Source: Litorimonas taeanensis
GTDB taxonomy: Bacteria > Pseudomonadota > Alphaproteobacteria > Caulobacterales > Maricaulaceae
Direction of reading: 5' to 3'
DNA: 64,000 nt
Assembly (NCBI RefSeq): GCF_003634015.1
Contig: NZ_RBII01000001.1
Span: 930,001 to 994,000 of the forward strand
The notes under the pieces were generated by a model, which did not search any database, was not told the origin of the DNA, and worked only from the letters and a program-made list of their open reading frames with translations. The position numbers were made by a program, and so were the translations under genes. Of this stretch, positions 1 through 64,000 are shown piece after piece (the first letter of the stretch is position 1; each line of letters starts with the position of its first letter).

Positions 1-548
1 TTTATGACTATATCGACGCCTGTGAGAGGAACATCAAATGAGGTTTCAGAATATTTCGGAAGCCTCAAAGCTTTGATTTCTGGGTTATTTGAAAGCCCAT
101 ATGGCTCCAAAGGTTTAAAATTCCAAGCTTTCTTCAGCTTCCTATCTCCATCCCGATCATGATAGCCTACAACCGCATAAGACCCTGGAAGAGGAACATT
201 TATACAAAGCTTTTGCGACCCTTCTTCAGCCGGGACACGAATCTTTCTCAATTTCCCTTTTTTCTTTAGGAAGTTAGCCTCACCAAAAAGTTCTAACTTT
301 AAGATTCCCTCGGCTGTGACACCATTAACTGTGACGCGAATTTGTAGTCCATTTTCAACGCAGTAGTCAGATTTATCCCGCTCAAACAGATTCAAACCTG
401 TCTGTCTGGCAATGTCTGAAACGATGTCTTGCTCACCTTCTTCTGCGTCATCTGATTGCGCCATAGCTGGCAAGGCAAAGAAAAACCCGAAAACAGCAAA
501 TATTGCTAAAAATTCGCGTAAAAATCTGTGAACTAAGTTTGCTTTCAC
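1..548 (-). CDS. DUF2141 secreted protein, 3' end cut by the window edge
   Basis: The frame reads from a GTG at 548 to the window edge without a stop, giving about 182 residues. AAGGG lies 6 nt before the GTG. The N-terminus is a signal peptide: basic start, hydrophobic core, cleavage near PAMAQ. The mature part carries the DUF2141 pattern: a beta-rich start, a conserved Cys, then YAVVGYHDRDGDRKLKKAWN followed by EPYGLSNN. DUF2141 proteins are small periplasmic beta-sandwich proteins of unknown function. The gene is divergent from the Lpt-like/ceramide kinase operon across about 106 bp, so a role in the same envelope-lipid system is an inference from position. Family call good, function unknown. 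Confidence 0.75.
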   Translation of the reverse strand, partial: MKANLVHRFLREFLAIFAVFGFFFALPAMAQSDDAEEGEQDIVSDIARQTGLNLFERDKSDYCVENGLQIRVTVNGVTAEGILKLELFGEANFLKKKGKLRKIRVPAEEGSQKLCINVPLPGSYAVVGYHDRDGDRKLKKAWNFKPLEPYGLSNNPEIKALRLPKYSETSFDVPLTGVDIVI

Positions 549-654
549 GGTCTACCCTTATTAAGCCTATTTCAAAGTCATCTAGTGTATTCGGTCTGAA
601 CCAAGACTGAATATGGGGATAGGATGATAAGTGTAAAGGAATAACCTCAGATAT

Positions 655-1872
655 ATGCTAGGTCGGCTAAACCAATATTTGATGAAACGAGCCGCCGTGA
701 GTATTGGCGGCCTCGTCGTTTTTGCTTGTTGCGTTCTCTTATTAGAACGGCTCCTAAGGATATTTGAAATCGTGTCGAATTCCGCAGATCCGGCCGCCGA
801 CGCAACCCGAATGATTTACAATTTGCTACCTCATTATTTAGGTATGGCCGTGCCCATGGCGCTCCTATTGGGAACAATCATCACGATTGATCGGTTTTCT
901 CGCTCAAGCGAACTTACAGCCGCTCTAGGTGCTGGCATTTCCCTATTTCATATGACGAAGCCATTCTTATTGTTAGCGAGTTTCTTAGCCTTCTTAACCT
1001 TGTTCATTGAAGGTTACATGCAACCTGTGGGCCGATACAACTATCGGCAACTTGTCAATGTGGTGAAACAACAGAGCTTCACCGCAGCGCTACGTGAAGG
1101 TACATTTACAACGGTTGGCACTCGGACGTTCTTTGCTGGCACTGATTTGCCTGGCGCCGCGATAGGCCCAATTTTCATTTATGAGTCTTCCGAAGATGAT
1201 TTGAACAATCAAACTGGTTTTCGAATTACAACGGCGAGCGAAGGACGACTCGTTGTGCGCGAAGACACCAACGAACCTGTTCTCCAACTTTCATCAGGCC
1301 GCGCTAATCAGGTCGACAACGGCACGCAAATTGACGGCGACCTTGGGTTCGGTAGCGCTTCTATAACGGGTGCAGCCTCTGACACTAAATTTCGAGAGAG
1401 AGGAGATGATGAACGCGAACTAACGTCAATGGAACTTTTCAAAAACAGACACGGCACCGTTTACGACACCTTGAGCGTTGAGACTAATAACGCGGCGCTA
1501 CATTTGCGAGCAGGTCGCGCCGTACTTTTGCTCATACTCCCGTTTATTGCGGTACCTTTTGGACTAAACTATGGCCGCAACCCTTCATCTGCGGGTATTT
1601 TTATAGGTGTTGTTTTTTTAGTTTCACTGCAAAAAGCGCTCGAATTTGGTCAAAGCCTAGGGGCCTCTGGTAAAATACCGCCATGGCTAGGTATTTGGTC
1701 AATCATTGCAATTGTCGCAATATTTGCTGCATATATCTTTTGGAAAAGTGCCTTCAAAATGGGACAACCTCCATTAACAGCCTTCGCACAGCAAATCTCG
1801 CATTACCAAGGCAAAGTAGTCAAGAAACTCTCCAACATTCGATTAAAGCTTGCTGGAGTCGAACGTGTTTAA
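655..1872 (+). CDS. LptF-like permease of an Lpt-type lipid exporter (LptF/LptG/YjgP-YjgQ family)
   Basis: A 405-residue inner-membrane protein with the LptF/LptG layout: two N-terminal membrane segments (about residues 12-33 and 60-80), a third near 100-120, a periplasmic beta-jellyroll part (about 130-275) and three C-terminal segments (about 285-375). In LPS export LptF and LptG form the membrane half of an ABC transporter with LptB2 and pass lipid to LptC and LptA. The housekeeping lptFG pair of alphaproteobacteria usually sits beside lptD/surA/pdxA. Here it heads an operon with a ceramide kinase-like gene, which points to a second, lipid-dedicated copy. The next gene overlaps by 8 nt. 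Family assignment is firm; the sphingolipid substrate is inferred. Confidence 0.85.
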   Translation: MLGRLNQYLMKRAAVSIGGLVVFACCVLLLERLLRIFEIVSNSADPAADATRMIYNLLPHYLGMAVPMALLLGTIITIDRFSRSSELTAALGAGISLFHMTKPFLLLASFLAFLTLFIEGYMQPVGRYNYRQLVNVVKQQSFTAALREGTFTTVGTRTFFAGTDLPGAAIGPIFIYESSEDDLNNQTGFRITTASEGRLVVREDTNEPVLQLSSGRANQVDNGTQIDGDLGFGSASITGAASDTKFRERGDDERELTSMELFKNRHGTVYDTLSVETNNAALHLRAGRAVLLLILPFIAVPFGLNYGRNPSSAGIFIGVVFLVSLQKALEFGQSLGASGKIPPWLGIWSIIAIVAIFAAYIFWKSAFKMGQPPLTAFAQQISHYQGKVVKKLSNIRLKLAGVERV

Positions 1873-2944
1873 GTTTGGCTTGTATCTAACGAAAACTTTT
1901 CTGCTCACGTGGCTTACAACTGTATTTGGGTTTTTAGTCCTGATTGGACTATTGGACAGCCTTGCCAATGGCGGTGATATTGTGGCGAGTGGCCAGGGCT
2001 TTCACGGCACGTTTAAATATATGCTCTTGCGAGCCCCAGTTATTTTCGACCGAATTTTCATGTTCACACTGGTCGTAGCTATTCTGCTTGTTTTTGTTAA
2101 ATTGATAAGACAGCACGAATTGGTTGCGCTTTTAGGGTTTGGTATCTCTGCTCCAAAACAGATTTTACTACTTAGCCCTATTGTACTCGCGGCGAGTGTT
2201 ACCTCTATCGGTTTTATCGACTTTGCAATGCCGCCCGCAGTACGTTCTTTGCAAGCTTGGGGTATTGGGGAGTATAAAGTTAAAAACATCACCTCTGAAA
2301 ACCCATTATGGCTTGAAGATGGACAGGATATCATTCGCGCGACGCAGCGCGTTAGCTTCGAAACCTTAGGCGACATTCAAATTTTTGAACGGGATGAAAC
2401 TGGCGCTGTAAATTCTGTTATTTGGGCGGAAACTGCTACATTTAAGGCGTCAAACTGGGCCCTTAATGGCGTCAAGATTCTAACGTTAAAGGGTTCTGAC
2501 GGAGAAAAACGAAGCGCTTTAAGAGATACCACGCCCCGTGCATGGGAAACCAACCAAACACCAAGATCTATCGCAAGATTAGCCGCTGAACCGAGAGATC
2601 TTTCATTAGGTGAAATGAAGACGTTTAGTGTGCGTGGAAATTCTGGCTCCAAGCCACGGTTTGCTTACAGTTTTTGGCATGCACACAGATTAAGTAGACC
2701 TTTAGCCGCGTTAATTTTGCTCGTCTGTTGCGTCCCCCTAATGCAGCGCACCGGACGTGAAGATACTGGCGACAAAGCTTTAATACTCGGCATTACTATG
2801 GGGTTCATTTTCTTGATTATAGATGGTGCTATGGCGACATTTGCTACATCGGGCGGTATAGAAGTTATGACCGCCATAGCGTTCCCTCTTGCCATATTCG
2901 GTCTATTTGGTGCCTTTTTACTCGTTCGCACTGAAAGTCTATAA
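1865..2944 (+). CDS. LptG-like permease of an Lpt-type lipid exporter
   Basis: A partner LptF/LptG-family permease of 359 residues. Membrane segments lie near residues 10-30, 55-75, 95-115 and, after a periplasmic jellyroll domain, three more near 270-355. The best start is GTG at 1865, with GGAG 7 nt upstream; it overlaps the preceding stop in the string GTGTTTAA, a sign of translational coupling and 1:1 production of the two permeases. The operon continues into a lipid kinase and a Tam41-like gene. By analogy with the report, from memory, of an alternative LptG acting on anionic sphingolipids in Caulobacter, this may replace LptG for ceramide-based lipids. The window itself does not prove that substrate. 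Confidence 0.85.
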   Translation: MFKFGLYLTKTFLLTWLTTVFGFLVLIGLLDSLANGGDIVASGQGFHGTFKYMLLRAPVIFDRIFMFTLVVAILLVFVKLIRQHELVALLGFGISAPKQILLLSPIVLAASVTSIGFIDFAMPPAVRSLQAWGIGEYKVKNITSENPLWLEDGQDIIRATQRVSFETLGDIQIFERDETGAVNSVIWAETATFKASNWALNGVKILTLKGSDGEKRSALRDTTPRAWETNQTPRSIARLAAEPRDLSLGEMKTFSVRGNSGSKPRFAYSFWHAHRLSRPLAALILLVCCVPLMQRTGREDTGDKALILGITMGFIFLIIDGAMATFATSGGIEVMTAIAFPLAIFGLFGAFLLVRTESL

Positions 2945-2979
2945 ATAGGCCTACCATGCAACGGATAAGAGATTGAATT

Positions 2980-3948
2980 GTGCTCCAAGCGCCTCAAATA
3001 CATAATCTTAAACCCGTTCTAGCCATTTCGAACGCAAAGGCACGGTCAGTCTCTCAAAAAGGCTCTAAAATTCAGCTCTCAGCGCTGCCGAGGGGCAGCA
3101 AACATCATATAAGTCGGGATAAATCAGACCTTGGCAAACTGCTTGAGCAAGCAAAGAACGACAAAATAGCACACATCCTGATTGAAGGCGGTGATGGTAC
3201 TGTCCGTATGGTGATGACGGCGCTTTTGAACTCATATGAAGACACTTCCCCTTTACCAGCCGTCTCAATCCTCCCAAGTGGAACAACAAATCAAATAGCA
3301 AGAAACGTCGGCTTAAAAAACTTTTCTGACATGCGCACAATTGTGAAAGGGGATGTTTCTGAAACAAGTGTTCCTCTTGTAAAAATAGAAATAGTTGGCG
3401 CCGGTAAAGAGAGCGCTCCCCCTTATTTTGGTTTTCTCTTCTCAACAGGAGCTTTGCCACATGTCAGTAAATTTGCACAAGAGAAGTTCAACAAGAATGG
3501 CGTTGGTGGTGGCACAGCAGTAGTCGGCGCCTTTTTGAAGGTAATGACTGGCAATAAAGAAACTTTAATGCCTCCGGAAAAACATAAGATGCGCGCCCGG
3601 ATTGGTGAACAAACCATTTTTAAACATAAAGGCAAAGCTCTTGGAACAATGATGACCACTCTACCTACGCTGATGATGGGCCTTGATCCATTTTGGGGAC
3701 ATGAAGCCGCTCCCTTACGTTTAACATGGGCTGAGGCCGATAGCCGCCACTTAGGGCGAAATGTTGCGGGACTTTGGATGGGGCGAAAACAAGATAGAGG
3801 CCAAGACGGGTTTCACAGTCACAATATTGATCGCCTAGTTTTACGCACCCTGGCTCCCGCTGTTTTGGATGGAGACTTTATAGATATTTCAGGAGCAAAA
3901 ATTCGTGTTTCAGCGTCCCGCCCGGTTCGGTTTTGGCAGTCCAAATGA
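2980..3948 (+). CDS. cpgB: Diacylglycerol kinase-family lipid kinase, probable ceramide kinase (CpgB-like)
   Basis: A 322-residue lipid kinase of the DAGK catalytic family. The nucleotide-binding glycine loop is EGGDGTVRMVM (about residues 69-79), followed by SILPSGTTNQIARN, the second conserved block; a C-terminal beta-rich domain follows. The start is a GTG at 2980, 35 bp after the LptG-like stop. The kinase would phosphorylate the primary hydroxyl of a lipid using ATP. The neighbouring serine palmitoyltransferase, ACP, ligase and reductase genes make ceramide the likely acceptor, as for Caulobacter CpgB, which belongs to the same family. Other lipid acceptors cannot be excluded from sequence. 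The next gene overlaps by ATGA. Confidence 0.75.
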   Translation: MLQAPQIHNLKPVLAISNAKARSVSQKGSKIQLSALPRGSKHHISRDKSDLGKLLEQAKNDKIAHILIEGGDGTVRMVMTALLNSYEDTSPLPAVSILPSGTTNQIARNVGLKNFSDMRTIVKGDVSETSVPLVKIEIVGAGKESAPPYFGFLFSTGALPHVSKFAQEKFNKNGVGGGTAVVGAFLKVMTGNKETLMPPEKHKMRARIGEQTIFKHKGKALGTMMTTLPTLMMGLDPFWGHEAAPLRLTWAEADSRHLGRNVAGLWMGRKQDRGQDGFHSHNIDRLVLRTLAPAVLDGDFIDISGAKIRVSASRPVRFWQSK

Positions 3949-4859
3949 GCGATAAAGTACTAGATATCATTAGGTCTGAAAAGTTGGAACCCCCAGCAAG
4001 GGTCAATGCAGTCTTAGACAAAATTGAAGAGAGGCATCCAGACAGAGTTCTCGCTTTCGTCTATTATGGATCTTCATTACGGGAAATCGAAAATCCTGAC
4101 AAAATGCTAGATTTCTATGTTCTTATAGACAGCTATCGAAAGGCTCATAAATCCATTTTACGAGCTTGGTTAAATCTCACAATTCCTCCTGCTGTTTACT
4201 ATTTAGAATTAGAACAGGATGGAGTTGTTTCGACCTGCAAATACTCCCTTATGACTTTGAAGGAATTTGAAAAACGCTCAGGAAAAGATGCGTTTCACTC
4301 TCAGATTTGGGGCCGATTCTCTCAGCCTTGTGTTCTCATGCGGGCACAGAACGAGTCCATAGCGGAAAGAGTGTATAAAGCTCGTACAAAAGCTGTAAAA
4401 TATATGGCTAGCCAATCCGCCCCATTAGTCGCCCCGTCTGCCACTGCAGCAGAGATATGGGGACGTGGCTTTTATGAAAGTTATAGAACAGAATTACGTC
4501 CCGAAAGTTCAGTCGGGCGTTCCACAGAAATTGTTGAACGTTTTAATGAACGATATGAAACAATCTCACGCGCCATATTCGGAGAAGTCGATTCTAAAGG
4601 GTGTTTTAATATCTCCACAGATGGCGCGAAATCTTTGTCGCGCAAATGGTTTTGGAGACGCGTTAGAGGCAAACCTCGCTCCATTTTAAGAGTTGCGCAC
4701 GGCGCCCTCACCTTTGATGGCGGAGTAGATTACGTCATGCGCAAACTTAAAAATCATTCAGGTGTCGATTACAAACCGACACCGTTTCAAAGAAAACACC
4801 CTTTTCTAACGGCCCCAATCATGGGGTGGAAATTATGGAAAATGGGCGCGTTTAGATAA
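3945..4859 (+). CDS. Tam41-like nucleotidyltransferase, candidate lipid phosphate cytidylyltransferase
   Basis: A 304-residue soluble protein starting at ATG 3945 in an ATGA overlap with the kinase gene. The N-terminal part carries a nucleotidyltransferase signature, FVYYGSSLREI followed by KMLDFYVLID, matching the YGS...DF motif of Tam41, the peripheral CDP-diacylglycerol synthase of mitochondria. Further on, CKYSLMTLKEFEK and IWGRFSQPCVLM resemble Tam41 blocks that read KYG and GR-QKP. Tam41 joins phosphatidic acid and CTP. Coupled here to a ceramide kinase, it could activate ceramide-1-phosphate with CTP for head-group addition, but this is inference. Similarity is judged by eye; a distant homolog with another nucleotide or acceptor remains possible. 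Confidence 0.6.
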   Translation: MSDKVLDIIRSEKLEPPARVNAVLDKIEERHPDRVLAFVYYGSSLREIENPDKMLDFYVLIDSYRKAHKSILRAWLNLTIPPAVYYLELEQDGVVSTCKYSLMTLKEFEKRSGKDAFHSQIWGRFSQPCVLMRAQNESIAERVYKARTKAVKYMASQSAPLVAPSATAAEIWGRGFYESYRTELRPESSVGRSTEIVERFNERYETISRAIFGEVDSKGCFNISTDGAKSLSRKWFWRRVRGKPRSILRVAHGALTFDGGVDYVMRKLKNHSGVDYKPTPFQRKHPFLTAPIMGWKLWKMGAFR

Positions 4860-4872
4860 TATAACAGTATTG

Positions 4873-6102
4873 CTACTCAGCGGCTAATTTTGAAGCCATA
4901 TCGTTCATCATTTCGCCCTGTGCATTTTTCATAGCACCGAATGTTTCGACGATCTTATTGACATCTTGCTCGGTATGCGCCGCAGACAAACTAATACGCA
5001 AAAGACTTGAGCTTTGGGGGGTTCCTGGTGGTACGGCTAAATTGACATAAACACCATTTTCAAGAAGCCAGTTCCATTCCAGAGCTGCTACGGCCTCATT
5101 AGGACGTCGCGCAGCAATCACGGGGCTTGGATCTGCACATAAGTCATACCCTAACTCGGATAAACCCGCATGAAGTTGTTGAGCCCGTTCCTTTAGGTTT
5201 TTTCTTAGATGATCACCTGTCTTTACTTTTTCTACTGCCGCTCGCGCCGCAGAAATATTGGATGGAGTAGCAGAGGCTGTAAACATATAAGGCCGCATAA
5301 CTTTGCGGGTAATCTCAAATTCTGGATGTTTAGAAGCACAAAACCCGCCCACAGAGGCTAAGCTTTTTGAAAACGTACCAGAAATAAAATCAACTTGGTC
5401 CAGTACGCCTTGTTCTTCTGCTATGCCGCAACCTGTTTCACCAAATATTCCATAAGAGTGGGCCTCATCGATAAAGAGGTAACCGCCATGGCGATGGGTA
5501 ACGTCAACGAATTCATCGACGGGTGCAATATCTCCAAACATGGAATACATACCCTCAATCACAACAAGTGCATGCCCATCTTGAATATCCCCGTGACGAC
5601 TTAACCGCTTATCTAAGTCTTCAGGTGAATTATGACGGAAACGGAATGTAGAGGCCCCCGTAAGACGAGTTCCATCGATGATACAGGCATGTGCATCAGC
5701 ATCCATAAAGATGACATCCTTATCACCTGCTAGGGCTGAAATCGCGGATAAGTTAGTTTGATAACCCGTTGTGAAAACCACGCAAGATGGCATGCCAAAA
5801 TGGTCTGCTAAAGCTTTTTCCAGATCGACATGTTCTGCATAACTGCCATTGGCGACACGGCTGCCCGTTGTTCCTGTCCCGTGGTTATCAATAGCTTGCT
5901 TTGCAGCGGCGACACAATCCTCATCAAAGGTCAAACCAAGATAGTTATTGGTTCCAGCTAATAAAATTTCGCGATTCCCAATTCGACCTCGCGTAGCATT
6001 AATAATATCATCAAATTGAACACCGAGCGCATCACGCCCGATCTTCATCATCATATCCACACGTGATTTTAGGGGACTGTATTTATCAAATATTGACGAC
6101 AT
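4873..6102 (-). CDS. spt: Serine palmitoyltransferase (first step of sphingolipid synthesis)
   Basis: A 409-residue PLP enzyme of the alpha-oxoamine synthase family, which condenses L-serine with an acyl thioester to 3-ketosphinganine. Visible motifs are GTGTTGSRVANG, FIDEAHSYG (the Asp and His that hold PLP) and FSGTFSKSLASVGG, with the Schiff-base Lys. KBL, BioF and HemA belong to the same fold, but the adjacent dedicated ACP, acyl ligase and SDR genes match the Caulobacter-type sphingolipid cluster and favour SPT. The start at 6102 has GGAG about 10 nt upstream, inside the end of the ACP gene, so the two are translationally linked. It is the last gene of its operon and converges on the Tam41-like gene. 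Confidence 0.9.
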   Translation of the reverse strand: MSSIFDKYSPLKSRVDMMMKIGRDALGVQFDDIINATRGRIGNREILLAGTNNYLGLTFDEDCVAAAKQAIDNHGTGTTGSRVANGSYAEHVDLEKALADHFGMPSCVVFTTGYQTNLSAISALAGDKDVIFMDADAHACIIDGTRLTGASTFRFRHNSPEDLDKRLSRHGDIQDGHALVVIEGMYSMFGDIAPVDEFVDVTHRHGGYLFIDEAHSYGIFGETGCGIAEEQGVLDQVDFISGTFSKSLASVGGFCASKHPEFEITRKVMRPYMFTASATPSNISAARAAVEKVKTGDHLRKNLKERAQQLHAGLSELGYDLCADPSPVIAARRPNEAVAALEWNWLLENGVYVNLAVPPGTPQSSSLLRISLSAAHTEQDVNKIVETFGAMKNAQGEMMNDMASKLAAE

Positions 6103-6109
6103 AGATATT

Positions 6110-6364
6110 TTACTCCGACGTCAATTCTTTGACAGCATTGACCAACTCTCCGACTGTTTTGATGTCGGACACCATTTCCATAGGAATCGAAATATCATAG
6201 TGATCTTCCAGCCCCATGACGAGGTCAAATACAGCCACAGAATCGACTTCGAGGTCCGACATGATGCCGCTCTCTTTCAGAATTTCACGATTTTGTGGAT
6301 TATAGGGTTTGAGAAGTTCGCAAATTTTATCAAAAATCTCATCACGTGAGGGAGAGGTGCTCAT
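6110..6364 (-). CDS. Acyl carrier protein dedicated to sphingolipid synthesis
   Basis: An 84-residue acyl carrier protein. The phosphopantetheine site is the Ser in LEVDSVAVFDLVM (about residue 43), with DSV in place of the usual DSL. It is acidic and predicted to form four helices. It overlaps the upstream SDR gene by ATGA and lies 7 nt before spt. In Caulobacter a dedicated ACP supplies the acyl group for the sphingoid base or its N-acylation; the same is inferred here because the ACP lies between the ligase/SDR genes and spt, away from any fatty-acid synthesis genes. Confidence 0.88.
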   Translation of the reverse strand: MSTSPSRDEIFDKICELLKPYNPQNREILKESGIMSDLEVDSVAVFDLVMGLEDHYDISIPMEMVSDIKTVGELVNAVKELTSE

Positions 6365-7275
6365 ATTGTATCCAGTAGGTCATAGCTTCGCATCGTTTCG
6401 CCTATTGCGTTCTGCATAGGAGTAGGATTCGTTACTCGGTCATTGCTTTGCCAGCGTTCATAACGGAACTCGGCCAGCTTTCCTAGGCTCAAGTGTCCCC
6501 ATCCACACAGACGTAATGTAATCGTTGTTACGGCTGCAATCGGAAAGATTAAGAACAAAGGTATAGGAAAAGCTCGTATCGATTTCCCTGTGGCCTGTCG
6601 ACCAAACTCAGCGAACTCAGGCATACTCACGGCTCCTATGGTAGAGGGCGAAACGATTGTCCCATCATAGTCGCCTCTTAACGCTCGCAACACTATATCA
6701 TCAACAAGGTCCGAAACATACACCATTGCGACGGAACGGTGTCGCCAGCCCTTTCCTCCAACGGTTGGCAAAAGCCCTTTCCCCATAAGGTCAAATATGG
6801 GTTTCGTCGCTGAGTCTCCAGGGCCGAAAACAGCTGGTGCCCGAATTATCGCAAGCTCTTGAGAGTAAACCTCTGTTACGGCCTTCTCTCCCAGAGATTT
6901 TGACTTAGCATACAAGCTCAACTGGGGCGCTCTGGCTGTCATCGAAGACATCAGAATAACACGTGGTACTGAGAGTTTTTCAGCCGCAACAGCAACAGCC
7001 CTAGCGCCGTCAATGTTTACCGTCTCAAATTCATCCCAATTCCTTGCCTTAACGAGACCGGCTAAATGAATCACACAATCTGCGCTCTGCCCCCAACATG
7101 AAAGGTCGCTCGTTAAATCACCTTTAATGACTTCAAGGTTGGGTGAACAAAACTCTGCCAGGGCTGATGGATTGCGGGCGAGCGCTCTTACCTTATGACC
7201 ATCAGCAAGAAGCCGGTGAAGTAAATGACGCCCCAAAAAACCTGTTGCGCCAGTCAGCGCAATAAGTTGAGGCAC
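6361..7275 (-). CDS. cerR: NAD(P)-dependent epimerase/SDR, probable ceramide reductase CerR
   Basis: A 304-residue extended short-chain dehydrogenase. The Rossmann glycine motif TGATGFLG is at residues 8-15, the acidic binding strand GDLT follows near residue 52, and the catalytic YAKSK lies near residue 142, preceded by MSSMT. A hydrophobic stretch near residues 235-255 could anchor it to the membrane. In Caulobacter the homologous gene reduces the ketone of the ceramide precursor. The start is a GTG at 7275, 5 nt after the ligase stop, and the 3' end overlaps the ACP start by ATGA. The SDR call is sure; the substrate follows from context. Confidence 0.75.
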   Translation of the reverse strand: MPQLIALTGATGFLGRHLLHRLLADGHKVRALARNPSALAEFCSPNLEVIKGDLTSDLSCWGQSADCVIHLAGLVKARNWDEFETVNIDGARAVAVAAEKLSVPRVILMSSMTARAPQLSLYAKSKSLGEKAVTEVYSQELAIIRAPAVFGPGDSATKPIFDLMGKGLLPTVGGKGWRHRSVAMVYVSDLVDDIVLRALRGDYDGTIVSPSTIGAVSMPEFAEFGRQATGKSIRAFPIPLFLIFPIAAVTTITLRLCGWGHLSLGKLAEFRYERWQSNDRVTNPTPMQNAIGETMRSYDLLDTI

Positions 7276-7280
7276 GTCAA

Positions 7281-9065
7281 CTAAGCCTTATTCTCGACGA
7301 CTCGAAGCGTTTCCGAGTTTTGCAAATCAATAATAGCACCTGATAAGAATTTTTCTTTTACGCGTGCACGCGACAATTTCCCAGAACTTGTTACAATCAT
7401 GGTAGACTTCGGTACAAGCTGAAGCCTTACAGGTACGCCCACTTCGAGGCGTATAGCGGCTGTCACAGCCTTAAATATCTCTTCTAACAAGGCCTCATCA
7501 CGTGTCCGGCACTCCAAAAGAAGCATAATTTGCTTTTCATCGCCTGCCCCTCCGATTGAGAACGCACAGGCTCTGCCGCAGCGGTGAGGTGCAGCGGCTT
7601 GTGCGGCCCATTCAATATCTTGGGGCCAAATATTACGGCCATGCCAAAGAATGAGGTCTTTTGACCGTCCTGTCACAACGATTTGTTCATCAAGCCAGTA
7701 GCCTAAATCCCCTGTATCTAGCCAGCCATCAGCCGTAAATGCAGCTTCTGTTGCCTGAGAGTTTCGGAAATAACCAGGAGAGACGCTCGGCCCCTTCAAG
7801 CAAATTCTACCCACCTTACCCGGCTGAAGAACATTATTATCAAAGTCTCTTACTTCCATTTCGTGATCTGGAAGCACGGGGCCACAGGCAACAAATGTAC
7901 GTCTGGCCGAAGATGGAGTAAGTTCAGAGGCTGTAACCGCCTCAGATGTACGCTCATAACGATCCATATCAATCGTATGTTTCTTTAACCCTTGGCCTAA
8001 AGGTGCGAAACTGGCAGCCAATGTTGTTTCAGCCAAGCCATAACTCGGTGTAAAAGCTCCTTTAGAAAAGCCCATCTCTTCAAACAGCTCTTGAAACTCA
8101 GTCAATGGTTCAGGCCTTACCATATCGCCACCGATACCAGCTGCGCGCCAGCTCGATAAATCAAGTTCTCTGTCTTCACGCCAACGACGGACACACAATT
8201 CATAGCCAAATGTCGGACTGTATGACAACGTCCCTTTGTGGTCACTAATCAACTGCAACCATGTAATTGGGCGACGTGTAAAATCATTCGGGTCTATATA
8301 GTCGACGGTCATTTGACTCATCATTGGTGCGATTAGAAAGCCAATCAGGCCCATATCATGATAGAGTGGTAGCCAACTCGTACACCGATCATTTTCTCCC
8401 ACTTTCATGCCATATTCAGTGATAGCCAGACAGTTAGCCGTAACCGAGCCTTGCGTCCCTATAATGCCCTTTGGTGAGCTAGAACTTCCTGAGCTGTATT
8501 GAATATAACACAAGTCATCTTTTTCAAATGGACGTAACTTATCGCCCTTTGGCAAATCATTCACGGCTTCAAACGTAATCACAGGAATCGCCTGATCATT
8601 TAACGCCGAGCTCATAATCGCTTCCATAGATTCTGGAGCGAACAGGGCGTAGAAGTCACCAGTATCAGCCATACGCTCTAATTGGCGCTCATAGCTACCG
8701 CGCCCGCCCAAAGTTACAGGAAGCGGAAGCGGCGCAGGAATCAGACCTGCATATTGGCAAGCAAAGAAAAGGACGGCAAACTCTGGCGTGGATACTGCGG
8801 CCAAACCAATACGAGAGTTCTTAGGCGCAAATTTCACCAAGCTGTACGCGACTTCGATTGCACGCTCTCGAAGTTCCGAATAAGGAAGAGCTGTCTTAAG
8901 CCCCCCTTTTCCATCGAAATAGTTGAAACCAGCCTGACTTGTGGCCGCGTAATCTAGTCCTTCACAAAGCGTATCAAAATCACTGAGACGCAACCTTTGC
9001 CCTCGAAGGGTTGGGGTTGGCGACATATCATTCGCAGCAATTTCTGAACTTTTGGAACTGGTCAT
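7281..9065 (-). CDS. acps: AMP-dependent acyl-ACP/acyl-CoA ligase of sphingolipid synthesis
   Basis: A 594-residue ANL-superfamily adenylating enzyme of the fatty-acyl-AMP ligase-like type. The AMP-binding loop is YSSGSSSSPKGI (about residues 190-201). Further motifs are SYGLAETTLA, LDTGDLGYW with the conserved Asp, and a C-terminal TSSGKLSRARVKEKF containing the catalytic Lys. It would activate a fatty acid and load it onto the ACP encoded two genes downstream, supplying the acyl group for ceramide formation. It is the first gene of the ligase-SDR-ACP-spt operon, with an upstream region of about 230 bp holding repeated sequence boxes. Ligase family is certain; the symbol follows the Caulobacter sphingolipid cluster. 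Confidence 0.8.
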   Translation of the reverse strand: MTSSKSSEIAANDMSPTPTLRGQRLRLSDFDTLCEGLDYAATSQAGFNYFDGKGGLKTALPYSELRERAIEVAYSLVKFAPKNSRIGLAAVSTPEFAVLFFACQYAGLIPAPLPLPVTLGGRGSYERQLERMADTGDFYALFAPESMEAIMSSALNDQAIPVITFEAVNDLPKGDKLRPFEKDDLCYIQYSSGSSSSPKGIIGTQGSVTANCLAITEYGMKVGENDRCTSWLPLYHDMGLIGFLIAPMMSQMTVDYIDPNDFTRRPITWLQLISDHKGTLSYSPTFGYELCVRRWREDRELDLSSWRAAGIGGDMVRPEPLTEFQELFEEMGFSKGAFTPSYGLAETTLAASFAPLGQGLKKHTIDMDRYERTSEAVTASELTPSSARRTFVACGPVLPDHEMEVRDFDNNVLQPGKVGRICLKGPSVSPGYFRNSQATEAAFTADGWLDTGDLGYWLDEQIVVTGRSKDLILWHGRNIWPQDIEWAAQAAAPHRCGRACAFSIGGAGDEKQIMLLLECRTRDEALLEEIFKAVTAAIRLEVGVPVRLQLVPKSTMIVTSSGKLSRARVKEKFLSGAIIDLQNSETLRVVENKA

Positions 9066-9094
9066 AGAGTTTTCCGTCTATAAACTTTTGACTA

Positions 9095-9194
9095 TGAGAC
9101 ACTTTCGTCTCACACCGTTAAAAAACTGTCATTAAGCCCATCATGCTTTGACGTAAACACTTACCTAACACACGGAAAAACGTGACGTTTACAC
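9095..9194. promoter_or_regulatory. Candidate operator region upstream of the sphingolipid synthesis operon
   Basis: The 227-bp gap before the ligase gene contains TGACGTAAACAC (9149-9160) and TGACGTTTACAC (9183-9194), the same 12-mer except for a flipped AA/TT, with starts 34 bp apart. A perfect inverted repeat TGAGAC-N6-GTCTCA (9095-9112) lies 30 nt before the start codon. Spaced near-identical boxes suggest a regulator binding site. No regulator is identified. Confidence 0.35.
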
Positions 9195-9292
9195 GGTTTG
9201 TTACAAAATGTGTCGTAAATAAGGCTGAATATAAACCCAAGCCTGCAAAAGAAAAAGATGAACAATTAAAGGTGAGAATCAATAGTGCATTA

Positions 9293-9763
9293 TTACTTGT
9301 TGATATCGGGTTCCCCGGGCCAGATAACAATCCGGTGGTGAATTTCATCCTCATCAACAAGCTCTTCGCTTACAACCGCGTCCTGAACACTCATACCAGA
9401 CGCATGAATTGTATCCCGCGACCCTGACACTAGATGATGATAATTAGGCAAATCTTTGCCCTCAGACACTAATCTGTAAGCACAAGTTTGAGGCATCCAA
9501 TGTAATTGGTCGACATTGTCAGGTGTAAGCGTCACACAATCTGACACACGTTCACTACGGTTAGCGTAATCTCCGCAAGCGCATGTTTCAGGGTTAAAGA
9601 GTTTGCAGGCTACATCAGTTATATAAATCGAGCCGTCATCTTCGTCTTCTAAACGTATACAACAACACTTTCCACAGCCATCACAGAGGCTCTCCCACTC
9701 TTGCGGACTAAATTCCGCCATATTTTTGGTTTTCCAAAAGGGTAATTTTGATTTAGCAATCAT
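9293..9763 (-). CDS. ycgN: YcgN family cysteine-cluster protein (UPF0260)
   Basis: A 156-residue cytosolic protein matching E. coli YcgN closely in length and motif order: PFWKTKN, WESLCDGCGKCC (about residues 25-36), a second cluster FNPETCACGDY, then MPQTCAYRL and HHLVSG. The cysteine pattern (CxxCxxCC, CxC, C) is that of Fe-S or zinc-cluster proteins annotated as YkgJ/YcgN; the biochemical function is unknown. It is divergent from the penicillin-binding protein gene with only 18 bp between the start codons, so the two promoters must overlap the opposing coding regions or be weak. Family call is secure. Confidence 0.9.
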   Translation of the reverse strand: MIAKSKLPFWKTKNMAEFSPQEWESLCDGCGKCCCIRLEDEDDGSIYITDVACKLFNPETCACGDYANRSERVSDCVTLTPDNVDQLHWMPQTCAYRLVSEGKDLPNYHHLVSGSRDTIHASGMSVQDAVVSEELVDEDEIHHRIVIWPGEPDINK

Positions 9764-9781
9764 AAAGGCCCCTTACACTAT

Positions 9782-11782
9782 ATGGAAATTATGCCAACCT
9801 ATCGCGCTGACATAGACGTTGCGAATGACAATGACCACCGCAGAAAACGTGCAATATGGATTTCCATCTTGGCGGTTTTTAGCGTTTTGCTGGCGCTTGG
9901 CTACTTTCAAGCTCGTTACTACTTACTTGATGGCCTGCCTTCCCTACCAGACAAAGCCACCATGTGGGAAATGAACTTAAAACCGAACATCACAATTCTC
10001 GATAAAGACGGGCGGGTTATTGGCCACCGCGGCCCATACATTGGCGAGCCATTAAAGCTCGACCAAATGCCCAATCACATCGCTGAAGCCTTTTTGGCGA
10101 TAGAAGATGAACGCTTTTATAATCATGCAGGTATCGACAACAAAGCTATAATGCGAGCGTTGTTAAATAACACAGCCACGGGAGAAAAGTCACAAGGCGC
10201 TTCGACTCTCACACAACAGCTTGTTAAAAACATGGTGTTATCGCCAGAAAAAACTTACCGCCGAAAAGTGCAAGAAATGCTTTTGGCGCGTGACATGGAG
10301 GCTCGTCTAAGCAAGCCCGAAATTTTAGAACTTTATCTAAACCGAATAAATCTAGGCCTGCAGGTATATGGCGTTGAAGCTGCCTCCCAAAAATATTTTG
10401 GGCATAGTGCCCGTCAACTTTCAATCTCTCAGGCTGCGCTTTTAGCAGCTTTACCTAAAGCTCCAAGCCGCTATGACCCCACAAGAAACCTAAAAGGCGC
10501 GCTTGAACGCTCTTATTTAGTCCTTAATCGTATGACCCAATTGGGCTATATTACGCCTGAAGAAGAGATTGCGGCCAGAAACTCCCCCCCTGAAATAATT
10601 GAAGACTCTAACCCTCTCTTGGAAGAAGGAAATATTGGATATGCCTTTGATTATATCACGGAACGCGCGGCAGAACTTGTCGGCAGCAAATCCCGAGACT
10701 TAATTATCAGAACAACGATTGATACAGAACGACAGTTGATCGCCCACCAAGCTGTCCACAAAGTTTTAGAAGAGCACGCAGAATCAAAAGATGTATCGGA
10801 GGCTGCTCTTGTCAGTATTGATAACAATGACGGTGCAATCAGAGTGATGATTGGTGGACGCGATTACAAAACATCAAAGTTCAATCGCGCAAGCCAAGCC
10901 CAAAGGCAGCCTGGCTCTAGTTTCAAGTCATTTGTTTACGCAGCGGCTATAGAGGACGGTTTCACCCCTGGTACGATTCGTATTGATCAACCGACAGAAA
11001 TTGCAGGATGGGAACCAGAAAACTACACACGCAGATATCGCGGTCCTATGACTTTACGTGAGGCCCTCAAACTCTCTATCAATACGATAGCCGCACAAAT
11101 TGGAGCAGAAATTGGCCCTTCTCGTGTTGTGGAGATTGGCAAACGATTCGGTATTAGAACGCCTCTAAAGGCCGAATATTCTATTGCTCTAGGCGCATCG
11201 GAAGTCAATCTACTCGAACTTACAACGGCCTATAGCGTGTTTGCGAATGAAGGCCTTCTGAACAATTCTTATCTTATATCTGAGATTACAAACACTGCAA
11301 AAAGGCAACTCTATAAACGACGCATAAGGCAGCCGAATCGTGCATATCCTGTACCCTATGCCCGACAAATGACTTCGGTTTTACGTGACGTAATAGACAC
11401 GGGAACGGGATACGGAGCAAAACTTAAATCGCATGAAGCCGCCGGCAAAACAGGTACTTCGCAAGATCACCGTGATGCATGGTTTATTGGCTTCACAAGC
11501 CAATACACAACGGGGGTATGGATGGGTAACGATGACAACTCCGCCATGAAAAAAGTCACTGGAGGATTGTTACCTGCCGACATTTGGAAGGATTATATGG
11601 AAGAGGCCCATAAAGGATTGAAAGCACGGCCTCTTAAGGCCCCAAACATTACGATAACTAACGAAGAGACTCGAAAGCAAATGGCCTTTTACCAGTCACT
11701 GGCGTCGGCATTCCAAACTGAGCGTGACATGGCCAGCGGGGCCAGAACCCCGCCATCTGGCCCGTCTACAGCCGGTAGATAA
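9782..11782 (+). CDS. Class A penicillin-binding protein (PBP1A-type glycosyltransferase/transpeptidase)
   Basis: A 666-residue bifunctional peptidoglycan synthase. After a short cytosolic tail and one membrane anchor (about residues 24-43) comes the GT51 domain (about 80-260), with FLAIEDERFYNHAG holding the catalytic Glu, GASTLTQQLVKN and RKVQEMLLA. The transpeptidase domain (about 330-620) shows the three active-site motifs: PGSSFKSF (catalytic Ser), SINT and GKTGTSQD. It polymerises and cross-links murein in the periplasm. It is shorter than E. coli PBP1a (about 850), lacking the OB insert, as in many alphaproteobacterial PBP1A paralogs. The C-terminus ends in a Pro/Ser/Gly-rich tail. An ATG at 9791 is an alternative start. 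Confidence 0.92.
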   Translation: MEIMPTYRADIDVANDNDHRRKRAIWISILAVFSVLLALGYFQARYYLLDGLPSLPDKATMWEMNLKPNITILDKDGRVIGHRGPYIGEPLKLDQMPNHIAEAFLAIEDERFYNHAGIDNKAIMRALLNNTATGEKSQGASTLTQQLVKNMVLSPEKTYRRKVQEMLLARDMEARLSKPEILELYLNRINLGLQVYGVEAASQKYFGHSARQLSISQAALLAALPKAPSRYDPTRNLKGALERSYLVLNRMTQLGYITPEEEIAARNSPPEIIEDSNPLLEEGNIGYAFDYITERAAELVGSKSRDLIIRTTIDTERQLIAHQAVHKVLEEHAESKDVSEAALVSIDNNDGAIRVMIGGRDYKTSKFNRASQAQRQPGSSFKSFVYAAAIEDGFTPGTIRIDQPTEIAGWEPENYTRRYRGPMTLREALKLSINTIAAQIGAEIGPSRVVEIGKRFGIRTPLKAEYSIALGASEVNLLELTTAYSVFANEGLLNNSYLISEITNTAKRQLYKRRIRQPNRAYPVPYARQMTSVLRDVIDTGTGYGAKLKSHEAAGKTGTSQDHRDAWFIGFTSQYTTGVWMGNDDNSAMKKVTGGLLPADIWKDYMEEAHKGLKARPLKAPNITITNEETRKQMAFYQSLASAFQTERDMASGARTPPSGPSTAGR

Positions 11783-11890
11783 TTAGTTCCTCATATACTT
11801 TAAGGCTTTCTAACGAAATCTTAATCAGAAAAATAACTTTTAATAAGGTTTTCACTGACATCCTAACTTTTCAAATGTCGGAGATGAATT

Positions 11891-12607
11891 ATGCCTTATT
11901 CTATCATGCGCATTAATCAGTTTGTCCTTTCCATCGGAGCCCTGCTCCTGTCTTCAACCTCAGCAATGTCTGCAGAGGAAAATATAAGCGATTTTAAAGA
12001 AGATGATGGCACATATGCCATTAAAGATGTGAGATCGCAGGAAGAATGTTCAGAGCTTTGTAAAAGTGATAAGAAATGTCGCGGCGCCGTGACTTACCAA
12101 GCTGATGTCACCAAACCAGAAATGGTTTGCCGCTTAAATAATGGGTTTGGCAAGAACGCTGTGTTCCCTTCCATTCCACCTGAGCCTTTAGACCTCAAAG
12201 TCGCTATTGCTGACCTTAACGCATACCGCGCTGAGTTTGGTTTAGGCGCATTAAAATTAAACACAAAGCTCAATAAAGCCTCAAAAGTACATGCTGAAGA
12301 CTTAGCAAAGGCCGGCATAATTTCTCACACAGGCACTGATGGTTCAGGCCACGGAGATCGCGTTCAACGACAGGGCTATTATTTCATGATAGCCGGAGAA
12401 AACGTAGCAACAGGCCAAAAAAGCTGGAAAAAAGTCTTTCAAGCTTGGAAAGATAGTCCGGGTCACAATGAAAACTTATTACGTGATGATGTCATCGATT
12501 TCGGAATAGCGCTCGTCTATGAACCTAAAACGACATATTCAACCTATTGGGCTATGTTGGTCGCAAGCCCAATGGAGGAGCAAAGCTTTGCAACGGGTGT
12601 GAACTAG
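11891..12607 (+). CDS. Secreted PAN/apple-like plus CAP (SCP/PR1) domain protein
   Basis: A 238-residue protein with a signal peptide (cleavage near SAMSA, residue 28). A short PAN-like domain follows (about 30-85) with Cys in EECSELCKSDKKCRG and a later Cys in VCRLN. The C-terminal CAP domain (about 95-225) has LNAYRAEFGL, the His in SKVHAEDLA, ISHTGTDGSG, IAGENVATG and DSPGHNENLLRDD. CAP proteins are extracellular or periplasmic; bacterial ones lack a common known activity. PAN domains bind protein or carbohydrate in eukaryotes. GGAG lies 8 nt before the ATG. The pairing of the two domains in a small protein is unusual. Its substrate is unknown. Confidence 0.85.
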   Translation: MPYSIMRINQFVLSIGALLLSSTSAMSAEENISDFKEDDGTYAIKDVRSQEECSELCKSDKKCRGAVTYQADVTKPEMVCRLNNGFGKNAVFPSIPPEPLDLKVAIADLNAYRAEFGLGALKLNTKLNKASKVHAEDLAKAGIISHTGTDGSGHGDRVQRQGYYFMIAGENVATGQKSWKKVFQAWKDSPGHNENLLRDDVIDFGIALVYEPKTTYSTYWAMLVASPMEEQSFATGVN

Positions 12608-12615
12608 CACACCCG
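12594..12615 (+). terminator. Stem-loop terminator overlapping the CAP gene stop codon
   Basis: CGGGTGTG (12594-12601) and CACACCCG (12608-12615) form a perfect 8-bp GC-rich stem around a 6-nt loop that contains the TAG stop. A short CTTTC follows, so the U-tract is weak. It lies between convergent genes. Confidence 0.55.
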
Positions 12616-12633
12616 CTTTCAACAACCCGAAAG

Positions 12634-13770
12634 TTAATATCCTTGATTCACAGCGAAATCATTTAGGTGATAGTTTCCGTCACCCAGTAACTCCTGTAAA
12701 ACTCGAATACGTTTTAGGAAAAGACCAATATCATATTCGTCTGTCATCCCTACACCACCATGCATTTGGACACCTTCGAGAGCTGCAAGTTTAGCCACTT
12801 GCCCAAGTTTAGACTTAGCCATTCCTGCGTATTGTAGAGCGCTTTCGTCTCCGGCATCGATAGCAGATAAAGCGCCAAAGACGGCCGAGCGACATAGCTC
12901 CAACTCAGAATACAGATGCGACACACGATGCTGCAATGCTTGGAACTCTCCAATAATTTTACCAAACTGCTTTCGTTCTTTTATATAAGCCACTGTATCA
13001 TCAAAGGCTCTAGACCCAGCACCAAGCAACTCAGCGGACAAGACCGCACGGCCAGCACCCAATACATGTTTTAAGATTTCTATTCCGTTATCAACCTCAC
13101 CGAGCAACGCATCTGCGGTTACTTCGACATCATTCAAAACCAGTCGGCCAGCGTTACGGCTATCCACCATTATCGTTCGCTCAACATCTAAATTATTGGC
13201 ATCTTTCTCGACTAAAAACAGACTTAAACCATTTTGATCCCCTTCTTCGCCGCTTGTTCTCGCTACGATTATAAGTGCATCAGCAATATGAGCATCAATC
13301 ACCATTGTTTTATGGCCAGAAATCTTAAATCCGTTACCCGAGCGCGTGGCCCTTGTCTGCGTAGCGAGCGGGTTGTGTTTAGGCCCCTCATCCAAGCCTA
13401 GCGCTACAACCGCTTCGCCACTGGCAATTTTTTCCAACCAAGACTTCGCTAAGTCTCCGCCACTATTTTTTAAGGCCGTTGCTGATAACACAGAGCTTGA
13501 AAAGAATGGTGTGGCGCTCAGATTACGCCCCATATGCTCGGCCAACAGGCCCGCCGCTTTCACACCCATATCAACGCCGCCCTGCTCCTCAGGCACTAAT
13601 ACGCCCGCGAATCCCATTTCAGCCATTTCCGACCACAGCGATTTTGAGTAGCCATTTTCATCACGCTCATCACGCAACTTACGAAGTGCGCTTACAGGTG
13701 CTTTATCCTTGAAGAAACCTTCGGCGGTTTCTGAAAGCATCTTCTCATCGTCGTTTAATAAAAGAGACAT
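12634..13770 (-). CDS. Acyl-CoA dehydrogenase (short subunit of a two-gene pair)
   Basis: A 378-residue FAD-dependent acyl-CoA dehydrogenase. The N-terminal helical domain (1-120), middle beta domain (about 121-220) and C-terminal helical domain (about 225-378) are all recognisable; RKQFGKIIGEFQALQHR and GVQMHGGVGMTDEYDIGLFLKR are typical C-terminal blocks. It is 3 nt from the upstream dehydrogenase gene, so the two form an operon. Such adjacent long/short pairs in actinobacteria and alphaproteobacteria often form alpha2beta2 heterotetramers acting on steroid or branched side-chain CoA thioesters. The usual catalytic Glu position is not certain from the sequence, and in heteromers one subunit may lack it. 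Substrate unknown. Confidence 0.85.
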   Translation of the reverse strand: MSLLLNDDEKMLSETAEGFFKDKAPVSALRKLRDERDENGYSKSLWSEMAEMGFAGVLVPEEQGGVDMGVKAAGLLAEHMGRNLSATPFFSSSVLSATALKNSGGDLAKSWLEKIASGEAVVALGLDEGPKHNPLATQTRATRSGNGFKISGHKTMVIDAHIADALIIVARTSGEEGDQNGLSLFLVEKDANNLDVERTIMVDSRNAGRLVLNDVEVTADALLGEVDNGIEILKHVLGAGRAVLSAELLGAGSRAFDDTVAYIKERKQFGKIIGEFQALQHRVSHLYSELELCRSAVFGALSAIDAGDESALQYAGMAKSKLGQVAKLAALEGVQMHGGVGMTDEYDIGLFLKRIRVLQELLGDGNYHLNDFAVNQGY

Positions 13771-13773
13771 TAA

Positions 13774-14952
13774 TTAAGCTCCTGGAAGCTGAAGGATATG
13801 TTTGGAAATTATATTCAGCTGCACTTCTGAAGTACCGCCTTCAATTGAGTTAGCCTTTGTTCGCAGCCATTCTCGTGGGAGTTTACCCTCGGTAGAACGC
13901 TCACCTTCCCACTCCAACCCGTCATGCCCTGCAGCATCCATCATCAACTCGTAACGACGCTTGTTTAACTCGGTACCATAATACTTTAGCATAGAACTAT
14001 CTGCCCCCAACGAGGCTCCTGCTTTTGCTTCAGCTAATTTTCGTTCCATTGTGAGTTTGAACGCCCACTCATCGATTTCGGCTTCAGCAATTTTATACCG
14101 AAGCATAGGATCTGACAGGACACCGTTTTCAAGACCAACGGATCCAGCGGCAATTTCGTGCATTGGTCGCGTTGTCCCTTCGCCCTGCCCGCCAATCATT
14201 TCACGCTCATGAGTCAAAAGGTACTTCGCAATCGTCCAGCCTTTACCTTCTTCGCCCATGAGGTTCTCTTTGGGGACCTTAACATCACTAAGGAAAGTTT
14301 CGCAGAAAGGCGATTTACCTGAAATCAAAGTAATGGGCCGAGCTTCTACGCCCTCGCTTTCCATATCGAAAAGGAGGAAAGATATACCATCATGCTTACG
14401 GCCTGTATTATCAGTCCTAACGAGACAGAAAATCCAATCCGCTTTATCGGCATAAGATGTCCAGACCTTTTGGCCGTTGACTAAATAATGATCACCTTTG
14501 TCTTCAGCCTTGGTTGCCAAAGCGGCAAGGTCTGAACCTGCATTTGGCTCAGAATACCCCTGACACCAACGAATTTCCCCGCGCGCTATTTTAGGAAGAT
14601 GTTCTTTTTTCTGTTCTTCATTCCCAAATTTTAATAGCGCCGGCCCTAGCATCCAAATACCAAAGCTAGAGAGAGGGGAACGAGCGTTTATGCGCGCCAT
14701 TTCCTTTAAGAGGATGACTTCTTCAGCTCGTGACAATCCCGCTCCACCATATTCTTTGGGCCACGTTGGAACTGTCCAACCTTTTGTGGCCATACGCTCT
14801 AGCCAGATTTTTTGAGCTTCATTCTGGAATGTCCAATTGCGTCCACCCCAACAAGCATCATCATCGGACTTCATAGGCTCTCGCATTTCTGCGGGGCAGT
14901 TTTCTGCAAGCCACTCACGGGCTTCTTGTTTGAAAGTTTCTAAATCAGGCAT
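13774..14952 (-). CDS. Acyl-CoA dehydrogenase (long subunit of a two-gene pair)
   Basis: A 392-residue acyl-CoA dehydrogenase starting MPDLETFKQEAREW. The ATG at 14952 is preferred over one at 15003 because GGGGAG stands about 9 nt before it. Visible motifs are WPKEYGGAGLSRAEE, RWCQGYSEPNAGSDLA (flavin and substrate binding), HYLVNGQKVWTSYADKADW and, near the C-terminus, RTKANSIEGGTSEVQLNI. The last resembles the FadE-type sequence of heteromeric dehydrogenases. It would oxidise an acyl-CoA to the enoyl-CoA, passing electrons to ETF. It leads the two-gene operon. Substrate class cannot be set from sequence. Confidence 0.87.
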   Translation of the reverse strand: MPDLETFKQEAREWLAENCPAEMREPMKSDDDACWGGRNWTFQNEAQKIWLERMATKGWTVPTWPKEYGGAGLSRAEEVILLKEMARINARSPLSSFGIWMLGPALLKFGNEEQKKEHLPKIARGEIRWCQGYSEPNAGSDLAALATKAEDKGDHYLVNGQKVWTSYADKADWIFCLVRTDNTGRKHDGISFLLFDMESEGVEARPITLISGKSPFCETFLSDVKVPKENLMGEEGKGWTIAKYLLTHEREMIGGQGEGTTRPMHEIAAGSVGLENGVLSDPMLRYKIAEAEIDEWAFKLTMERKLAEAKAGASLGADSSMLKYYGTELNKRRYELMMDAAGHDGLEWEGERSTEGKLPREWLRTKANSIEGGTSEVQLNIISKHILQLPGA

Positions 14953-15146
14953 TAATGCTTCTCCCCAAGCACGCGCAGTATTAATTAAAGGCACGCGTTT
15001 CATTTCTAAGTAAATGCATAGGGCGATTGTTCTGATTTGACCACTAACCGAAATTGCATAAACGCTCTAAAGTTCGCGAATGAGTAATTTATAAAGAAAC
15101 TGAGAGCCGCTTTCCAAAGGTAGCGCATTACTGGTCTCAATTATGA

Positions 15147-16817
15147 TTATGTGCCTGTATCAACTCCAGCAAGCTTTAACCCCTCAATGATTGCATTGTG
15201 AAGTGTGGATTCCGCATGCCAGAGATTAAGCGTGCTAACTAATTTATGATCATAATCAGCATCTGCCTTTCTAAAACCCGCCAAAATCGCTCTCGGACGT
15301 TCGGCGTCTCCTAGGTGCCCCATCGCAGAAAGCGCGAATCGTTGCGCCCCCAAGGGGCTAGCAAGTGTGATGTCATGTGGCAGTAAGGACAAAACAAGCT
15401 TAAAATCATTGTCTCTAAATGCGAGAATAATTTTACAGAAGTAAAACCAAGAAGGCGGCCCATCAATCAATTGCAATGAAGCCTCGTGATAAGCGAGAGC
15501 CCTTTCAGGGTAATTTTGATAAGCATTCGTACAAGAGTAGTAAGCTAACATTGAGTAATCATTTGGGTTTAAAGCAATCGATCTTCGGGCGACCCGTTCA
15601 GACTCGGCATAATTCCCTTTATGGAAGTGAGCTTGATAAAGAGCCATATAACCAATCGAATTTTCAGGATCTAATGAAACGGCTTTCTTCGCCGCCTCTA
15701 ATGCTTCATCCAATCCTAATTGGGCATCAAGATTAGAGAGCGTTTGGGTCACTTGGTAAGTTCTTAAATATGACCAAATTGCCAAAATAGGTGAAAACTT
15801 GGGATGTTTTTCCTTAACAGCATCAACACGCTCCTGCAAACTTAGTAACTCAGAAATGGCAGGAGAGTTCTTCATATTATAATATCGCAGAACAACATCA
15901 TAAGCTGGCATTGATTCAAGCTGGGCAAGACTATTTCTACGACTATAACGATTGACTACGCCGTAAGGCGCTGCGACTTTTGCTGCCGTATAGGAGGCAA
16001 TTTCTTCTTGGAGGTCAAATATTTGAGACGGTATAAATTTTTTATCAATCGACCTTGAGAAAACGTGCTCCCCTGTCTCCGCGTGTAACAAATCTACCCA
16101 CACGCGGCAGACATCTCCAACGCGTCTAATACTCCCACTCAATACAAATTGAACGTCATATTCTTTCGCTACAGCCTTAATATCTGCAACCTGCCCCCTA
16201 CGCTCAATAGTCGGCGAACATGATATAATTCGTAGATAACGAAACTGTATAAGGGCATTGATGATTTCCGTGGTGAGTCCCTCTGAAAAAAAGTGATTCT
16301 CAGCTCCCTCACTCAAATCTTGAAAAGCGAGTACGGCAATACCTGGGCGAGTTTGAAGTTCGTCCTTTAAGGTTTTTGAAACCTGCGATTGGGTAACCAC
16401 CATAGAAGTATCGGACTTGTTAGTACTTTCTGATCCCTTTCGTTGCATTTCAAAAACTGGAGCATATTGCCCCTTTGGAATTATAAAGCGAACCGGATCT
16501 TCTAAACCAGCATCGGCATAATATAGGTCAAGACGTCGCCTTAATTGACCCGCTTGTACTCTTACAATTGTATCTGCTTGAGGGTCAAAATCATCAGGGC
16601 GGTCAAAAACCTCAACCCCAATAGTATATCCCTTTAATTGTTCAGACCTACCATGAAGTGTTTCGTATACGACATAACGAAGAAACCTCTTCATACGTGT
16701 TGTTTCACTAAATATGTCGTCCCTCAACACGCGCTCGAGCTGTGCGCACACAGCCTCAGACACCTCATCACTGAAAGTTTGTGCTTCTGGTTGGAATGCT
16801 CTTGCAACAGACCCCAT
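15147..16817 (-). CDS. TolB-like/TPR protein with N-terminal conserved regulatory-type domain
   Basis: A 556-residue soluble protein. The start at 16817 follows an AGGTGA Shine-Dalgarno sequence. Residues about 20-110 carry a domain common in alphaproteobacterial proteins labelled adenylate cyclase or TolB-like: FLRYVVYETLHGR, KGYTIGVEVF, DTIVRVQAGQLRRRL. Residues about 155-290 form a FlgO/TolB-like domain (IAVLAFQDLSEG, LSGSIRRVGD). The rest is TPR repeats, with clear units at KAVSLDPENSIGYMALYQAH and ARRSIALNPNDYSMLAYY. No cyclase catalytic domain is present. The family is thought to be a signalling scaffold; the partner is unknown. It is divergent from a small lipoprotein gene. Confidence 0.75.
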   Translation of the reverse strand: MGSVARAFQPEAQTFSDEVSEAVCAQLERVLRDDIFSETTRMKRFLRYVVYETLHGRSEQLKGYTIGVEVFDRPDDFDPQADTIVRVQAGQLRRRLDLYYADAGLEDPVRFIIPKGQYAPVFEMQRKGSESTNKSDTSMVVTQSQVSKTLKDELQTRPGIAVLAFQDLSEGAENHFFSEGLTTEIINALIQFRYLRIISCSPTIERRGQVADIKAVAKEYDVQFVLSGSIRRVGDVCRVWVDLLHAETGEHVFSRSIDKKFIPSQIFDLQEEIASYTAAKVAAPYGVVNRYSRRNSLAQLESMPAYDVVLRYYNMKNSPAISELLSLQERVDAVKEKHPKFSPILAIWSYLRTYQVTQTLSNLDAQLGLDEALEAAKKAVSLDPENSIGYMALYQAHFHKGNYAESERVARRSIALNPNDYSMLAYYSCTNAYQNYPERALAYHEASLQLIDGPPSWFYFCKIILAFRDNDFKLVLSLLPHDITLASPLGAQRFALSAMGHLGDAERPRAILAGFRKADADYDHKLVSTLNLWHAESTLHNAIIEGLKLAGVDTGT

Positions 16818-17052
16818 ACAGGTCACCTGACTAATTTGCGCAATACGATGATGCTTGGTTTGTTTTGGCCGCAGCTGATTTTGAAGCGGTTCTGTCGTTA
16901 CCCTCGCAAATGTTTTTTAACAACAGTGATTACTGACATTTTACATGAAAAGGGTAAGTTTTTGCAGTAACCTATGAAAAGCCAGAACGTCCAACCTAAG
17001 CGGTGTGAAAGGCTACTATTGCATTCTGTTATCCATAGCTTACACAATTACT

Positions 17053-17547
17053 ATGAAAAAATCTCAAACGTTAAGCCCCTTCATACTGGCTTTAATAAGC
17101 CTTTCTTTTACAGCTTGCACAACCACGCCTGATCCCGAAGAAATTTGCACTACTGAGTGGATAGCGCCGAGAGCAGAAAAAGCGGTCAAGAAAATTGAGA
17201 AGAAGACCAATTCTGCCATGAATTCACTTAGAAAAGCTGGCGAAGCCTATTCTCAAGGAAAACAACCCAGCGTCTTTACCATGATGCGTCTCTCGTCCTC
17301 TCTTGAAAAACTTGAAAAGGAACTGACAGATGGACAAGGTATTTCGGACATAAAGTTTTTGGCCAGAACCTGCAATGACCCTGAAATTTTAACAAAATCA
17401 GTTCGTAACGTTTTTGAATCTCAAGGCGTGCCAGAAAAACTTTTAAACTTCATCGAAAACACCAATTTATACCAGAGTATCATTGACGAGAATCTGAATG
17501 ACATTCAGCTCAATATCAATTCTCCGTCTCAAGGCAACTCGACATAG
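17053..17547 (+). CDS. Orphan lipoprotein, function unknown
   Basis: A 164-residue protein starting MKKSQTLSPF at 17053. The N-terminus is a lipoprotein signal peptide, with hydrophobic core FILALISLSF and lipobox-like FTAC, so the acylated Cys is about residue 21. The mature part is Lys/Glu-rich and helical, with AEKAVKKIEKKTNSAMNSLRKAGEAY resembling an amphipathic coil, and has two further Cys (CTTEW, TCNDPE). I recognise no family. It is divergent from the TolB-like/TPR gene and 57 nt upstream of trhO. An earlier in-frame start at 17005 would add 16 residues but spoils the signal peptide. Confidence 0.65.
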   Translation: MKKSQTLSPFILALISLSFTACTTTPDPEEICTTEWIAPRAEKAVKKIEKKTNSAMNSLRKAGEAYSQGKQPSVFTMMRLSSSLEKLEKELTDGQGISDIKFLARTCNDPEILTKSVRNVFESQGVPEKLLNFIENTNLYQSIIDENLNDIQLNINSPSQGNST

Positions 17548-17604
17548 CAAGAAACATCAGTGGTCATATTGACCCCCTTAGCTGTTAATAATAGAGGCTC
17601 GTCT

Positions 17605-18546
17605 ATGACTTATCGCATCGCCGCGCTCTATCACTTTACCGCCCTACCAGATTACAAGGCCTTACAGCCTTGGCTTTTGAAAATGTGCGAACTGCTTGAA
17701 ATCAAAGGCACAATCTTATTAGCCCATGAGGGGATTAATGGAACTATCGCAGGGTCAGACAAAGCAATTGATAAAATATTACAGTATTTGAGAGCTGACC
17801 CTCGCTTACACACTTTAGATGCAAAGTTTTCAGAAGCAAATGAAGCCCCATTTTATCGAATGAAGGTTCGCTTGAAAAAAGAAATTGTTACGATGGGGAT
17901 TGAAGATATAGACCCCAATAACATCGTAGGCACCTATGTCGATCCTGATGACTGGAACGCCTTAATCTCAGACCCCAATACGGTATTGATTGACACCAGA
18001 AATGATTACGAGGTCGAAATTGGTACATTTGAGGGCGCGATAAACCCTAACACGAAAACATTCCGTGAATTTCCGCAATGGGTAGAAGATAATCGCAAAG
18101 ACTTAGAAAAACCTAAAGTGGCTATGTTCTGTACCGGAGGCATTCGCTGCGAAAAAGCGAGCGCCTACATGAAGCAAAATGGGTTTGATAATGTCTACCA
18201 CCTTAAAGGTGGGATACTAAAATACCTAGAAACTCAGCCCAAAGACGAAAGCCTATGGAACGGTGAGTGTTTCGTCTTCGATCAGCGCGTCGCGGTAAAA
18301 CACGACCTTGAACAAGGCCAGTATGACCAATGTTATGCGTGTCGTCACCCAATAACCGAAGCCGACAAATCATCCCCTCTCTATATAAAAGGGGTCTCAT
18401 GCCATCGTTGTCACGCAGACATGAGCGAAGAACAAAAAGCACGCTTCGCTGAACGTCAAAGGCAAATAGAACTCGCTAAATCAAGAGGGGAAACGCACAT
18501 CGGGCGTAAAGATAACATAGACCACCCCCTCCCAAATTTGGACTAA
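17605..18546 (+). CDS. trhO: tRNA uridine 5-hydroxylase TrhO (YceA, rhodanese family)
   Basis: A 313-residue protein with the full TrhO layout: an N-terminal acylphosphatase-like domain ([16 protein letters not shown], about residues 33-48), a central rhodanese domain ([14 protein letters not shown]) with active-site loop [13 protein letters not shown], and a C-terminal Cys-rich tail ([14 protein letters not shown]). TrhO uses O2 to make 5-hydroxyuridine at position 34 of tRNAs. The start at 17605 has AGAGG 7 nt upstream; a longer frame from 17560 lacks a ribosome site. The glutathione transferase gene follows 10 nt after the stop, suggesting co-transcription. Confidence 0.93.
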
Positions 18547-18556
18547 TTTCAAAGCT

Positions 18557-19195
18557 ATGACAGAAGCCATACTCTACTCTTTTAGGCGGTGCCCATATGC
18601 CATGAGAGCAAGAATGGCATTATCTGTGTCAGAAATGGAATATGAGCACCGTGAAGTTGCGTTAAGAAACAAACCTCAAGCTATGCTTGAGGCTTCACCC
18701 AAAGGAACCGTCCCTGTTTTTGTGACAGAGGATGACAAGGTTATAGATGAAAGCCTCGCAATCATGCATATGGCACTGACATATAATGACCCTAAAAATT
18801 GGATGCGGGACACAACTGGCAAAACACAAGACTTCATTCGTTCGATGGATGAGACATTTAAACATCACCTTGACCGTTATAAATATGCCAGCAGATATGA
18901 AGCAAACGCGCAAAGAGGGTCAGTAAATCTACTGCATCGCGCTGAGGCCGTCAAATGCTTACAGAAATGGGAAACTGCCCTCGCAGAGACTAAATATCTC
19001 ATTGATGACGCCCAGAGCATAGCGGATATCGCTACATTTCCTTTTATCCGTCAGTTTGCGGCGACTGAACCAGAATGGTGGCAAAGCAAACCATTGCCCA
19101 ACGTAGCATTATGGCTAACAGGCTTAATAGAATCACCTCTATTCCAAACCATTATGGTCAAACACCCTCTCTGGGTTGAGACTCCTGAAGAATAA
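18557..19195 (+). CDS. Glutathione S-transferase family protein
   Basis: A 212-residue protein with an N-terminal thioredoxin-fold GST domain: LYSFRRCPYAMRARMALSV with a CPYA active-site-like motif, then SPKGTVPVFV holding the cis-Pro, and DESLAIMHM for glutathione binding. An all-helical C-terminal domain (about 90-205) includes DDAQSIADIATFPFIRQFA. The CPYA motif resembles omega- or dehydroascorbate-type GSTs, which use Cys for thiol transfer. The gene is 10 nt downstream of trhO and is probably in its operon. Substrate unknown. Confidence 0.88.
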   Translation: MTEAILYSFRRCPYAMRARMALSVSEMEYEHREVALRNKPQAMLEASPKGTVPVFVTEDDKVIDESLAIMHMALTYNDPKNWMRDTTGKTQDFIRSMDETFKHHLDRYKYASRYEANAQRGSVNLLHRAEAVKCLQKWETALAETKYLIDDAQSIADIATFPFIRQFAATEPEWWQSKPLPNVALWLTGLIESPLFQTIMVKHPLWVETPEE

Positions 19196-19332
19196 CACCA
19201 CTGACGCGAAAAATAAGACTTCCCCACAAGCAAAATTAGTTATCAACACGCTGTCCGTGAATTCATGCTTGTTAGAATCATAAAGGTTCATAATCTTTAA
19301 TTGTAGATTCGTTATTCTTAGGACAGGCATTT

Positions 19333-19866
19333 ATGTCATTCGCTGACCATCATTGCATACGCCCTAGCCCGTCATTGACGGGAATGAATGCCTTACGCGG
19401 CAACCCCATTTCAGTCTTCGAACGTCTGTCTATTGCTGAAGGTTATGATTTAGAACGCATCTCAGAAAATGAAATTGAGATATCCATTTCAGGGTTATGG
19501 CGTGATCATATGATAAGCCTTATTTGGAACGCGTCTTCTGAAAAAATACAATGCTTCCTAATGTTTGACAGTAAAACGCCTGGGGGACGAACAGACGATA
19601 TTTGCCGTTTAATGTCTCTTATAAACGAAAATCTTGATGCTGGTCATTTCGATTATTCATCTCAATTCAAGACACTTATTTATCGCAATAGTCTAAGCCT
19701 CCGCGGTGGCGCAAAGCTGAAAACTGAACAGGCAATGGATTTGATTGCTTCTGCATTAGACGCGGCTGAACGTGGTTACCCTGCGTGTCAGTATGTCGTT
19801 TGGGCAGGGAAATCTCCTGAAGATGCGCTTAGCTCTGCCTTAATGGACCTCGCAGGGTTTCCATAA
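19333..19866 (+). CDS. YbjN domain protein (putative sensory/regulatory)
   Basis: A 177-residue soluble protein with the YbjN fold pattern: SVFERLSIAEGYDLERISENEI, CFLMFDSK, then LMSLINENLDAGHFDY and LIYRNSLSLRGGA. YbjN-family proteins resemble type III secretion chaperones and affect motility and stress phenotypes in E. coli; no biochemical activity is settled. An in-frame ATG at 19384 (MNALRGNPISVF) is a possible start. It converges on the histidine kinase gene with 3 nt between the stops. Confidence 0.75.
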   Translation: MSFADHHCIRPSPSLTGMNALRGNPISVFERLSIAEGYDLERISENEIEISISGLWRDHMISLIWNASSEKIQCFLMFDSKTPGGRTDDICRLMSLINENLDAGHFDYSSQFKTLIYRNSLSLRGGAKLKTEQAMDLIASALDAAERGYPACQYVVWAGKSPEDALSSALMDLAGFP

Positions 19867-19869
19867 ACC

Positions 19870-21192
19870 TTACCGAGGCAAAGAAATAACGGCTCTCAAC
19901 CCTCCCATTGGGCTGTCCGTCAACTTTAATGTACCGCCATGAAGCTGCGCAATGTCACGGGCAATTGCGAGACCCAAGCCAACACCTTCGACGTTTTGAC
20001 TACGGGCACTATCTAAACGGCTGAAAGCTCGAAAGGCTTCTTTCCTAAGGTTTTTCGGAATACCCGGCCCTGAATCATCAATAAACACCTCAACATGCGT
20101 TGAGGTCAAAGCCAGCGATATTGATGCACCGTTAGCGTACTTAATGCTATTCGTAATTAAGTTATCTAACGCCCTTTGGAAGGAAGCCGGTCGAATCTCT
20201 ATCTCTAGATTATCGGGTATAGAGTCTTGGTTTAAGTCTACCGCCTTCCCTTCTGAAACACCTTTAAGATAAGACAGAAAGTGCACGCGTTCTGGTGACT
20301 CTTGCTCTAACCCTCGCGCGAAATCGAGATAGCCATTGAGCATATTCTCCATTTCTACGATATCCGCTTTTGCGGCCCTTACTTCTTCTGTATTTTCTTG
20401 CATCGCTAGCTGCAGCTTTAGCCGCGTCAAAGGCGTACGAAGGTCATGCGATACGCCCGCTAGCATCATCGTTCTTTGCTCCATATGCCGCTGGATACGG
20501 CTACGCATTTTCAAAAATGAATGTCCGGCTAGACGCACCTCTGAGGCGCCAGAAGGTTTATAGGTTCCGAGTGTCTTCCCTTTACCATAGGCCTCTGCTG
20601 CATCGGCCAGTTCACGAATGGGGCGTGCTTGATTTCTAATAAAGATAACTGAGACTAACGTCAGTAAAACAGTTGCGGTAATCAGCCAAAAAATGAATAC
20701 AAATCCAGTAGGGGCAAAGACGCGTTCACGCGCTGCAATAAAGCGTAAATACCCCCCATCGACCTCCACGCGTACATCAATGTGATTTGGATAACGGGTC
20801 GTATCAAACCAAAAAGAATCGGTCAGACTTTCATTCAATGAACGCCGCAAGGTTTTATCTAAATTTGAAAAGAACATTTGCCGTCTTTGACTAACGGGTA
20901 AAGTTTCACCTTCGCGAAAGACAACAGAGAGCTGCATATCTGGGCGAAGGAGGCTATCTAAATCTTGGGCGCGCTCTATCGTTGGAGTTTGCTTAAATAA
21001 TGTAGTGGCCACAGCTATGTCAGCGGCCACACTATCAGATAAATTTGCAGTTACACGCGCCCAATGCGCATTGAAAAAGAAATACGCAACAGCAATTTGC
21101 ATCACCGCAATAGGTAATATGATGATCAAAAGCGCGCGACCAAATAAGCTTTTGGGAAGATAACGCTTGAACCCTTTCATACCAATTTTCAT
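19870..21192 (-). CDS. EnvZ/PetP-like sensor histidine kinase
   Basis: A 440-residue inner-membrane kinase: first membrane helix about residues 15-38, periplasmic sensor about 39-165, second helix about 166-186, then HAMP, HisKA with VSHDLRTPLTRLKLQ (phospho-His about residue 251) and HATPase_c with N box DNLITNSIKYA, G1 box DDSGPGIP and G2 box GVGLGLAIA. Layout and the VSHDLRTPLTRL box match EnvZ; in alphaproteobacteria this pair is also called PetP/PetR. It directly follows the response regulator gene (TAAATG junction), so the pair is co-transcribed. The input signal is not evident. Confidence 0.9.
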   Translation of the reverse strand: MKIGMKGFKRYLPKSLFGRALLIIILPIAVMQIAVAYFFFNAHWARVTANLSDSVAADIAVATTLFKQTPTIERAQDLDSLLRPDMQLSVVFREGETLPVSQRRQMFFSNLDKTLRRSLNESLTDSFWFDTTRYPNHIDVRVEVDGGYLRFIAARERVFAPTGFVFIFWLITATVLLTLVSVIFIRNQARPIRELADAAEAYGKGKTLGTYKPSGASEVRLAGHSFLKMRSRIQRHMEQRTMMLAGVSHDLRTPLTRLKLQLAMQENTEEVRAAKADIVEMENMLNGYLDFARGLEQESPERVHFLSYLKGVSEGKAVDLNQDSIPDNLEIEIRPASFQRALDNLITNSIKYANGASISLALTSTHVEVFIDDSGPGIPKNLRKEAFRAFSRLDSARSQNVEGVGLGLAIARDIAQLHGGTLKLTDSPMGGLRAVISLPR

Positions 21193-21903
21193 TTAGCCGC
21201 CAGCTTGGCAGATTAGGCGATAACCCTGCCCTCTCACAGTTAGAATGAAGTTTGGCTCAGCAGGGTTGTCTTCAATTTTGCGGCGCAACCGTGTAATCTG
21301 AACATCCACGGCTCGATCTGATGTCGCGTTGATGTTCTGGGAAAGTTGGAACCGTGAAACAGTCCCTCCCCCTTGCTTGGCCAATATATTTAGCAAAACA
21401 TCTTCACCGGTCGTAAGGCGTATCCGTTCTCCATTCTTTAAAAGAAGGCGGGATGAGACGTCATATGAATAATCCCCAAATACGACGTTTTGCGATACTG
21501 GGGCTTGTCCACCTCGTCGAAATATATTGTCTATTCGCAAGAGTAATTCCTCAGGTTCAAACGGCTTACTTAGATAATCATCTGCACCAGCCCTAAGTCC
21601 TGAAATTCTGTCAGACGGTTGCCCCTTCGCCGTGAGTAAAATAATGGGAACATCGCTACCCTGACGCAAACTCTTAGCCAGGCTCAAGCCATCTTCACCT
21701 GGCATCATGACATCAAGAATCAGAAGGTCAAAAGCCAAACCTTGCATTTTCAATCTAGCTTTGGCTGCATCCTCAGCAACTGAGGTCCGAAACCCCTCAC
21801 GATTAAGGTATTTTTGTAATAGCAATCGAATACGGTTATCATCATCGACAATCAAAATATGCGTATTCTGCCTTTCTAATTCTGTCATAGGCGTGAAAGT
21901 CAT
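21193..21903 (-). CDS. OmpR/PetR-like response regulator
   Basis: A 236-residue OmpR-family regulator starting at ATG 21903, with GGGAA 8 nt upstream. The receiver domain shows the acidic pair IVDDD, phospho-Asp in LLILDVMMPGEDG, LLTAKG with the conserved Thr/Ser position, and the Lys in LSKPFEPEEL. The C-terminal winged-helix DNA-binding domain has VDVQITRLRRKIEDNP. In alphaproteobacteria this OmpR/PetR pair often lies beside ilvE, as here. Targets cannot be read from the window. Confidence 0.92.
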   Translation of the reverse strand: MTFTPMTELERQNTHILIVDDDNRIRLLLQKYLNREGFRTSVAEDAAKARLKMQGLAFDLLILDVMMPGEDGLSLAKSLRQGSDVPIILLTAKGQPSDRISGLRAGADDYLSKPFEPEELLLRIDNIFRRGGQAPVSQNVVFGDYSYDVSSRLLLKNGERIRLTTGEDVLLNILAKQGGGTVSRFQLSQNINATSDRAVDVQITRLRRKIEDNPAEPNFILTVRGQGYRLICQAGG

Positions 21904-21980
21904 CAAATTTATTCCCAAAATTGGCCGTATAATATATTGACTTACCCTCTATCTACGCAAGAATGAAGAGATATACGTAT

Positions 21981-22002
21981 GGCCGCAAGATGCCTTGCGG
22001 CC
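21981..22002 (+). promoter_or_regulatory. Terminator-like hairpin in the ilvE leader (possible attenuator)
   Basis: GGCCGCAAG (21981-21989) and CTTGCGGCC (21994-22002) make a perfect 9-bp stem with a 4-nt loop, followed by TTTCCCTTT. It lies between the divergent regulator gene and ilvE, 25 nt before the chosen ilvE start. A 23-codon reading frame (ATG at 21963) runs through the hairpin and stops across the ilvE start. It has no Ile or Val codons and only two Leu codons, so classic branched-chain attenuation is not supported. Confidence 0.45.
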
Positions 22003-22026
22003 TTTCCCTTTATAAAGGTCGAAGCA

Positions 22027-22911
22027 ATGATTGAAAAAGCCTATCATGATCGCGATGGTCATATTTGGATGGATGGTCAATTTTTAGATTGGCGAGACAC
22101 GAAAGTCCATGTTTTGACACATTCTCTTCATTATGGCTCAGCTGTATTTGAGGGCAATCGCGCTTATGGCGGAGAAATATTCCGGCTTTCAGACCATTCT
22201 AAACGGCTTAGAAATTCAGCCAATATTCTTGGCTACGAAATACCTTACACCCAAGAGGAAATTGATCAGGCGTGTATTGATACATTAGCGAACTCAGGTC
22301 TGAAAGATGCATATGTTCGGCCCTTCGCGTGGCGTGGTTCTGACATGATGGGCGTTGCCTCTAAAAACAATCAGATTCATTTAGCAATAGCCTGTTGGCA
22401 CTGGGGAAGCTATTTCTCTGATAAGATGAAAGGGATCCGCCTGTGTATATCAGATTGGAGACGCCCTGCTCCAGATACAAGCCCCTGCAAGTCTAAAGCT
22501 GCGGGGCTGTATATGATTTGTACGCTGGCTAAGGACAAAGCCGCAGCGACTGGCTGGGATGATGCTCTTATGTTTGATTACAAAGGCCGCGTGGCTGAAT
22601 GTACTGGAGCGCATATATTTTTCGTAAAAGACGGAGAATTATATACGCCAACGAATGACATCCTACTTGAAGGTATCACTCACGATAGCATCATCAAACT
22701 CGCAGAAGCCAAAGGCTATAAAGTCAATAAACAAGACATTATGCCAAATGAAATGAGCGACTTTGAAGAATGCTTTGTTGTCGGAACCGCCGCAGAGGTT
22801 ACACCTGTACGTGAAATCGACGGTATTCACTACAAACCAGGAAAAGTCTGTGAGGATATGGTAAAAACTTACGATGATGCCGTTAATGGTAAAGGCATTA
22901 TCAAGCTTTAA
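22027..22911 (+). CDS. ilvE: Branched-chain amino acid aminotransferase
   Basis: A 294-residue class IV PLP aminotransferase, catalysing the last step of Val, Leu and Ile synthesis. Motifs are HSLHYGSAVFEGNRAYGG (N-terminal signature), the PLP Lys in CKSKAAGLYM, and the signature ECTGAHIFFVKDGELYTP. The start at 22027 has AAGG about 8 nt upstream and gives MIEKAYHDRDG, the usual N-terminus; an in-frame ATG at 21979 would put a strong hairpin inside the coding region. It is divergent from the OmpR-type pair. Confidence in function is high. Confidence 0.93.
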   Translation: MIEKAYHDRDGHIWMDGQFLDWRDTKVHVLTHSLHYGSAVFEGNRAYGGEIFRLSDHSKRLRNSANILGYEIPYTQEEIDQACIDTLANSGLKDAYVRPFAWRGSDMMGVASKNNQIHLAIACWHWGSYFSDKMKGIRLCISDWRRPAPDTSPCKSKAAGLYMICTLAKDKAAATGWDDALMFDYKGRVAECTGAHIFFVKDGELYTPTNDILLEGITHDSIIKLAEAKGYKVNKQDIMPNEMSDFEECFVVGTAAEVTPVREIDGIHYKPGKVCEDMVKTYDDAVNGKGIIKL

Positions 22912-22930
22912 GTTAGTATTTAAATTTTTT

Positions 22931-22958
22931 GGCGTTCAGCTGACTAAGACTGAACGCC
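22931..22958. terminator. Stem-loop between convergent ilvE and der
   Basis: GGCGTTCAG (22931-22939) and CTGAACGCC (22950-22958) form a perfect 9-bp stem with a 10-nt loop, midway between two converging stops. The U-tract is missing downstream on both strands (the run of T lies before the hairpin on the plus strand), so intrinsic termination is not assured. Confidence 0.4.
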
Positions 22959-22969
22959 GAACATAAGGC

Positions 22970-24427
22970 TTATCTGTTTCTACGGGGGTTGTCCTTAAGA
23001 GGTTCCATACCTTGCTTCCGGACCGTATTATCATATGGGTTTTCATCAGCTTTGACATAAAGGCGAATAGGAATACCCACGAGATCAAAATCTTCCCGCA
23101 AACCATTTATTAGATAGCGTTTATAGCTTTCAGGGAGTTTAGTTGCGCGAGAACATTTCAACACGAATGTCGGCGGCCTAGTTTTGGTTTGACTAATATA
23201 TTTTGGCTTCACCCTGCGTCCCTGCACGGCAGGGGGCGGATGACGCTGAACTTTCTCCGAAAGCCAGTCATTTAGTTCTGAAGTTTTGACCTTAGCAGAC
23301 CAATCAATTTGCACACGTTCAATCGCAGGCAGCAATCGATCGACACTTTTGCCTGTTAAACCTGAGAACATAATAACCGGCAAGCCTCGGAGTTGAGGTA
23401 ATAGCCGCGCGGCCTCATCTCTCAACCACTTAGCACTTTCAGATTTATTCTCGACTAAATCCCATTTAGTCACACCGATGACCAAAGCACGGCCTTCACG
23501 CTCGCACAAATCAGCAATTTGCAAGTCTTGCTTATCAAAAGGCTTAGTCGCATCCATAAGAAGCACAACCACTTGCGCAAATTTGATTGCACGCAGGCTA
23601 TCTTGCACAGAGAGGCGTTCAAGAGTTTCCTGCACTTTAGCCTTTTTTCGCATGCCTGCTGTGTCATGAAACTGCACTCGCCGGCCCTGCCACACAAAAT
23701 CAATAGTTATTGAGTCACGCGTCACGCCAGCTTCTGGGCCTGTCAGCAAGCGGTCCTCACCGATTAAAGTGTTTATAAGCGTTGATTTGCCAGCATTTGG
23801 TCGGCCCACAATAGCAATACGGACGGGCGCTTCAGACGTATCTATAATCTCTTCTGGGGTTTCTAATACAACATCACGAAGAGCCATTTCTATCGCATCA
23901 TCCAAATCGACAATGCCGATATTATGTTCGGCAGCGACTTCGATAGGGTCTCCCATCCCCAAAGAATAACCCTCTGTCGCACCGACATCACCCGCACGGC
24001 TTTCACACTTATTGGCCACTAGAACAACAGGTTTGCCCGATTTGCGGACAAATTCAGCAAAAATTCGGTCGAGCGGAGTTACACCTTCACGGGCATCATA
24101 TACGAATAGACAAATATCAGCATCCATAACAGCCGCTTCAGTCTGAGCTCGCATACGACTTTCTATCTTGTCACCTTTAGCATTCTCAAAACCAGCCGTA
24201 TCCATCAACGTCAAGGCATGTCCCCGCATTTTGGACTTGGTTTCTCTTACATCACGGGTAACTCCAGGCTGATCATTTACAATAGCCAGTTGTTTCCCTG
24301 CCAGACGGTTAAACAAGGTCGACTTACCGACATTGGGGCGTCCAACAATAGCAATACGCGCAGGGCGTTGTTCTCCAACGCCCTCGCCTTGTTCATCTAA
24401 CAAATCGTCTTTGGCGCGGCGCACCAT
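22970..24427 (-). CDS. der: Ribosome assembly GTPase Der (EngA)
   Basis: A 485-residue protein with two tandem GTPase domains and a C-terminal KH-like domain, the unique Der layout. The P loops are GRPNVGKST and GRPNAGKST; the switch motifs are DTAGFEN and DTAGMRKK; the NKxD motifs are NKCE and TKWD. Der acts in late 50S assembly. The start at 24427 (MVRRAKDD) lies 7 nt after the bamB stop. An in-frame ATG at 24463 overlaps bamB. An extra 20 or so residues precede the first P loop compared with E. coli Der. It is the third gene of the conserved YfgM-like-bamB-der order. Confidence 0.94.
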   Translation of the reverse strand: MVRRAKDDLLDEQGEGVGEQRPARIAIVGRPNVGKSTLFNRLAGKQLAIVNDQPGVTRDVRETKSKMRGHALTLMDTAGFENAKGDKIESRMRAQTEAAVMDADICLFVYDAREGVTPLDRIFAEFVRKSGKPVVLVANKCESRAGDVGATEGYSLGMGDPIEVAAEHNIGIVDLDDAIEMALRDVVLETPEEIIDTSEAPVRIAIVGRPNAGKSTLINTLIGEDRLLTGPEAGVTRDSITIDFVWQGRRVQFHDTAGMRKKAKVQETLERLSVQDSLRAIKFAQVVVLLMDATKPFDKQDLQIADLCEREGRALVIGVTKWDLVENKSESAKWLRDEAARLLPQLRGLPVIMFSGLTGKSVDRLLPAIERVQIDWSAKVKTSELNDWLSEKVQRHPPPAVQGRRVKPKYISQTKTRPPTFVLKCSRATKLPESYKRYLINGLREDFDLVGIPIRLYVKADENPYDNTVRKQGMEPLKDNPRRNR

Positions 24428-24434
24428 AACGCGA

Positions 24435-25886
24435 CTAACGGATCGCGATGAGACGAGCCTCATCGGTCACAATATAGATAGTCTCATTGGCAATGATTGG
24501 AGGAACATAAACGTCTTTACCAACTTTACCTTCTGATATTATCTCGCCTGTTGTTGGTGAAACAACGACTGTTCGGCCTTTGGAGGACACTAGGAATAAG
24601 CGGTTACCCGCTAAGATCGGCCCAGCCCATACGATACGTTTTTTTCGTTTTTTAGCGTTTTTAAAGCTTTCGAGCTGCTGCAACCAGATAACTGAGCCAT
24701 CAATTTTAGACATACAGACTAATTGACCTTCGGTCGTAACAGAAAACACATAATCGCCAGCTATCAACGGGATACCAATTGTTCCCGCAGGTTGGCGCCA
24801 AATCCGTTGCCCTGTTCTTAGGTCAAAGGCGCTCATTACGCCACTCTGAGCTGATGCAATGACATAACCATCTGCGACAGCAGGCCCAGCTGCAATATCA
24901 TTCAGCGAAGCTAGCGGTGTTAATAGTGATGAAGAGCTTAACGAATCTTGCCATAAAACACCGCCGTTTTGAACACGTAAGGCAACGATTTCGCCCGAAC
25001 TAAACGGCGCGATGATAACATCATCAATGATCGCCGGCGCGGGCAAGGTCAGCATACGAGCCATTTCAACAATACTCTGATAGGTCCAAAGTACCTCTCC
25101 GGTATTCGTATTAAAGGCGTAAAGCTCATTATCATCGGTGATGACAAACACCCGTCCATCAGAAATAACGGGCGCGGAATGCATGGGCACACGTCCTTCA
25201 TAACGCCATTTTTCAGAACCTGTTTCCGCATCAAGAGCAATCAAGGCCCCCAGGCCGGAAGAGATAAAAAGCGTTCCATTCTCATAGGCGACACCACCGC
25301 CAACACCTTCTTTATCACGGCCAGATCCATCTGTGAAAGATAATGGGTCGCGTATACGTTCGATAATACCAACTTTGCCAACCCGGGTCTTTTCACGCTC
25401 TGCGACAGAGACATTGAATTCCCAGAGCTTTGAACCTTCAGCTTCACTAAAGGCGGACACTCGATTTCCACCATCCATTGTATAGATAACACCGCCAGCT
25501 ATAACAGGCGGCGAAAGCACGCGTGTTTTCCGTCCGGACCCTTTACCAATATCCTTAGACCAACTTACTTCTAATGGGCCGCTTGCGCCTGTATGTTGGA
25601 CAACATGAGTTGTATTTCCACCTACCTGAGGCCAGTCCACGTTGACATAAGCAGGAGGCAAAACGACAGCATCAGCGTCATCTTTGACTTCGAGTGTCTC
25701 TGATAATTCTAAGATAGAAATACGATCACTATCACCCGCGACACTACCCTGCTCTGCACGTCTTTCAGCATCTGTTTTGTCAAACGGGTTAATCGCGTCT
25801 GTTACACTGGAAATCGTTGAGCAACCTGTCAATACTAATGCAAGGCCGCTAACAGCCAAGGCTTGGCGGAAATTAGTCTTATTCAC
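24435..25886 (-). CDS. bamB: Outer-membrane assembly lipoprotein BamB
   Basis: A 483-residue PQQ-type beta-propeller lipoprotein, part of the BAM complex that inserts outer-membrane proteins. The GTG at 25886 is chosen because GGAG lies 8 nt upstream and it yields a short signal peptide ending in the lipobox LTGC (Cys about residue 22). It overlaps the preceding stop by 8 nt in GTGAATAA, suggesting coupling. Propeller blades show repeated motifs such as LIALDAETGSEKWRYEG, LYAFNTNTGEVLWTY and SAFDLRTGQRIWRQ. It is longer than E. coli BamB (392) owing to an N-terminal linker and loops. Confidence 0.92.
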   Translation of the reverse strand: MNKTNFRQALAVSGLALVLTGCSTISSVTDAINPFDKTDAERRAEQGSVAGDSDRISILELSETLEVKDDADAVVLPPAYVNVDWPQVGGNTTHVVQHTGASGPLEVSWSKDIGKGSGRKTRVLSPPVIAGGVIYTMDGGNRVSAFSEAEGSKLWEFNVSVAEREKTRVGKVGIIERIRDPLSFTDGSGRDKEGVGGGVAYENGTLFISSGLGALIALDAETGSEKWRYEGRVPMHSAPVISDGRVFVITDDNELYAFNTNTGEVLWTYQSIVEMARMLTLPAPAIIDDVIIAPFSSGEIVALRVQNGGVLWQDSLSSSSLLTPLASLNDIAAGPAVADGYVIASAQSGVMSAFDLRTGQRIWRQPAGTIGIPLIAGDYVFSVTTEGQLVCMSKIDGSVIWLQQLESFKNAKKRKKRIVWAGPILAGNRLFLVSSKGRTVVVSPTTGEIISEGKVGKDVYVPPIIANETIYIVTDEARLIAIR

Positions 25887-26655
25887 GAGGGGTCTCCGCT
25901 TCATTTTCACTATCATTGATAGTGTTAGAATTTGTATCGGGCAAAGTAGTTTCAAGCTCTGCTTCAACAGGCTCGGTCGTTAATGGTTCAGGCGCAACAG
26001 TTTCTGCTTCTAGCTCCGCAGGTACAAGCGATAGATATTGCGTTGCACGTTGAGCGATCGACGAAGGTACGCCGGGTATGCTTTTCAAATAAGTGAACTC
26101 TTGCCTCGCCGTAGTCATGTCACCCGATTGAAACGCCACAAAACCAGCAAGTTCTCTAGCTAAATATTCATAAGGTGCATCTTTGGCCGCCAGACTATCG
26201 AGACGCATAGAAACATCAGCATAAGCACCATTATCAGCCAAGATATAGGCGGCCTTCAACTTGGCTAAATGGGCATGGCGCGGTAATTTAAACTGAGCGG
26301 CAGCTTCGTCGAAAAGCGCAACAGCCTTTGCACGGCTTCCCTGCTCAAGTTCAAGCGTAGCGGCCCGCATCAATGAAAGACCTGAATAGCCCGCAGGCGC
26401 TTTATCGGCCAAAGCTAAAAAGGAGTCCACAGCACGGTCTACTTCACCGTTCTGTGCGAGTTCTGCGGCACTTATATAACTGGCCGAAGCGGCGCGGGCG
26501 ACCCGGTCATCGCTCGATTTTTTCCACTCAAAAACAGCCGTCCCAGCAATAATCAAAAAGATAATCACGCCAAGAGCGGGACCATAGCGTTTCAACAGCT
26601 TATTATAATCATCCTTGCGAAGTTCTTCTTCAACTTCATTGATAAAATCGACCAC
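25879..26655 (-). CDS. YfgM-like membrane-anchored TPR protein
   Basis: A 258-residue protein with an N-terminal cytosolic segment (VDFINEVEEELRKDDYNKLL), one membrane anchor (about residues 27-46) and periplasmic TPR-like repeats (Tpr_21/YfgM domain) to about 210, then an acidic Glu/Thr-rich tail. In E. coli YfgM partners with PpiD at the Sec translocon and precedes bamB, as here. A PpiD-like gene lies in the same window near 61-63 kb. It is the first gene of the operon and overlaps bamB. Confidence 0.82.
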   Translation of the reverse strand: MVDFINEVEEELRKDDYNKLLKRYGPALGVIIFLIIAGTAVFEWKKSSDDRVARAASASYISAAELAQNGEVDRAVDSFLALADKAPAGYSGLSLMRAATLELEQGSRAKAVALFDEAAAQFKLPRHAHLAKLKAAYILADNGAYADVSMRLDSLAAKDAPYEYLARELAGFVAFQSGDMTTARQEFTYLKSIPGVPSSIAQRATQYLSLVPAELEAETVAPEPLTTEPVEAELETTLPDTNSNTINDSENEAETPRE

Positions 26656-26678
26656 GGCGAACTGTTCTCTTATGGGGC

Positions 26679-26780
26679 TTACGCGAAAAACTCGTTTTTA
26701 TCACGAGTCAGGCGCAGCGCGTCTTCAAATTCCGGCGGAACCTATCGCTTTGCTGCCTTCCCCGCAACCGCAAAGGGCAT
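26679..26780 (-). pseudogene. Short reading frame with an in-frame TAG, possible gene remnant
   Basis: Read from ATG 26780, a 33-codon frame is broken at codon 13 by TAG and resumes in the same frame as VPPEFEDALRLTRDKNEFFA before TAA at 26679. The second part looks like real coding sequence and resembles the start of the YdeI/OmpD-associated C-terminal domain (VPxxF-AL-FF pattern). It lies between panB and the YfgM-like gene. Most likely a decayed fragment; it could also be chance. Confidence 0.3.
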
Positions 26781-26813
26781 TAACACCGTGTAAGCTAATC
26801 TTCTACTAAATAG

Positions 26814-27632
26814 CTATTTCTTAAAGTGATAAACATTGTCTGGGCCAGGAAACTCCCGCGCCTTTACACGTTTGGCATATTCAGCGACGGCTTCAGCCGT
26901 CATGGTCTTTTGTGCGCCAAATTTATGTACGAACTTTGGCACGCGGTCGAACATACCTAACATATCTGGCGTGACCAAAATTTGCCCGTCACATTTGGCC
27001 GACCCCCCAATTCCAATCGTTGGAATGGAAACTTCTTTTGTGACGCGGTCTGCGATTTCTTCGGACACTCCCTCTACGACAACGGCAAATGATCCAGCGT
27101 CCGCCGCGGCTTTAGCATTCTCAATTATCTCATCGGCCACAGATTGACGGCGACCACGCGCACGAAAACCACCCAAAACATGCATGCTTTGAGGTCGGAG
27201 GCCAACGTGACTCATGACTGGAATTCCGCGCTCTACTAGATACTTAACCGTCTCAGCTGCGTAAGATCCGCTCTCAATTTTGACAGCCTGACAACCTGTT
27301 TCCATCATGACACGGGCAGCACTTTTAAATGCCTCTTCAGGGCTAGTTTCATAGGAACCAAATGGAAGATCCACGACAACTAGCGCTTTTTGAGAGCCCC
27401 GCATCACTGCTTGGCCATGCATAATCATCATCTCAAGCGTCACGCCGACAGTGGAAGTCAAGCCATGTACGACCATAGCAACACTATCTCCAACCAAGAT
27501 TAAATCGCAAAGCTCATCTAAAATCGTGGCCGTTGGGGCATCATATGCTGTAAGGCAAACAATAGGGTCACCGCCCTTACGGGCCGTAATATCTGGCGCG
27601 GTTAATCGCTTGACGTAATTCTGTGCTGACAT
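26814..27632 (-). CDS. panB: 3-methyl-2-oxobutanoate hydroxymethyltransferase
   Basis: A 272-residue TIM-barrel enzyme that transfers a hydroxymethyl group to 2-oxoisovalerate, the first committed step of pantothenate synthesis. The motifs are those of PanB: CLTAYDAPTA, LVGDSVAMVVHGL (metal-binding Asp), VDLPFGSYE, AVKIESG, VMSHVGLRPQ, VVEGV and GIGGSAKCDGQILV. Length is normal for the family. panC is not in the window. A 281-bp gap with no recognisable gene separates it from the dehydrogenase upstream. Confidence 0.95.
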   Translation of the reverse strand: MSAQNYVKRLTAPDITARKGGDPIVCLTAYDAPTATILDELCDLILVGDSVAMVVHGLTSTVGVTLEMMIMHGQAVMRGSQKALVVVDLPFGSYETSPEEAFKSAARVMMETGCQAVKIESGSYAAETVKYLVERGIPVMSHVGLRPQSMHVLGGFRARGRRQSVADEIIENAKAAADAGSFAVVVEGVSEEIADRVTKEVSIPTIGIGGSAKCDGQILVTPDMLGMFDRVPKFVHKFGAQKTMTAEAVAEYAKRVKAREFPGPDNVYHFKK

Positions 27633-27913
27633 TGAAAGTGTCCCTTAATCTTGAACCGCAACTATAGAGGCTAGGCACCATAAACAGCAAGTGTGTTTGG
27701 TTGGCCAAATGTACTTGGGTAAGAAGTTTTTTTGACTTCATAAAAGACCATATGAAGAAGCGCCTAACAGTAATCAGCCAGAACAATCAGAATGACGCTT
27801 TACGGACAAAACTTAAGCCACAAATGTCTGTTTTAATACACGCTCGTACGAACTAAATTAAATCGAAAGCTACAGGTGAGTCCTTCTACGGACAAACGGA
27901 TTTTATTGCGCCT

Positions 27914-29665
27914 CTACAAATCCGCTAATTGCCCTTCTGGGAAATCAAAAACAATGGCTGCACCAGCTTTAATCTGCTCAAGCGCAGCGTTGGCTTGCGG
28001 CATGATAGACAAGGCATGATAACGAGCAAGCGTTGCCATATTTGGGGCTAGAGAGTCTTTTGCGTTCAGTCCGTTAGCAGCTGCTTTAATCAAAAAAGCA
28101 CCTGAAATCACTTGTGCCGCCAAATTAAGGAACGGTGTCGCGACGCTCAATGCATCCTTTTCTTCAGCACTTAAAATTAGATCCGTGGCAGTCGTTAGCG
28201 TTTCCAGTCCAGACTTCAAAGCGCCAATGCAAACATCAAGACCCGCCTGTTCAGCCAAAGTTACGATGCCTTTCAGATCTGAAATCAGCAACCGCATGGC
28301 TTCGCCGCCATCGCGACGAATTTTACGGCCAACAAGGTCGATTGCTTGGATGCCGTTTGTACCTTCGTAAATCGGGGCAATGCGTGAATCACGGTAATGT
28401 TGTGCGGCCCCTGTTTCTTCAACAAATCCCATACCCCCATGAATCTGCACACCAATAGAAGAAACATCAACTCCCGTATCTGAGCCGTATGACTTTGCGA
28501 TTGGCGTTAACAATGCATTTCGAGCATGGGCAGTTTTAGCCTCGTCACTATCTGCAATTGCTTCTGCTACATCTACCGCATGGGCTGTCGCCATGCCAAT
28601 GGCACGCGCTCCCATTAAACGGGTCTTCATGTCAATCAGCATTCGGCGTACATCTGGGTGACCGACAATAGGATCATCGCTGCCTCCATCGATTGGTTTG
28701 CCCTGCACACGTTCATGAGAAAATTTCAATGCGCCTTGATAGGCCCGCTCACCAATCGCGACACCTTGTACGCCAACATATAATCGTGCCTCATTCATCA
28801 TAGTGAACATACAGGCTAATCCACGATTTATATCACCCACAAGCCAGCCTGTCGCACCATCAAACTCCATAGTACAAGTCGGGGAACCATGAATGCCAAG
28901 TTTATGTTCCAACCCTATAGCTTTGAAATTATTTCTATTTCCTAGTGAACCATCTGCATTGACGAAGTATTTAGGGCAAAGAAACAAAGAGATACCTCGG
29001 GACCCTTCAGGTGCGTCAGGTAATCGCGCGAGAACCAAATGGATAATGTTTTCAGCGCAATCATGATCGCCCCAAGTAATGAATATTTTCTGCCCAGAGA
29101 TAGCGTAGGTACCGTCCCCGTTATCAATTGCCTTGGTACGGACTGGACCTAGGTCTGAACCTGCTTGTGGTTCAGTCAAGCACATCGCCCCACTCCACTC
29201 ACCGGTTATCATTTTCGGGAGATAGGTTTCCTGCAAAGCTGGATCTGCATGAGCTGCAATCGCTTTCATAGCACTTGACGTTAACATTGGGCAAAGACCA
29301 AAGGCCATATTTGCCCCATATATCATTTCCGCTGTCGCTACGCTGACGACATTTGGAAGTCCCATACCGCCAAGGTCCGCCGGTGTAGACATGGATTGCC
29401 AACCACCTTCGACATAAGAATCATAGGCCTGCTTAAAACCAGGTGAAGCTATGACGTCATCTCCGTTTAATTGTGCGGGGTTTTGGTCTCCCCCCCAATT
29501 TGTAGGCGCAATAACATCGCGTGCAAAACTGGCCGCTCCTGTCAAAATGTCACTCACAAGCTCTTCGCTAATCTCTTCAAATACAGGGAGAGAGCGAAGC
29601 GCCTCCATATCAACGCTGTATTTCAGCAAATATTCCATAGATTTGACAGGGGCGTTGAAACTCAT
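27914..29665 (-). CDS. Acyl-CoA dehydrogenase of the large (DmdC-like) type
   Basis: A 583-residue acyl-CoA dehydrogenase with the usual three-part core (about residues 35-460) and an extra C-terminal helical domain (about 470-583), as in DmdC 3-methylmercaptopropionyl-CoA dehydrogenase and related large dehydrogenases. Motifs include AMCLTEPQAGSDLGPVRTKA, ISGQKIFITWGDHD, GIQIHGGMGFVEETGAAQHY-like residues and IYEGTNGIQAIDL with the catalytic Glu. The family also includes generic fatty acyl-CoA dehydrogenases, so DMSP breakdown cannot be claimed. It stands alone, with gaps of about 200 to 280 bp on either side. Confidence 0.85.
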   Translation of the reverse strand: MSFNAPVKSMEYLLKYSVDMEALRSLPVFEEISEELVSDILTGAASFARDVIAPTNWGGDQNPAQLNGDDVIASPGFKQAYDSYVEGGWQSMSTPADLGGMGLPNVVSVATAEMIYGANMAFGLCPMLTSSAMKAIAAHADPALQETYLPKMITGEWSGAMCLTEPQAGSDLGPVRTKAIDNGDGTYAISGQKIFITWGDHDCAENIIHLVLARLPDAPEGSRGISLFLCPKYFVNADGSLGNRNNFKAIGLEHKLGIHGSPTCTMEFDGATGWLVGDINRGLACMFTMMNEARLYVGVQGVAIGERAYQGALKFSHERVQGKPIDGGSDDPIVGHPDVRRMLIDMKTRLMGARAIGMATAHAVDVAEAIADSDEAKTAHARNALLTPIAKSYGSDTGVDVSSIGVQIHGGMGFVEETGAAQHYRDSRIAPIYEGTNGIQAIDLVGRKIRRDGGEAMRLLISDLKGIVTLAEQAGLDVCIGALKSGLETLTTATDLILSAEEKDALSVATPFLNLAAQVISGAFLIKAAANGLNAKDSLAPNMATLARYHALSIMPQANAALEQIKAGAAIVFDFPEGQLADL

Positions 29666-29866
29666 AATTGTCTCTTTAAGTCTTTTATTATCAATTTAGA
29701 TTGTAGCGGTATGCAGAAAATTGCCTATCGCGCAAACGTTTAGCGTTCATGCCACAAAGACATAAGCACGATAAGGGGCTAAATGACACACTTCCTCCAT
29801 TCACAATTATAGCTTACAACAAAAACCATTATAGACACGCCTTAACTCTGTTAGGATTATTTAGTT

Positions 29867-30331
29867 ATGACAAAAATCAGAGCAGGATTTATTTTAATCA
29901 GCTTTCCACTTTTATTGTCAGCCTGTGGTGGCAACGATGCGAATACGAACACATCCCCAACAACGAAAGTGAAGCAATCGGTCGAACTTACCCCGCTTCA
30001 ACGTGGCGAACGGATATATACGCGTTGCCGTGCGTGTCATACATTGGAAGACGGTCAAAAGAACAAAGTTGGTCCAAATTTATTTGGGATAATGGGGCGT
30101 AAAGCGGGTACAAAAGAGGGTTTTCCTTACTCAAAGGTCATGACAGCCTCAGAGGTTGTGTGGACAGACGACACCCTTGACGCTTTTCTGACGCGTCCCC
30201 GTGATTTCATGCCTGGCAATCGGATGAGTTTCATAGGATTAAAATCAGAAGAAGACCGTGCCGCAGTAATAGAATTTATTAAGCTAAAAACAGGCTCTAT
30301 AAGTTCAGTTGAAGATCCTGAATCCCCCTAG
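29867..30331 (+). CDS. Lipoprotein class I cytochrome c
   Basis: A 154-residue protein with a lipoprotein signal peptide (lipobox LSAC, Cys about residue 20), a short disordered linker rich in Asn/Thr, and one class I cytochrome c domain of about 100 residues. The heme site is CRACH (about residue 57) and the likely axial Met is in MPGNRMSF. GPNLFGIMGRKAG is the typical loop. It resembles membrane-tethered mitochondrial-type cytochrome c, which can carry electrons between complex III and oxidases at the periplasmic face. It stands alone and converges on the outer-membrane protein gene. Confidence 0.88.
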   Translation: MTKIRAGFILISFPLLLSACGGNDANTNTSPTTKVKQSVELTPLQRGERIYTRCRACHTLEDGQKNKVGPNLFGIMGRKAGTKEGFPYSKVMTASEVVWTDDTLDAFLTRPRDFMPGNRMSFIGLKSEEDRAAVIEFIKLKTGSISSVEDPESP

Positions 30332-30361
30332 CCTCTACTTATAAAGCCTAAACCTGCACAA

Positions 30362-31213
30362 CTAAAATTTTTGCCATAACGAAAAAAATGCACCTGTTTC
30401 TTGCACTATGTTTCGCCCTGCCACCGTCCGCACAAAACCTATTTGCGCGTACCGTTTGGGCTTAAATTGATAAGCAAATGAAAGTTCAGCTTTGGCCTGC
30501 TCAGTGGACGGCGTGAAAAACACGGCGTGCCCCGTACCTTGCGTGTTTTGCGATTCAGTTTTCGACAGATATATTTGCGCAAGCCCCATCCATTTTTCTG
30601 AAGGTTTAACCCCTGCGGTAAGATCTACCTGCCACCGACTTATAGTATTCAATTTCAAATCAAACCGACTAGCGCCTTGAATGTCATAAAACCAGACCCA
30701 GCCCTCAGGCTCTTCCCCGCTTAACTTTTTACTCCTGCCATATAACGCTCTCAGTTCAATCTCGTTATTTGCACCACCAAGGTTCAAACGGGTGTCATCT
30801 AATCCGCCATCAAAAATTACACTCCCCTGTAGAGACGCTGCTAAACCTTCTTTGCGCAGGACTTGATATTGAAGCCCAAGCTTCGTTTCATCCCAGTCCT
30901 TAAAATAAACAGACTTACCATCTGCCACAAAGTCGATTGACTGATAGCCCGCCTGTCCCACAAACATAAGTGAGTTTGTAAGGCCTATTTCTGAGTAGAG
31001 TCGTGTTTCCTGCTTTGAAAAACTATCAATCGATATACCATCCCTACTGTTATCAAAAATTGTGTCAGCTTTTGTTACGGCAGAGGTAATGATAATCTGA
31101 GGTTCCAAAGCAGGTAAATTCCATGCACCCGCGCTCACCTCAGCAAGAGCTGAAATATAGAACCCAACTAAAAAACATAACCTTAAGCAATAGCTATACA
31201 TAGAACTCAACAT
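30362..31213 (-). CDS. Putative outer-membrane beta-barrel protein, function unknown
   Basis: A 283-residue protein with a signal peptide (about 1-28) and a beta-rich sequence of alternating polar and hydrophobic residues ending in Phe, typical of outer-membrane barrels (last residues SLWQKF). Strand-like stretches include LYSEIGLTNSLMFVGQAGY, LGLQYQVLRKEGLAASLQG and AELSFAYQFKPKRYAQIGF. No motif identifies a substrate. The closest style is the alphaproteobacterial barrel proteins of unknown role. A second ATG at 31201 has a better ribosome site. Confidence 0.6.
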   Translation of the reverse strand: MLSSMYSYCLRLCFLVGFYISALAEVSAGAWNLPALEPQIIITSAVTKADTIFDNSRDGISIDSFSKQETRLYSEIGLTNSLMFVGQAGYQSIDFVADGKSVYFKDWDETKLGLQYQVLRKEGLAASLQGSVIFDGGLDDTRLNLGGANNEIELRALYGRSKKLSGEEPEGWVWFYDIQGASRFDLKLNTISRWQVDLTAGVKPSEKWMGLAQIYLSKTESQNTQGTGHAVFFTPSTEQAKAELSFAYQFKPKRYAQIGFVRTVAGRNIVQETGAFFSLWQKF

Positions 31214-31298
31214 AAAGTTTTAATACCTTTTAGGCTTTGCCAGACCGTTAGGTCAAATGATAAGAGGACATAGATTTTTTAGAGAGACCCCGCGCCAT

Positions 31299-32081
31299 AT
31301 GGCTTTAAACACTTATGAAAAACTCGCCTTTGTTGCCTCTCAAAAGCCTGACGCACAAGAAGCGCTTAAAATTCTGACCCGTAAATATGGAAATCAAGAT
31401 GCCGCAAATGCAGATGTCTTGATTGCTCTCGGCGGAGACGGTTTCATGCTTCAAACTCTGAGGCGTTATACTACTCTCGTACAAAGAGGATTACCTGTTT
31501 ATGGAATGAATCGCGGGACTGTAGGTTTTTTGATGAATGCCTATGGTGAAGATGACTTGCTTGAACGTCTTTCTAAAGCTCAAAAAACAACGGTGCGTCC
31601 GCTCAAAATGAGCGCCGAAGCCAAAGGCGGACATTTTGAAGATTTAGCATTCAATGAAATATCTCTTTTCCGCCAAACTCAACAGGCCGCGCACATATCC
31701 GTAACGGTTGACGGGCATCAGCGGCTTGAAAAGTTGATAGCCGACGGCATTTTGGTGGCAACACCCGCAGGGTCAACGGCTTACAACTTGTCAGCTCACG
31801 GCCCCGTTGTCCCTCTGGGTTCACGTATCTTGGCTCTAACACCCATCAGCGCCTTTCGCCCCCGTCGCTGGCGCGGCGCGTTATTAAATGCGAACGCGAA
31901 AGTAGAGTTCTCGGTTCTGGACCCCGTTCGTCGTCCTGTGTCGGTATCCGCAGACAATCAAGAGATCAGAGATGTATCCTATGTTACAGTCGTTGAAGAA
32001 CGATCAAAAAAGCTAAGCTTATTGTTTGATGCGGATCACGGCTTAGATGAAAAAATTCTCCGTGAACAATTTTCGACTTAG
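31299..32081 (+). CDS. nadK: NAD kinase
   Basis: A 260-residue NAD kinase, phosphorylating NAD to NADP. Motifs: GGDGFMLQTLR (catalytic Asp loop), NRGTVGFLMN, FNEISL and TPAGSTAYNLSAHGP, then the NAD-binding block LALTPISAFRPRRWRG. The start MALNTYEKLAFVAS at 31299 matches alphaproteobacterial NadK N-termini. An in-frame ATG at 31257 adds 14 basic residues and is possible. Its stop overlaps the converging DUF2336 stop by 4 bp. Confidence 0.9.
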   Translation: MALNTYEKLAFVASQKPDAQEALKILTRKYGNQDAANADVLIALGGDGFMLQTLRRYTTLVQRGLPVYGMNRGTVGFLMNAYGEDDLLERLSKAQKTTVRPLKMSAEAKGGHFEDLAFNEISLFRQTQQAAHISVTVDGHQRLEKLIADGILVATPAGSTAYNLSAHGPVVPLGSRILALTPISAFRPRRWRGALLNANAKVEFSVLDPVRRPVSVSADNQEIRDVSYVTVVEERSKKLSLLFDADHGLDEKILREQFST

Positions 32082-33199
32082 TAGCCCTCGTCACTTAAAC
32101 CATCTAATATGTTCAAGAAATAGTCAGTTTCACGCACATCAAAACCATTGGGCAAAGTTAAAATACGCTCAATCATACGGCATTGGAACTCAGCTTCCGT
32201 GAGTTTTTCTCCGAGCCGTTCTAAATCAGTATAAATATTTATTGCGGACTGCATAAATGTCGTTTGTTCAGTATCGAAACCTGCCCTTGAGCAGACACCA
32301 CGCAAGGCAAACGGCCCTGTGTCATGTAGCATTAAGACAACTTTCCGTACGCTTAAGCCAGCCAATGTAGCAAGCCCATAGTGAACTAAAGCAATTTGTC
32401 CAAGTCCCATAGCCCGCATAATAATTTCAGGCCGCAAACGTCCTTGGGTATGCATAGAGACAATGAAATCCTTTAGATTCTTCTCACTGAAATGCTCCGT
32501 CGGGAGGCTAGCCATAGTCCTATCATAGGTTTGATCTCCGATGGCCTGACTGTGTTCAACGCTTAACGCGTAACCCGTTTCAAGTCTCTCTGCGATATGG
32601 TCTGACGATGTAGAGACAAGTTTTTCAACTACAGAAAATGGCAAGGCCGCCCGCCGCATTAACGCCGCGCGAATAATGTCATCCTCATTATACATCTCTA
32701 CCATAGCCTGAGCGGCATCTTCGGAGAGCAATACGGTATCATTCGCTGCAATATGGCGTACTGCAACTGCATCACCGGCATTAATAAGAGTCAATATTAT
32801 TTTATTCGATAGGTTTTGCCGTGCCGCCACAGCTCGCACTTTACCCGCCAAACCGGACTTTAGAACGAGACGTAGGTCATTATCCGTCAATATTGGAGAA
32901 TGCTCAATTAAGGGCACTGCAATTGATTCGATATCAGTAATTAGTCGAGACAGCACCGCTCGTGGCAAAAAAGTTGAGTTTTTCAAGGTCACTGCCAAAG
33001 CCCGGCGAACAAGCTCTGAAACATCTTTACTTATTACATCCAGCAATCGATTGGCATAAGCTCGATCTGCAGCACTTAAATCAGCTTGGTTGATATCTTG
33101 CGCCAAACGCATTGTAGCATAGGCCCGTTTTTCAGGGTCGGCATCTCTAAGCGCTATTTTTGCGTCTTTGCCTGATATTTTAGGGCAGCTATCATTCAT
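32078..33199 (-). CDS. DUF2336 protein
   Basis: A 373-residue soluble, helical protein of the alphaproteobacterial DUF2336 family. HEAT-like helical repeats are visible: VSELVRRALAVTLKNSTFLP, KVRAVAARQNLSNKIILTLI and AVRHIAANDTVLL. The family lies near or under control of cell-cycle and general stress regulators in several alphaproteobacteria, but no activity is known. It converges on nadK with overlapping stops. A CtrA-like motif precedes it. Confidence 0.75.
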   Translation of the reverse strand: MNDSCPKISGKDAKIALRDADPEKRAYATMRLAQDINQADLSAADRAYANRLLDVISKDVSELVRRALAVTLKNSTFLPRAVLSRLITDIESIAVPLIEHSPILTDNDLRLVLKSGLAGKVRAVAARQNLSNKIILTLINAGDAVAVRHIAANDTVLLSEDAAQAMVEMYNEDDIIRAALMRRAALPFSVVEKLVSTSSDHIAERLETGYALSVEHSQAIGDQTYDRTMASLPTEHFSEKNLKDFIVSMHTQGRLRPEIIMRAMGLGQIALVHYGLATLAGLSVRKVVLMLHDTGPFALRGVCSRAGFDTEQTTFMQSAINIYTDLERLGEKLTEAEFQCRMIERILTLPNGFDVRETDYFLNILDGLSDEGY

Positions 33200-33222
33200 G
33201 CATCCTTACTAACCAAACAGGG

Positions 33223-33237
33223 TTAACCAGCCGTTAT
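33223..33237. promoter_or_regulatory. CtrA-like motif upstream of the DUF2336 gene
   Basis: TTAA-N7-TTAT (TTAACCAGCCGTTAT) lies 24 nt before the start codon, one base from the CtrA consensus TTAA-N7-TTAA. One near-match in AT-rich DNA is weak evidence. Confidence 0.25.
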
Positions 33238-33291
33238 TAGGGGCTAGCTAACATTAGCCCAAAAGGCTGTACTGATATTTGTAAGAGGAAA

Positions 33292-33368
33292 TGGTACCGC
33301 CTCTTGGTCTCGAACCAAGGACCTCCGGTTCCACAAACCGGCGCTCTAACCAACTGAGCTAAGGCGGC
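33292..33368 (-). tRNA. tRNA-His (GTG), lacking encoded G-1 and with A73
   Basis: On the minus strand a complete cloverleaf runs from GCCGCCTTAGCTC to an encoded CCA. The anticodon loop reads TTTGTGGA, so the anticodon is GTG (His), and the T arm contains GGTTCGAGACC. The acceptor pairs as GCCGCCT with AGGCGGT, giving a G1:U72 pair. The discriminator base is A73, and the base before G1 is A, so no G-1 is encoded. The canonical bacterial tRNA-His has G-1:C73; the A73 form is known from a group of alphaproteobacteria that includes Caulobacter. Confidence 0.95.
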
Positions 33369-33463
33369 TGAAAATGTAGCGGGAGACCTAGCTCAAGGTC
33401 TCTCGCCACACAAGTCGTTTTATCGCAATTTTTGCGTTAAAAACACATAGTTTCATGAAAGCC

Positions 33464-34402
33464 TTATGTTCTGATATCTTTAAAGCCTTGGGAACCCATT
33501 TTGTCCTGACGGCGAATGTAAGCATCAATAGTTTGAGCCCGATTCGCAGGATCGGGGTGGGTAGACATAAACTCAGGTTGGCGATTTGGATTATCAGCGG
33601 CCATTTTCTCCCAGAGTTTAACAGCCTGATACGGATCATAACCGGCTTTATACATATAATTCACACCTAATAAGTCAGACTCGCTTTCATGCTTTCGTGA
33701 ATATGGGAGGACCAAGCCAATTTGAGTTCCAAGACCTAAGGCTTGAACAAGCATTTGAGCGTTGCGGTTGGCACTATTCATACAACTCTCGCGCTGACTA
33801 CCTGCTAAAGAGTTACATTTTTTAGAAAACTGTGTGCTCCCTAAAACTGAACCACCAACCACGGCCACTTGTGACGCCATTTGCAAAGACATACGTTCTT
33901 GGGCGTGCTTTCCTGCAACGTGCCCTACCTCATGCCCCATAATACCAGCAATTTGATCATCATTATCGGTAAAATCCATCATACCTTTATAGAAACCCAC
34001 ACGGTTACCTGGGAGTACAAAAGCATTTTTTGTATCAGTGTCGAAAACAGCATAATCCCAAGTTTGGTTCGCCCGGCCAGCCCCGCGCGATATGCGACTA
34101 CCAATATTCGCCAGACGTCGTGTATAGCGAGGATCATTAGAAGTTGGCGTTTGTTGCTTCATCTCTGCCCATGATGCCGCGGCCATACTGCTTAGCGATT
34201 CTCCGCCAGGCGCTAACCCCACAAATTGCTTACGACCCGTTTCAGGGTTGGTTGCGCAAGACGTCAACCCCGCCCCCGTCGCTACAACAGCACTGCCTGC
34301 GGCTATTTTCCTAACGAAAGCTCGCCGACTCGTGGATGAAGTTTCGCTAATTTCCGTTACAACCGGCTTAGGGGTCGAATTATGAGTGTGATTAAAACAC
34401 AT
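33464..34402 (-). CDS. M48 family zinc metallopeptidase, Tat-type lipoprotein
   Basis: A 312-residue secreted metallopeptidase. The zinc motif GHEVGHVAGKHAQERM (HExxH) is near residue 157, with the third ligand Glu probably in ESDLLGVNYM. The N-terminus has a twin-arginine-like motif SRRAFVRKI and a hydrophobic run ending LTSC, suggesting a Tat-exported lipoprotein. It resembles the periplasmic Oma1/LoiP/BepA-like M48 proteases that remove faulty outer-membrane proteins, but it lacks the TPR domain of BepA. It is divergent from the AsmA gene. Protease call is firm; substrate is not known. Confidence 0.88.
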   Translation of the reverse strand: MCFNHTHNSTPKPVVTEISETSSTSRRAFVRKIAAGSAVVATGAGLTSCATNPETGRKQFVGLAPGGESLSSMAAASWAEMKQQTPTSNDPRYTRRLANIGSRISRGAGRANQTWDYAVFDTDTKNAFVLPGNRVGFYKGMMDFTDNDDQIAGIMGHEVGHVAGKHAQERMSLQMASQVAVVGGSVLGSTQFSKKCNSLAGSQRESCMNSANRNAQMLVQALGLGTQIGLVLPYSRKHESESDLLGVNYMYKAGYDPYQAVKLWEKMAADNPNRQPEFMSTHPDPANRAQTIDAYIRRQDKMGSQGFKDIRT

Positions 34403-34635
34403 GGGCCTGTCCTCCTATGACATCTTTGCTTAACACCCATAATAGCTAGCGCAAACGCAAGGCGATTTATAGCTAAAAGGTGAGCTCGCAAGGGGAGCAG
34501 GGTTTTTGTGCAGATTACATTCATTTTAGCCCCGTTATGAGAACAATTCTGTTATTATTGCGTAGTAACTATGAGTAAGGCTTAATAAGCAGCCGTTGGC
34601 CCCTATTGACTAGGTAGCGGCATAGAGGAACAGAC

Positions 34636-37600
34636 ATGAAAAAGTTTATCATTGGATTTGCAGCTCTGGTTATTCTTATCATCGGCGCCATAATGTTCGT
34701 ACCCGGCCTGATCCCTTCTGATGTTTATAAAAGCCGAATAGAAGAGCAGCTATCAACAGAGCTAGGGCGTGATGTCACCATTTCTGGAGACGTAAAGCTC
34801 CAAACCTTTCCTTTTATTCGCGCTAAAACTGGCGGTGTGACTATTCAAAACCCAGAAGGCTTTAGCGAGACTCCGTTCTTATCTGTCGAAAAGCTCGAAG
34901 CTAGAATTAAACTATTACCGTTATTATCAAAGCGAGTTGAGATATCAGGCTTTGAACTCGTGGAACCTAAAATATGGCTTGAAACCAATGCCCAAGGTCA
35001 GTCAAACTGGGTCACAGCCTCATCTGAAACACAATCACCTAAAGTGGAAAAAGAGTCCTTTAAACGTACAGGTGGGTTCAATTCTCTAGATCCTCAAATC
35101 GAGTCCTTTACACTCACCGATGGGCAAATAAGTTACATCGACACACAGACAAACACATCTTACGCGCTCTCAGATATTGATGGCTCTTTGACTTTTCCAG
35201 GCTTAGATAAGCCCTTCAAATTTGACATCGCACTTGATTATCAGGGCGAGCGCGCAACAATTGAGGCTGACATTAATTCGATACGGGCATTCCTAGATGG
35301 CCGCACCGCACCTGTAAGAGCCGATATCTCAACAAGTTTTGCCGAAATTTCAATAGATGGAGAATTCCTTGCGTCAGAGGATTTAGACTTCACGGCAAAG
35401 ATTTCATCCAACATCTCAGACGTAAAAGCAATACAAAGCCTCACTCCAGAAACTTTGCCTTATATTGAGCTATTTGAAACCTTGACAGCCAATGGCGACT
35501 TCACCCTTCGCAACAACGTTTTATCGGCTTCAAACGCCGATATAGAGGTCATCGGTGATGGTCTTAATGCTCAATATAAAGGTACTGCCACCTTATCTGA
35601 TACACCTGTATTGGACGGCTCTATAAAGGTTGCTCTAAACGAGTTTTCAAAATTTACCCCTTACCTTCCAGATAATGTCCCTCCTCTTGACATCTTACAG
35701 TCCATAAATGGGAATGCAGTCCTGAGTGGCACCAATACTGGGTTTATTGCCAAAGACATTAACGTCGCAGTCAAGGGCAATAGCTTTTCAGCCGATTACA
35801 CGGGTGAAGCCTCAATGTCAGGCTCAGACATAACTGCATCAGGCCAATACCAAGCCAACACCGAAAATATTGAACAGCTCATCAATCTTGCCAAGATTGA
35901 AACGCCTTACGCCGTTTTGGTCGGAACTTTACAGTCTAACGGAAAAGTCACCTATCAAAATAAGGTGACAACACTCTCAGATCTATCTGTAATTGCCGAA
36001 AATGGTGACTTAAACGGCAGCTACACAGGCACGGTGACTCTGGATAAAGCCCCTTCCTTAAACGGCACCTATACCCTTTCGATTGAAGATTTGTCGAATG
36101 TTGCCAAGGTACTACCTGAACCGATCCCCTACGCAGAAGCTATCAAAACGGTAACGTCGGAAGGCAGCATAATTACACAAGGCGAGAATTACACTCTTTC
36201 TAACGTTATGGCGAATTTGAACAATGGCCTTTTAAACGGAAACTTTAATGGAAACGCGTCTTATAAACCGAATTCAAAAGAGTCACTTTCACTCACAGGT
36301 TCTCTAGCAGCTGATATCTCGGATATAAGAGCCATCGCTGCCCTGGGTGATGTTAATTTACTTCCAGATACAGAAGTTGGCTCGATATTCGACACGCTTG
36401 CGGTTTCAGGTGATATGTCTGGCACTTTAAATGCTATTAGTTTTAAAAATGCTGTAGTTGAGTTTGACCAAATTAAAGGCACCGGGGAGTTCAATGTAGA
36501 CCTATCAAGCGTGAAGCCCTTCATTGATGCAAATCTGAATTTAGAAGGCTTAGACTTACGCCCTTATATGGCCAGTTATAGCACTCAAAACCCAACAGGT
36601 GAAATCTTGCCATGGAATGAAGCGCCCATGAATGTGGCACCCTTCCAAAGCATGGATGGCGATTTTGTTTTCACGACACCTAACGTTATCATGGACAGAC
36701 TTCGTTTAGGTCAGACCAATATCGACGCCACACTCAAAAATGGTCGAATAGATGCCAACCTCCCTAACCTCTCCCTTTACGGCGGAAGTGGAGATGTGGT
36801 GGCTTCATTTGACACAAATGAAGCCGTACCAAAACTGGAAATGACACTGAACTTCAATGGACTAGAAAGTAATAGCTTTCTCAACGCCGTGGCTGGATTT
36901 GACAAGGCTTCTGGTGGAGCCAAAACTGATATTACACTGACGTCTCAGGGCCGCTCTCAAGCTGAATTAATGCAAGGCCTTAACGGGCAAGGTTTATTTG
37001 CCTTAGCCAACGGATCCATCAAAGGCATAGATGCCGCTGAATTTCTTACAGGACTGGATCAAGCCTTTACCACGCGATCTTTACCTTCTGGCCTTGGTGC
37101 CTCAAAATCCACTTCTTTTGAGGACATCCAAGCCCTTTTCAAGATCGAAAATGGAGTGGTCAAAATCAACGACTTTGATTTCGAAGCATTAGGTGTATCT
37201 GCTTCAGGAGGCGGGACACTTGATATTGGCGGACAGTCAATGGACTTTAGCTTCAGACCACGTCTAACGGGGGAAAATGCCAGCAATTTAGCAGCCTTTG
37301 GTATTCCATTACGTTTCACAGGTGATTTTGGGACGGCGAAAGCAAGCCTAGACACTGACTTTTTAAGTAAAATAGTGGCAGAGAAAGCCAAAGCAGAGGC
37401 CGTTTCGAGATTGCAAAATGAGGTAAAAGGCCCTGTTGGGTCAATATTGGGCGGGATCATTGGCGGAAATTCAACCTCATCAACGACAACTGATGAGCAA
37501 ACACAAGGTACGTCATCTTCTTCATCACAGAGTCAAACCTCCACAAAAGAGGAAGCCATAACGAATGCATTAGGCGGACTTTTTGGGAGTAATAAAACGA

Positions 37601-37725
37601 CAGAAACATCAGACAATGATGAAACAGTTTCTGATAAGACTGAAGAAGAGAAAAACAAAGAAGCAGCTAAGAAGAAGCAAGAGGACGATTTAAAGAAAGC
37701 CTTTGGTTCACTCTTTGGTGACTGA
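34636..37725 (+). CDS. AsmA-family bridge-like envelope protein with internal repeats
   Basis: A 1029-residue protein with one N-terminal membrane anchor (residues 4-24) and an AsmA domain (about 25-200). A middle region (about 200-650) has repeats of roughly 80-100 residues, recurring as a short YxG..-LxGxx..L unit followed by LPxx.PY-type turns. The AsmA C-terminal domain follows (about 680-900, GQGLFALANGSIKGID, GGGTLDIGGQSMDFSFRPRL), then a Ser/Thr-rich and finally Glu/Lys-rich tail. AsmA relatives (YhdP, TamB) form long hydrophobic grooves that carry phospholipid to the outer membrane. AGGA lies 6 nt before the ATG. Cargo unknown. Confidence 0.88.
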   Translation: MKKFIIGFAALVILIIGAIMFVPGLIPSDVYKSRIEEQLSTELGRDVTISGDVKLQTFPFIRAKTGGVTIQNPEGFSETPFLSVEKLEARIKLLPLLSKRVEISGFELVEPKIWLETNAQGQSNWVTASSETQSPKVEKESFKRTGGFNSLDPQIESFTLTDGQISYIDTQTNTSYALSDIDGSLTFPGLDKPFKFDIALDYQGERATIEADINSIRAFLDGRTAPVRADISTSFAEISIDGEFLASEDLDFTAKISSNISDVKAIQSLTPETLPYIELFETLTANGDFTLRNNVLSASNADIEVIGDGLNAQYKGTATLSDTPVLDGSIKVALNEFSKFTPYLPDNVPPLDILQSINGNAVLSGTNTGFIAKDINVAVKGNSFSADYTGEASMSGSDITASGQYQANTENIEQLINLAKIETPYAVLVGTLQSNGKVTYQNKVTTLSDLSVIAENGDLNGSYTGTVTLDKAPSLNGTYTLSIEDLSNVAKVLPEPIPYAEAIKTVTSEGSIITQGENYTLSNVMANLNNGLLNGNFNGNASYKPNSKESLSLTGSLAADISDIRAIAALGDVNLLPDTEVGSIFDTLAVSGDMSGTLNAISFKNAVVEFDQIKGTGEFNVDLSSVKPFIDANLNLEGLDLRPYMASYSTQNPTGEILPWNEAPMNVAPFQSMDGDFVFTTPNVIMDRLRLGQTNIDATLKNGRIDANLPNLSLYGGSGDVVASFDTNEAVPKLEMTLNFNGLESNSFLNAVAGFDKASGGAKTDITLTSQGRSQAELMQGLNGQGLFALANGSIKGIDAAEFLTGLDQAFTTRSLPSGLGASKSTSFEDIQALFKIENGVVKINDFDFEALGVSASGGGTLDIGGQSMDFSFRPRLTGENASNLAAFGIPLRFTGDFGTAKASLDTDFLSKIVAEKAKAEAVSRLQNEVKGPVGSILGGIIGGNSTSSTTTDEQTQGTSSSSSQSQTSTKEEAITNALGGLFGSNKTTETSDNDETVSDKTEEEKNKEAAKKKQEDDLKKAFGSLFGD

Positions 37726-37887
37726 TAATCATTGCCAATATGCTTGAGTGATTGACAGGGCAGATTGATTTAATCTAACTCTACATTCTCATAGATAAAA
37801 GGAATTTTTACCTCCGTTTTAAAGTATACGAGGTATGACTTTACATACATTAGGCCTTACTGAGACATAAATTCATAAAGGCCTTGT

Positions 37888-38781
37888 ATGATTGAAGATC
37901 CAATAATTGCCGCGCAAACACCCGCCCCGGACTTCACAATAAATCAAGTTTGGGAAGCTTATACGGATGAAGAGCACGCAGTTTGGGATTTACTTTACCA
38001 ACGTCAATCAGACCTTCTGAAAGACCGAACAACGCCAGAGTTTCTAGAAGGATTAGAAAAACTGTCTCTAAGTGACGGGGGAATCCCTGATCTTTCTACG
38101 CTAAACCCAAAGCTACAGGCTCTGACAGGCTGGACTGTCGTCATGGTACCCCACCTTGTACCAGATAATGTGTTCTTTGAACATCTGGCAAACCGCCGCT
38201 TCCCCGCAGGACGATTTATACGTAAACGCAACCAACTGGATTACTTACAAGAGCCAGATGTTTTCCATGATATATTTGGCCACGTTCCCCTCTTAACACA
38301 GCCTGTTTTCGCTGATTACATGCAAGCTTATGGTCAGGGCGGACTTCGCTCTCTCGAATATGATGCTCTGAAATACTTAGCACGACTTTATTGGTACACT
38401 GTGGAGTTTGGACTCATTAACACCCCTGCTGGCCTTCGCCATTACGGGGCCGGCATTGTTTCCTCTTATGGAGAAGCACAATATAGCCTAGAAAGCCGCT
38501 CACCACATCATATCGGTTTTGACCTTAAACGCGTTATGCAAACAGAATATAAGATTGATGACTTCCAAGACTGTTACTTTATCATTGATTCATTCGAAGA
38601 ACTTTTCGCGGCAACTCAGCAAGATTTCGAGCCCATTTATAAAAATCTGATAGAGAACGACACGGTTTTTACTCCGCAATGCTTAGCTCAAGAAGACTCT
38701 ATAATTCAAAGAGGCGACCTCTCTTACGGCCGTGATAATGTTTCCATCTTGCCTGAGCCTGACGCGATTCCTCACGCCTAA
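37888..38781 (+). CDS. phhA: Phenylalanine 4-monooxygenase
   Basis: A 297-residue pterin-dependent hydroxylase that converts phenylalanine to tyrosine. The iron ligands are visible: two His in PDVFHDIFGHVPLL and the Glu in YWYTVEFGLI. FIRKRNQLDYLQEPD and SYGEAQYSL are further conserved blocks. It lacks the regulatory ACT domain of animal enzymes, as usual for bacteria. The start has AAGG about 7 nt upstream. The usual partner phhB (pterin dehydratase) is not in the window. Confidence 0.94.
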   Translation: MIEDPIIAAQTPAPDFTINQVWEAYTDEEHAVWDLLYQRQSDLLKDRTTPEFLEGLEKLSLSDGGIPDLSTLNPKLQALTGWTVVMVPHLVPDNVFFEHLANRRFPAGRFIRKRNQLDYLQEPDVFHDIFGHVPLLTQPVFADYMQAYGQGGLRSLEYDALKYLARLYWYTVEFGLINTPAGLRHYGAGIVSSYGEAQYSLESRSPHHIGFDLKRVMQTEYKIDDFQDCYFIIDSFEELFAATQQDFEPIYKNLIENDTVFTPQCLAQEDSIIQRGDLSYGRDNVSILPEPDAIPHA

Positions 38782-38950
38782 AGCCTCTTACTTACCTCAA
38801 ACATAGGCATCTATGGTGATTGCTTGTGCTAACTGGTCATGGAAACTTTGCGCAGTGCTTATGGCGCGTGCAAGCGCGACAGAGTGTGAATACAAATTAT
38901 TTGCCCGCGATAATCTCTCCATCATCAGCTGACAAACAAACACCGCTCAT

Positions 38951-38978
38951 AAAAAAAAGCCCGGCAAAAGCCGGGCTT
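38951..38978 (-). terminator. Rho-independent terminator of the OmpA-like gene
   Basis: AAGCCCGGC (38957-38965) and GCCGGGCTT (38970-38978) form a 9-bp stem with an AAAA loop. Reading the minus strand, a run of eight T (38951-38958 as A on plus) follows the stem. It lies 27 nt past the OmpA-like stop. Confidence 0.9.
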
Positions 38979-39004
38979 AAATTCGTCAAAATAAGTTCAA
39001 AGAC

Positions 39005-40339
39005 TTAGTTGATGATACCACCAGTTTCACTAAGTGAGATCAAAACTTCTGTACGACGGTTAAGATCTTCCTTAACGCCATCGCCAGTTTGAACGAACAA
39101 TTCAGTTTCGCCCTTACCTTCTGACGTGATGATTTCATCACGAACACCTTGGCGAACCAACTCGTCACGCGCATCTTTGGCACGACGCTTAGAAAGCGCT
39201 AGGTTGTAAGCAGCAGAACCTGATGAATCTGTATGACCAACAACACGAATGTTGTCGACGTTACAATATTGACCGATATCTAGGATACGGTTGATTGTAT
39301 TGCGTGTTTCAGCAGATTGACCTTTATCGAATTCATAATAGATGATTTCTTGACGATATTGCTCACCACAAAGAGAAGCGATTGTTTCGCGTGAGCGAGT
39401 CTCAACTGGACATGTCGCAAGATCATAAACCAATGAACCATCCCAACATGTATATGTTTGTGGCTGAACTGGACACTCACCTGAATCAAAGACCATTGAA
39501 CCATCCCAGCAACGTACTGTTGGCTGAGGCTCAGCAGGACACTGATTAGTGTTAAAGACCATTGATCCATCCCAACACTCTACATTAGCCACTGGAAGAG
39601 GCGCAGGTACTGGAGCCGGAGCACCAAAGCGGTAACGGAAACCAGTCAATAAAGTGTGTGACGCAGCATCTTCATAAACTGTTGTAAAGTTAGATGCAGG
39701 AACAGCACCAACACGGCGGCCATCTAGTCTGACTTCACCAGCATCAGCATATTTGTACTGAGTATCCCAAGTTAGATTATCAGAGATAGCATAACCTAGA
39801 CCCGCTAGAACTTGCCAACCAAAATTCGTGTCTGAATCAATTGCATCACAATATGACGGGATTGTTCCATTCGTAGCACCTGGGCAAGCTGAAGACTGTT
39901 GGAAAGTATTGGTTGAATCTACATAGTCACCAGCTGTTGCTAGCATTCTACCATGAGAAATACCAAGACCTGCACCAACATAAGGTGTCCAGTCACCGAA
40001 ATCATTGAAATCATAAATAGCGTTCAACATAAGGTTTCTAGTGCGCAATTGTGCATCACTATTTGGAAGAGATGAGATTGAACCCAAGTCAGTCTTCAAA
40101 TCTGTTCCGTCTAATTCCAAACGCCAGCCGCTTGGGAACTGATAACCAAGACCAAGTGAATATGCGAAATCACCTTCGCTCTCAACATCACCAACCATAC
40201 CTTCGCTAAATGAGCCGTCTGTATGTGTACCATAACCCGCGTTACCGCGAAGATACCAACCACTCTCTTGAGCGGATGCGAGTGATGGCGCCGCCATCAG
40301 GGCGGCTGTGGCCGCAGCAAAAAGAAGCTTCTGCTTCAT
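39005..40339 (-). CDS. OmpA-family outer-membrane protein with a Cys-rich CWDGS repeat linker
   Basis: A 444-residue protein starting MKQKLLFAAA at 40339, preceded by a strong GGAGG site 9 nt upstream. Signal peptide residues 1-23; an eight-strand OmpA-type barrel about 24-240. Then a Pro-rich stretch and three tandem units beginning CWDGSMVF/CWDGSLVY (first at about residue 255), each with a second Cys and spaced about 22-25 residues. A C-terminal OmpA/MotB peptidoglycan-binding domain follows (about 325-444, VVGHTDSSGSAAYNLALSKRRA). It tethers the outer membrane to murein. The strong ribosome site and terminator suggest an abundant protein. The repeat linker is unusual. Confidence 0.92.
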   Translation of the reverse strand: MKQKLLFAAATAALMAAPSLASAQESGWYLRGNAGYGTHTDGSFSEGMVGDVESEGDFAYSLGLGYQFPSGWRLELDGTDLKTDLGSISSLPNSDAQLRTRNLMLNAIYDFNDFGDWTPYVGAGLGISHGRMLATAGDYVDSTNTFQQSSACPGATNGTIPSYCDAIDSDTNFGWQVLAGLGYAISDNLTWDTQYKYADAGEVRLDGRRVGAVPASNFTTVYEDAASHTLLTGFRYRFGAPAPVPAPLPVANVECWDGSMVFNTNQCPAEPQPTVRCWDGSMVFDSGECPVQPQTYTCWDGSLVYDLATCPVETRSRETIASLCGEQYRQEIIYYEFDKGQSAETRNTINRILDIGQYCNVDNIRVVGHTDSSGSAAYNLALSKRRAKDARDELVRQGVRDEIITSEGKGETELFVQTGDGVKEDLNRRTEVLISLSETGGIIN

Positions 40340-40389
40340 GGTTATTTCCTCCGTCAATGGCATAGCCATATTAGTTAATAGTTCGAACG

Positions 40390-40405
40390 CTTACTGGTCA
40401 GTAAG
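40390..40405. promoter_or_regulatory. Perfect 16-bp palindrome upstream of the OmpA-like gene
   Basis: CTTACTGGTCAGTAAG is fully self-complementary and lies 51 nt before the start codon, a place expected to overlap the promoter or 5' leader. Its form is that of a TetR-family operator. No regulator gene is nearby. Confidence 0.45.
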
Positions 40406-40615
40406 TGTATTCTGAACACTCTTACCATGGATTAGTTCCATAAGACCACACTGCAATAGCCCTATTCCACCAATTTTAAAAGGTTTTTTACGAAAAGTTG
40501 CTAAAATACATCACTATTTTGATTGAATATTCAAGCACTCACCAAGCTACGGCATGTGAGGAACATCCCAGCGATCGATTCTAGCAACCTATTATTCTAG
40601 AGATAAAATTGGGAA

Positions 40616-40691
40616 TGGTACGCCCGCACGGACTCGAACCGTGGACATCCTCATTAAAAGTGAGGCGCTCTACCAACTGAGCTACGGGCGC
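40616..40691 (-). tRNA. tRNA-Lys (TTT)
   Basis: A full cloverleaf on the minus strand runs from GCGCCCGTAGCTC to encoded CCA. The anticodon loop reads CTTTTAA, so the anticodon is TTT (Lys); the T arm has GGTTCGAGTCC. The acceptor pairs GCGCCCG with CGGGCGT, leaving a terminal G1:U72. The gap of about 280 bp between it and the OmpA-like gene holds only the palindrome described. Confidence 0.95.
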
Positions 40692-40801
40692 TTTTCAAAG
40701 CGTGGCGTTACCTATTAGGCGCGAACTAGACAGTCAAGCCTAAAAGGAGACGAAAAACCGTACAATTTCAGGGTTTTTTCACCTACCCCGTATTTTTCCT
40801 T

Positions 40802-41926
40802 TTATCCACGCCAATTTTTTCTGAACTCTTCTACAAAAGCTTCAAAACGTTGCTCGAATATTGCGGATCGTATACGCGCCATAAGGTCTTCAAAATATGC
40901 AATATTGTGCCAACTCAATATCATCCCACCCAACATTTCTTTTGAGCGCACTAGATGATGGACATAAGCCTTAGAATAAGCATTGGAAGCCTCACAGGAT
41001 ATTGTCTCGTCCAAAGGGCTTTCATCCTCAGAAAATTCGGCGCGTTTGATATTATACGGCCCTGTATCAGTCCACACCTGTCCGTGACGACCTGAACGCG
41101 TAGGGATAACACAATCAAACATATCTACCCCCCTAGCGACAGCCTCAACCAAATCTATCGGCTTTCCGACCCCCATTAAATAGCGCGGACGGTCTTCGGG
41201 AAGATGCAAAGTTGTGAAATCTAATACCTCACACATCATTTCATGCCCTTCGCCTACTGCCAAACCGCCAATAGCGTATCCACCATACCCACCTGCCGCG
41301 CCCTCTGTTCGGCTTGATATCGCTGACTTCTCTCGTAAATCTGGAAAGGTCGAACCTTGAACAATAGCAAAGAGCGTTTGCGATTCGCGCTCCCCAAAGG
41401 CCTCTAGGGAACGCCTGCCCCATCGCAAGGATAACTCCATAGAGCTTTTCGCCTGCTCATGTGTTGACGGGAATGCCGTGCATTCATCTAGTTGCATTGA
41501 AATATCGGCCCCTAGAAGATCGGCTTGTATTTCTATGGAACGTTCGGGTGACAGCATATGCCGACTACCATCCAGATGGCTCTGAAATTCTACACCAGCT
41601 TCACTCATTTTTCTAAGCTTAGACAAAGACCAAACTTGGAAACCACCCGAATCTGTTAAAATCGGACCGCTCCAACCGCCAAATTTGTGAAGCCCACCAA
41701 GTTTTTTTACACGCTCAGCCCCTGGACGGAGCATTAGGTGATAGGTGTTTCCCAAGATAATATCAGCCCCTGTCCCTTTCACTTGGTCCATATAGACACC
41801 TTTTACAGTGCCGGCTGTGCCAACAGGCATAAATGCAGGCGTCCTGATATCTCCGCGCGGGGTGCGTAACACACCTGTGCGAGCCTTGCCTTCACGGGCA
41901 TGAATATCAAATGGGAATACAGCCAT
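40802..41926 (-). CDS. tgt: tRNA-guanine transglycosylase with an altered zinc site
   Basis: A 374-residue TIM-barrel enzyme that exchanges guanine-34 for preQ1 in tRNA on the queuosine path. The substrate Asp is in [12 protein letters not shown], the nucleophile Asp in [15 protein letters not shown], and AIGGLAVGE is conserved. The C-terminal zinc motif CxCxxC is degraded: at the expected place the protein reads [15 protein letters not shown], keeping one Cys, with the first replaced by Ile and the third by Ser; the His in SWHNIAYF remains. It directly abuts queA (the two share no gap), typical of the family operon. Confidence 0.93.
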
Positions 41927-42985
41927 TTAATCGGCCTTCCATATCAAACTACTGTCACCATAGGAGTAAAAACGGTAATTATTTTCAATTGCATAAGCGT
42001 AAGCCGACTGCATACGATCCAAGCCAGCAATAGCACTCACAAGCATAAATAATGTTGACTTAGGCAAATGAAAATTTGTCATCAACCCATCAATCACCTT
42101 AAAATCAGACCCTGGTGTCAAGAAAATTTCGGTTTCCGCAGACCCACTCTGTACTTTCCCGACCTCATCCACCGAACTCTCCAAGGCTCGCAGCGATGTC
42201 GTACCAACGGCTACAATCCGGCGCCCCTCTGCCTTCGCCTTATTAATTTGCGCCGCAGTAGAATCAGAAATTGTATAGCGTTCTGAATGCATTTTATGCG
42301 CGGATGTGTCTTCAGACTTTACCGGCAAAAAAGTACCCGCTCCAACATGAAGGATGAGCCGAGCAAGCTCTACCCCCTTATCACTCAAACTTTGAAACAC
42401 TTCTGGAGTGAAGTGCAGGCCAGCCGTTGGCGCAGCAACGGATCCCGCCTCTTGCGCATAGACAGTCTGATAGTCTTCCACGTCCTGTGCATCAGGTTTA
42501 CGTTTACGGGCAATATATGGCGGAAGAGGCGGCTCTCCTGCGGCATCTATAGACGCCATCAAATCACCTTCGCACTCAAATGTAATTGCGACATCGCCGC
42601 CCTCACGCTTATCGCTAATGACACCCTTTAACTCATCAGAGAATGTTAAAACATCCCCTTCCCTAACGCGTTTAGCGGGGCGAACAAAAGCGCGCCAAGT
42701 CATGTCGGTTTCTGGAGTGTGTAGATTTACATCTACTGTCACAGCCCCCCCGCCGCCATGAGAACGCGCAGGTCGCACCCCCTTCAGTGCGGCTGAAAAA
42801 ACCTTAGTCTCGTTCAGGACCAGCACATCGCCCGCATTTAAGAGCGTCGCCAAGTCAGAAACTCGATGATCTGAAAACTCACCGGCAGCAGAGACATGCA
42901 ACAACTTTGCGGAGTCGCGCGGAACCGATGGCCGCAAAGCAATTGCGGCCTCTGGAAGCGTAAAGTCGAATAGAGAGACGTCCAT
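41927..42985 (-). CDS. queA: S-adenosylmethionine:tRNA ribosyltransferase-isomerase
   Basis: A 352-residue enzyme that transfers and isomerises the ribosyl part of AdoMet to preQ1-tRNA, making epoxyqueuosine. Motifs: LPEAAIALRPSVPRDSAKLL at the N-terminus, DVLVLNETKVF, APTAGLHFTPEVF, LHVGAGTFLPV and TNFHLPKSTLFMLVSA. Length is normal. It lies between a cyclophilin gene (20 nt upstream) and tgt (0 nt downstream), probably in one transcript running from coaD. Confidence 0.95.
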   Translation of the reverse strand: MDVSLFDFTLPEAAIALRPSVPRDSAKLLHVSAAGEFSDHRVSDLATLLNAGDVLVLNETKVFSAALKGVRPARSHGGGGAVTVDVNLHTPETDMTWRAFVRPAKRVREGDVLTFSDELKGVISDKREGGDVAITFECEGDLMASIDAAGEPPLPPYIARKRKPDAQDVEDYQTVYAQEAGSVAAPTAGLHFTPEVFQSLSDKGVELARLILHVGAGTFLPVKSEDTSAHKMHSERYTISDSTAAQINKAKAEGRRIVAVGTTSLRALESSVDEVGKVQSGSAETEIFLTPGSDFKVIDGLMTNFHLPKSTLFMLVSAIAGLDRMQSAYAYAIENNYRFYSYGDSSLIWKAD

Positions 42986-43005
42986 AACGGACGGCCTTGA
43001 GAGGC

Positions 43006-43470
43006 TTATGCCTCGACGACAGTCATTTTGACAATTTTACCCGCCATACGCGGAGGCTCACCTTTTGGAAGTGCGTGAACGAGCTCCATACCGCTTTCAA
43101 CCTCACCCCAAACTGTATACTGACCATCAAGGAATGATGCATCGTCAAGACAGATGAAGAATTGGCTAGAAGCCGAATTAGGGTTTTGAGAACGAGCCAT
43201 TGAGCACACACCTTCAATATGTGAATGCTTATTAAACTCGGCCGGAATATTCTCTTTGGCGCCGCCCATACCTGTACCATTTGGACAACCACCTTGCGCC
43301 ATAAACCCATCAATCACGCGGTGAAAGGTCAACCCGTCGTAAAAACCCTCTTTAGCTAACTTTGTGATTTGCGCGACATGCTTTGGCGCTAAATCTGGAC
43401 GCAAAAGTATTGTTACGTCGCCAGGGTTCCCATCATGGGCATCCACAGTCATAATAAGTTTTTCAGTCAT
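43006..43470 (-). CDS. Cytosolic cyclophilin-type peptidyl-prolyl isomerase
   Basis: A 154-residue cyclophilin without a signal peptide. The core motifs are FYDGLTFHRVIDGFMAQGGCPNG, MARSQNPNSASSQFFI and YTVWGEVESGM. The catalytic Arg in FHRVI and the Gln and Phe of the active site are present. It matches the PpiB type. It is next to a second, exported cyclophilin gene, an arrangement common upstream of queA-tgt in alphaproteobacteria. Confidence 0.9.
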   Translation of the reverse strand: MTEKLIMTVDAHDGNPGDVTILLRPDLAPKHVAQITKLAKEGFYDGLTFHRVIDGFMAQGGCPNGTGMGGAKENIPAEFNKHSHIEGVCSMARSQNPNSASSQFFICLDDASFLDGQYTVWGEVESGMELVHALPKGEPPRMAGKIVKMTVVEA

Positions 43471-43539
43471 GTTTTTTCCAATATATAAAAAATAAACACA
43501 TAAAGAGAGACCTCTTCATGCAATAAGTCTTAGGGTTTC

Positions 43540-44439
43540 TTAGCCCGCTTTAGTGGGGACAGCGATGTCGCAAATATCAGGGAATGTTCCGTCAGGTTTT
43601 TTCTGACTATTCAAAAAAGTTGTAAAGGCTGGATGGCTTGTCTTCATTACATCTATGTTTGGGCGTTCATTTTCAGGAAGATCAGCAGCAATTCGAACCG
43701 TATTCATTTTATCAGGCACAAACCCTGCCTCACCGACAGTCCCGACTTTGAAACGCGTTAGCAAATCACGACCCATCACTGTATTACCCCAGATGGAATA
43801 TTGCCTATCCAGATGAGACGCTCTGTCTCGCATTAGAAAAAACTGACTATTGGCAGAATTTGGATCGTTTGTACGCGCCATAGATGTCACCCCCTTACAA
43901 TGAAGGCCTGACGCTGCAACTTTACCATCTGCAGTCAGCATAGCTTGAGCGGTAGGCTGGGTAGCGACAGGAAGTGACTTATAGAACCCCACATCCACTT
44001 TTTGCGCCCCATTCTCTCGCACACCAACCAAAGTCACAGGCATAGATGTATCTCTGCGGAACGTGAATTCAGCCGCAATATCCGGCAAATCAGAATCCCC
44101 AGTGCCGTCACCATTTGTGCCATCACCAGTCTGATTCATAAACCCGTCTATTACGCGATGAAATTTCACGTTGTCGTAAAACTTAGATCGTACCAAGCTC
44201 TTGATTTGTTCCACATGCATAGGCGCTATTTCAGGATACAACTCAACACCAATGACGCCATAAGCGGTATCAATGATGATAAGGTTTTCAGGATCCACAC
44301 TACGCCAAGCTTCTGCTGGCGCAGAAACTTCAGATTCAGAAACATTTGCAATTTTATCAGAGACGCTCTCTTGTGCAGAGCAGCCTGTCGCTAGGAGGGT
44401 AGACCCCAAAACAGCACTCAATAAAAAACGGTGCATCAT
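43540..44439 (-). CDS. Exported cyclophilin-type peptidyl-prolyl isomerase, lipoprotein
   Basis: A 299-residue cyclophilin with a signal peptide and lipobox ATGC (Cys about residue 20), so probably outer-membrane or periplasmic. Motifs: YGVIGVELYPEIAPMHVEQI, FYDNVKFHRVIDGFMNQTGD, MARTNDPNSANSQFFLMRD and YSIWGNTVMG. Insertions between strands (an Asp/Gly-rich loop near residue 110 and a long C-terminal extension of about 70 residues) make it larger than PpiA. The start overlaps the coaD stop in ATGA; the next codon is also ATG. Confidence 0.88.
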   Translation of the reverse strand: MMHRFLLSAVLGSTLLATGCSAQESVSDKIANVSESEVSAPAEAWRSVDPENLIIIDTAYGVIGVELYPEIAPMHVEQIKSLVRSKFYDNVKFHRVIDGFMNQTGDGTNGDGTGDSDLPDIAAEFTFRRDTSMPVTLVGVRENGAQKVDVGFYKSLPVATQPTAQAMLTADGKVAASGLHCKGVTSMARTNDPNSANSQFFLMRDRASHLDRQYSIWGNTVMGRDLLTRFKVGTVGEAGFVPDKMNTVRIAADLPENERPNIDVMKTSHPAFTTFLNSQKKPDGTFPDICDIAVPTKAG

Positions 44440-44939
44440 GTATATTTATCCTTTAATCGTATTTCGACTTCGGGTGTTACAAACTGAGACACATCCCCGC
44501 CAAGGCGTGCAATTTCTTTCACAAGGCGTGACGCAATGGTTTGATATTGCGGGTCTGCCATAAGAAACACAGTTTCGATATCCGGGTTTAGTCGATCATT
44601 CATACCTGCCATTTGGAATTCATATTCAAAGTCCGAAACAGCCCTCAAGCCGCGCACTATCATATTCGCGCCGACGCTTTCAACGAAATGTATCAGTAAA
44701 CCTTCGAAAGGTAAGACTTCGACATCAATTCGTTCACGGAAAGGCGCCACTACGTTCTCCACCATTTCCACACGCTCACTCAGTGCAAAAAGCGGGTTCT
44801 TCGAACGGTTAATAGCAACAGCAACGACAAGCTTATCGCACAAGCGACTTGCTCGCTTCAAAATATCTAAATGCCCTAAGGTCATGGGGTCAAATGTACC
44901 AGGATAAAGAGCGGTTCGGTGTGCAGGGGAAGATTTCAT
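44436..44939 (-). CDS. coaD: Phosphopantetheine adenylyltransferase
   Basis: A 167-residue nucleotidyltransferase of the CoA pathway, joining 4'-phosphopantetheine and ATP to dephospho-CoA. The T/HxGH motif is in YPGTFDPMTLGHLDI; NRSKNPLF, RGLRAVSDFEYEFQM and SRLVKEIARLGGD are conserved. The start MKSSPAHRTALY at 44939 fits; a longer frame from 44981 adds 14 hydrophobic residues and is unlikely. It leads the coaD-cyclophilin-cyclophilin-queA-tgt run and overlaps the next gene by 4 nt. Confidence 0.94.
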   Translation of the reverse strand: MKSSPAHRTALYPGTFDPMTLGHLDILKRASRLCDKLVVAVAINRSKNPLFALSERVEMVENVVAPFRERIDVEVLPFEGLLIHFVESVGANMIVRGLRAVSDFEYEFQMAGMNDRLNPDIETVFLMADPQYQTIASRLVKEIARLGGDVSQFVTPEVEIRLKDKYT

Positions 44940-45044
44940 AAATAAGGTTATACCAAAGCATCCAACTATTAAAAGAGGCATTTAAGAATGCTGTTTTAAG
45001 AATAGTTATGTAAATTGATAGCCAGACCTCATTCTATAAGAACT

Positions 45045-45860
45045 CTAGGAATTGCGCGGCATAATTTCAAACAACTGTCCACCCATACGAATAGGACTCA
45101 CCTGAGTAGCCAGCCCCTTACTGTTTGTCTCAACATAAACTCCACACAATGTCCCTGGTCCAGAGGCAGGGTTGAACCGCCCTCCCCGCATACGTGTTGT
45201 GAAACGACGAAGCGGCTCATCCACCTCCATCCCAATAATAGAGTTATAGTCTCCACACATACCAGCATCCGTCTGATAAGCCGTTCCTTGTGGTAATATA
45301 CGGGCGTCAGCTGTTGGAACATGTTGATGCGTGCCAACCACAAGTGAAGCCCGGCCGTCACAAAAATACCCCATACCATTTTTTTCTGATGTCGCCTCTG
45401 CATGCATATCAACGATAACTGCATCTGCGACTTCTCCAAGAGGAGCAGCATTCAATTCTCGTTCAACAGCGATAAAAGGGTCATCTAGAGCATCCATAAA
45501 AACTCGGCCATGCACATTTATAACCAAGAGGTTATAGCCATTTACATTATATAAGCCTGCGCCTCTGCCCGGCACTTGTCCTGCTGGATAGTTACAAGGT
45601 CTCAAAAGGCGGTCTTCATTCTCAATAACTGATATTCCCTGCGCTTGGTCGAAACTATGATTTCCTAGCGTTAAAACATTGGCGCCAGCTTCGAACAGCT
45701 CATCGGCTGTAGAGCGCGTAATACCGAAGCCACCCGCCGCATTTTCGGCGTTTATCACAACGGCATCCAAGCCCAATTCGCCCTTCACACGCGGCAAGTA
45801 CCGCGTCACGGCTTCACGACCAGCGCGTCCTACCACATCTCCGAAAAATGCTAATTTCAT
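45045..45860 (-). CDS. YmdB-family metallophosphoesterase
   Basis: A 271-residue binuclear metal phosphodiesterase of the YmdB/TIGR00282 family. Motifs: FFGDVVGRAGREAV at the N-terminus, VINAENAAGGFGIT, LTLGNHSFDQ with the metal Asn/His, VDMHAEATSEKNGMGYFCDG, VVGTHQHVPTADARIL and TDAGMCGDYNSIIGM. YmdB of Bacillus cleaves cyclic nucleotides and affects RNA turnover; the alphaproteobacterial role is unknown. Its start overlaps the fau stop in ATGA, an order frequently seen in alphaproteobacteria. Confidence 0.9.
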   Translation of the reverse strand: MKLAFFGDVVGRAGREAVTRYLPRVKGELGLDAVVINAENAAGGFGITRSTADELFEAGANVLTLGNHSFDQAQGISVIENEDRLLRPCNYPAGQVPGRGAGLYNVNGYNLLVINVHGRVFMDALDDPFIAVERELNAAPLGEVADAVIVDMHAEATSEKNGMGYFCDGRASLVVGTHQHVPTADARILPQGTAYQTDAGMCGDYNSIIGMEVDEPLRRFTTRMRGGRFNPASGPGTLCGVYVETNSKGLATQVSPIRMGGQLFEIMPRNS

Positions 45861-46420
45861 GAAAAGGCCTTGAAATAGTCCTGAGTTAAAATCGCGTCCA
45901 GAGACACATCATGCGCCTCTGTCGGTAAGTTGGCAGTCTCTTGCCCAGCATAGGCAACTCCGCAAGCAAAAACATTGTGATTTCTTCGTAAGCATTCAAT
46001 CGTCCTATCATAATAACCACCGCCATACCCTAAACGTGCGCCATCAGCAGTGAAAGCCAATAGCGGCACTAACACAAGCTCAGGTATAATAACGGGCTTT
46101 GTCGAGGCCGGCTGCAATGTTTTAAATGGGCCCGGATAAAGCTCACCACCTTGCGTCCACAGCCTAAATTCGAGCGGTAATTCAGGGCCAAGAATGCGAG
46201 GCAACCCGATACAGTGGCCGCCATTCTGCAAGGCTTGCATAAGAGGGCATATATTAATCTCACCCGAAAGAGGCCAATAGCCCCCTATACTTGCCCCCCG
46301 AAACTGAACAGCCGGAAAGTGTCTTATGAGCTCTACACCAGCCGAGGTGTCTTGGCATTGCATGCGTTGGCGTCTCGCCGCTTTCCTTGCAATTGATTTT
46401 GGAGGATTAACCATCGGCAT
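45857..46420 (-). CDS. fau: 5-formyltetrahydrofolate cyclo-ligase
   Basis: A 187-residue enzyme (YgfA/MTHFS) that converts 5-formyl-THF to 5,10-methenyl-THF with ATP. Motifs: KAARRQRM near the N-terminus, GYWPLSGEIN, GGHCIGLPR and the signature LLAFTADGARLGYGGGYYDRTI. In many proteobacteria fau directly follows the 6S RNA gene; here about 2 kb with an arsenic operon separates them. An alternative ATG lies two codons inside. It overlaps the YmdB gene by 4 nt. Confidence 0.92.
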   Translation of the reverse strand: MPMVNPPKSIARKAARRQRMQCQDTSAGVELIRHFPAVQFRGASIGGYWPLSGEINICPLMQALQNGGHCIGLPRILGPELPLEFRLWTQGGELYPGPFKTLQPASTKPVIIPELVLVPLLAFTADGARLGYGGGYYDRTIECLRRNHNVFACGVAYAGQETANLPTEAHDVSLDAILTQDYFKAFS

Positions 46421-46452
46421 TCTCTACCCCTATGGCAATAAGCTGTCCATAT

Positions 46453-46569
46453 AGAGGCGCCGTCAAATCACTCTAATCTCAAATCACCCTAATATTGACG
46501 CGCCTCTGTTTGACGCGCCTCTGTTGTATGTTTTCTGTTGACCTAATCTTTAATTCCATTATCGTGGAA
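46453..46569 (+). promoter_or_regulatory. Repeat-rich control region of the arsenic operon
   Basis: The gap before arsR contains two perfect tandem copies of TTGACGCGCCTCTGT (46495-46509, 46510-46524), an inverted near-copy AGAGGCGCCGTCAA (46453-46466), and two copies of a 16-mer differing at 2 positions (TCAAATCACTCTAATC at 46463-46478; next at 46479-46494). Next to the start codon is the inverted repeat TTCCA-N6-TGGAA (46554-46569), a likely ArsR operator. A TTGACC -35-like hexamer lies at 46538. No clear ribosome site precedes the ATG at 46572. Confidence 0.5.
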
Positions 46570-46571
46570 AT

Positions 46572-46910
46572 ATGGAATCAAAACTTGCCGTACAACGACT
46601 TTCAGCCCTAGCGCAGACTGGACGCCTCTCTGTTTTTCGGCTTTTAGTAAAAGCTGGAAAAGAAGGCCTCTCCGCTGGCGAGATTGCCAAAGCTCTTAAC
46701 GTACCCGCTAATACGCTATCAGCTCAGCTCAACATTTTGTCGTCCGCAAGACTGGTCACAAGCATACGCGAGGGCCGTTCAATAATTTACACGGCGCAAT
46801 TTGATCATATGGCTGAGCTCGTCGTCTATTTAGTTGAGGATTGCTGCCAAGGTCACGCTGATGTGTGTGAACCTCTTGAACACGCTACAAAACGCATCAA
46901 TTGTTGTTAG
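46572..46910 (+). CDS. arsR: ArsR-family arsenite-responsive repressor
   Basis: A 112-residue winged-helix regulator: GEIAKALNVPANTLSAQLNIL is the helix-turn-helix, and SIREGRSIIYTAQF the wing. The likely arsenic site is the trio Cys91, Cys92 and Cys99 in VEDCCQGHADVC near the C-terminus, similar in spacing to the Acidithiobacillus-type ArsR rather than the alpha3 CVC site of plasmid ArsR. A further Cys pair ends the protein. It would repress its own operon until As(III) binds. It is the first gene of arsR-acr3-arsC, 12 nt before acr3. Confidence 0.88.
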   Translation: MESKLAVQRLSALAQTGRLSVFRLLVKAGKEGLSAGEIAKALNVPANTLSAQLNILSSARLVTSIREGRSIIYTAQFDHMAELVVYLVEDCCQGHADVCEPLEHATKRINCC

Positions 46911-46922
46911 GATAATACAATC

Positions 46923-47942
46923 ATGGGCATTTTTGAACGCTACCTGACCCTATGGGTTACACTTGCGATTATCGGCGGCATCTTACTTGGACAGGTTTTT
47001 CCAGCTCTATTTAGCGCTCTTGCAGCCTTAGAATACGCCAAAGTCAACCTGCCTGTCGCTTTACTTATTTGGGCTATGATTTGGCCCATGATGATAGGCG
47101 TAGACATTTCGAGCCTGAGAAGCGTCGGAGAAAAACCCAAAGGCCTCATTATAACTCTTATTATTAACTGGTTAATCAAGCCGTTTACTATGGCTGCACT
47201 TGGCGTTCTATTCTTTAAGTATATCTTCGCAGGACTCATTCCGCCAGAAGACGCTGAAGGCTATTTAGCAGGACTGATTTTATTAGGCGCTGCGCCTTGT
47301 ACAGCTATGGTCTTTGTTTGGTCTCAACTGACCAAAGGCGACCCTAATTACACACTCGCCCAAGTCAGTGTAAATGACGCCATCATGGTCTTTGCCTTTG
47401 CGCCGATCGTAGCCCTACTCCTTGGCGTAACAGATATAATCGTGCCTTGGGAAACCTTGATTACCTCAGTAGTTCTCTATGTCATCGTTCCCTTAGCTGT
47501 AGGAATTGCGACACGTAAAATTCTGTTAAAACGGGGGGGAGTGAGAGCAGTGGATCAGTTCACCGAACAGGTAAAACCAGCCTCCATAGCCGCTCTTTTA
47601 GGTACTGTAGTCTTGCTTTTTGGGTTTCAAGGCTCTGTCATCATCAATCGCCCGCTAATCATACTCCTGATAGCAATTCCTATACTTATCCAATCATACG
47701 CCATTTTCGCCTTGGCCTATGGGACGGCATGGCTCTGGAAAGTACCTCATAACGTGGCCGCACCCTGCGCCATGATAGGCACATCAAATTTCTTTGAACT
47801 CGCCGTTGCCGTTGCTATCAGCCTCTTCGGCTTGAACTCAGGTGCCGCACTCGCTACCGTCGTTGGCGTATTGGTAGAGGTTCCCGTCATGTTGTCGCTT
47901 GTGGGATTTGCAAATCGCACCCGCAATCATTTTCAAAATTAG
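46923..47942 (+). CDS. acr3: Acr3-type arsenite efflux permease
   Basis: A 339-residue membrane protein with about ten hydrophobic segments, of the Acr3 (not ArsB) arsenite carrier family. The conserved Cys is in [44 protein letters not shown] and [24 protein letters not shown] (read here in part) are further Acr3 blocks. It exports As(III) from the cytosol, driven by the proton gradient. It sits between the regulator and the reductase. Confidence 0.93.
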
Positions 47943-47990
47943 AGGCCACCTTCCTCTTAGTAATTTTCCTCTTAGTTTGAGAGCGCATCA

Positions 47991-48395
47991 ATGATTGTTG
48001 TCCATCATAACCCAAATTGCGGCACGTCTCGAAATGTCGTGGCGATACTCAGAGCAGCTGGATACGAGCCTGAAATAATTGATTACATCACAGAGGGCTG
48101 GACTCGCCCTCAACTCCTAGGCCTCCTAGCCGCCGCAAATTTAACCCCAAGAGAGGCGCTGCGAACCACTAAATCGCCCGCAAAAGAGCTGGGTTTGCTA
48201 GAAGATAGCGTTAGTGAAGACGAAATTTTCAAACAGATGTTAGAACACCCCGTTTTAGTCAACCGCCCCCTCGTCTGTAGCCCAAATGGTGTTAAGCTGT
48301 GCCGCCCGAGCGAAGCTGTCTTAAACATGATTGATAATCATCCTCCTGAGAATTTTCGCAAAGAGGACGGCGAACCACTGAATTTAACGAAGTAA
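47991..48395 (+). CDS. arsC: Glutaredoxin-dependent arsenate reductase
   Basis: A 134-residue ArsC of the glutaredoxin-linked (E. coli plasmid) class. The catalytic Cys is in HNPNCGTSRNVVAIL (Cys11 or 12), with conserved Arg residues in LRTTKSPAKELGL, HPVLVNRPLV and KLCRPSEAV. It reduces As(V) to As(III), the substrate of Acr3. The stop is followed at once by the hairpin ATTGTGC-N6-GCACAAT (48400-48419), which may be the operon terminator, though no T-run follows it. Confidence 0.93.
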   Translation: MIVVHHNPNCGTSRNVVAILRAAGYEPEIIDYITEGWTRPQLLGLLAAANLTPREALRTTKSPAKELGLLEDSVSEDEIFKQMLEHPVLVNRPLVCSPNGVKLCRPSEAVLNMIDNHPPENFRKEDGEPLNLTK

Positions 48396-48425
48396 AGATT
48401 GTGCTTTAATGCACAATAAAAAATG

Positions 48426-48589
48426 TGACGGCCCCACAAAAGTCCGTGGAAGTTTAAGAATCCTCGTGAACCAAGAGTTCAAGTGGGTGTCGGAATTATG
48501 CAGACCACGATCTACACAGAGCCAACTCCCGAAGGATAGATTAAGGTCCGGTGGATTAGTGCTTCTCACGCAACCCGCAGTGACCGTCA
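48426..48589 (-). ncRNA. ssrS: 6S RNA (candidate)
   Basis: This gap has no credible protein gene. On the minus strand the closing ends TGACGG and CCGTCA pair perfectly around about 164 nt, the size of 6S RNA. In the middle, GACACCCACTTGAACTC followed by TTGGTTCACGAGG parallels the conserved E. coli 6S block around TTGAACC-GGTTCAAGG, including the hairpin TGAAC-TCTTG-GTTCA. It lies directly downstream of zapA on the same strand, the standard place for ssrS. 6S binds sigma70-RNA polymerase. Identified by eye only; ends are approximate. The rest of the gap (48590-48725) holds only the presumed promoter. Confidence 0.65.
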
Positions 48590-48725
48590 GTTAGAATGTG
48601 GGCTCGGTCATATGATTTAGCAAGCGCAAATATGTGATTTATTACTCATTATGAGAGTTTTCTTTAAATCCGATTCAAGTGAGAGCTTACTCTCTTCAGA
48701 TCAGTAAAGTCTTAAGCTCATTAAA

Positions 48726-49097
48726 TCAGTCGACAATCGATTCAATCTTAGCCGCTATTTTCTCAATTTGCGCGGCGGCCTTTAAAAGCCCTTCTGCAGC
48801 TTTTGCTTCAGCCTCACCAGCATGAGCTAAAACTTTCTCACTTTCTTTTCTAACATCACCAATACGTTCATCGACTTTTTGTTCTACAGCATCAGAAATA
48901 TCTTCTAATTCGTCTAGTAATGTTATGCCCGCCATAACAAGCAATCGCAAATCACCAATTTGGCCAAACTGGTTTGCCATCGCGTTTACACGGTCATCAA
49001 GCTTCTGCCCTAGGCGCATCAAACGCTCTTCTTCGCCAGGTTCACAACCCAGCCCATATTTTCGGCCATTTATATTAAGGCTGACACGTCCCATCAT
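48726..49097 (-). CDS. zapA: Cell division protein ZapA
   Basis: A 123-residue ZapA that bundles FtsZ filaments. The N-terminal globular part has VSLNINGRKYGLGCEPGEEE, and is followed by helices LGQKLDDRVNAM and LRLLVMAGITLLDELEDI, then a coiled-coil tail rich in Ala, Glu and Lys. Length and order match the family. It overlaps the DUF4164 gene by ATGA and precedes the 6S RNA candidate. Confidence 0.9.
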   Translation of the reverse strand: MMGRVSLNINGRKYGLGCEPGEEERLMRLGQKLDDRVNAMANQFGQIGDLRLLVMAGITLLDELEDISDAVEQKVDERIGDVRKESEKVLAHAGEAEAKAAEGLLKAAAQIEKIAAKIESIVD

Positions 49098-49420
49098 GAC
49101 GGCAAACTTTCTAATGCAACTTGGACATGACGAATAACACGATCCAGTTCTTGATTGGTTTCTTGAGCCAAAGCCTCGAACTCTTTTTCTCGGGACTGTA
49201 ATCGCGCAGCCATATTTTCTTGCTCGGCTTTCGCATTATCGAGATCAGAAGCCAACCGCGAACGGTCCTGAGAAAAACTTTCCGATTCGGCTGTTTTGGC
49301 CTTTAATTGACCAAATTGGGTCAAAAGTGGGTCCATAGCTTCTTCTAGAGTCTTCAGGGCAGATTGGAGTTTTTGAGCGGCACTTTGCATGTCAACGCTG
49401 TCATTCATAAGATAATCCAT
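49094..49420 (-). CDS. DUF4164 coiled-coil protein
   Basis: A 108-residue almost wholly helical protein with heptad-like spacing (AAQKLQSALKTLEEAM, RSRLASDLDNAKAEQENMAA). It matches the DUF4164 family, which is found beside zapA in alphaproteobacteria and may take part in division. An in-frame ATG at 49408 is a possible start. It overlaps zapA by 4 nt. Function unknown. Confidence 0.75.
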   Translation of the reverse strand: MDYLMNDSVDMQSAAQKLQSALKTLEEAMDPLLTQFGQLKAKTAESESFSQDRSRLASDLDNAKAEQENMAARLQSREKEFEALAQETNQELDRVIRHVQVALESLPS

Positions 49421-49560
49421 ATCGCATCAATAATTTGCAGAGAATGGCCTAAGAATTGCGTATCAACAAGGATAATTTATTGACTTGACTGTATGGCATC
49501 ATCAAAAGCGGGTCGCTTTATAGGCCTGCTGACTTTATATAATAACGGAGCATCTTCGAA

Positions 49561-50589
49561 ATGACTATCCGAATAGGTATTAATGGTTTTGGACGTATTG
49601 GACGACTCGTCGCGCGTGCCATCGAAGAATATAATATTGAAGACATAGAGCTGGTCGCAATTAATTCCCCTGGTTCAATCGAAGTCTCCTCCCATCTCTT
49701 ACGATATGATAGTGTTCATGGCCGTTTCGGCGTAACTGTAGAAACTGGCGAAGAGGCCGGTATTTCTTGGATGGATTATGGGCGCGGACGGATTCGCATG
49801 ACTCATCACCGCGATCCAGCTGAAATTAATTGGGGCGCGCTTGATGTTGACATTGTTATGGAATGCACAGGCATTTTCCGAAGTAAAGAACGTGTTCAAC
49901 CGCATTTTGAAGCTGGAGCCAAAGCTGTTCTAATTTCCGCCCCTGGTGACAATGTCGACAAGACTATCGTTTATGGTGTTAACCACCAAGATATCGGAGC
50001 TGATGACCGTGTCGTTTCTTGCGCTTCTTGTACTACCAACTGTCTCGCTCCAGTAGCGAAAGTTATTATGGAGTCTGTCGGCATTAGAAGAGGTTTCATG
50101 ACGACTGTGCATAGTTACACTCAAGATCAGCGAATTTTGGATAACAGTCATAAAGACCTATATCGTGCACGCGCAGCAGGCTTAAATATGATACCAACCA
50201 GCACGGGTGCTGCCAAAGCTGTTGGATTGGTAATTCCTGAACTTAAAGGAAAGCTTTCAGGCACAGCTGTTCGCGTACCAACGGCGAACGTCTCTATGGT
50301 TGACCTCGCTTTCCAACCTGAAATGCATACAACAGCTGAAGAGCTTAACGAGGTTATGAAAACCGCGGCTCAAGGGCCAATGAAAGGTGTAATTTGCTAC
50401 TCTGAAAATCCACTGGTGAGTTCAGATTTAAACCACGATCCGAATTCGGCGACTTATGCGTCACTCTTGACAAAGGCCCTGGACGGTAACTTGGTCAAGG
50501 TTATTGCTTGGTATGATAATGAATGGGGTTTTGCGAATAGAATGATTGATGTTGCGCGCGTTATGGGTAACACGCAAAAAGAAGCTTAA
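49561..50589 (+). CDS. gap: Glyceraldehyde-3-phosphate dehydrogenase
   Basis: A 342-residue GAPDH. NAD-binding INGFGRIGRLVARA is at the N-terminus; the catalytic Cys is in SCASCTTNCLAPVAK; TVHSYTQDQ, STGAAKAV and WYDNEWGFANRM are conserved. GGAG precedes the start. It begins the gap-pgk-fba operon (14 nt to pgk, 41 nt to fba). In some alphaproteobacteria gap, pgk and fba are grouped in this order with transketolase upstream; that gene is not here. Confidence 0.96.
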   Translation: MTIRIGINGFGRIGRLVARAIEEYNIEDIELVAINSPGSIEVSSHLLRYDSVHGRFGVTVETGEEAGISWMDYGRGRIRMTHHRDPAEINWGALDVDIVMECTGIFRSKERVQPHFEAGAKAVLISAPGDNVDKTIVYGVNHQDIGADDRVVSCASCTTNCLAPVAKVIMESVGIRRGFMTTVHSYTQDQRILDNSHKDLYRARAAGLNMIPTSTGAAKAVGLVIPELKGKLSGTAVRVPTANVSMVDLAFQPEMHTTAEELNEVMKTAAQGPMKGVICYSENPLVSSDLNHDPNSATYASLLTKALDGNLVKVIAWYDNEWGFANRMIDVARVMGNTQKEA

Positions 50590-50603
50590 ACTGGAGTTGT
50601 TTA

Positions 50604-51785
50604 ATGGATTTTCGTCGCCTCGAAGACGCCAAGCTTAAGGGTAGCACAGCCCTCGTTCGTGTAGACTTTAACGTTCCCCGCGATAAGGATGGAAAAATCA
50701 CTGACGACACACGGCTGAAAGCTGCGCTTCCAACAATTAAAGCCCTGCAGGACAAAGGGGCTAAAATTGTACTGTTAAGCCATTTTGGTCGCCCAAAAGG
50801 TGAAATTGACAAAGCCCTCTCCCTCAAGTTTATCGTCTCCCCTCTAGCCGAAGCACTTGGCACGCCTGTCGTCTTCGCCTCTGACCTAAACCCTAATGTC
50901 GTTCAAGTTATGAATGATGGAGATGTTGTGTTGCTTGAAAACACGCGTTTTCATGCGGGAGAAACGAAAGGCAATGTCGCTCTTGCCAAAGATATGGCAG
51001 CACTTGGCGACATATTTGTCATGGATGCTTTTTCAGCAGCTCACCGTGACCATGCGTCATCAGCAGGAATTGCTGAGTTTCTTCCTGCCTATGCTGGTCT
51101 GGCTATGGAACGAGAGCTGGACCACATTAGTCGGGCGCTCGACATCCCCAAAAAACCAGTTATGGCGATTGTTGGCGGCGCGAAAGTATCGACAAAAATT
51201 GATCTTTTAAAGAACCTAGTTTCACGTCTGGACCGCCTTGTTATTGGCGGTGGAATGGCGAATACGTTTCTTTTTGCCCAAGGTTATGATGTAGGGGCTT
51301 CGCTGTGTGAGAAAGATTTAAAAGAAACCGCGCTAGACATCATGAAAAATGCCAAAAAGGCCAATTGCGAAATCATCTTGCCGACTGATGTTGTAGTTGC
51401 AAAAGAATTCAAAGCTAATCCAGAAAGCCGCGTTTGTGGGTTAGACGATGTAAAATCAGATGAGATGATTCTCGATGCTGGGCCAGCGACTGTAGATAAA
51501 ATTGTGGATGCTATGGAGGCTAGCCAAACCTTGATTTGGAATGGTCCGCTCGGCGCTTTTGAGCTCCCCCCTTTCGACACAAGCACTGTTGAATCTGCTA
51601 AATATGCCGCAAAACTATGTAAATCAGGCAAGATTATTGCTGTGGCTGGAGGCGGAGATACTGTATCAGCCCTCAATCAGGCCGGTGTTTCTGATGACTT
51701 CACCTTTATCAGCACAGCTGGCGGCGCTTTCCTCGAATGGATGGAAGGTAAAATTCTCCCCGGCGTAGAAATATTAAGAAAATAG
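50604..51785 (+). CDS. pgk: Phosphoglycerate kinase
   Basis: A 393-residue PGK. Substrate motif RVDFNVPRDKDGKITDDTR at the N-terminus, SHFGRPKG, LENTRFHAGE, IVGGAKVSTKIDLL, and the nucleotide-binding IAVAGGGDTVSALNQ near the C-terminus. It makes ATP from 1,3-bisphosphoglycerate. GGAG lies just before the ATG. It is the second gene of the operon. Length is typical. Confidence 0.96.
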   Translation: MDFRRLEDAKLKGSTALVRVDFNVPRDKDGKITDDTRLKAALPTIKALQDKGAKIVLLSHFGRPKGEIDKALSLKFIVSPLAEALGTPVVFASDLNPNVVQVMNDGDVVLLENTRFHAGETKGNVALAKDMAALGDIFVMDAFSAAHRDHASSAGIAEFLPAYAGLAMERELDHISRALDIPKKPVMAIVGGAKVSTKIDLLKNLVSRLDRLVIGGGMANTFLFAQGYDVGASLCEKDLKETALDIMKNAKKANCEIILPTDVVVAKEFKANPESRVCGLDDVKSDEMILDAGPATVDKIVDAMEASQTLIWNGPLGAFELPPFDTSTVESAKYAAKLCKSGKIIAVAGGGDTVSALNQAGVSDDFTFISTAGGAFLEWMEGKILPGVEILRK

Positions 51786-51826
51786 TCTCTAACTAGGGCT
51801 ATCACACAGGAAAACAGGAGCGCATA

Positions 51827-52873
51827 ATGGATTTAGAAGCACTAAATAAAGTTGCTATAGCAATGGTGGAACCCGGAAAAGGTCTCTTGGCCGCCGATGA
51901 AAGCCACGGCACAATTGGCAAACGCTTTGATTCAATCAGCACAGAAAACACAGAAGAAAACCGCCGAGATTGGCGCGAAATGTTGTTCCGTACCGAGAAC
52001 GCCATGAAAAACCATGTTTCTGGCGTTATTCTCTTCGACGAGACACTCCGTCAAAGTGCCAAAGATGGCACAAAATTTGTGGATCTTATTAAATCACACG
52101 GTTCCATTCCCGGCATTAAAGTCGATAAAGGCATTACTCCACTCGCTGGACGACCTGGTGAAAACATCACCCAAGGCCTAGACGGATTACGAGAACGTCT
52201 TGCAGAATATTATGAGCTAGGCGCACGTTTCGCGAAGTGGCGTGCTGTAATCGAAATATCTCATCCCGATCAATATGTCGGCGCCACACCAACACGCGGT
52301 GGAATTAAAGCAAACAACCATGCTCTAGGCCGGTATGCCGCTTTATGCCAAGAAGCGAATATAGTCCCTATCGTTGAACCTGAAATCCTTATGGGCGGAC
52401 ATCATTCTGTAGAGCGCTGCCACGAAGTCACTGAGAAAGTCCTCAACTCTCTCTTCACGGAGCTCTATGAGCAAGGTGTGGCACTTGAAGGCACAATCCT
52501 TAAACCCAATATGGTCGTCGCAGGGAAAAAATGCCCAGACCAGCCTTCTCGCGAAGAAATCGCTGAGCGCACTATCAAAGTTTTGAAAGACACTGTTCCT
52601 GCCGCCGTCCCTGGCATTGCCTTCCTATCAGGTGGCCAAGACAATGAAGAAGCTACTCGCAATTTGGACATGATGAATAAAATTGGTGGTTTCCCTTGGA
52701 AGCTAACATACTCATATGGACGCGCCTTGCAACAATCTGCGCTATTTGCTTGGCAAGGCAAGGCTGAAAATTACGATGCTGCCCAAACAGCCTTTAATCA
52801 TCGCGCGCATATGAACGGGCTAGCCTCGCTCGGACAATGGACCCAAGGTGAAGACGACAAAGTCGCGGCCTAG
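51827..52873 (+). CDS. Class I fructose-bisphosphate aldolase
   Basis: A 348-residue class I (Schiff-base) aldolase of the eukaryote-like family: GLLAADESHGTIGKRF, GVILFDETLRQ, VDKGITPLAG, KWRAVIEI, VEPEILMGGHH and the active-site Lys in EGTILKPNMVVAG; LSGGQDNEEAT follows. Many bacteria use class II here, but the class I enzyme in a gap-pgk-fba order is known in several alphaproteobacteria. GGAG is upstream of the start. A stem-loop follows the stop. Confidence 0.93.
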   Translation: MDLEALNKVAIAMVEPGKGLLAADESHGTIGKRFDSISTENTEENRRDWREMLFRTENAMKNHVSGVILFDETLRQSAKDGTKFVDLIKSHGSIPGIKVDKGITPLAGRPGENITQGLDGLRERLAEYYELGARFAKWRAVIEISHPDQYVGATPTRGGIKANNHALGRYAALCQEANIVPIVEPEILMGGHHSVERCHEVTEKVLNSLFTELYEQGVALEGTILKPNMVVAGKKCPDQPSREEIAERTIKVLKDTVPAAVPGIAFLSGGQDNEEATRNLDMMNKIGGFPWKLTYSYGRALQQSALFAWQGKAENYDAAQTAFNHRAHMNGLASLGQWTQGEDDKVAA

Positions 52874-52901
52874 GGTAAGCTCTATTTATTATAAATGAAA
52901 A

Positions 52902-52920
52902 GGCCGCCTATTCGGCGGCC
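52902..52920 (-). terminator. Stem-loop shared by converging fba and the XRE gene
   Basis: GGCCGCC (52902-52908) and GGCGGCC (52914-52920) pair around TATTC. On the minus strand the stem is followed by TTTTCATTTAT, a usable U-tract; on the plus strand only TCTTTCC follows. The stem contains the last codons and stop of the XRE gene. Confidence 0.7.
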
Positions 52921-53141
52921 ATCTTTCCCTCATCCTGTTCTGGTTCATAAACCAGAATATCGGCAGGTTGACAGTCAAGCTCTCGGCACAAGGCCGATAG
53001 AGTTGAAAACCGAACAGCTCTGGCCTTGCCAGTTTTCAGAATTGATAAATTGGCTAGTGTAATACCTACACGCTCAGCCAATTCAGTTAAGCTCATACGT
53101 CTTTCAAGCAAAACGCGGTCGAGATTTACACGAATAGTCAT
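52908..53141 (-). CDS. XRE/Cro-type small transcriptional regulator
   Basis: A 77-residue helix-turn-helix protein of the YozG-like type: LDRVLLERRMSLTELAERVG, then ITLANLSILKTGKARAVRF with the recognition helix, and LCRELDCQPADILVY. The start overlaps the stop of the DUF2975 gene by one base (TAATG), showing coupling. Proteins of this type paired with a DUF2975 membrane protein are widespread; they are thought to form a regulator-membrane partner unit of unknown signal. Its stop lies within the terminator stem. Confidence 0.88.
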   Translation of the reverse strand: MTIRVNLDRVLLERRMSLTELAERVGITLANLSILKTGKARAVRFSTLSALCRELDCQPADILVYEPEQDEGKMAAE

Positions 53142-53707
53142 TAGATTGTCAGCTCTTGGTCACGGCGCATAATAGCACCATAACGAAAAGCTTCCGATAA
53201 AGTTGCAATCACGAAAACGAGAAACCAAACACCAATCCGAATTTTAAGACTATCGTCTGAATTTGGAAAGAATGCACCGGTCATATTTACGACCACCATA
53301 CGGAAAACTTCAGTCAGAGCGATGATAATCCACATCCGCCGCAATCGACCTATGTTCATAGGTACGAATGGATCACCCGATATAAGCGTATCAACAATTT
53401 TACTCAGAATATGTAAAACCCAAAACCACGCCGCGGCAATTACCGCTAAGACAAGACATGTAGCTGGTAAAAGTAGATGACTAGGGGTGTTTTCCATGCC
53501 GACTGTCTTAAACAGCTCATCTTGAAACCCTGTCGATAGCGCCATCCAAAGCGCCGCTACTAAAGTTACGAAAACCGCTAGCCCTAATACGATACGGCCT
53601 ATTAGAGTCCCCAATTGAAGGATCCGAGCCATTCGGTTGCCAGATTGATCATCTAGATTAAAATCATAATCAGACATATCATTTGCCGATGAGAGATTCT
53701 CTGTCAT
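53141..53707 (-). CDS. DUF2975 membrane protein, partner of the XRE regulator
   Basis: A 188-residue protein starting MTENLSSANDMSDYDFNL at 53707, with four hydrophobic segments (about residues 35-55, 80-105, 120-140 and 150-175). It matches the DUF2975 family of small integral membrane proteins paired with YozG-like regulators. SGDPFVPMNIGRLRRMWII is the conserved cytosolic loop. A longer frame (to 53785) adds a Lys/Arg-rich lead with weak support. It may sense a membrane state and hold or release the regulator; this is inference. Confidence 0.8.
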   Translation of the reverse strand: MTENLSSANDMSDYDFNLDDQSGNRMARILQLGTLIGRIVLGLAVFVTLVAALWMALSTGFQDELFKTVGMENTPSHLLLPATCLVLAVIAAAWFWVLHILSKIVDTLISGDPFVPMNIGRLRRMWIIIALTEVFRMVVVNMTGAFFPNSDDSLKIRIGVWFLVFVIATLSEAFRYGAIMRRDQELTI

Positions 53708-53825
53708 GTCTTTATTGATAATCAATAATGACGATTTTACAAGCCTTCTCAAACACAAGAAACTCATTCTTATATGAATGACCATAGGCTTGGCATTTTA
53801 GGCCAATGCGGTTTATAGGCGGCCC

Positions 53826-54467
53826 ATGAATAATATTCCTCATCGCGACCTCGCAGGTCATACGAAAATAGTTGTTGCCTCTCATAACCAAGGCAAGATT
53901 CGAGAAATAAGTGCCCTTTTGAAACCTTTTGGACTGTCAGTTCTTAGCGCCGCGGACCTTGAACTTCCAGAGCCTGAAGAAACAGAGAAGACCTTTGCCG
54001 GAAACGCCCGGTTAAAAGCCCGTGCTTCAGCACAAGCAACAGGGCTTCCGGCTTTATCCGATGATAGTGGGTTAGATGTTACAGCCTTAGACGGACGTCC
54101 GGGTATTTATGCTGCCAGATGGGCAGAGTTACCCCGCGTAGAAGGTGGTGGACGCGATTTTAATATGGCAATGTGGCATGTTAACGACCAACTAGGCGAT
54201 AGCCTTGACCGAACGGCACGCTTTATATGTGCACTTTGCTTAGCCATGCCCAACGGTGAAAACCGCATATATGAAGGCACAGTCGAAGGAAAAATCTCTT
54301 GGCCGCCGAAAGGAAATAAAGGCTTTGGCTATGACCCAATCTTTATAGCCGAAGGCGATACGAAAACCTTTGCTGAAATTGACCCCGCTATTAAACAGGC
54401 CAAAAGCCATCGTGCCGACGCTTTTGCCAAATTTATGGCAGACCAATTTCCGCAATCCGTCTCTTAA
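53826..54467 (+). CDS. rdgB: Non-canonical purine NTP pyrophosphatase (RdgB/HAM1)
   Basis: A 213-residue RdgB/HAM1 nucleotide-cleaning enzyme, hydrolysing dITP and XTP. Motifs: [17 protein letters not shown] at the N-terminus, [20 protein letters not shown] with the metal Asp, [16 protein letters not shown] and [11 protein letters not shown]. Length is normal. It is followed after 11 nt by hemW, an order common in proteobacteria, so the two are likely co-transcribed. Confidence 0.94.
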
Positions 54468-54478
54468 GCCATAGTGCT

Positions 54479-55612
54479 TTGAGCCCCCTCGCAATTTATA
54501 TCCATTGGCCTTATTGCGCACGAATTTGTCCATATTGCGATTTTAACGTCTATAAATCCAAAGGACGCAACTCAGCCCTTTGCGAGTCAATCATTGATGA
54601 CCTTCGCGCTTGGAGAGCTTTAACCGGGCCAAGATCTGTCACCTCAATTCACTTTGGCGGCGGAACCCCCTCTCTTTTAGAAGCCAAAGAAATATCAATG
54701 TTTATCAGTAACATAGATTCAATTTGGGGTCTTTCCTCACACACAGAAATCGCATTAGAAGCCAATCCGAATGATGCCAATGCCGCAAAATGGAAAGACT
54801 ACAATAGCGCTGGAATTAATCGCATTTCTCTTGGCGTGCAGAGCTTTAATAACACGGCATTGAAGCTCTTGGGCCGAGACCACAATAGCGAGCAAGCTGT
54901 AAGGGCGCTCTCCGAGGCAACGGATACCTTTCAATCTGTTTCAGCCGATTTGATATTTGGCTGGGCAGGTCAAACGAAGACAGACCTTACCTCTGATTTG
55001 GACACTCTACTTCAGCTTAACCTCAATCATATTTCAACCTACCAATTAACGATCGAAGACAACACAGCTTTTGCCAAGGCTGAAGCCCGAGGACTAAGCC
55101 GCGCAGTCAATGAAGATCAAAGCGCAGATTTTTTTGAAATGATTTTGCAGAACTTTGCAGATAATGGTTTTGATCATTATGAAATTTCGAACTTCGCAAA
55201 ACCTCATCACCAATCAGAGCATAATCTCGCCTATTGGCGGGGCTATGATTATGTTGGGGTCGGCCCAGGAGCACATGGTCGAATAACACAAGAGGGACAA
55301 CGCTCTGCGACTATTTGTGAAGCAACCCCTGAAGGCTATATTAAACGCGTCATGGACACAGGTGTTGGAATAAAAGAGAGAGAAGACCTCAGCCCAGAAG
55401 ACTGGGCCGAAGAATATTTATTAATGGGGCTAAGGATTAATGAAGGCATCTCCCTCACCCGCTTCAAAAATATTCGCGGGGAAGTATTATCTGAGCGGCG
55501 TTACGCGCCTTTATTAGAAGGGGGTTTTCTAAAACTTGAAAAAGATCGTCTCATTGCGACCCAAAAAGGTCGTTTTGTGTTAAATGCTGTCACAGAAGCC
55601 TTATTGGTTTAA
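54479..55612 (+). CDS. hemW: HemW-type radical SAM protein (TTG start)
   Basis: A 377-residue radical SAM protein. The 4Fe-4S motif CxxxCxxC is in YCARICPYCDF near residue 12; FGGGTPSLL, EANPNDA and ISLGVQSF follow. The start is a TTG giving LSPLAIYIHWPYC (read as Met), which matches the usual HemW N-terminus, so it is preferred to later ATGs. HemW is a heme-chaperone relative of coproporphyrinogen oxidase HemN and need not carry that activity. It lies 11 nt after rdgB. Confidence 0.88.
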   Translation: MSPLAIYIHWPYCARICPYCDFNVYKSKGRNSALCESIIDDLRAWRALTGPRSVTSIHFGGGTPSLLEAKEISMFISNIDSIWGLSSHTEIALEANPNDANAAKWKDYNSAGINRISLGVQSFNNTALKLLGRDHNSEQAVRALSEATDTFQSVSADLIFGWAGQTKTDLTSDLDTLLQLNLNHISTYQLTIEDNTAFAKAEARGLSRAVNEDQSADFFEMILQNFADNGFDHYEISNFAKPHHQSEHNLAYWRGYDYVGVGPGAHGRITQEGQRSATICEATPEGYIKRVMDTGVGIKEREDLSPEDWAEEYLLMGLRINEGISLTRFKNIRGEVLSERRYAPLLEGGFLKLEKDRLIATQKGRFVLNAVTEALLV

Positions 55613-55622
55613 CAATCTCGAG

Positions 55623-56918
55623 TTATCCACTTTCTCCATCTGCAAAACTCCAGATAACAGGAACTTGATCCAATTCCTGGGCATAATAAGCCTGAAACCC
55701 GGGCATTTTCACTTGGTTCAAAAAAGACGAATATGCCATATAACTCACCAAGAATCTCAAATCCTTAACCCAAGGCGGCATAAACTTTGGGGGCTCAAGT
55801 CGATCATAGCTCACCAAATGCGCCAAAGCGGGTACATCCTCTATATCCATCTTCCCACAAAATAAGACCCGTATCAGATCAGCACGGTTCAGTTTCACTA
55901 CACTTCTCATAAAGTTATGAACCCGAAGAAGGCCGTTTAAATAAACCATGTCTTTTGTGAATGGTGCGCCCCCTGAAATCACCCCCCCTCTAAACACCCG
56001 GCGCGTATTTTCAAATGACTGAGACGGGTCATCATTACGTTGAACGAAAAAATCAAAAACCTCTTTGAAATCAGCCCCTTGTATTGCCATTTCAATTGCT
56101 AAAACGCGCCCGGAAAGACGAGCAAATCTTTTGGGGTCCATAGACCCCGTTACAATTTCAGCAAATACCGCAAGGCCTTCTTGAACTTCAGTCGTACCAG
56201 AATGTGATCGACCTAAGATTTTAAAATCTTCTTGCAATTGACCATTTTTACCTGTCGCCACATGAACGAGCGCTTCGTGATGTAGCAATTGGTCGACGTC
56301 GCGCTCAGTGAAGCTAGCATCTGCACGCACGCGAATACGACTTGAGCTTGCGGCGGCCTTTGCTGAAACGGATTTTGAAATCGCCACTTTAGGCGCATCA
56401 GCTCCAAAATGCTTTTTCAACCGTCTACGAAGAGCTTTAGAAAAGGCTTGAGCATTTAAGCTCTCGTCATACCCTTCAATAACTAAGTTAGAAAAATTTA
56501 AATCATCGAGCGCGCTATCTAGATGACGCGCCAAGTCTAAGACTCGGGTTTGTTTATCTAGCATTAAACGCGTGGGCTGTCCAAATAGAGCCGTTGAGAA
56601 TTGGAAAAACTCCGGCGTACCTCGCGTTTGTATAAGCCCTGCCGTATTCTCCATGACATCGCATAATCGATTGAGCCATTGAAACACCACATGGTCAGCC
56701 TCACAAAGGGCTCTAGCCTCTCTAATTTTCTCACGTGAATCTGAGATATCCATTTTAGAGTATTGCGGCTTTGGCATTTTTCCATGGAGCAAAAAGTCGT
56801 TCTTAAAACGCGGGCTCCATTCCACAGACTTTAACACGTTTTTGGACGCCGCTGCATCATTCAGTAAATCAGACGCTTTTACAGCCTGAGCATAGAGTTT
56901 GGGCGACAATTTTTCCAT
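55623..56918 (-). CDS. DUF1704 QEGLA-motif metalloprotease (MATCAP/KatL-like)
   Basis: A 431-residue soluble protein of the family named flavohemoglobin expression-modulating QEGLA motif protein (DUF1704). The motif pair is LLHHEALVHVATG (HExxxH, about residue 238) and EVQEGLAVFAEIVTG (about 270), the zinc site of the MATCAP tyrosine carboxypeptidase family. The N-terminal third is helical, PKLYAQAVKASDLL onward. Start at MEKLSPKL (56918); a longer frame adds 13 residues. No flavohemoglobin gene is nearby. Bacterial target unknown. Confidence 0.85.
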   Translation of the reverse strand: MEKLSPKLYAQAVKASDLLNDAAASKNVLKSVEWSPRFKNDFLLHGKMPKPQYSKMDISDSREKIREARALCEADHVVFQWLNRLCDVMENTAGLIQTRGTPEFFQFSTALFGQPTRLMLDKQTRVLDLARHLDSALDDLNFSNLVIEGYDESLNAQAFSKALRRRLKKHFGADAPKVAISKSVSAKAAASSSRIRVRADASFTERDVDQLLHHEALVHVATGKNGQLQEDFKILGRSHSGTTEVQEGLAVFAEIVTGSMDPKRFARLSGRVLAIEMAIQGADFKEVFDFFVQRNDDPSQSFENTRRVFRGGVISGGAPFTKDMVYLNGLLRVHNFMRSVVKLNRADLIRVLFCGKMDIEDVPALAHLVSYDRLEPPKFMPPWVKDLRFLVSYMAYSSFLNQVKMPGFQAYYAQELDQVPVIWSFADGESG

Positions 56919-57016
56919 GACATCTACGTGACAAAGCAAAATCCTTTTGTAAAGCAAAGCCTCATATTTACACTCACATCTTGCGCTTGGCTCGCCCTGT
57001 GACTATGCCCCCTTTC

Positions 57017-58606
57017 ATGTCTAATGCCTTACAAACAGAACCCGGCAAACGCCGCGTCTTTGCTATTATTTCTCACCCCGATGCCGGTAAGACGACATTG
57101 ACCGAGAACATGCTGCTCGCATCTGGGGCAATCCATGCAGCGGGCCAAGTTGCTGCCCGAGGCGAAGCTAGGCGGACACAATCGGATTGGATGAAAATTG
57201 AGCAGGAACGTGGTATCTCTGTATCGTCCTCTGTAATGACTTTCGAACACGCAGACCTTATTTTCAATCTACTCGACACACCAGGCCATGAAGACTTTTC
57301 AGAAGACACCTATCGTACCTTGACGGCCGCAGATTGCGCCGTGATGGTGTTGGATGTCGCCAAAGGTATCGAGCCACAAACGCTTAAACTTTTTGAGGTT
57401 TGCCGGCTTCGCGACATTCCGATTATTACATTTATTAACAAACTTGACCGTGAAGGTCATGACCCGTTTGAACTCATCTCTGAAATTCAAGACAAGCTTG
57501 CATTGGACGTAATACCAATGCAGTGGCCAGCGGCTTCGGGTCGACGCTTCAAGGGCATTTCAGACCTTAGAACAGGTCAGTTCCTGAGGTTCGTGAAACC
57601 TGATGATGACGGCGAGCATTCGCTTACACCCGTCGACGGAACTGACATCGTTGACCATTTTGACGACGATGATCTCCTAGAAGAATTCTTAGAAGAACAA
57701 GAACTCGCGAAAGAATACGGAGAGTTTAACGCACAATCCTTCCGCGAAGGTCATATGACACCTGTATATTTTGGTTCGGCGCTTCGAAAATTCGGCGTTC
57801 GCGAGCTAATTGATGCGCTGGCTGAATTTGCGCCTCCGCCACAAGCTGAGAAAGCTGTAAAAGCTGGGCAAGATGTTGAAATTTTGCCGACATCTAAAGA
57901 TGTCGCTGGTTTTGTTTTCAAAGTACAAGCCAATATGGATTTGAACCATCGTGACCGTGTCGCTTTTTTGCGTTTATGTTCGGGCGAATTCAAACGCGGC
58001 ATGAAGCTGAAAACAGCAGAAAATAAAACTATATCCGTTCACAACCCTATTTTGTTTTTTGCACAAGACCGTGAACTCGCTGAGAATGCTTATGCGGGAG
58101 ATGTGATTGGCATTCCCAATCATGGCGCATTACGGGTCGGCGATTCACTTTCTGAAACAGGGAAAATAAAATTCGCAGGTATTCCTAATTTTGCCCCCGA
58201 GATACTCCGTCGGGCCCGCCTTGCTGATCCACTTAAGGCCAAACATTTACGTAAAGCTCTAGAATCACTGGCCGAAGAAGGCGTTACCCAACTTTTCAAA
58301 CCATCTTTAGGCGCCGATATGATAGTTGGCGCTGTAGGGTCTCTTCAAATTGATGTCATGCGAGAGCGGATCAAAACAGAATATGGACTTGAGGTTACCT
58401 TTGAATCGCCTCTCTATCAAACGGCCCGCTGGGTGACGTCTGACAACCCTGAAATACTAAAAGCTTTTGTCGATAAAAACACTGCAAATATGGGTGAAGA
58501 CATCGACGGCGCGCCTGTATTTCTGGCTAAATCGGCATGGGATGTTGGATATGCTCAAGATAAAAACCCAGACATACGCTTTATGACAACAAAAGAACGT
58601 CGTTAA
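57017..58606 (+). CDS. prfC: Peptide chain release factor 3
   Basis: A 529-residue translational GTPase that removes RF1 and RF2 from the ribosome after termination. G1 ISHPDAGKTTLTENML, switch-2 LDTPGHEDFSEDTYRTL and G4 NKLDREG are clear; the RF3 domain DIRFMTTKER ends the protein. 529 residues equal the E. coli length. The start MSNALQTEPG at 57017 is favoured; ATGs at 56981 and 57005 would add up to 12 residues. It is divergent from the QEGLA gene. Confidence 0.95.
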   Translation: MSNALQTEPGKRRVFAIISHPDAGKTTLTENMLLASGAIHAAGQVAARGEARRTQSDWMKIEQERGISVSSSVMTFEHADLIFNLLDTPGHEDFSEDTYRTLTAADCAVMVLDVAKGIEPQTLKLFEVCRLRDIPIITFINKLDREGHDPFELISEIQDKLALDVIPMQWPAASGRRFKGISDLRTGQFLRFVKPDDDGEHSLTPVDGTDIVDHFDDDDLLEEFLEEQELAKEYGEFNAQSFREGHMTPVYFGSALRKFGVRELIDALAEFAPPPQAEKAVKAGQDVEILPTSKDVAGFVFKVQANMDLNHRDRVAFLRLCSGEFKRGMKLKTAENKTISVHNPILFFAQDRELAENAYAGDVIGIPNHGALRVGDSLSETGKIKFAGIPNFAPEILRRARLADPLKAKHLRKALESLAEEGVTQLFKPSLGADMIVGAVGSLQIDVMRERIKTEYGLEVTFESPLYQTARWVTSDNPEILKAFVDKNTANMGEDIDGAPVFLAKSAWDVGYAQDKNPDIRFMTTKERR

Positions 58607-58703
58607 TACGAATTATCTTAGGTTTAATTCCTCGTAAACCAAATACTGGCGCGAGACTTGCTTTGATGAAGATAATACTTCACCCCAAAGAGGTCGTCCA
58701 CTC

Positions 58704-59039
58704 GTGCTACAGAACCTTATGCCCGCATCAATTATGTTTTTTATTACAGTTGCTTTCGTCGCACTCTTTTTTGCGCCGGCTATGCTACAAAGAAAAAACA
58801 AATTATTGAATTTTTATTGGGTTGGATGTTGGATATTTCTAGGCATGATTACATCTGTCTCTGGCGCACAAAACACGCTAATGCTTTTGGGGTATAATGC
58901 GGATGCCGTCTCAGAATCAGTTTTGAGCGGCTTTGTCTTAAGCTTTATATTCTTTGTTGTTTTTGCTTGGTTCAGACTTTCTTCATCGGCTCTCTGGTTC
59001 GGGGTAAAAAAGGCGTTTCATCGCCGCCCAAACACATAG
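58704..59039 (+). CDS. Small membrane protein, function unknown
   Basis: A 111-residue protein with three hydrophobic stretches (about residues 10-30, 40-55 and 70-92) and a basic C-terminus (KKAFHRRPNT). No family was recognised. An ATG at 58722 gives a start six codons later (MPASIMFF). It lies 97 nt after prfC on the same strand; a separate promoter is possible. It is kept as a gene because of its consistent membrane-protein character and lack of a competing frame. Confidence 0.5.
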   Translation: MLQNLMPASIMFFITVAFVALFFAPAMLQRKNKLLNFYWVGCWIFLGMITSVSGAQNTLMLLGYNADAVSESVLSGFVLSFIFFVVFAWFRLSSSALWFGVKKAFHRRPNT

Positions 59040-59072
59040 CCCCAATTAATATTTAGCCCCAATGGTAAAAAT

Positions 59073-60359
59073 TTAACGCCCTGGCGCCCCTGCCAAATCA
59101 TCTAATGACGCTCTCTCAACAGGCACTGCTGGGCGCATAGTCATAGTTGGAATAGGCGCATCAGGATTACTTGGAACCGTCGCTCCCGAATTAGGCACTT
59201 GGATGTCATCATTAAGTTTTCCATAAAGACTCTGCTGCGCTTGCTCAGTACTCAGACCTCGCGCTAAAGCTTTAGCAGGTAACACCTGCCTCGACGCGCC
59301 CTCATTGCTCGGTTCAGGTTGACGATATGTAACAGGCTGATTAGCCGACCGCCTAGCCATAGCATAGTTTTGTTGGACAGCTATAGTATTAGCCGCCCCC
59401 CCAACCGAGGGCTGATTTGGTAAATATGCTTGTTGTTGAGGGTTGGAAGACTTCATATAAGCCGTCGGCGGATAAGCCTGCCCAGCCGACATGCGGCCTG
59501 ACAATTGGCTCTGCCCTATTACATCATTCAAATTTTCTTGGCGTGGCCCCTGCTGGCGTCGACGATCTCGCGATTGAACACCCATTTGAGAAATAGGCTG
59601 TTGCGGGGCAGAACTCTGGGGCACTGTGTTCGGTGCATAAGCCATAACCCTTTGTCCCTCAGGTGGCTGTTGAGTTTGAGTATAGTGCCCTGAAGGCAAT
59701 TGATTAGGCGTAGAATGCTGAAGAGGCATTTGTCGTTGCATAGGCATAGCTCGACCACCTAAATCATATGTAAATTGATGCGGAACCGCAGTGCCTTGCG
59801 GATACGGTTGAGTTGCAGACCTATTCGTAGGGCCTACTTGATATGCGTTACCTCCTCGCAGGGCTTCATGCTGTTGAATTCGCTGTCTTGGTATCACCGT
59901 AGGAGTATGTTGGGACACGGCTGTTTGTGGGTAAGCCCGCTGAGGTGTGGCTTCTCTGATAATACGGCGCATAGGTGTGTTTTGCGTAACACTAGATGAG
60001 CTATTGCTGCTCCGAGGCGAAATCGTTTGAGTGCCAACTCGTATTGTATTGGTGTCGCCAGTAACGATACCTCGGCGGGTTGCGCCTTGCAAATTTACGC
60101 CGCTAATGGAAATTGCACTGGCAACGGGCGCTGATACTTCCGCATTAAACTCACAAACACCTGACGCCTTGGGATTGGCTTTCACATAATTCCAACTTCG
60201 ACATTGCGCATCTCCGCTACAATGACTTTCACAAATATCGGCGCCTGCGGCTATTACGCTTTGATAGGGGGTCCCTGGGCGATACTGCCCTAGATCCACA
60301 GCAATTGCTGATGTCGTTGTGACAAAAGCAAGGGAGAGACCAGATAAAAACGCACGCAT
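59073..60359 (-). CDS. Secreted PAN-domain protein with a long Gln/Pro-rich region
   Basis: A 428-residue exported protein. The ATG at 60359 has GAGG 6 nt upstream and gives a signal peptide (1-20, MRAFLSGLSLAFVTTTSA). An N-terminal PAN-like domain (about 22-90) contains CESHCSGDAQCRSWNYV and a later Cys in VCEFN. The remaining 330 residues are low-complexity, rich in Gln, Pro, Ser and Asn (runs such as QPYPQG, QQPPEGQ and SNPQQQA), with no repeat period I could fix. The second protein in this window with an N-terminal PAN domain. Likely a surface or periplasmic protein. Confidence 0.7.
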   Translation of the reverse strand: MRAFLSGLSLAFVTTTSAIAVDLGQYRPGTPYQSVIAAGADICESHCSGDAQCRSWNYVKANPKASGVCEFNAEVSAPVASAISISGVNLQGATRRGIVTGDTNTIRVGTQTISPRSSNSSSSVTQNTPMRRIIREATPQRAYPQTAVSQHTPTVIPRQRIQQHEALRGGNAYQVGPTNRSATQPYPQGTAVPHQFTYDLGGRAMPMQRQMPLQHSTPNQLPSGHYTQTQQPPEGQRVMAYAPNTVPQSSAPQQPISQMGVQSRDRRRQQGPRQENLNDVIGQSQLSGRMSAGQAYPPTAYMKSSNPQQQAYLPNQPSVGGAANTIAVQQNYAMARRSANQPVTYRQPEPSNEGASRQVLPAKALARGLSTEQAQQSLYGKLNDDIQVPNSGATVPSNPDAPIPTMTMRPAVPVERASLDDLAGAPGR

Positions 60360-60403
60360 AGAATACCTCAGATTCGATTCTATCCTATCTTCGTAAAAAG
60401 GCG

Positions 60404-60418
60404 TTAGCACTTCGTTAA
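60404..60418. promoter_or_regulatory. CtrA-like motif upstream of the PAN-domain gene
   Basis: TTAG-N7-TTAA (TTAGCACTTCGTTAA) is one base from the CtrA consensus and lies 44 nt before the PAN gene start. Weak on its own. Confidence 0.25.
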
Positions 60419-60462
60419 CTGTGTTTGTTAATCCTCACTTGCTTCGCATCGCACAATGCCTC

Positions 60463-61182
60463 TTATGCTAATCGCGCAATCTCGGCGAGGCTCTCCATTT
60501 CCAGTCCTGCACCACCAATGAGGGCGCCATTGACATCGGGGATTGATAATAACGCCTTTGCATTCGCAGGTTTCACAGATCCCCCGTATAAAATACGAAC
60601 ATTAGGTCCAACTTCGCCACGTATAAAACGATGCATGGCGTCCACATCATCTGGAGTAGCCGTCATGCCTGTCCCAATGGCCCATATCGGTTCATAGGCT
60701 ATCACATAATCTGTTAGACCTTCTGGTAATGAAGCCTTTAGCTGCGTCCCGACTACGGCTTCAGCATCTCCTGATTCGCGTTCTTTCAAACTTTCACCAA
60801 CGCAAATTATAGGAATTAGGTCAGCTTCCTTGGCCCTTTCTACGCGCACACGTATGTCTGCAGAGCTTTCTCCCATAGCTCGGCGCTCGGAATGGCCTAA
60901 AATCACATAGTCTGCCCCTGCTGAAGCGAGCATTTCGGCACTCATTTCTCCAGTATGGGCGCCTTTTTTCTCTTTGTGGCAAGTTTGCGCACCTAACCAA
61001 ATATCTGTCCCCCCGCATTTCTCCATCATTGGGAATATTAAAACAGCAGGAGGACAAATTAACACGTCCAAATGCTCTCTTTCGGTTGGAGGGTAGATAT
61101 CTGCGAAATCATAAGGCTTATCACACCACGACATATCGCCGTGCATTTTCCAGTTAGCAGCTATTAGGGGCTTTAACGTCAT
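60463..61182 (-). CDS. tpiA: Triose-phosphate isomerase
   Basis: A 239-residue TIM. AANWKMHG at the N-terminus (Asn and Lys of the active site), VILGHSERR with the catalytic His, VIAYEPIWAIGTG with the catalytic Glu, and LYGGSVKPANA for phosphate binding. It is slightly shorter than E. coli TIM (255). It is divergent from the PpiD-like gene, the order tpiA-ppiD-trpE being typical of alphaproteobacteria. Confidence 0.95.
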   Translation of the reverse strand: MTLKPLIAANWKMHGDMSWCDKPYDFADIYPPTEREHLDVLICPPAVLIFPMMEKCGGTDIWLGAQTCHKEKKGAHTGEMSAEMLASAGADYVILGHSERRAMGESSADIRVRVERAKEADLIPIICVGESLKERESGDAEAVVGTQLKASLPEGLTDYVIAYEPIWAIGTGMTATPDDVDAMHRFIRGEVGPNVRILYGGSVKPANAKALLSIPDVNGALIGGAGLEMESLAEIARLA

Positions 61183-61276
61183 AGTTTCACCTTTTGTTTA
61201 CAGCAAAATACTTGTGCATGGGCTGTGGTCTGGTAAGACCTGCACGCTTAATTAGTCAATGCAGTAGAGAGCTTTC

Positions 61277-63202
61277 ATGGCAGAATCAATCGGCGGAAAA
61301 ATTCGCAATGCCTTAGTTGGTATTCTTATCGGTATGCTTGTACTCGCTTTTGCGGTTTGGGGCGTGAACGATATGTTCTCTCCAGGTGCTCAAAATGCTG
61401 TCGCAACTGTTGGAAAAAAAGAAATCACCACCACCGCTTTTGACTCTCAATTCTCAAGAGAGCTTCAAAGACTTAACCAAGAGCAAGGACAAGGCCTAAC
61501 CAACCAGCAGGCTTATGACCGAGGCTTACACAACCAAATCCTTCAAGGTATGATTACTAATCAAGTTATCGCGATTGACGCTGAAGATTTGGGAGTGGGT
61601 GTAAATCGATCTATCGCACGCCGTGAAATTGAAAGCATTCCCGCATTCCAAAATGATTTGACCGGTAAATTCGATGAAAATCAGCTCTTATCAGCCCTGT
61701 CTCGCGCCCGTATTACGCGGCAAGAATTTGAAGCCGATACGCTGCAAAGCCTTCGTTCACGACAAACCGTTCCTGCTATTACTGGCGGCCTTGTAGCTCC
61801 GTCTGAATTTGCAGCTCTGCAATATAAGTTTCTAACAGAACAACGCCGCGCTAGTGTACTGACTTTAGAGGCCAGCGCCATCGCAACGCCAGAGACCCCA
61901 AGCGACACAGAGCTACAAAGCTACATCGACGCGAATAGTGCACGTTACATGGCTCCAGAATATCGGAAATTCGTCATGATCCGCCTGGAACCTTTTGACT
62001 TTACCCCTGACCTAAAAATCGACCCTGTCCAAGTTAAGGAAAACTTCGATTATAAAGTTGAAACAGGTGTTATGGGCTCCCCGGAAACACGGAATATTGT
62101 CCTCATCACCGCCATTGATGAAGAGATGGCAAATAAAGCCGTAGACGCCCTTAAAGCGGGTGCCGAGGCCACTCTTGTGGCCAATGAATTTGGTATCGGC
62201 ACACCTGAGATCTATGATGCAGTTCGGAAAAATGGCATTATTGACGCCGAGAGCTCCGAGGCTGCATTTGCTCTTGAAGAAGGCGATGCCCGCGCCGTTC
62301 TAAGCGGTTTGGGGAGCTGGGTTGCCGTTTATGCTGCTGGCGTCACCCCTGCGGTCGTGCCCAATTTTGAAGACGCAAAAGCTGATATCGAAAATGAGTT
62401 GATGGAAGCGCATGCTCTTGAAGCCATTTATGACATTTCTGCCGAAATTGAAGACGCCATGGTGGATGGAATGACGCTAGAAGAAATTTCAGAAAAACTA
62501 AGCATCCCCCTCTCCGCTTATGACTTTATCGACCGAAGTGGTTCGACGCCCTACAATGTCAGCATGGACGGATTTTCTCTTATCCCCGGTGTTGCGTCTG
62601 ACGATGAAATTCTCCGCACCCTCTTCACATCTGATTTAGGCTATCAAACCGACCTTTTCGAAACTTCAAATGGTGGTTACGCCACAATACGCGTTGATGA
62701 CATCATTGACTCCAAAATGCGTGAATTTGATGACATTAAAGACGCAGCGACATTAGCTTACTTGAACGAACGCCGCGCTGACGCCTTACGCGAGCTAGCC
62801 CTTTCACTAACAAAGCGGGCGAAGGACGGCGAAAGTCTTGCAGAGATTGCGGCTGAATTCGATATGGGGGCCACAATCTCAGAAGTTGGCTTAGTACGAA
62901 CAAACCCTCCACAAAGCCTCGGCCCACAAGTCACGGTTGGATTGTTTGACGCTAAAGAAGCAGAGGTTGTTCGCGGTGCGGGCCCTGCCCCACTGACGGA
63001 ACAAATTGCTATTTTAGACCGCATCATAGCGAGCCAAGATGGATTAGCTGGTACCTACTTAGAAGTAATACAAAGCCAAATGACCGCTGCTATTAGCAAT
63101 GACATTCAATCTGCTTACCAAGCTGCAGTATTAGAAGCCAACCCTGTCGTGCCTTACCCTGAAAAAATACGCACAACATTAGGGTTGAACCAAGCTGAAT
63201 AG
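61277..63202 (+). CDS. ppiD: PpiD-like membrane-anchored periplasmic foldase
   Basis: A 641-residue protein with one N-terminal membrane helix (about residues 12-31, LVGILIGMLVLAFAVWGV), a SurA-like N-terminal domain (about 35-165, FDSQFSRELQRLNQEQG) and a middle region (about 240-380) in the place of the parvulin domain. The parvulin fold is weakly conserved; typical active-site motifs were not evident, so catalysis is uncertain. PpiD helps proteins leaving the Sec channel to fold. Another member of that system, the YfgM-like gene, is at 26 kb. It is 8 nt before trpE. Confidence 0.85.
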   Translation: MAESIGGKIRNALVGILIGMLVLAFAVWGVNDMFSPGAQNAVATVGKKEITTTAFDSQFSRELQRLNQEQGQGLTNQQAYDRGLHNQILQGMITNQVIAIDAEDLGVGVNRSIARREIESIPAFQNDLTGKFDENQLLSALSRARITRQEFEADTLQSLRSRQTVPAITGGLVAPSEFAALQYKFLTEQRRASVLTLEASAIATPETPSDTELQSYIDANSARYMAPEYRKFVMIRLEPFDFTPDLKIDPVQVKENFDYKVETGVMGSPETRNIVLITAIDEEMANKAVDALKAGAEATLVANEFGIGTPEIYDAVRKNGIIDAESSEAAFALEEGDARAVLSGLGSWVAVYAAGVTPAVVPNFEDAKADIENELMEAHALEAIYDISAEIEDAMVDGMTLEEISEKLSIPLSAYDFIDRSGSTPYNVSMDGFSLIPGVASDDEILRTLFTSDLGYQTDLFETSNGGYATIRVDDIIDSKMREFDDIKDAATLAYLNERRADALRELALSLTKRAKDGESLAEIAAEFDMGATISEVGLVRTNPPQSLGPQVTVGLFDAKEAEVVRGAGPAPLTEQIAILDRIIASQDGLAGTYLEVIQSQMTAAISNDIQSAYQAAVLEANPVVPYPEKIRTTLGLNQAE

Positions 63203-63210
63203 CAAAACAA

Positions 63211-64000
63211 ATGGCGCTTGAATTCCATCCCCGTTCTGAGGATTTCCAAGCCTCAGCGATACCGCAACTCGTCTACACGCGGATTATCAATGATATGGAC
63301 ACGCCCGTTTCGGCGTTTCTAAAGGCGGCCCTTGGAAAACCTTATGCTTTCCTCTTTGAATCCGTTCAAGGCGGGGAGCAACGCGGACGTTATAGCTTCT
63401 TTGGCTTTGACCCAGATTTGGTCTGGAGAGGTTTTGGCGAAAAAAGTGAAGTATCTAGGGATGGGGGACAATCTTTTGTAAACCTCAGCGGTAAACCCCT
63501 CGATTCCTTACGAAAACTGCAGGGCGAATCACATTTCAAGCTTCCTGAAGGCATCCCTCCTATGGCAGCGGGTCTATTTGGCTACCTTGGCTATGATATG
63601 ATACGTCAGGTCGAAGATATACCAGCAAGTAATATCGACCCTATCGGGACCCCTGATGCCATCATGGTCCGCCCCAAAATTGTCTGCATATTTGACCAAA
63701 TCGCTCAAGAAATAATTATTGCCTCAACTGTATATCCTGACCATTCACCCAACGCTGCTTATGAATGTATCGAAGCCGTCGTAGAGGATTTGACTCGCCC
63801 CGTTTCAGCAAGAGGATTCGAACCGATTCCAACGCCCGCAATTGAACCCCGTCTGGGAACGACCGCTAAAAAATTTGCAACCCGGGTAAAAGCGGCAAAG
63901 GACTATATTTTAGCAGGCGATATCTTCCAAGTTGTGCTGGGTCAGCGCCTTTCAGCCCCTCTACCCGCCTCACCATTTTCACTATACCGCTCTCTACGGC
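63211..64000 (+). CDS. trpE: Anthranilate synthase component I, 3' end cut by the window edge
   Basis: The frame from ATG 63211 runs 263 codons to the edge without a stop. The N-terminal part matches TrpE (AFLFESVQGGEQRGRYSFFGFDPD-type start, read in part, and the Trp-binding region), followed by GLFGYLGYDMIRQVE and the start of the chorismate-binding domain (YILAGDIFQVVLGQRL). TrpE makes anthranilate from chorismate with glutamine supplied by TrpG. No leader peptide or attenuator is seen in the 8-nt gap after ppiD, so it is probably read from the ppiD promoter. Confidence 0.93.
   Translation, partial: MALEFHPRSEDFQASAIPQLVYTRIINDMDTPVSAFLKAALGKPYAFLFESVQGGEQRGRYSFFGFDPDLVWRGFGEKSEVSRDGGQSFVNLSGKPLDSLRKLQGESHFKLPEGIPPMAAGLFGYLGYDMIRQVEDIPASNIDPIGTPDAIMVRPKIVCIFDQIAQEIIIASTVYPDHSPNAAYECIEAVVEDLTRPVSARGFEPIPTPAIEPRLGTTAKKFATRVKAAKDYILAGDIFQVVLGQRLSAPLPASPFSLYRSLR

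Follow-up and report, generated by a model that had tools for sequence, protein, structure and literature searches.

Which lipid is handled by an LptF-LptG permease pair that is encoded among genes of sphingolipid synthesis? The question is raised by a locus of Litorimonas taeanensis (assembly GCF_003634015.1, contig NZ_RBII01000001.1, positions 930,001 to 994,000), and this whole stretch of 64,000 nucleotides is called the window here. The route of bacterial sphingolipids to the outer membrane is a recognised gap in knowledge, since no flippases or transporters had been identified for these lipids (PMC11087976, Uchendu et al. 2024). In Caulobacter crescentus, LptC2, LptF2 and LptG2 (CC_1168, CC_1156 and CC_1155) and a possible flippase were mapped in the phosphosphingolipid cluster, and a selective transport of phosphosphingolipids from the inner to the outer membrane was predicted but not tested there (PMC11324152, Olea-Ozuna et al. 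2024). The same study listed cluster orthologues in Hyphomonas, Sphingomonas, Zymomonas, Nitrosomonas, Azotobacter and Pseudomonas luteola. The idea of sphingolipid export by LptF2/LptG2 is therefore not new, and the initial annotation of the window was mistaken in taking a full LptF-LptG pair to go beyond the Caulobacter work, where LptF2, LptG2 and LptC2 are already named. Our literature search for LptF2/LptG2, or for Lpt together with glycosphingolipid, had most subscription journals outside its scope and returned no further relevant paper. No transport measurement for LptF2/LptG2 was found in the literature, the founding Caulobacter proteins included. What is new here is the comparative evidence, a residue signature and the observation that the system does not generally include LptC2.

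The operon and its sphingolipid neighbourhood

The genes at the locus are the following.

655..1872, plus strand: lptF2, type-2 LptF permease (PF03739, 190.9 bits; type-2 clade; TM1 motif ER-x-LR)
1865..2944, plus strand: lptG2, type-2 LptG permease (PF03739, 158.9 bits; type-2 clade; a TTG start at 1850 is also possible)
2980..3948, plus strand: lipid kinase of the DAGK fold, occupying the position of the ceramide kinase CerK/CpgB (PF00781, E 2.7e-14)
3945..4859, plus strand: CpgC-like nucleotidyltransferase of the Tam41 fold, about 305 codons (AlphaFold2 model and Foldseek)
4873..6102, minus strand: spt, serine palmitoyltransferase, convergent with cpgC (Pfam aminotransferase I/II)
6110..6364, minus strand: acpR, acyl carrier protein (PF00550)
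6361..7275, minus strand: cerR, ceramide reductase (Pfam epimerase/NAD-binding and synteny)
7281..9065, minus strand: aasR, acyl-ACP synthetase (PF00501 and synteny)

The four-gene operon described in the initial annotation was confirmed. The GTG start of lptG2 at 1865 is preceded by GGAG (1855-1858) and gives an 8-nt overlap with lptF2; the alternative TTG start at 1850 comes from the mechanical ORF call. A gap of 35 nt (2945-2979) separates lptG2 from the kinase gene, which is joined to cpgC by an ATGA overlap (3945-3948). As had also been described, the operon faces a sphingolipid biosynthesis operon, the convergent spt-acpR-cerR-aasR (4873-9065), whose end is 13 nt from the cpgC operon. 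The spt product of the window is 86% identical to the copy of Litorimonas cladophorae.

Both permeases are covered over their full length by PF03739, with 190.9 and 158.9 bits against a cut-off of 27.9. With the NCBIfam models, the lptF2 product scored 196 (196.5) bits as LptF versus 97 as LptG, and the lptG2 product 173 (173.1) bits as LptG versus 52 as LptF. These scores are under the equivalog cut-offs of TIGR04407 and TIGR04408 (196.5 versus 230 and 173.1 versus 240), and the housekeeping pair of the same genome is also slightly under them (223.5 and 225.4).

The kinase contains the GGDGT motif, which is invariant across 17 orthologues, and its nearest structures in the PDB are of the YegS type. 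With a DAGK catalytic domain and GGDGT it would be counted among the CerK/CpgB enzymes, with ceramide as the predicted substrate. The enzymology of ceramide kinase was found in the literature for Caulobacter CC_1160 only. In Caulobacter, CerK/CpgB (CC_1160) and CpgC (CC_1161) are both required for ceramide phosphoglycerate. The window resembles this system in its neighbourhood, its DAGK-type kinase and a partner that is like a CDP-DAG synthase.

When the AlphaFold2 model of the CpgC-like protein (pLDDT 92.6) was compared with the PDB in Foldseek, Tam41 (6ig2) ranked first, with an E-value of 2.2e-7 and a probability of 1.00, so the earlier name "Tam41-like" is correct at the level of the fold. 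The protein differs from this mitochondrial CDP-DAG synthase in its sequence, with 15-16% identity, a TM-score of about 0.5 and no Pfam match. The Tam41 Pfam model matched none of the 31 CpgC-like members at E <= 1, and none of them had an informative match to any other Pfam model. Residues Y45, G46, S47 and D60 are invariant in the 31 relatives.

When the genome was read to the left of the window, the cluster was seen to continue on the divergent strand with genes for DUF2141, a bCerS-like protein, NTP_transf_3, a possible flippase, HAD, Glyphos_transf (PF04464) and an AspH-type hydroxylase. The bCerS and flippase names were given by synteny with the Caulobacter cluster, with no family match behind them. 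Besides the NTP_transf_3 gene, no second nucleotidyltransferase was found in the cluster stretch read.

Three of these leftward genes have relatives at other loci. The gene of the PF05118 aspartyl/asparaginyl beta-hydroxylase family (L006:5636-6451) is one of several that recur near spt clusters (also at L025, L042, L124, L128, L129, L137, L146, L148, L156, L157 and L166). Its product, from a family that includes LpxO, is a candidate for hydroxylating the acyl chain of ceramide. The DUF2141 gene (L006:11974-12549) encodes a secreted product, is divergent from lptF2 and recurs beside type-2 lptF at many loci. It was considered as a bridge component and set aside, as its predicted model had no significant fold match. 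It probably takes the place of Caulobacter CC_1157, which was termed unrelated (PMC11324152). The Glyphos_transf gene (L006:6563-7771) has a homologue that adjoins LptC2 in Caulobacter-like loci (L032) and there holds the position of CC_1167. The latter was also termed unrelated, though the cofitness of its mutant with spt is 0.57 (PMC11324152).

Two types of LptF-LptG pair

The genome was searched for further permease genes of PF03739 and contains four, two in the window and two elsewhere. The second lptF/lptG pair is located at 100273-102587 of contig C1 and is flanked by pepA and surA-pdxA-rsmA. This agrees with the initial annotation, which had taken the window pair to be distinct from the LPS copies. 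It had also described the housekeeping pair as usually lying with lptD, surA and pdxA; here surA and pdxA do adjoin, but lptD is on a different contig (C2, 767 kb). LpxC was found, and lptC, lptA and lptB form a single run at 217-220 kb of C2. The genome thus has a complete housekeeping Lpt system in addition to the window pair.

In gene order, lptD is outside the usual lptF-lptG-lptD-surA arrangement in the window genome (L005:6839-10603, C1) and in G304, G309, G378 and G358. It is still found between lptFG and surA in family members such as G294 and G299.

Two trees were computed, one of 134 proteins, which included five loci without marker genes in the stretch read, and one of 89 proteins with bootstraps (UFBoot/SH-aLRT). 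Both showed four clades, with support in the 89-protein tree for LptF1 (100/100), LptF2 (100/99), LptG1 (100/99) and LptG2 (99/96). As the initial annotation had supposed, the window pair stood apart from the housekeeping proteins. It was placed inside the type-2 clades together with Caulobacter-like and LpxC-less lineages, and the housekeeping pair of the genome was of type 1. Type-1 members adjoin pepA, surA, lptD and pdxA; type-2 members adjoin cpgC, spt and bCerS.

Since the pair belongs to the LptF/LptG family and has a similar length, it could be an alternative exporter of LPS that is used for a modified form or under a certain growth condition and lies in the sphingolipid cluster by chance. 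The co-evolution of the pair with CpgC argues against this. In 14 genomes with both systems, the distances of LptF2 and LptG2 tracked those of CpgC after the LptF1/LptG1 signal was removed (partial r 0.88 and 0.81). The distances of LptF1 and LptG1 did not track CpgC in the 14 genomes (partial r 0.12 and 0.26). In G299, a genome of the same family, CpgC, LptF2 and LptG2 are all very different from those of the window (identities of 28%, 25% and 22%), a pattern that joint movement of the whole cluster would produce.

The two types were then compared at single residues. The coupling-helix glutamates that are needed for LptB coupling (E. coli LptF E84 and LptG E88; PMC5082905) are present in both window proteins, in 40/40 LptF2 and in 35/38 LptG2, and are kept in both types. 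The positions of contact to the LPS phosphates were taken from the cryo-EM structure (PMC6744409). At the phosphate contact R33 of E. coli LptF, arginine was found in 38 of 40 type-2 proteins versus 8 of 26 of type 1, where the residues are mixed. The neighbouring K30, which is outside the listed contacts, is K or R in 38/40 of type 2 versus 1/26 of type 1, and LptF1 of alphaproteobacteria has a glutamine there in 25/26. At the position of E. coli LptG K40, 25 of 28 LptG1 have arginine, and the basic residue is essentially lost in LptG2. The window pair is therefore like the permeases of the LptB2FGC LPS exporter in its family, PF03739, and in the coupling-helix glutamates, but unlike them in its type-2 clade and at the LptF K30/R33 and LptG K40 positions. 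TM1 of type-2 LptF reads ER-x-LR, and this short signature separates the two kinds of LptF. The arginines of the motif, residues 32 and 35 of the window protein, may hold the phosphate or acid group of the sphingolipid.

Co-occurrence with CpgC and with LPS

One set of 289 alphaproteobacterial genomes was searched for CpgC, LpxC and PF03739 alike, and the results were cross-tabulated, with the loss of LPS scored by LpxC alone. All 17 genomes with CpgC and LpxC had at least four PF03739 genes (four or five), and at least four were found in 2 of the 234 genomes with LpxC and no CpgC. Among the 21 genomes with CpgC and no LpxC, 20 had two PF03739 genes and one had three. Fisher's test of the cross-table gave p-values of 1.7e-24 and 3.5e-11, with kinship ignored. 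At least 12 LpxC-less genomes have their only pair on the same contig as cpgC and within about 12 kb of it, and wherever the only pair of a CpgC-positive LpxC-less genome was included in the tree, it was of type 2. An LPS exporter would hardly be retained in this way, and the linkage to spt, bCerS or CpgC extends across Alphaproteobacteria and to some Gammaproteobacteria, there with weaker type-2 scores. The alternative of a second LPS exporter is thus largely refuted and has very little probability left.

The absence of LpxC was not explained by a general assembly gap, since the genomes had been drawn at a completeness of at least 90% and the 21 CpgC-positive cases were mutually consistent. 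For G048, which is LpxC-less with a type-1 lptFG and lptD, an assembly gap is probable.

The same pattern was seen within families. In family f1, four PF03739 genes are present in each of seven CpgC-positive genomes and two in each of six CpgC-negative ones. In family f26, the LpxC-less G133 has a type-2 pair only; G023, with LpxC and no CpgC, has two PF03739 genes, of which one was included in the tree and proved to be of type 1. Three LpxC-less genomes of family f13 have one type-2 pair each beside a bCerS-like gene (L082, L085 and L086), and CpgC was not found in two of them and was weak in the third. In family f145, the type-2 pairs are distant from cpgC and one genome (G291) has no CpgC, so the substrate is not always the CpgC product.

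Four LptF/LptG genes and no CpgC match were observed in G018, G208 and G291, and the extra pair of G291 is of type 2. These extra pairs possibly serve other sphingolipids or are unrelated duplicates.

The collection was scanned with Spt because the CpgC profile was too divergent. Of the 80 named spt loci, 45 showed a permease gene, and each of these permeases was matched best by a type-2 model. At the Roseovarius spt loci (L126, L128 and L129) no LptF2/LptG2 was seen; LptA- and LptB-like matches lie nearby in L128 and L129. Roseovarius either has a different export route or has its housekeeping lptAB close by chance.

The Lpt bridge and the proposed role

In Caulobacter, LptC2 is listed alongside LptF2 and LptG2, and in the genus g233 an extra LptC gene of the Caulobacter type adjoins the cluster (L032 and L056). 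This could mean that the type-2 pair belongs to a fully dedicated machine that works in parallel to the housekeeping one and has an LptC2, and possibly also a bridge, to itself. The window locus is like that of Caulobacter in having a second LptF and LptG within a ceramide/phosphosphingolipid cluster. In the Caulobacter-like loci (L032), LptC2 is present and the pair is followed by bCerS and an NTP transferase. The window pair differs in sharing its operon with the kinase gene and cpgC, and no LptC2 was found in the genome. The search with PF06835 found a single LptC locus in the window genome and no companion LptC2. LptC2 of the Caulobacter type scored 68.9 bits versus 40.9 for the housekeeping LptC of that genome, so the search should reveal any LptC2 in the window genome. 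One weak candidate (C2:920556, E 0.28) was rejected as a biotin carboxylase-type protein. The housekeeping LptC (L010:1219-2439, C2:217 kb) has about 406 residues with a second LptC/OstA-like stretch and is about twice the usual length.

A single LptC locus was also found in nearly all genomes examined, and the second LptC was confined to g233. LptD was present in 61/61 genomes tested, including 23/23 LpxC-less ones, essentially as one per genome. LptB was above the cut-off in 58/61 genomes and in 22/23 of the LpxC-less ones, with two in G125, one in each other passing genome and none over the cut-off in G001, G163 and G173. LptA was recorded in the window genome. With single LptB, LptC and LptD and multiple LptFG, the permease is the duplicated part and LptC2 a local addition, which is not a general component of the type-2 system. 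The easily detected LptC2 is missing from nearly all genomes, and all but four of the 61 have one LptB over the cut-off, so a fully dedicated machine is improbable.

The sequence does not reveal the direction of transport, and the pair might move the sphingolipid inward or between the leaflets only, for recycling or flipping. This is very doubtful, as the coupling residues and the family are those of an Lpt exporter, the LpxC-less genomes retain LptD, and the cluster has a separate possible flippase.

The observed gene content, clades, co-occurrence, co-evolution and residue signatures point instead to export along the Lpt bridge. In the proposed pathway, Spt, ACP, AasR, bCerS and CerR would make ceramide, which would be phosphorylated by the DAGK-fold kinase and then probably activated with CTP by the Tam41-fold enzyme. 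Head-group enzymes would complete the charged sphingolipid, and LptF2-LptG2 would extract this product of the surrounding enzymes from the inner membrane. The permease pair would be the selective, duplicated part, and the ATPase LptB and the LptC-A-D bridge would be common with LPS. We consider it highly probable that lptF2-lptG2 encode such a sphingolipid-selective extractor; the identity of the substrate, the direction and the physical sharing of LptB, LptC, LptA and LptD are deduced. That the pair is dedicated to sphingolipids, as the initial annotation had proposed, is supported by the separate lptFG pair and the tree, with sphingolipid transport as a prediction.

In conclusion, a prediction for one organism becomes a candidate rule for the class, with one permease pair per outer-leaflet lipid and a common bridge. 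The Lpt bridge is likely to be a general conveyor of outer-leaflet lipids with interchangeable permeases, in which a single LptB-LptC-LptA-LptD line would receive LPS from LptFG1 and sphingolipids from LptFG2. Several LPS-free alphaproteobacterial lineages would run this line on LptFG2 alone. In the LpxC-less lineages, the type-2 pair should be essential.
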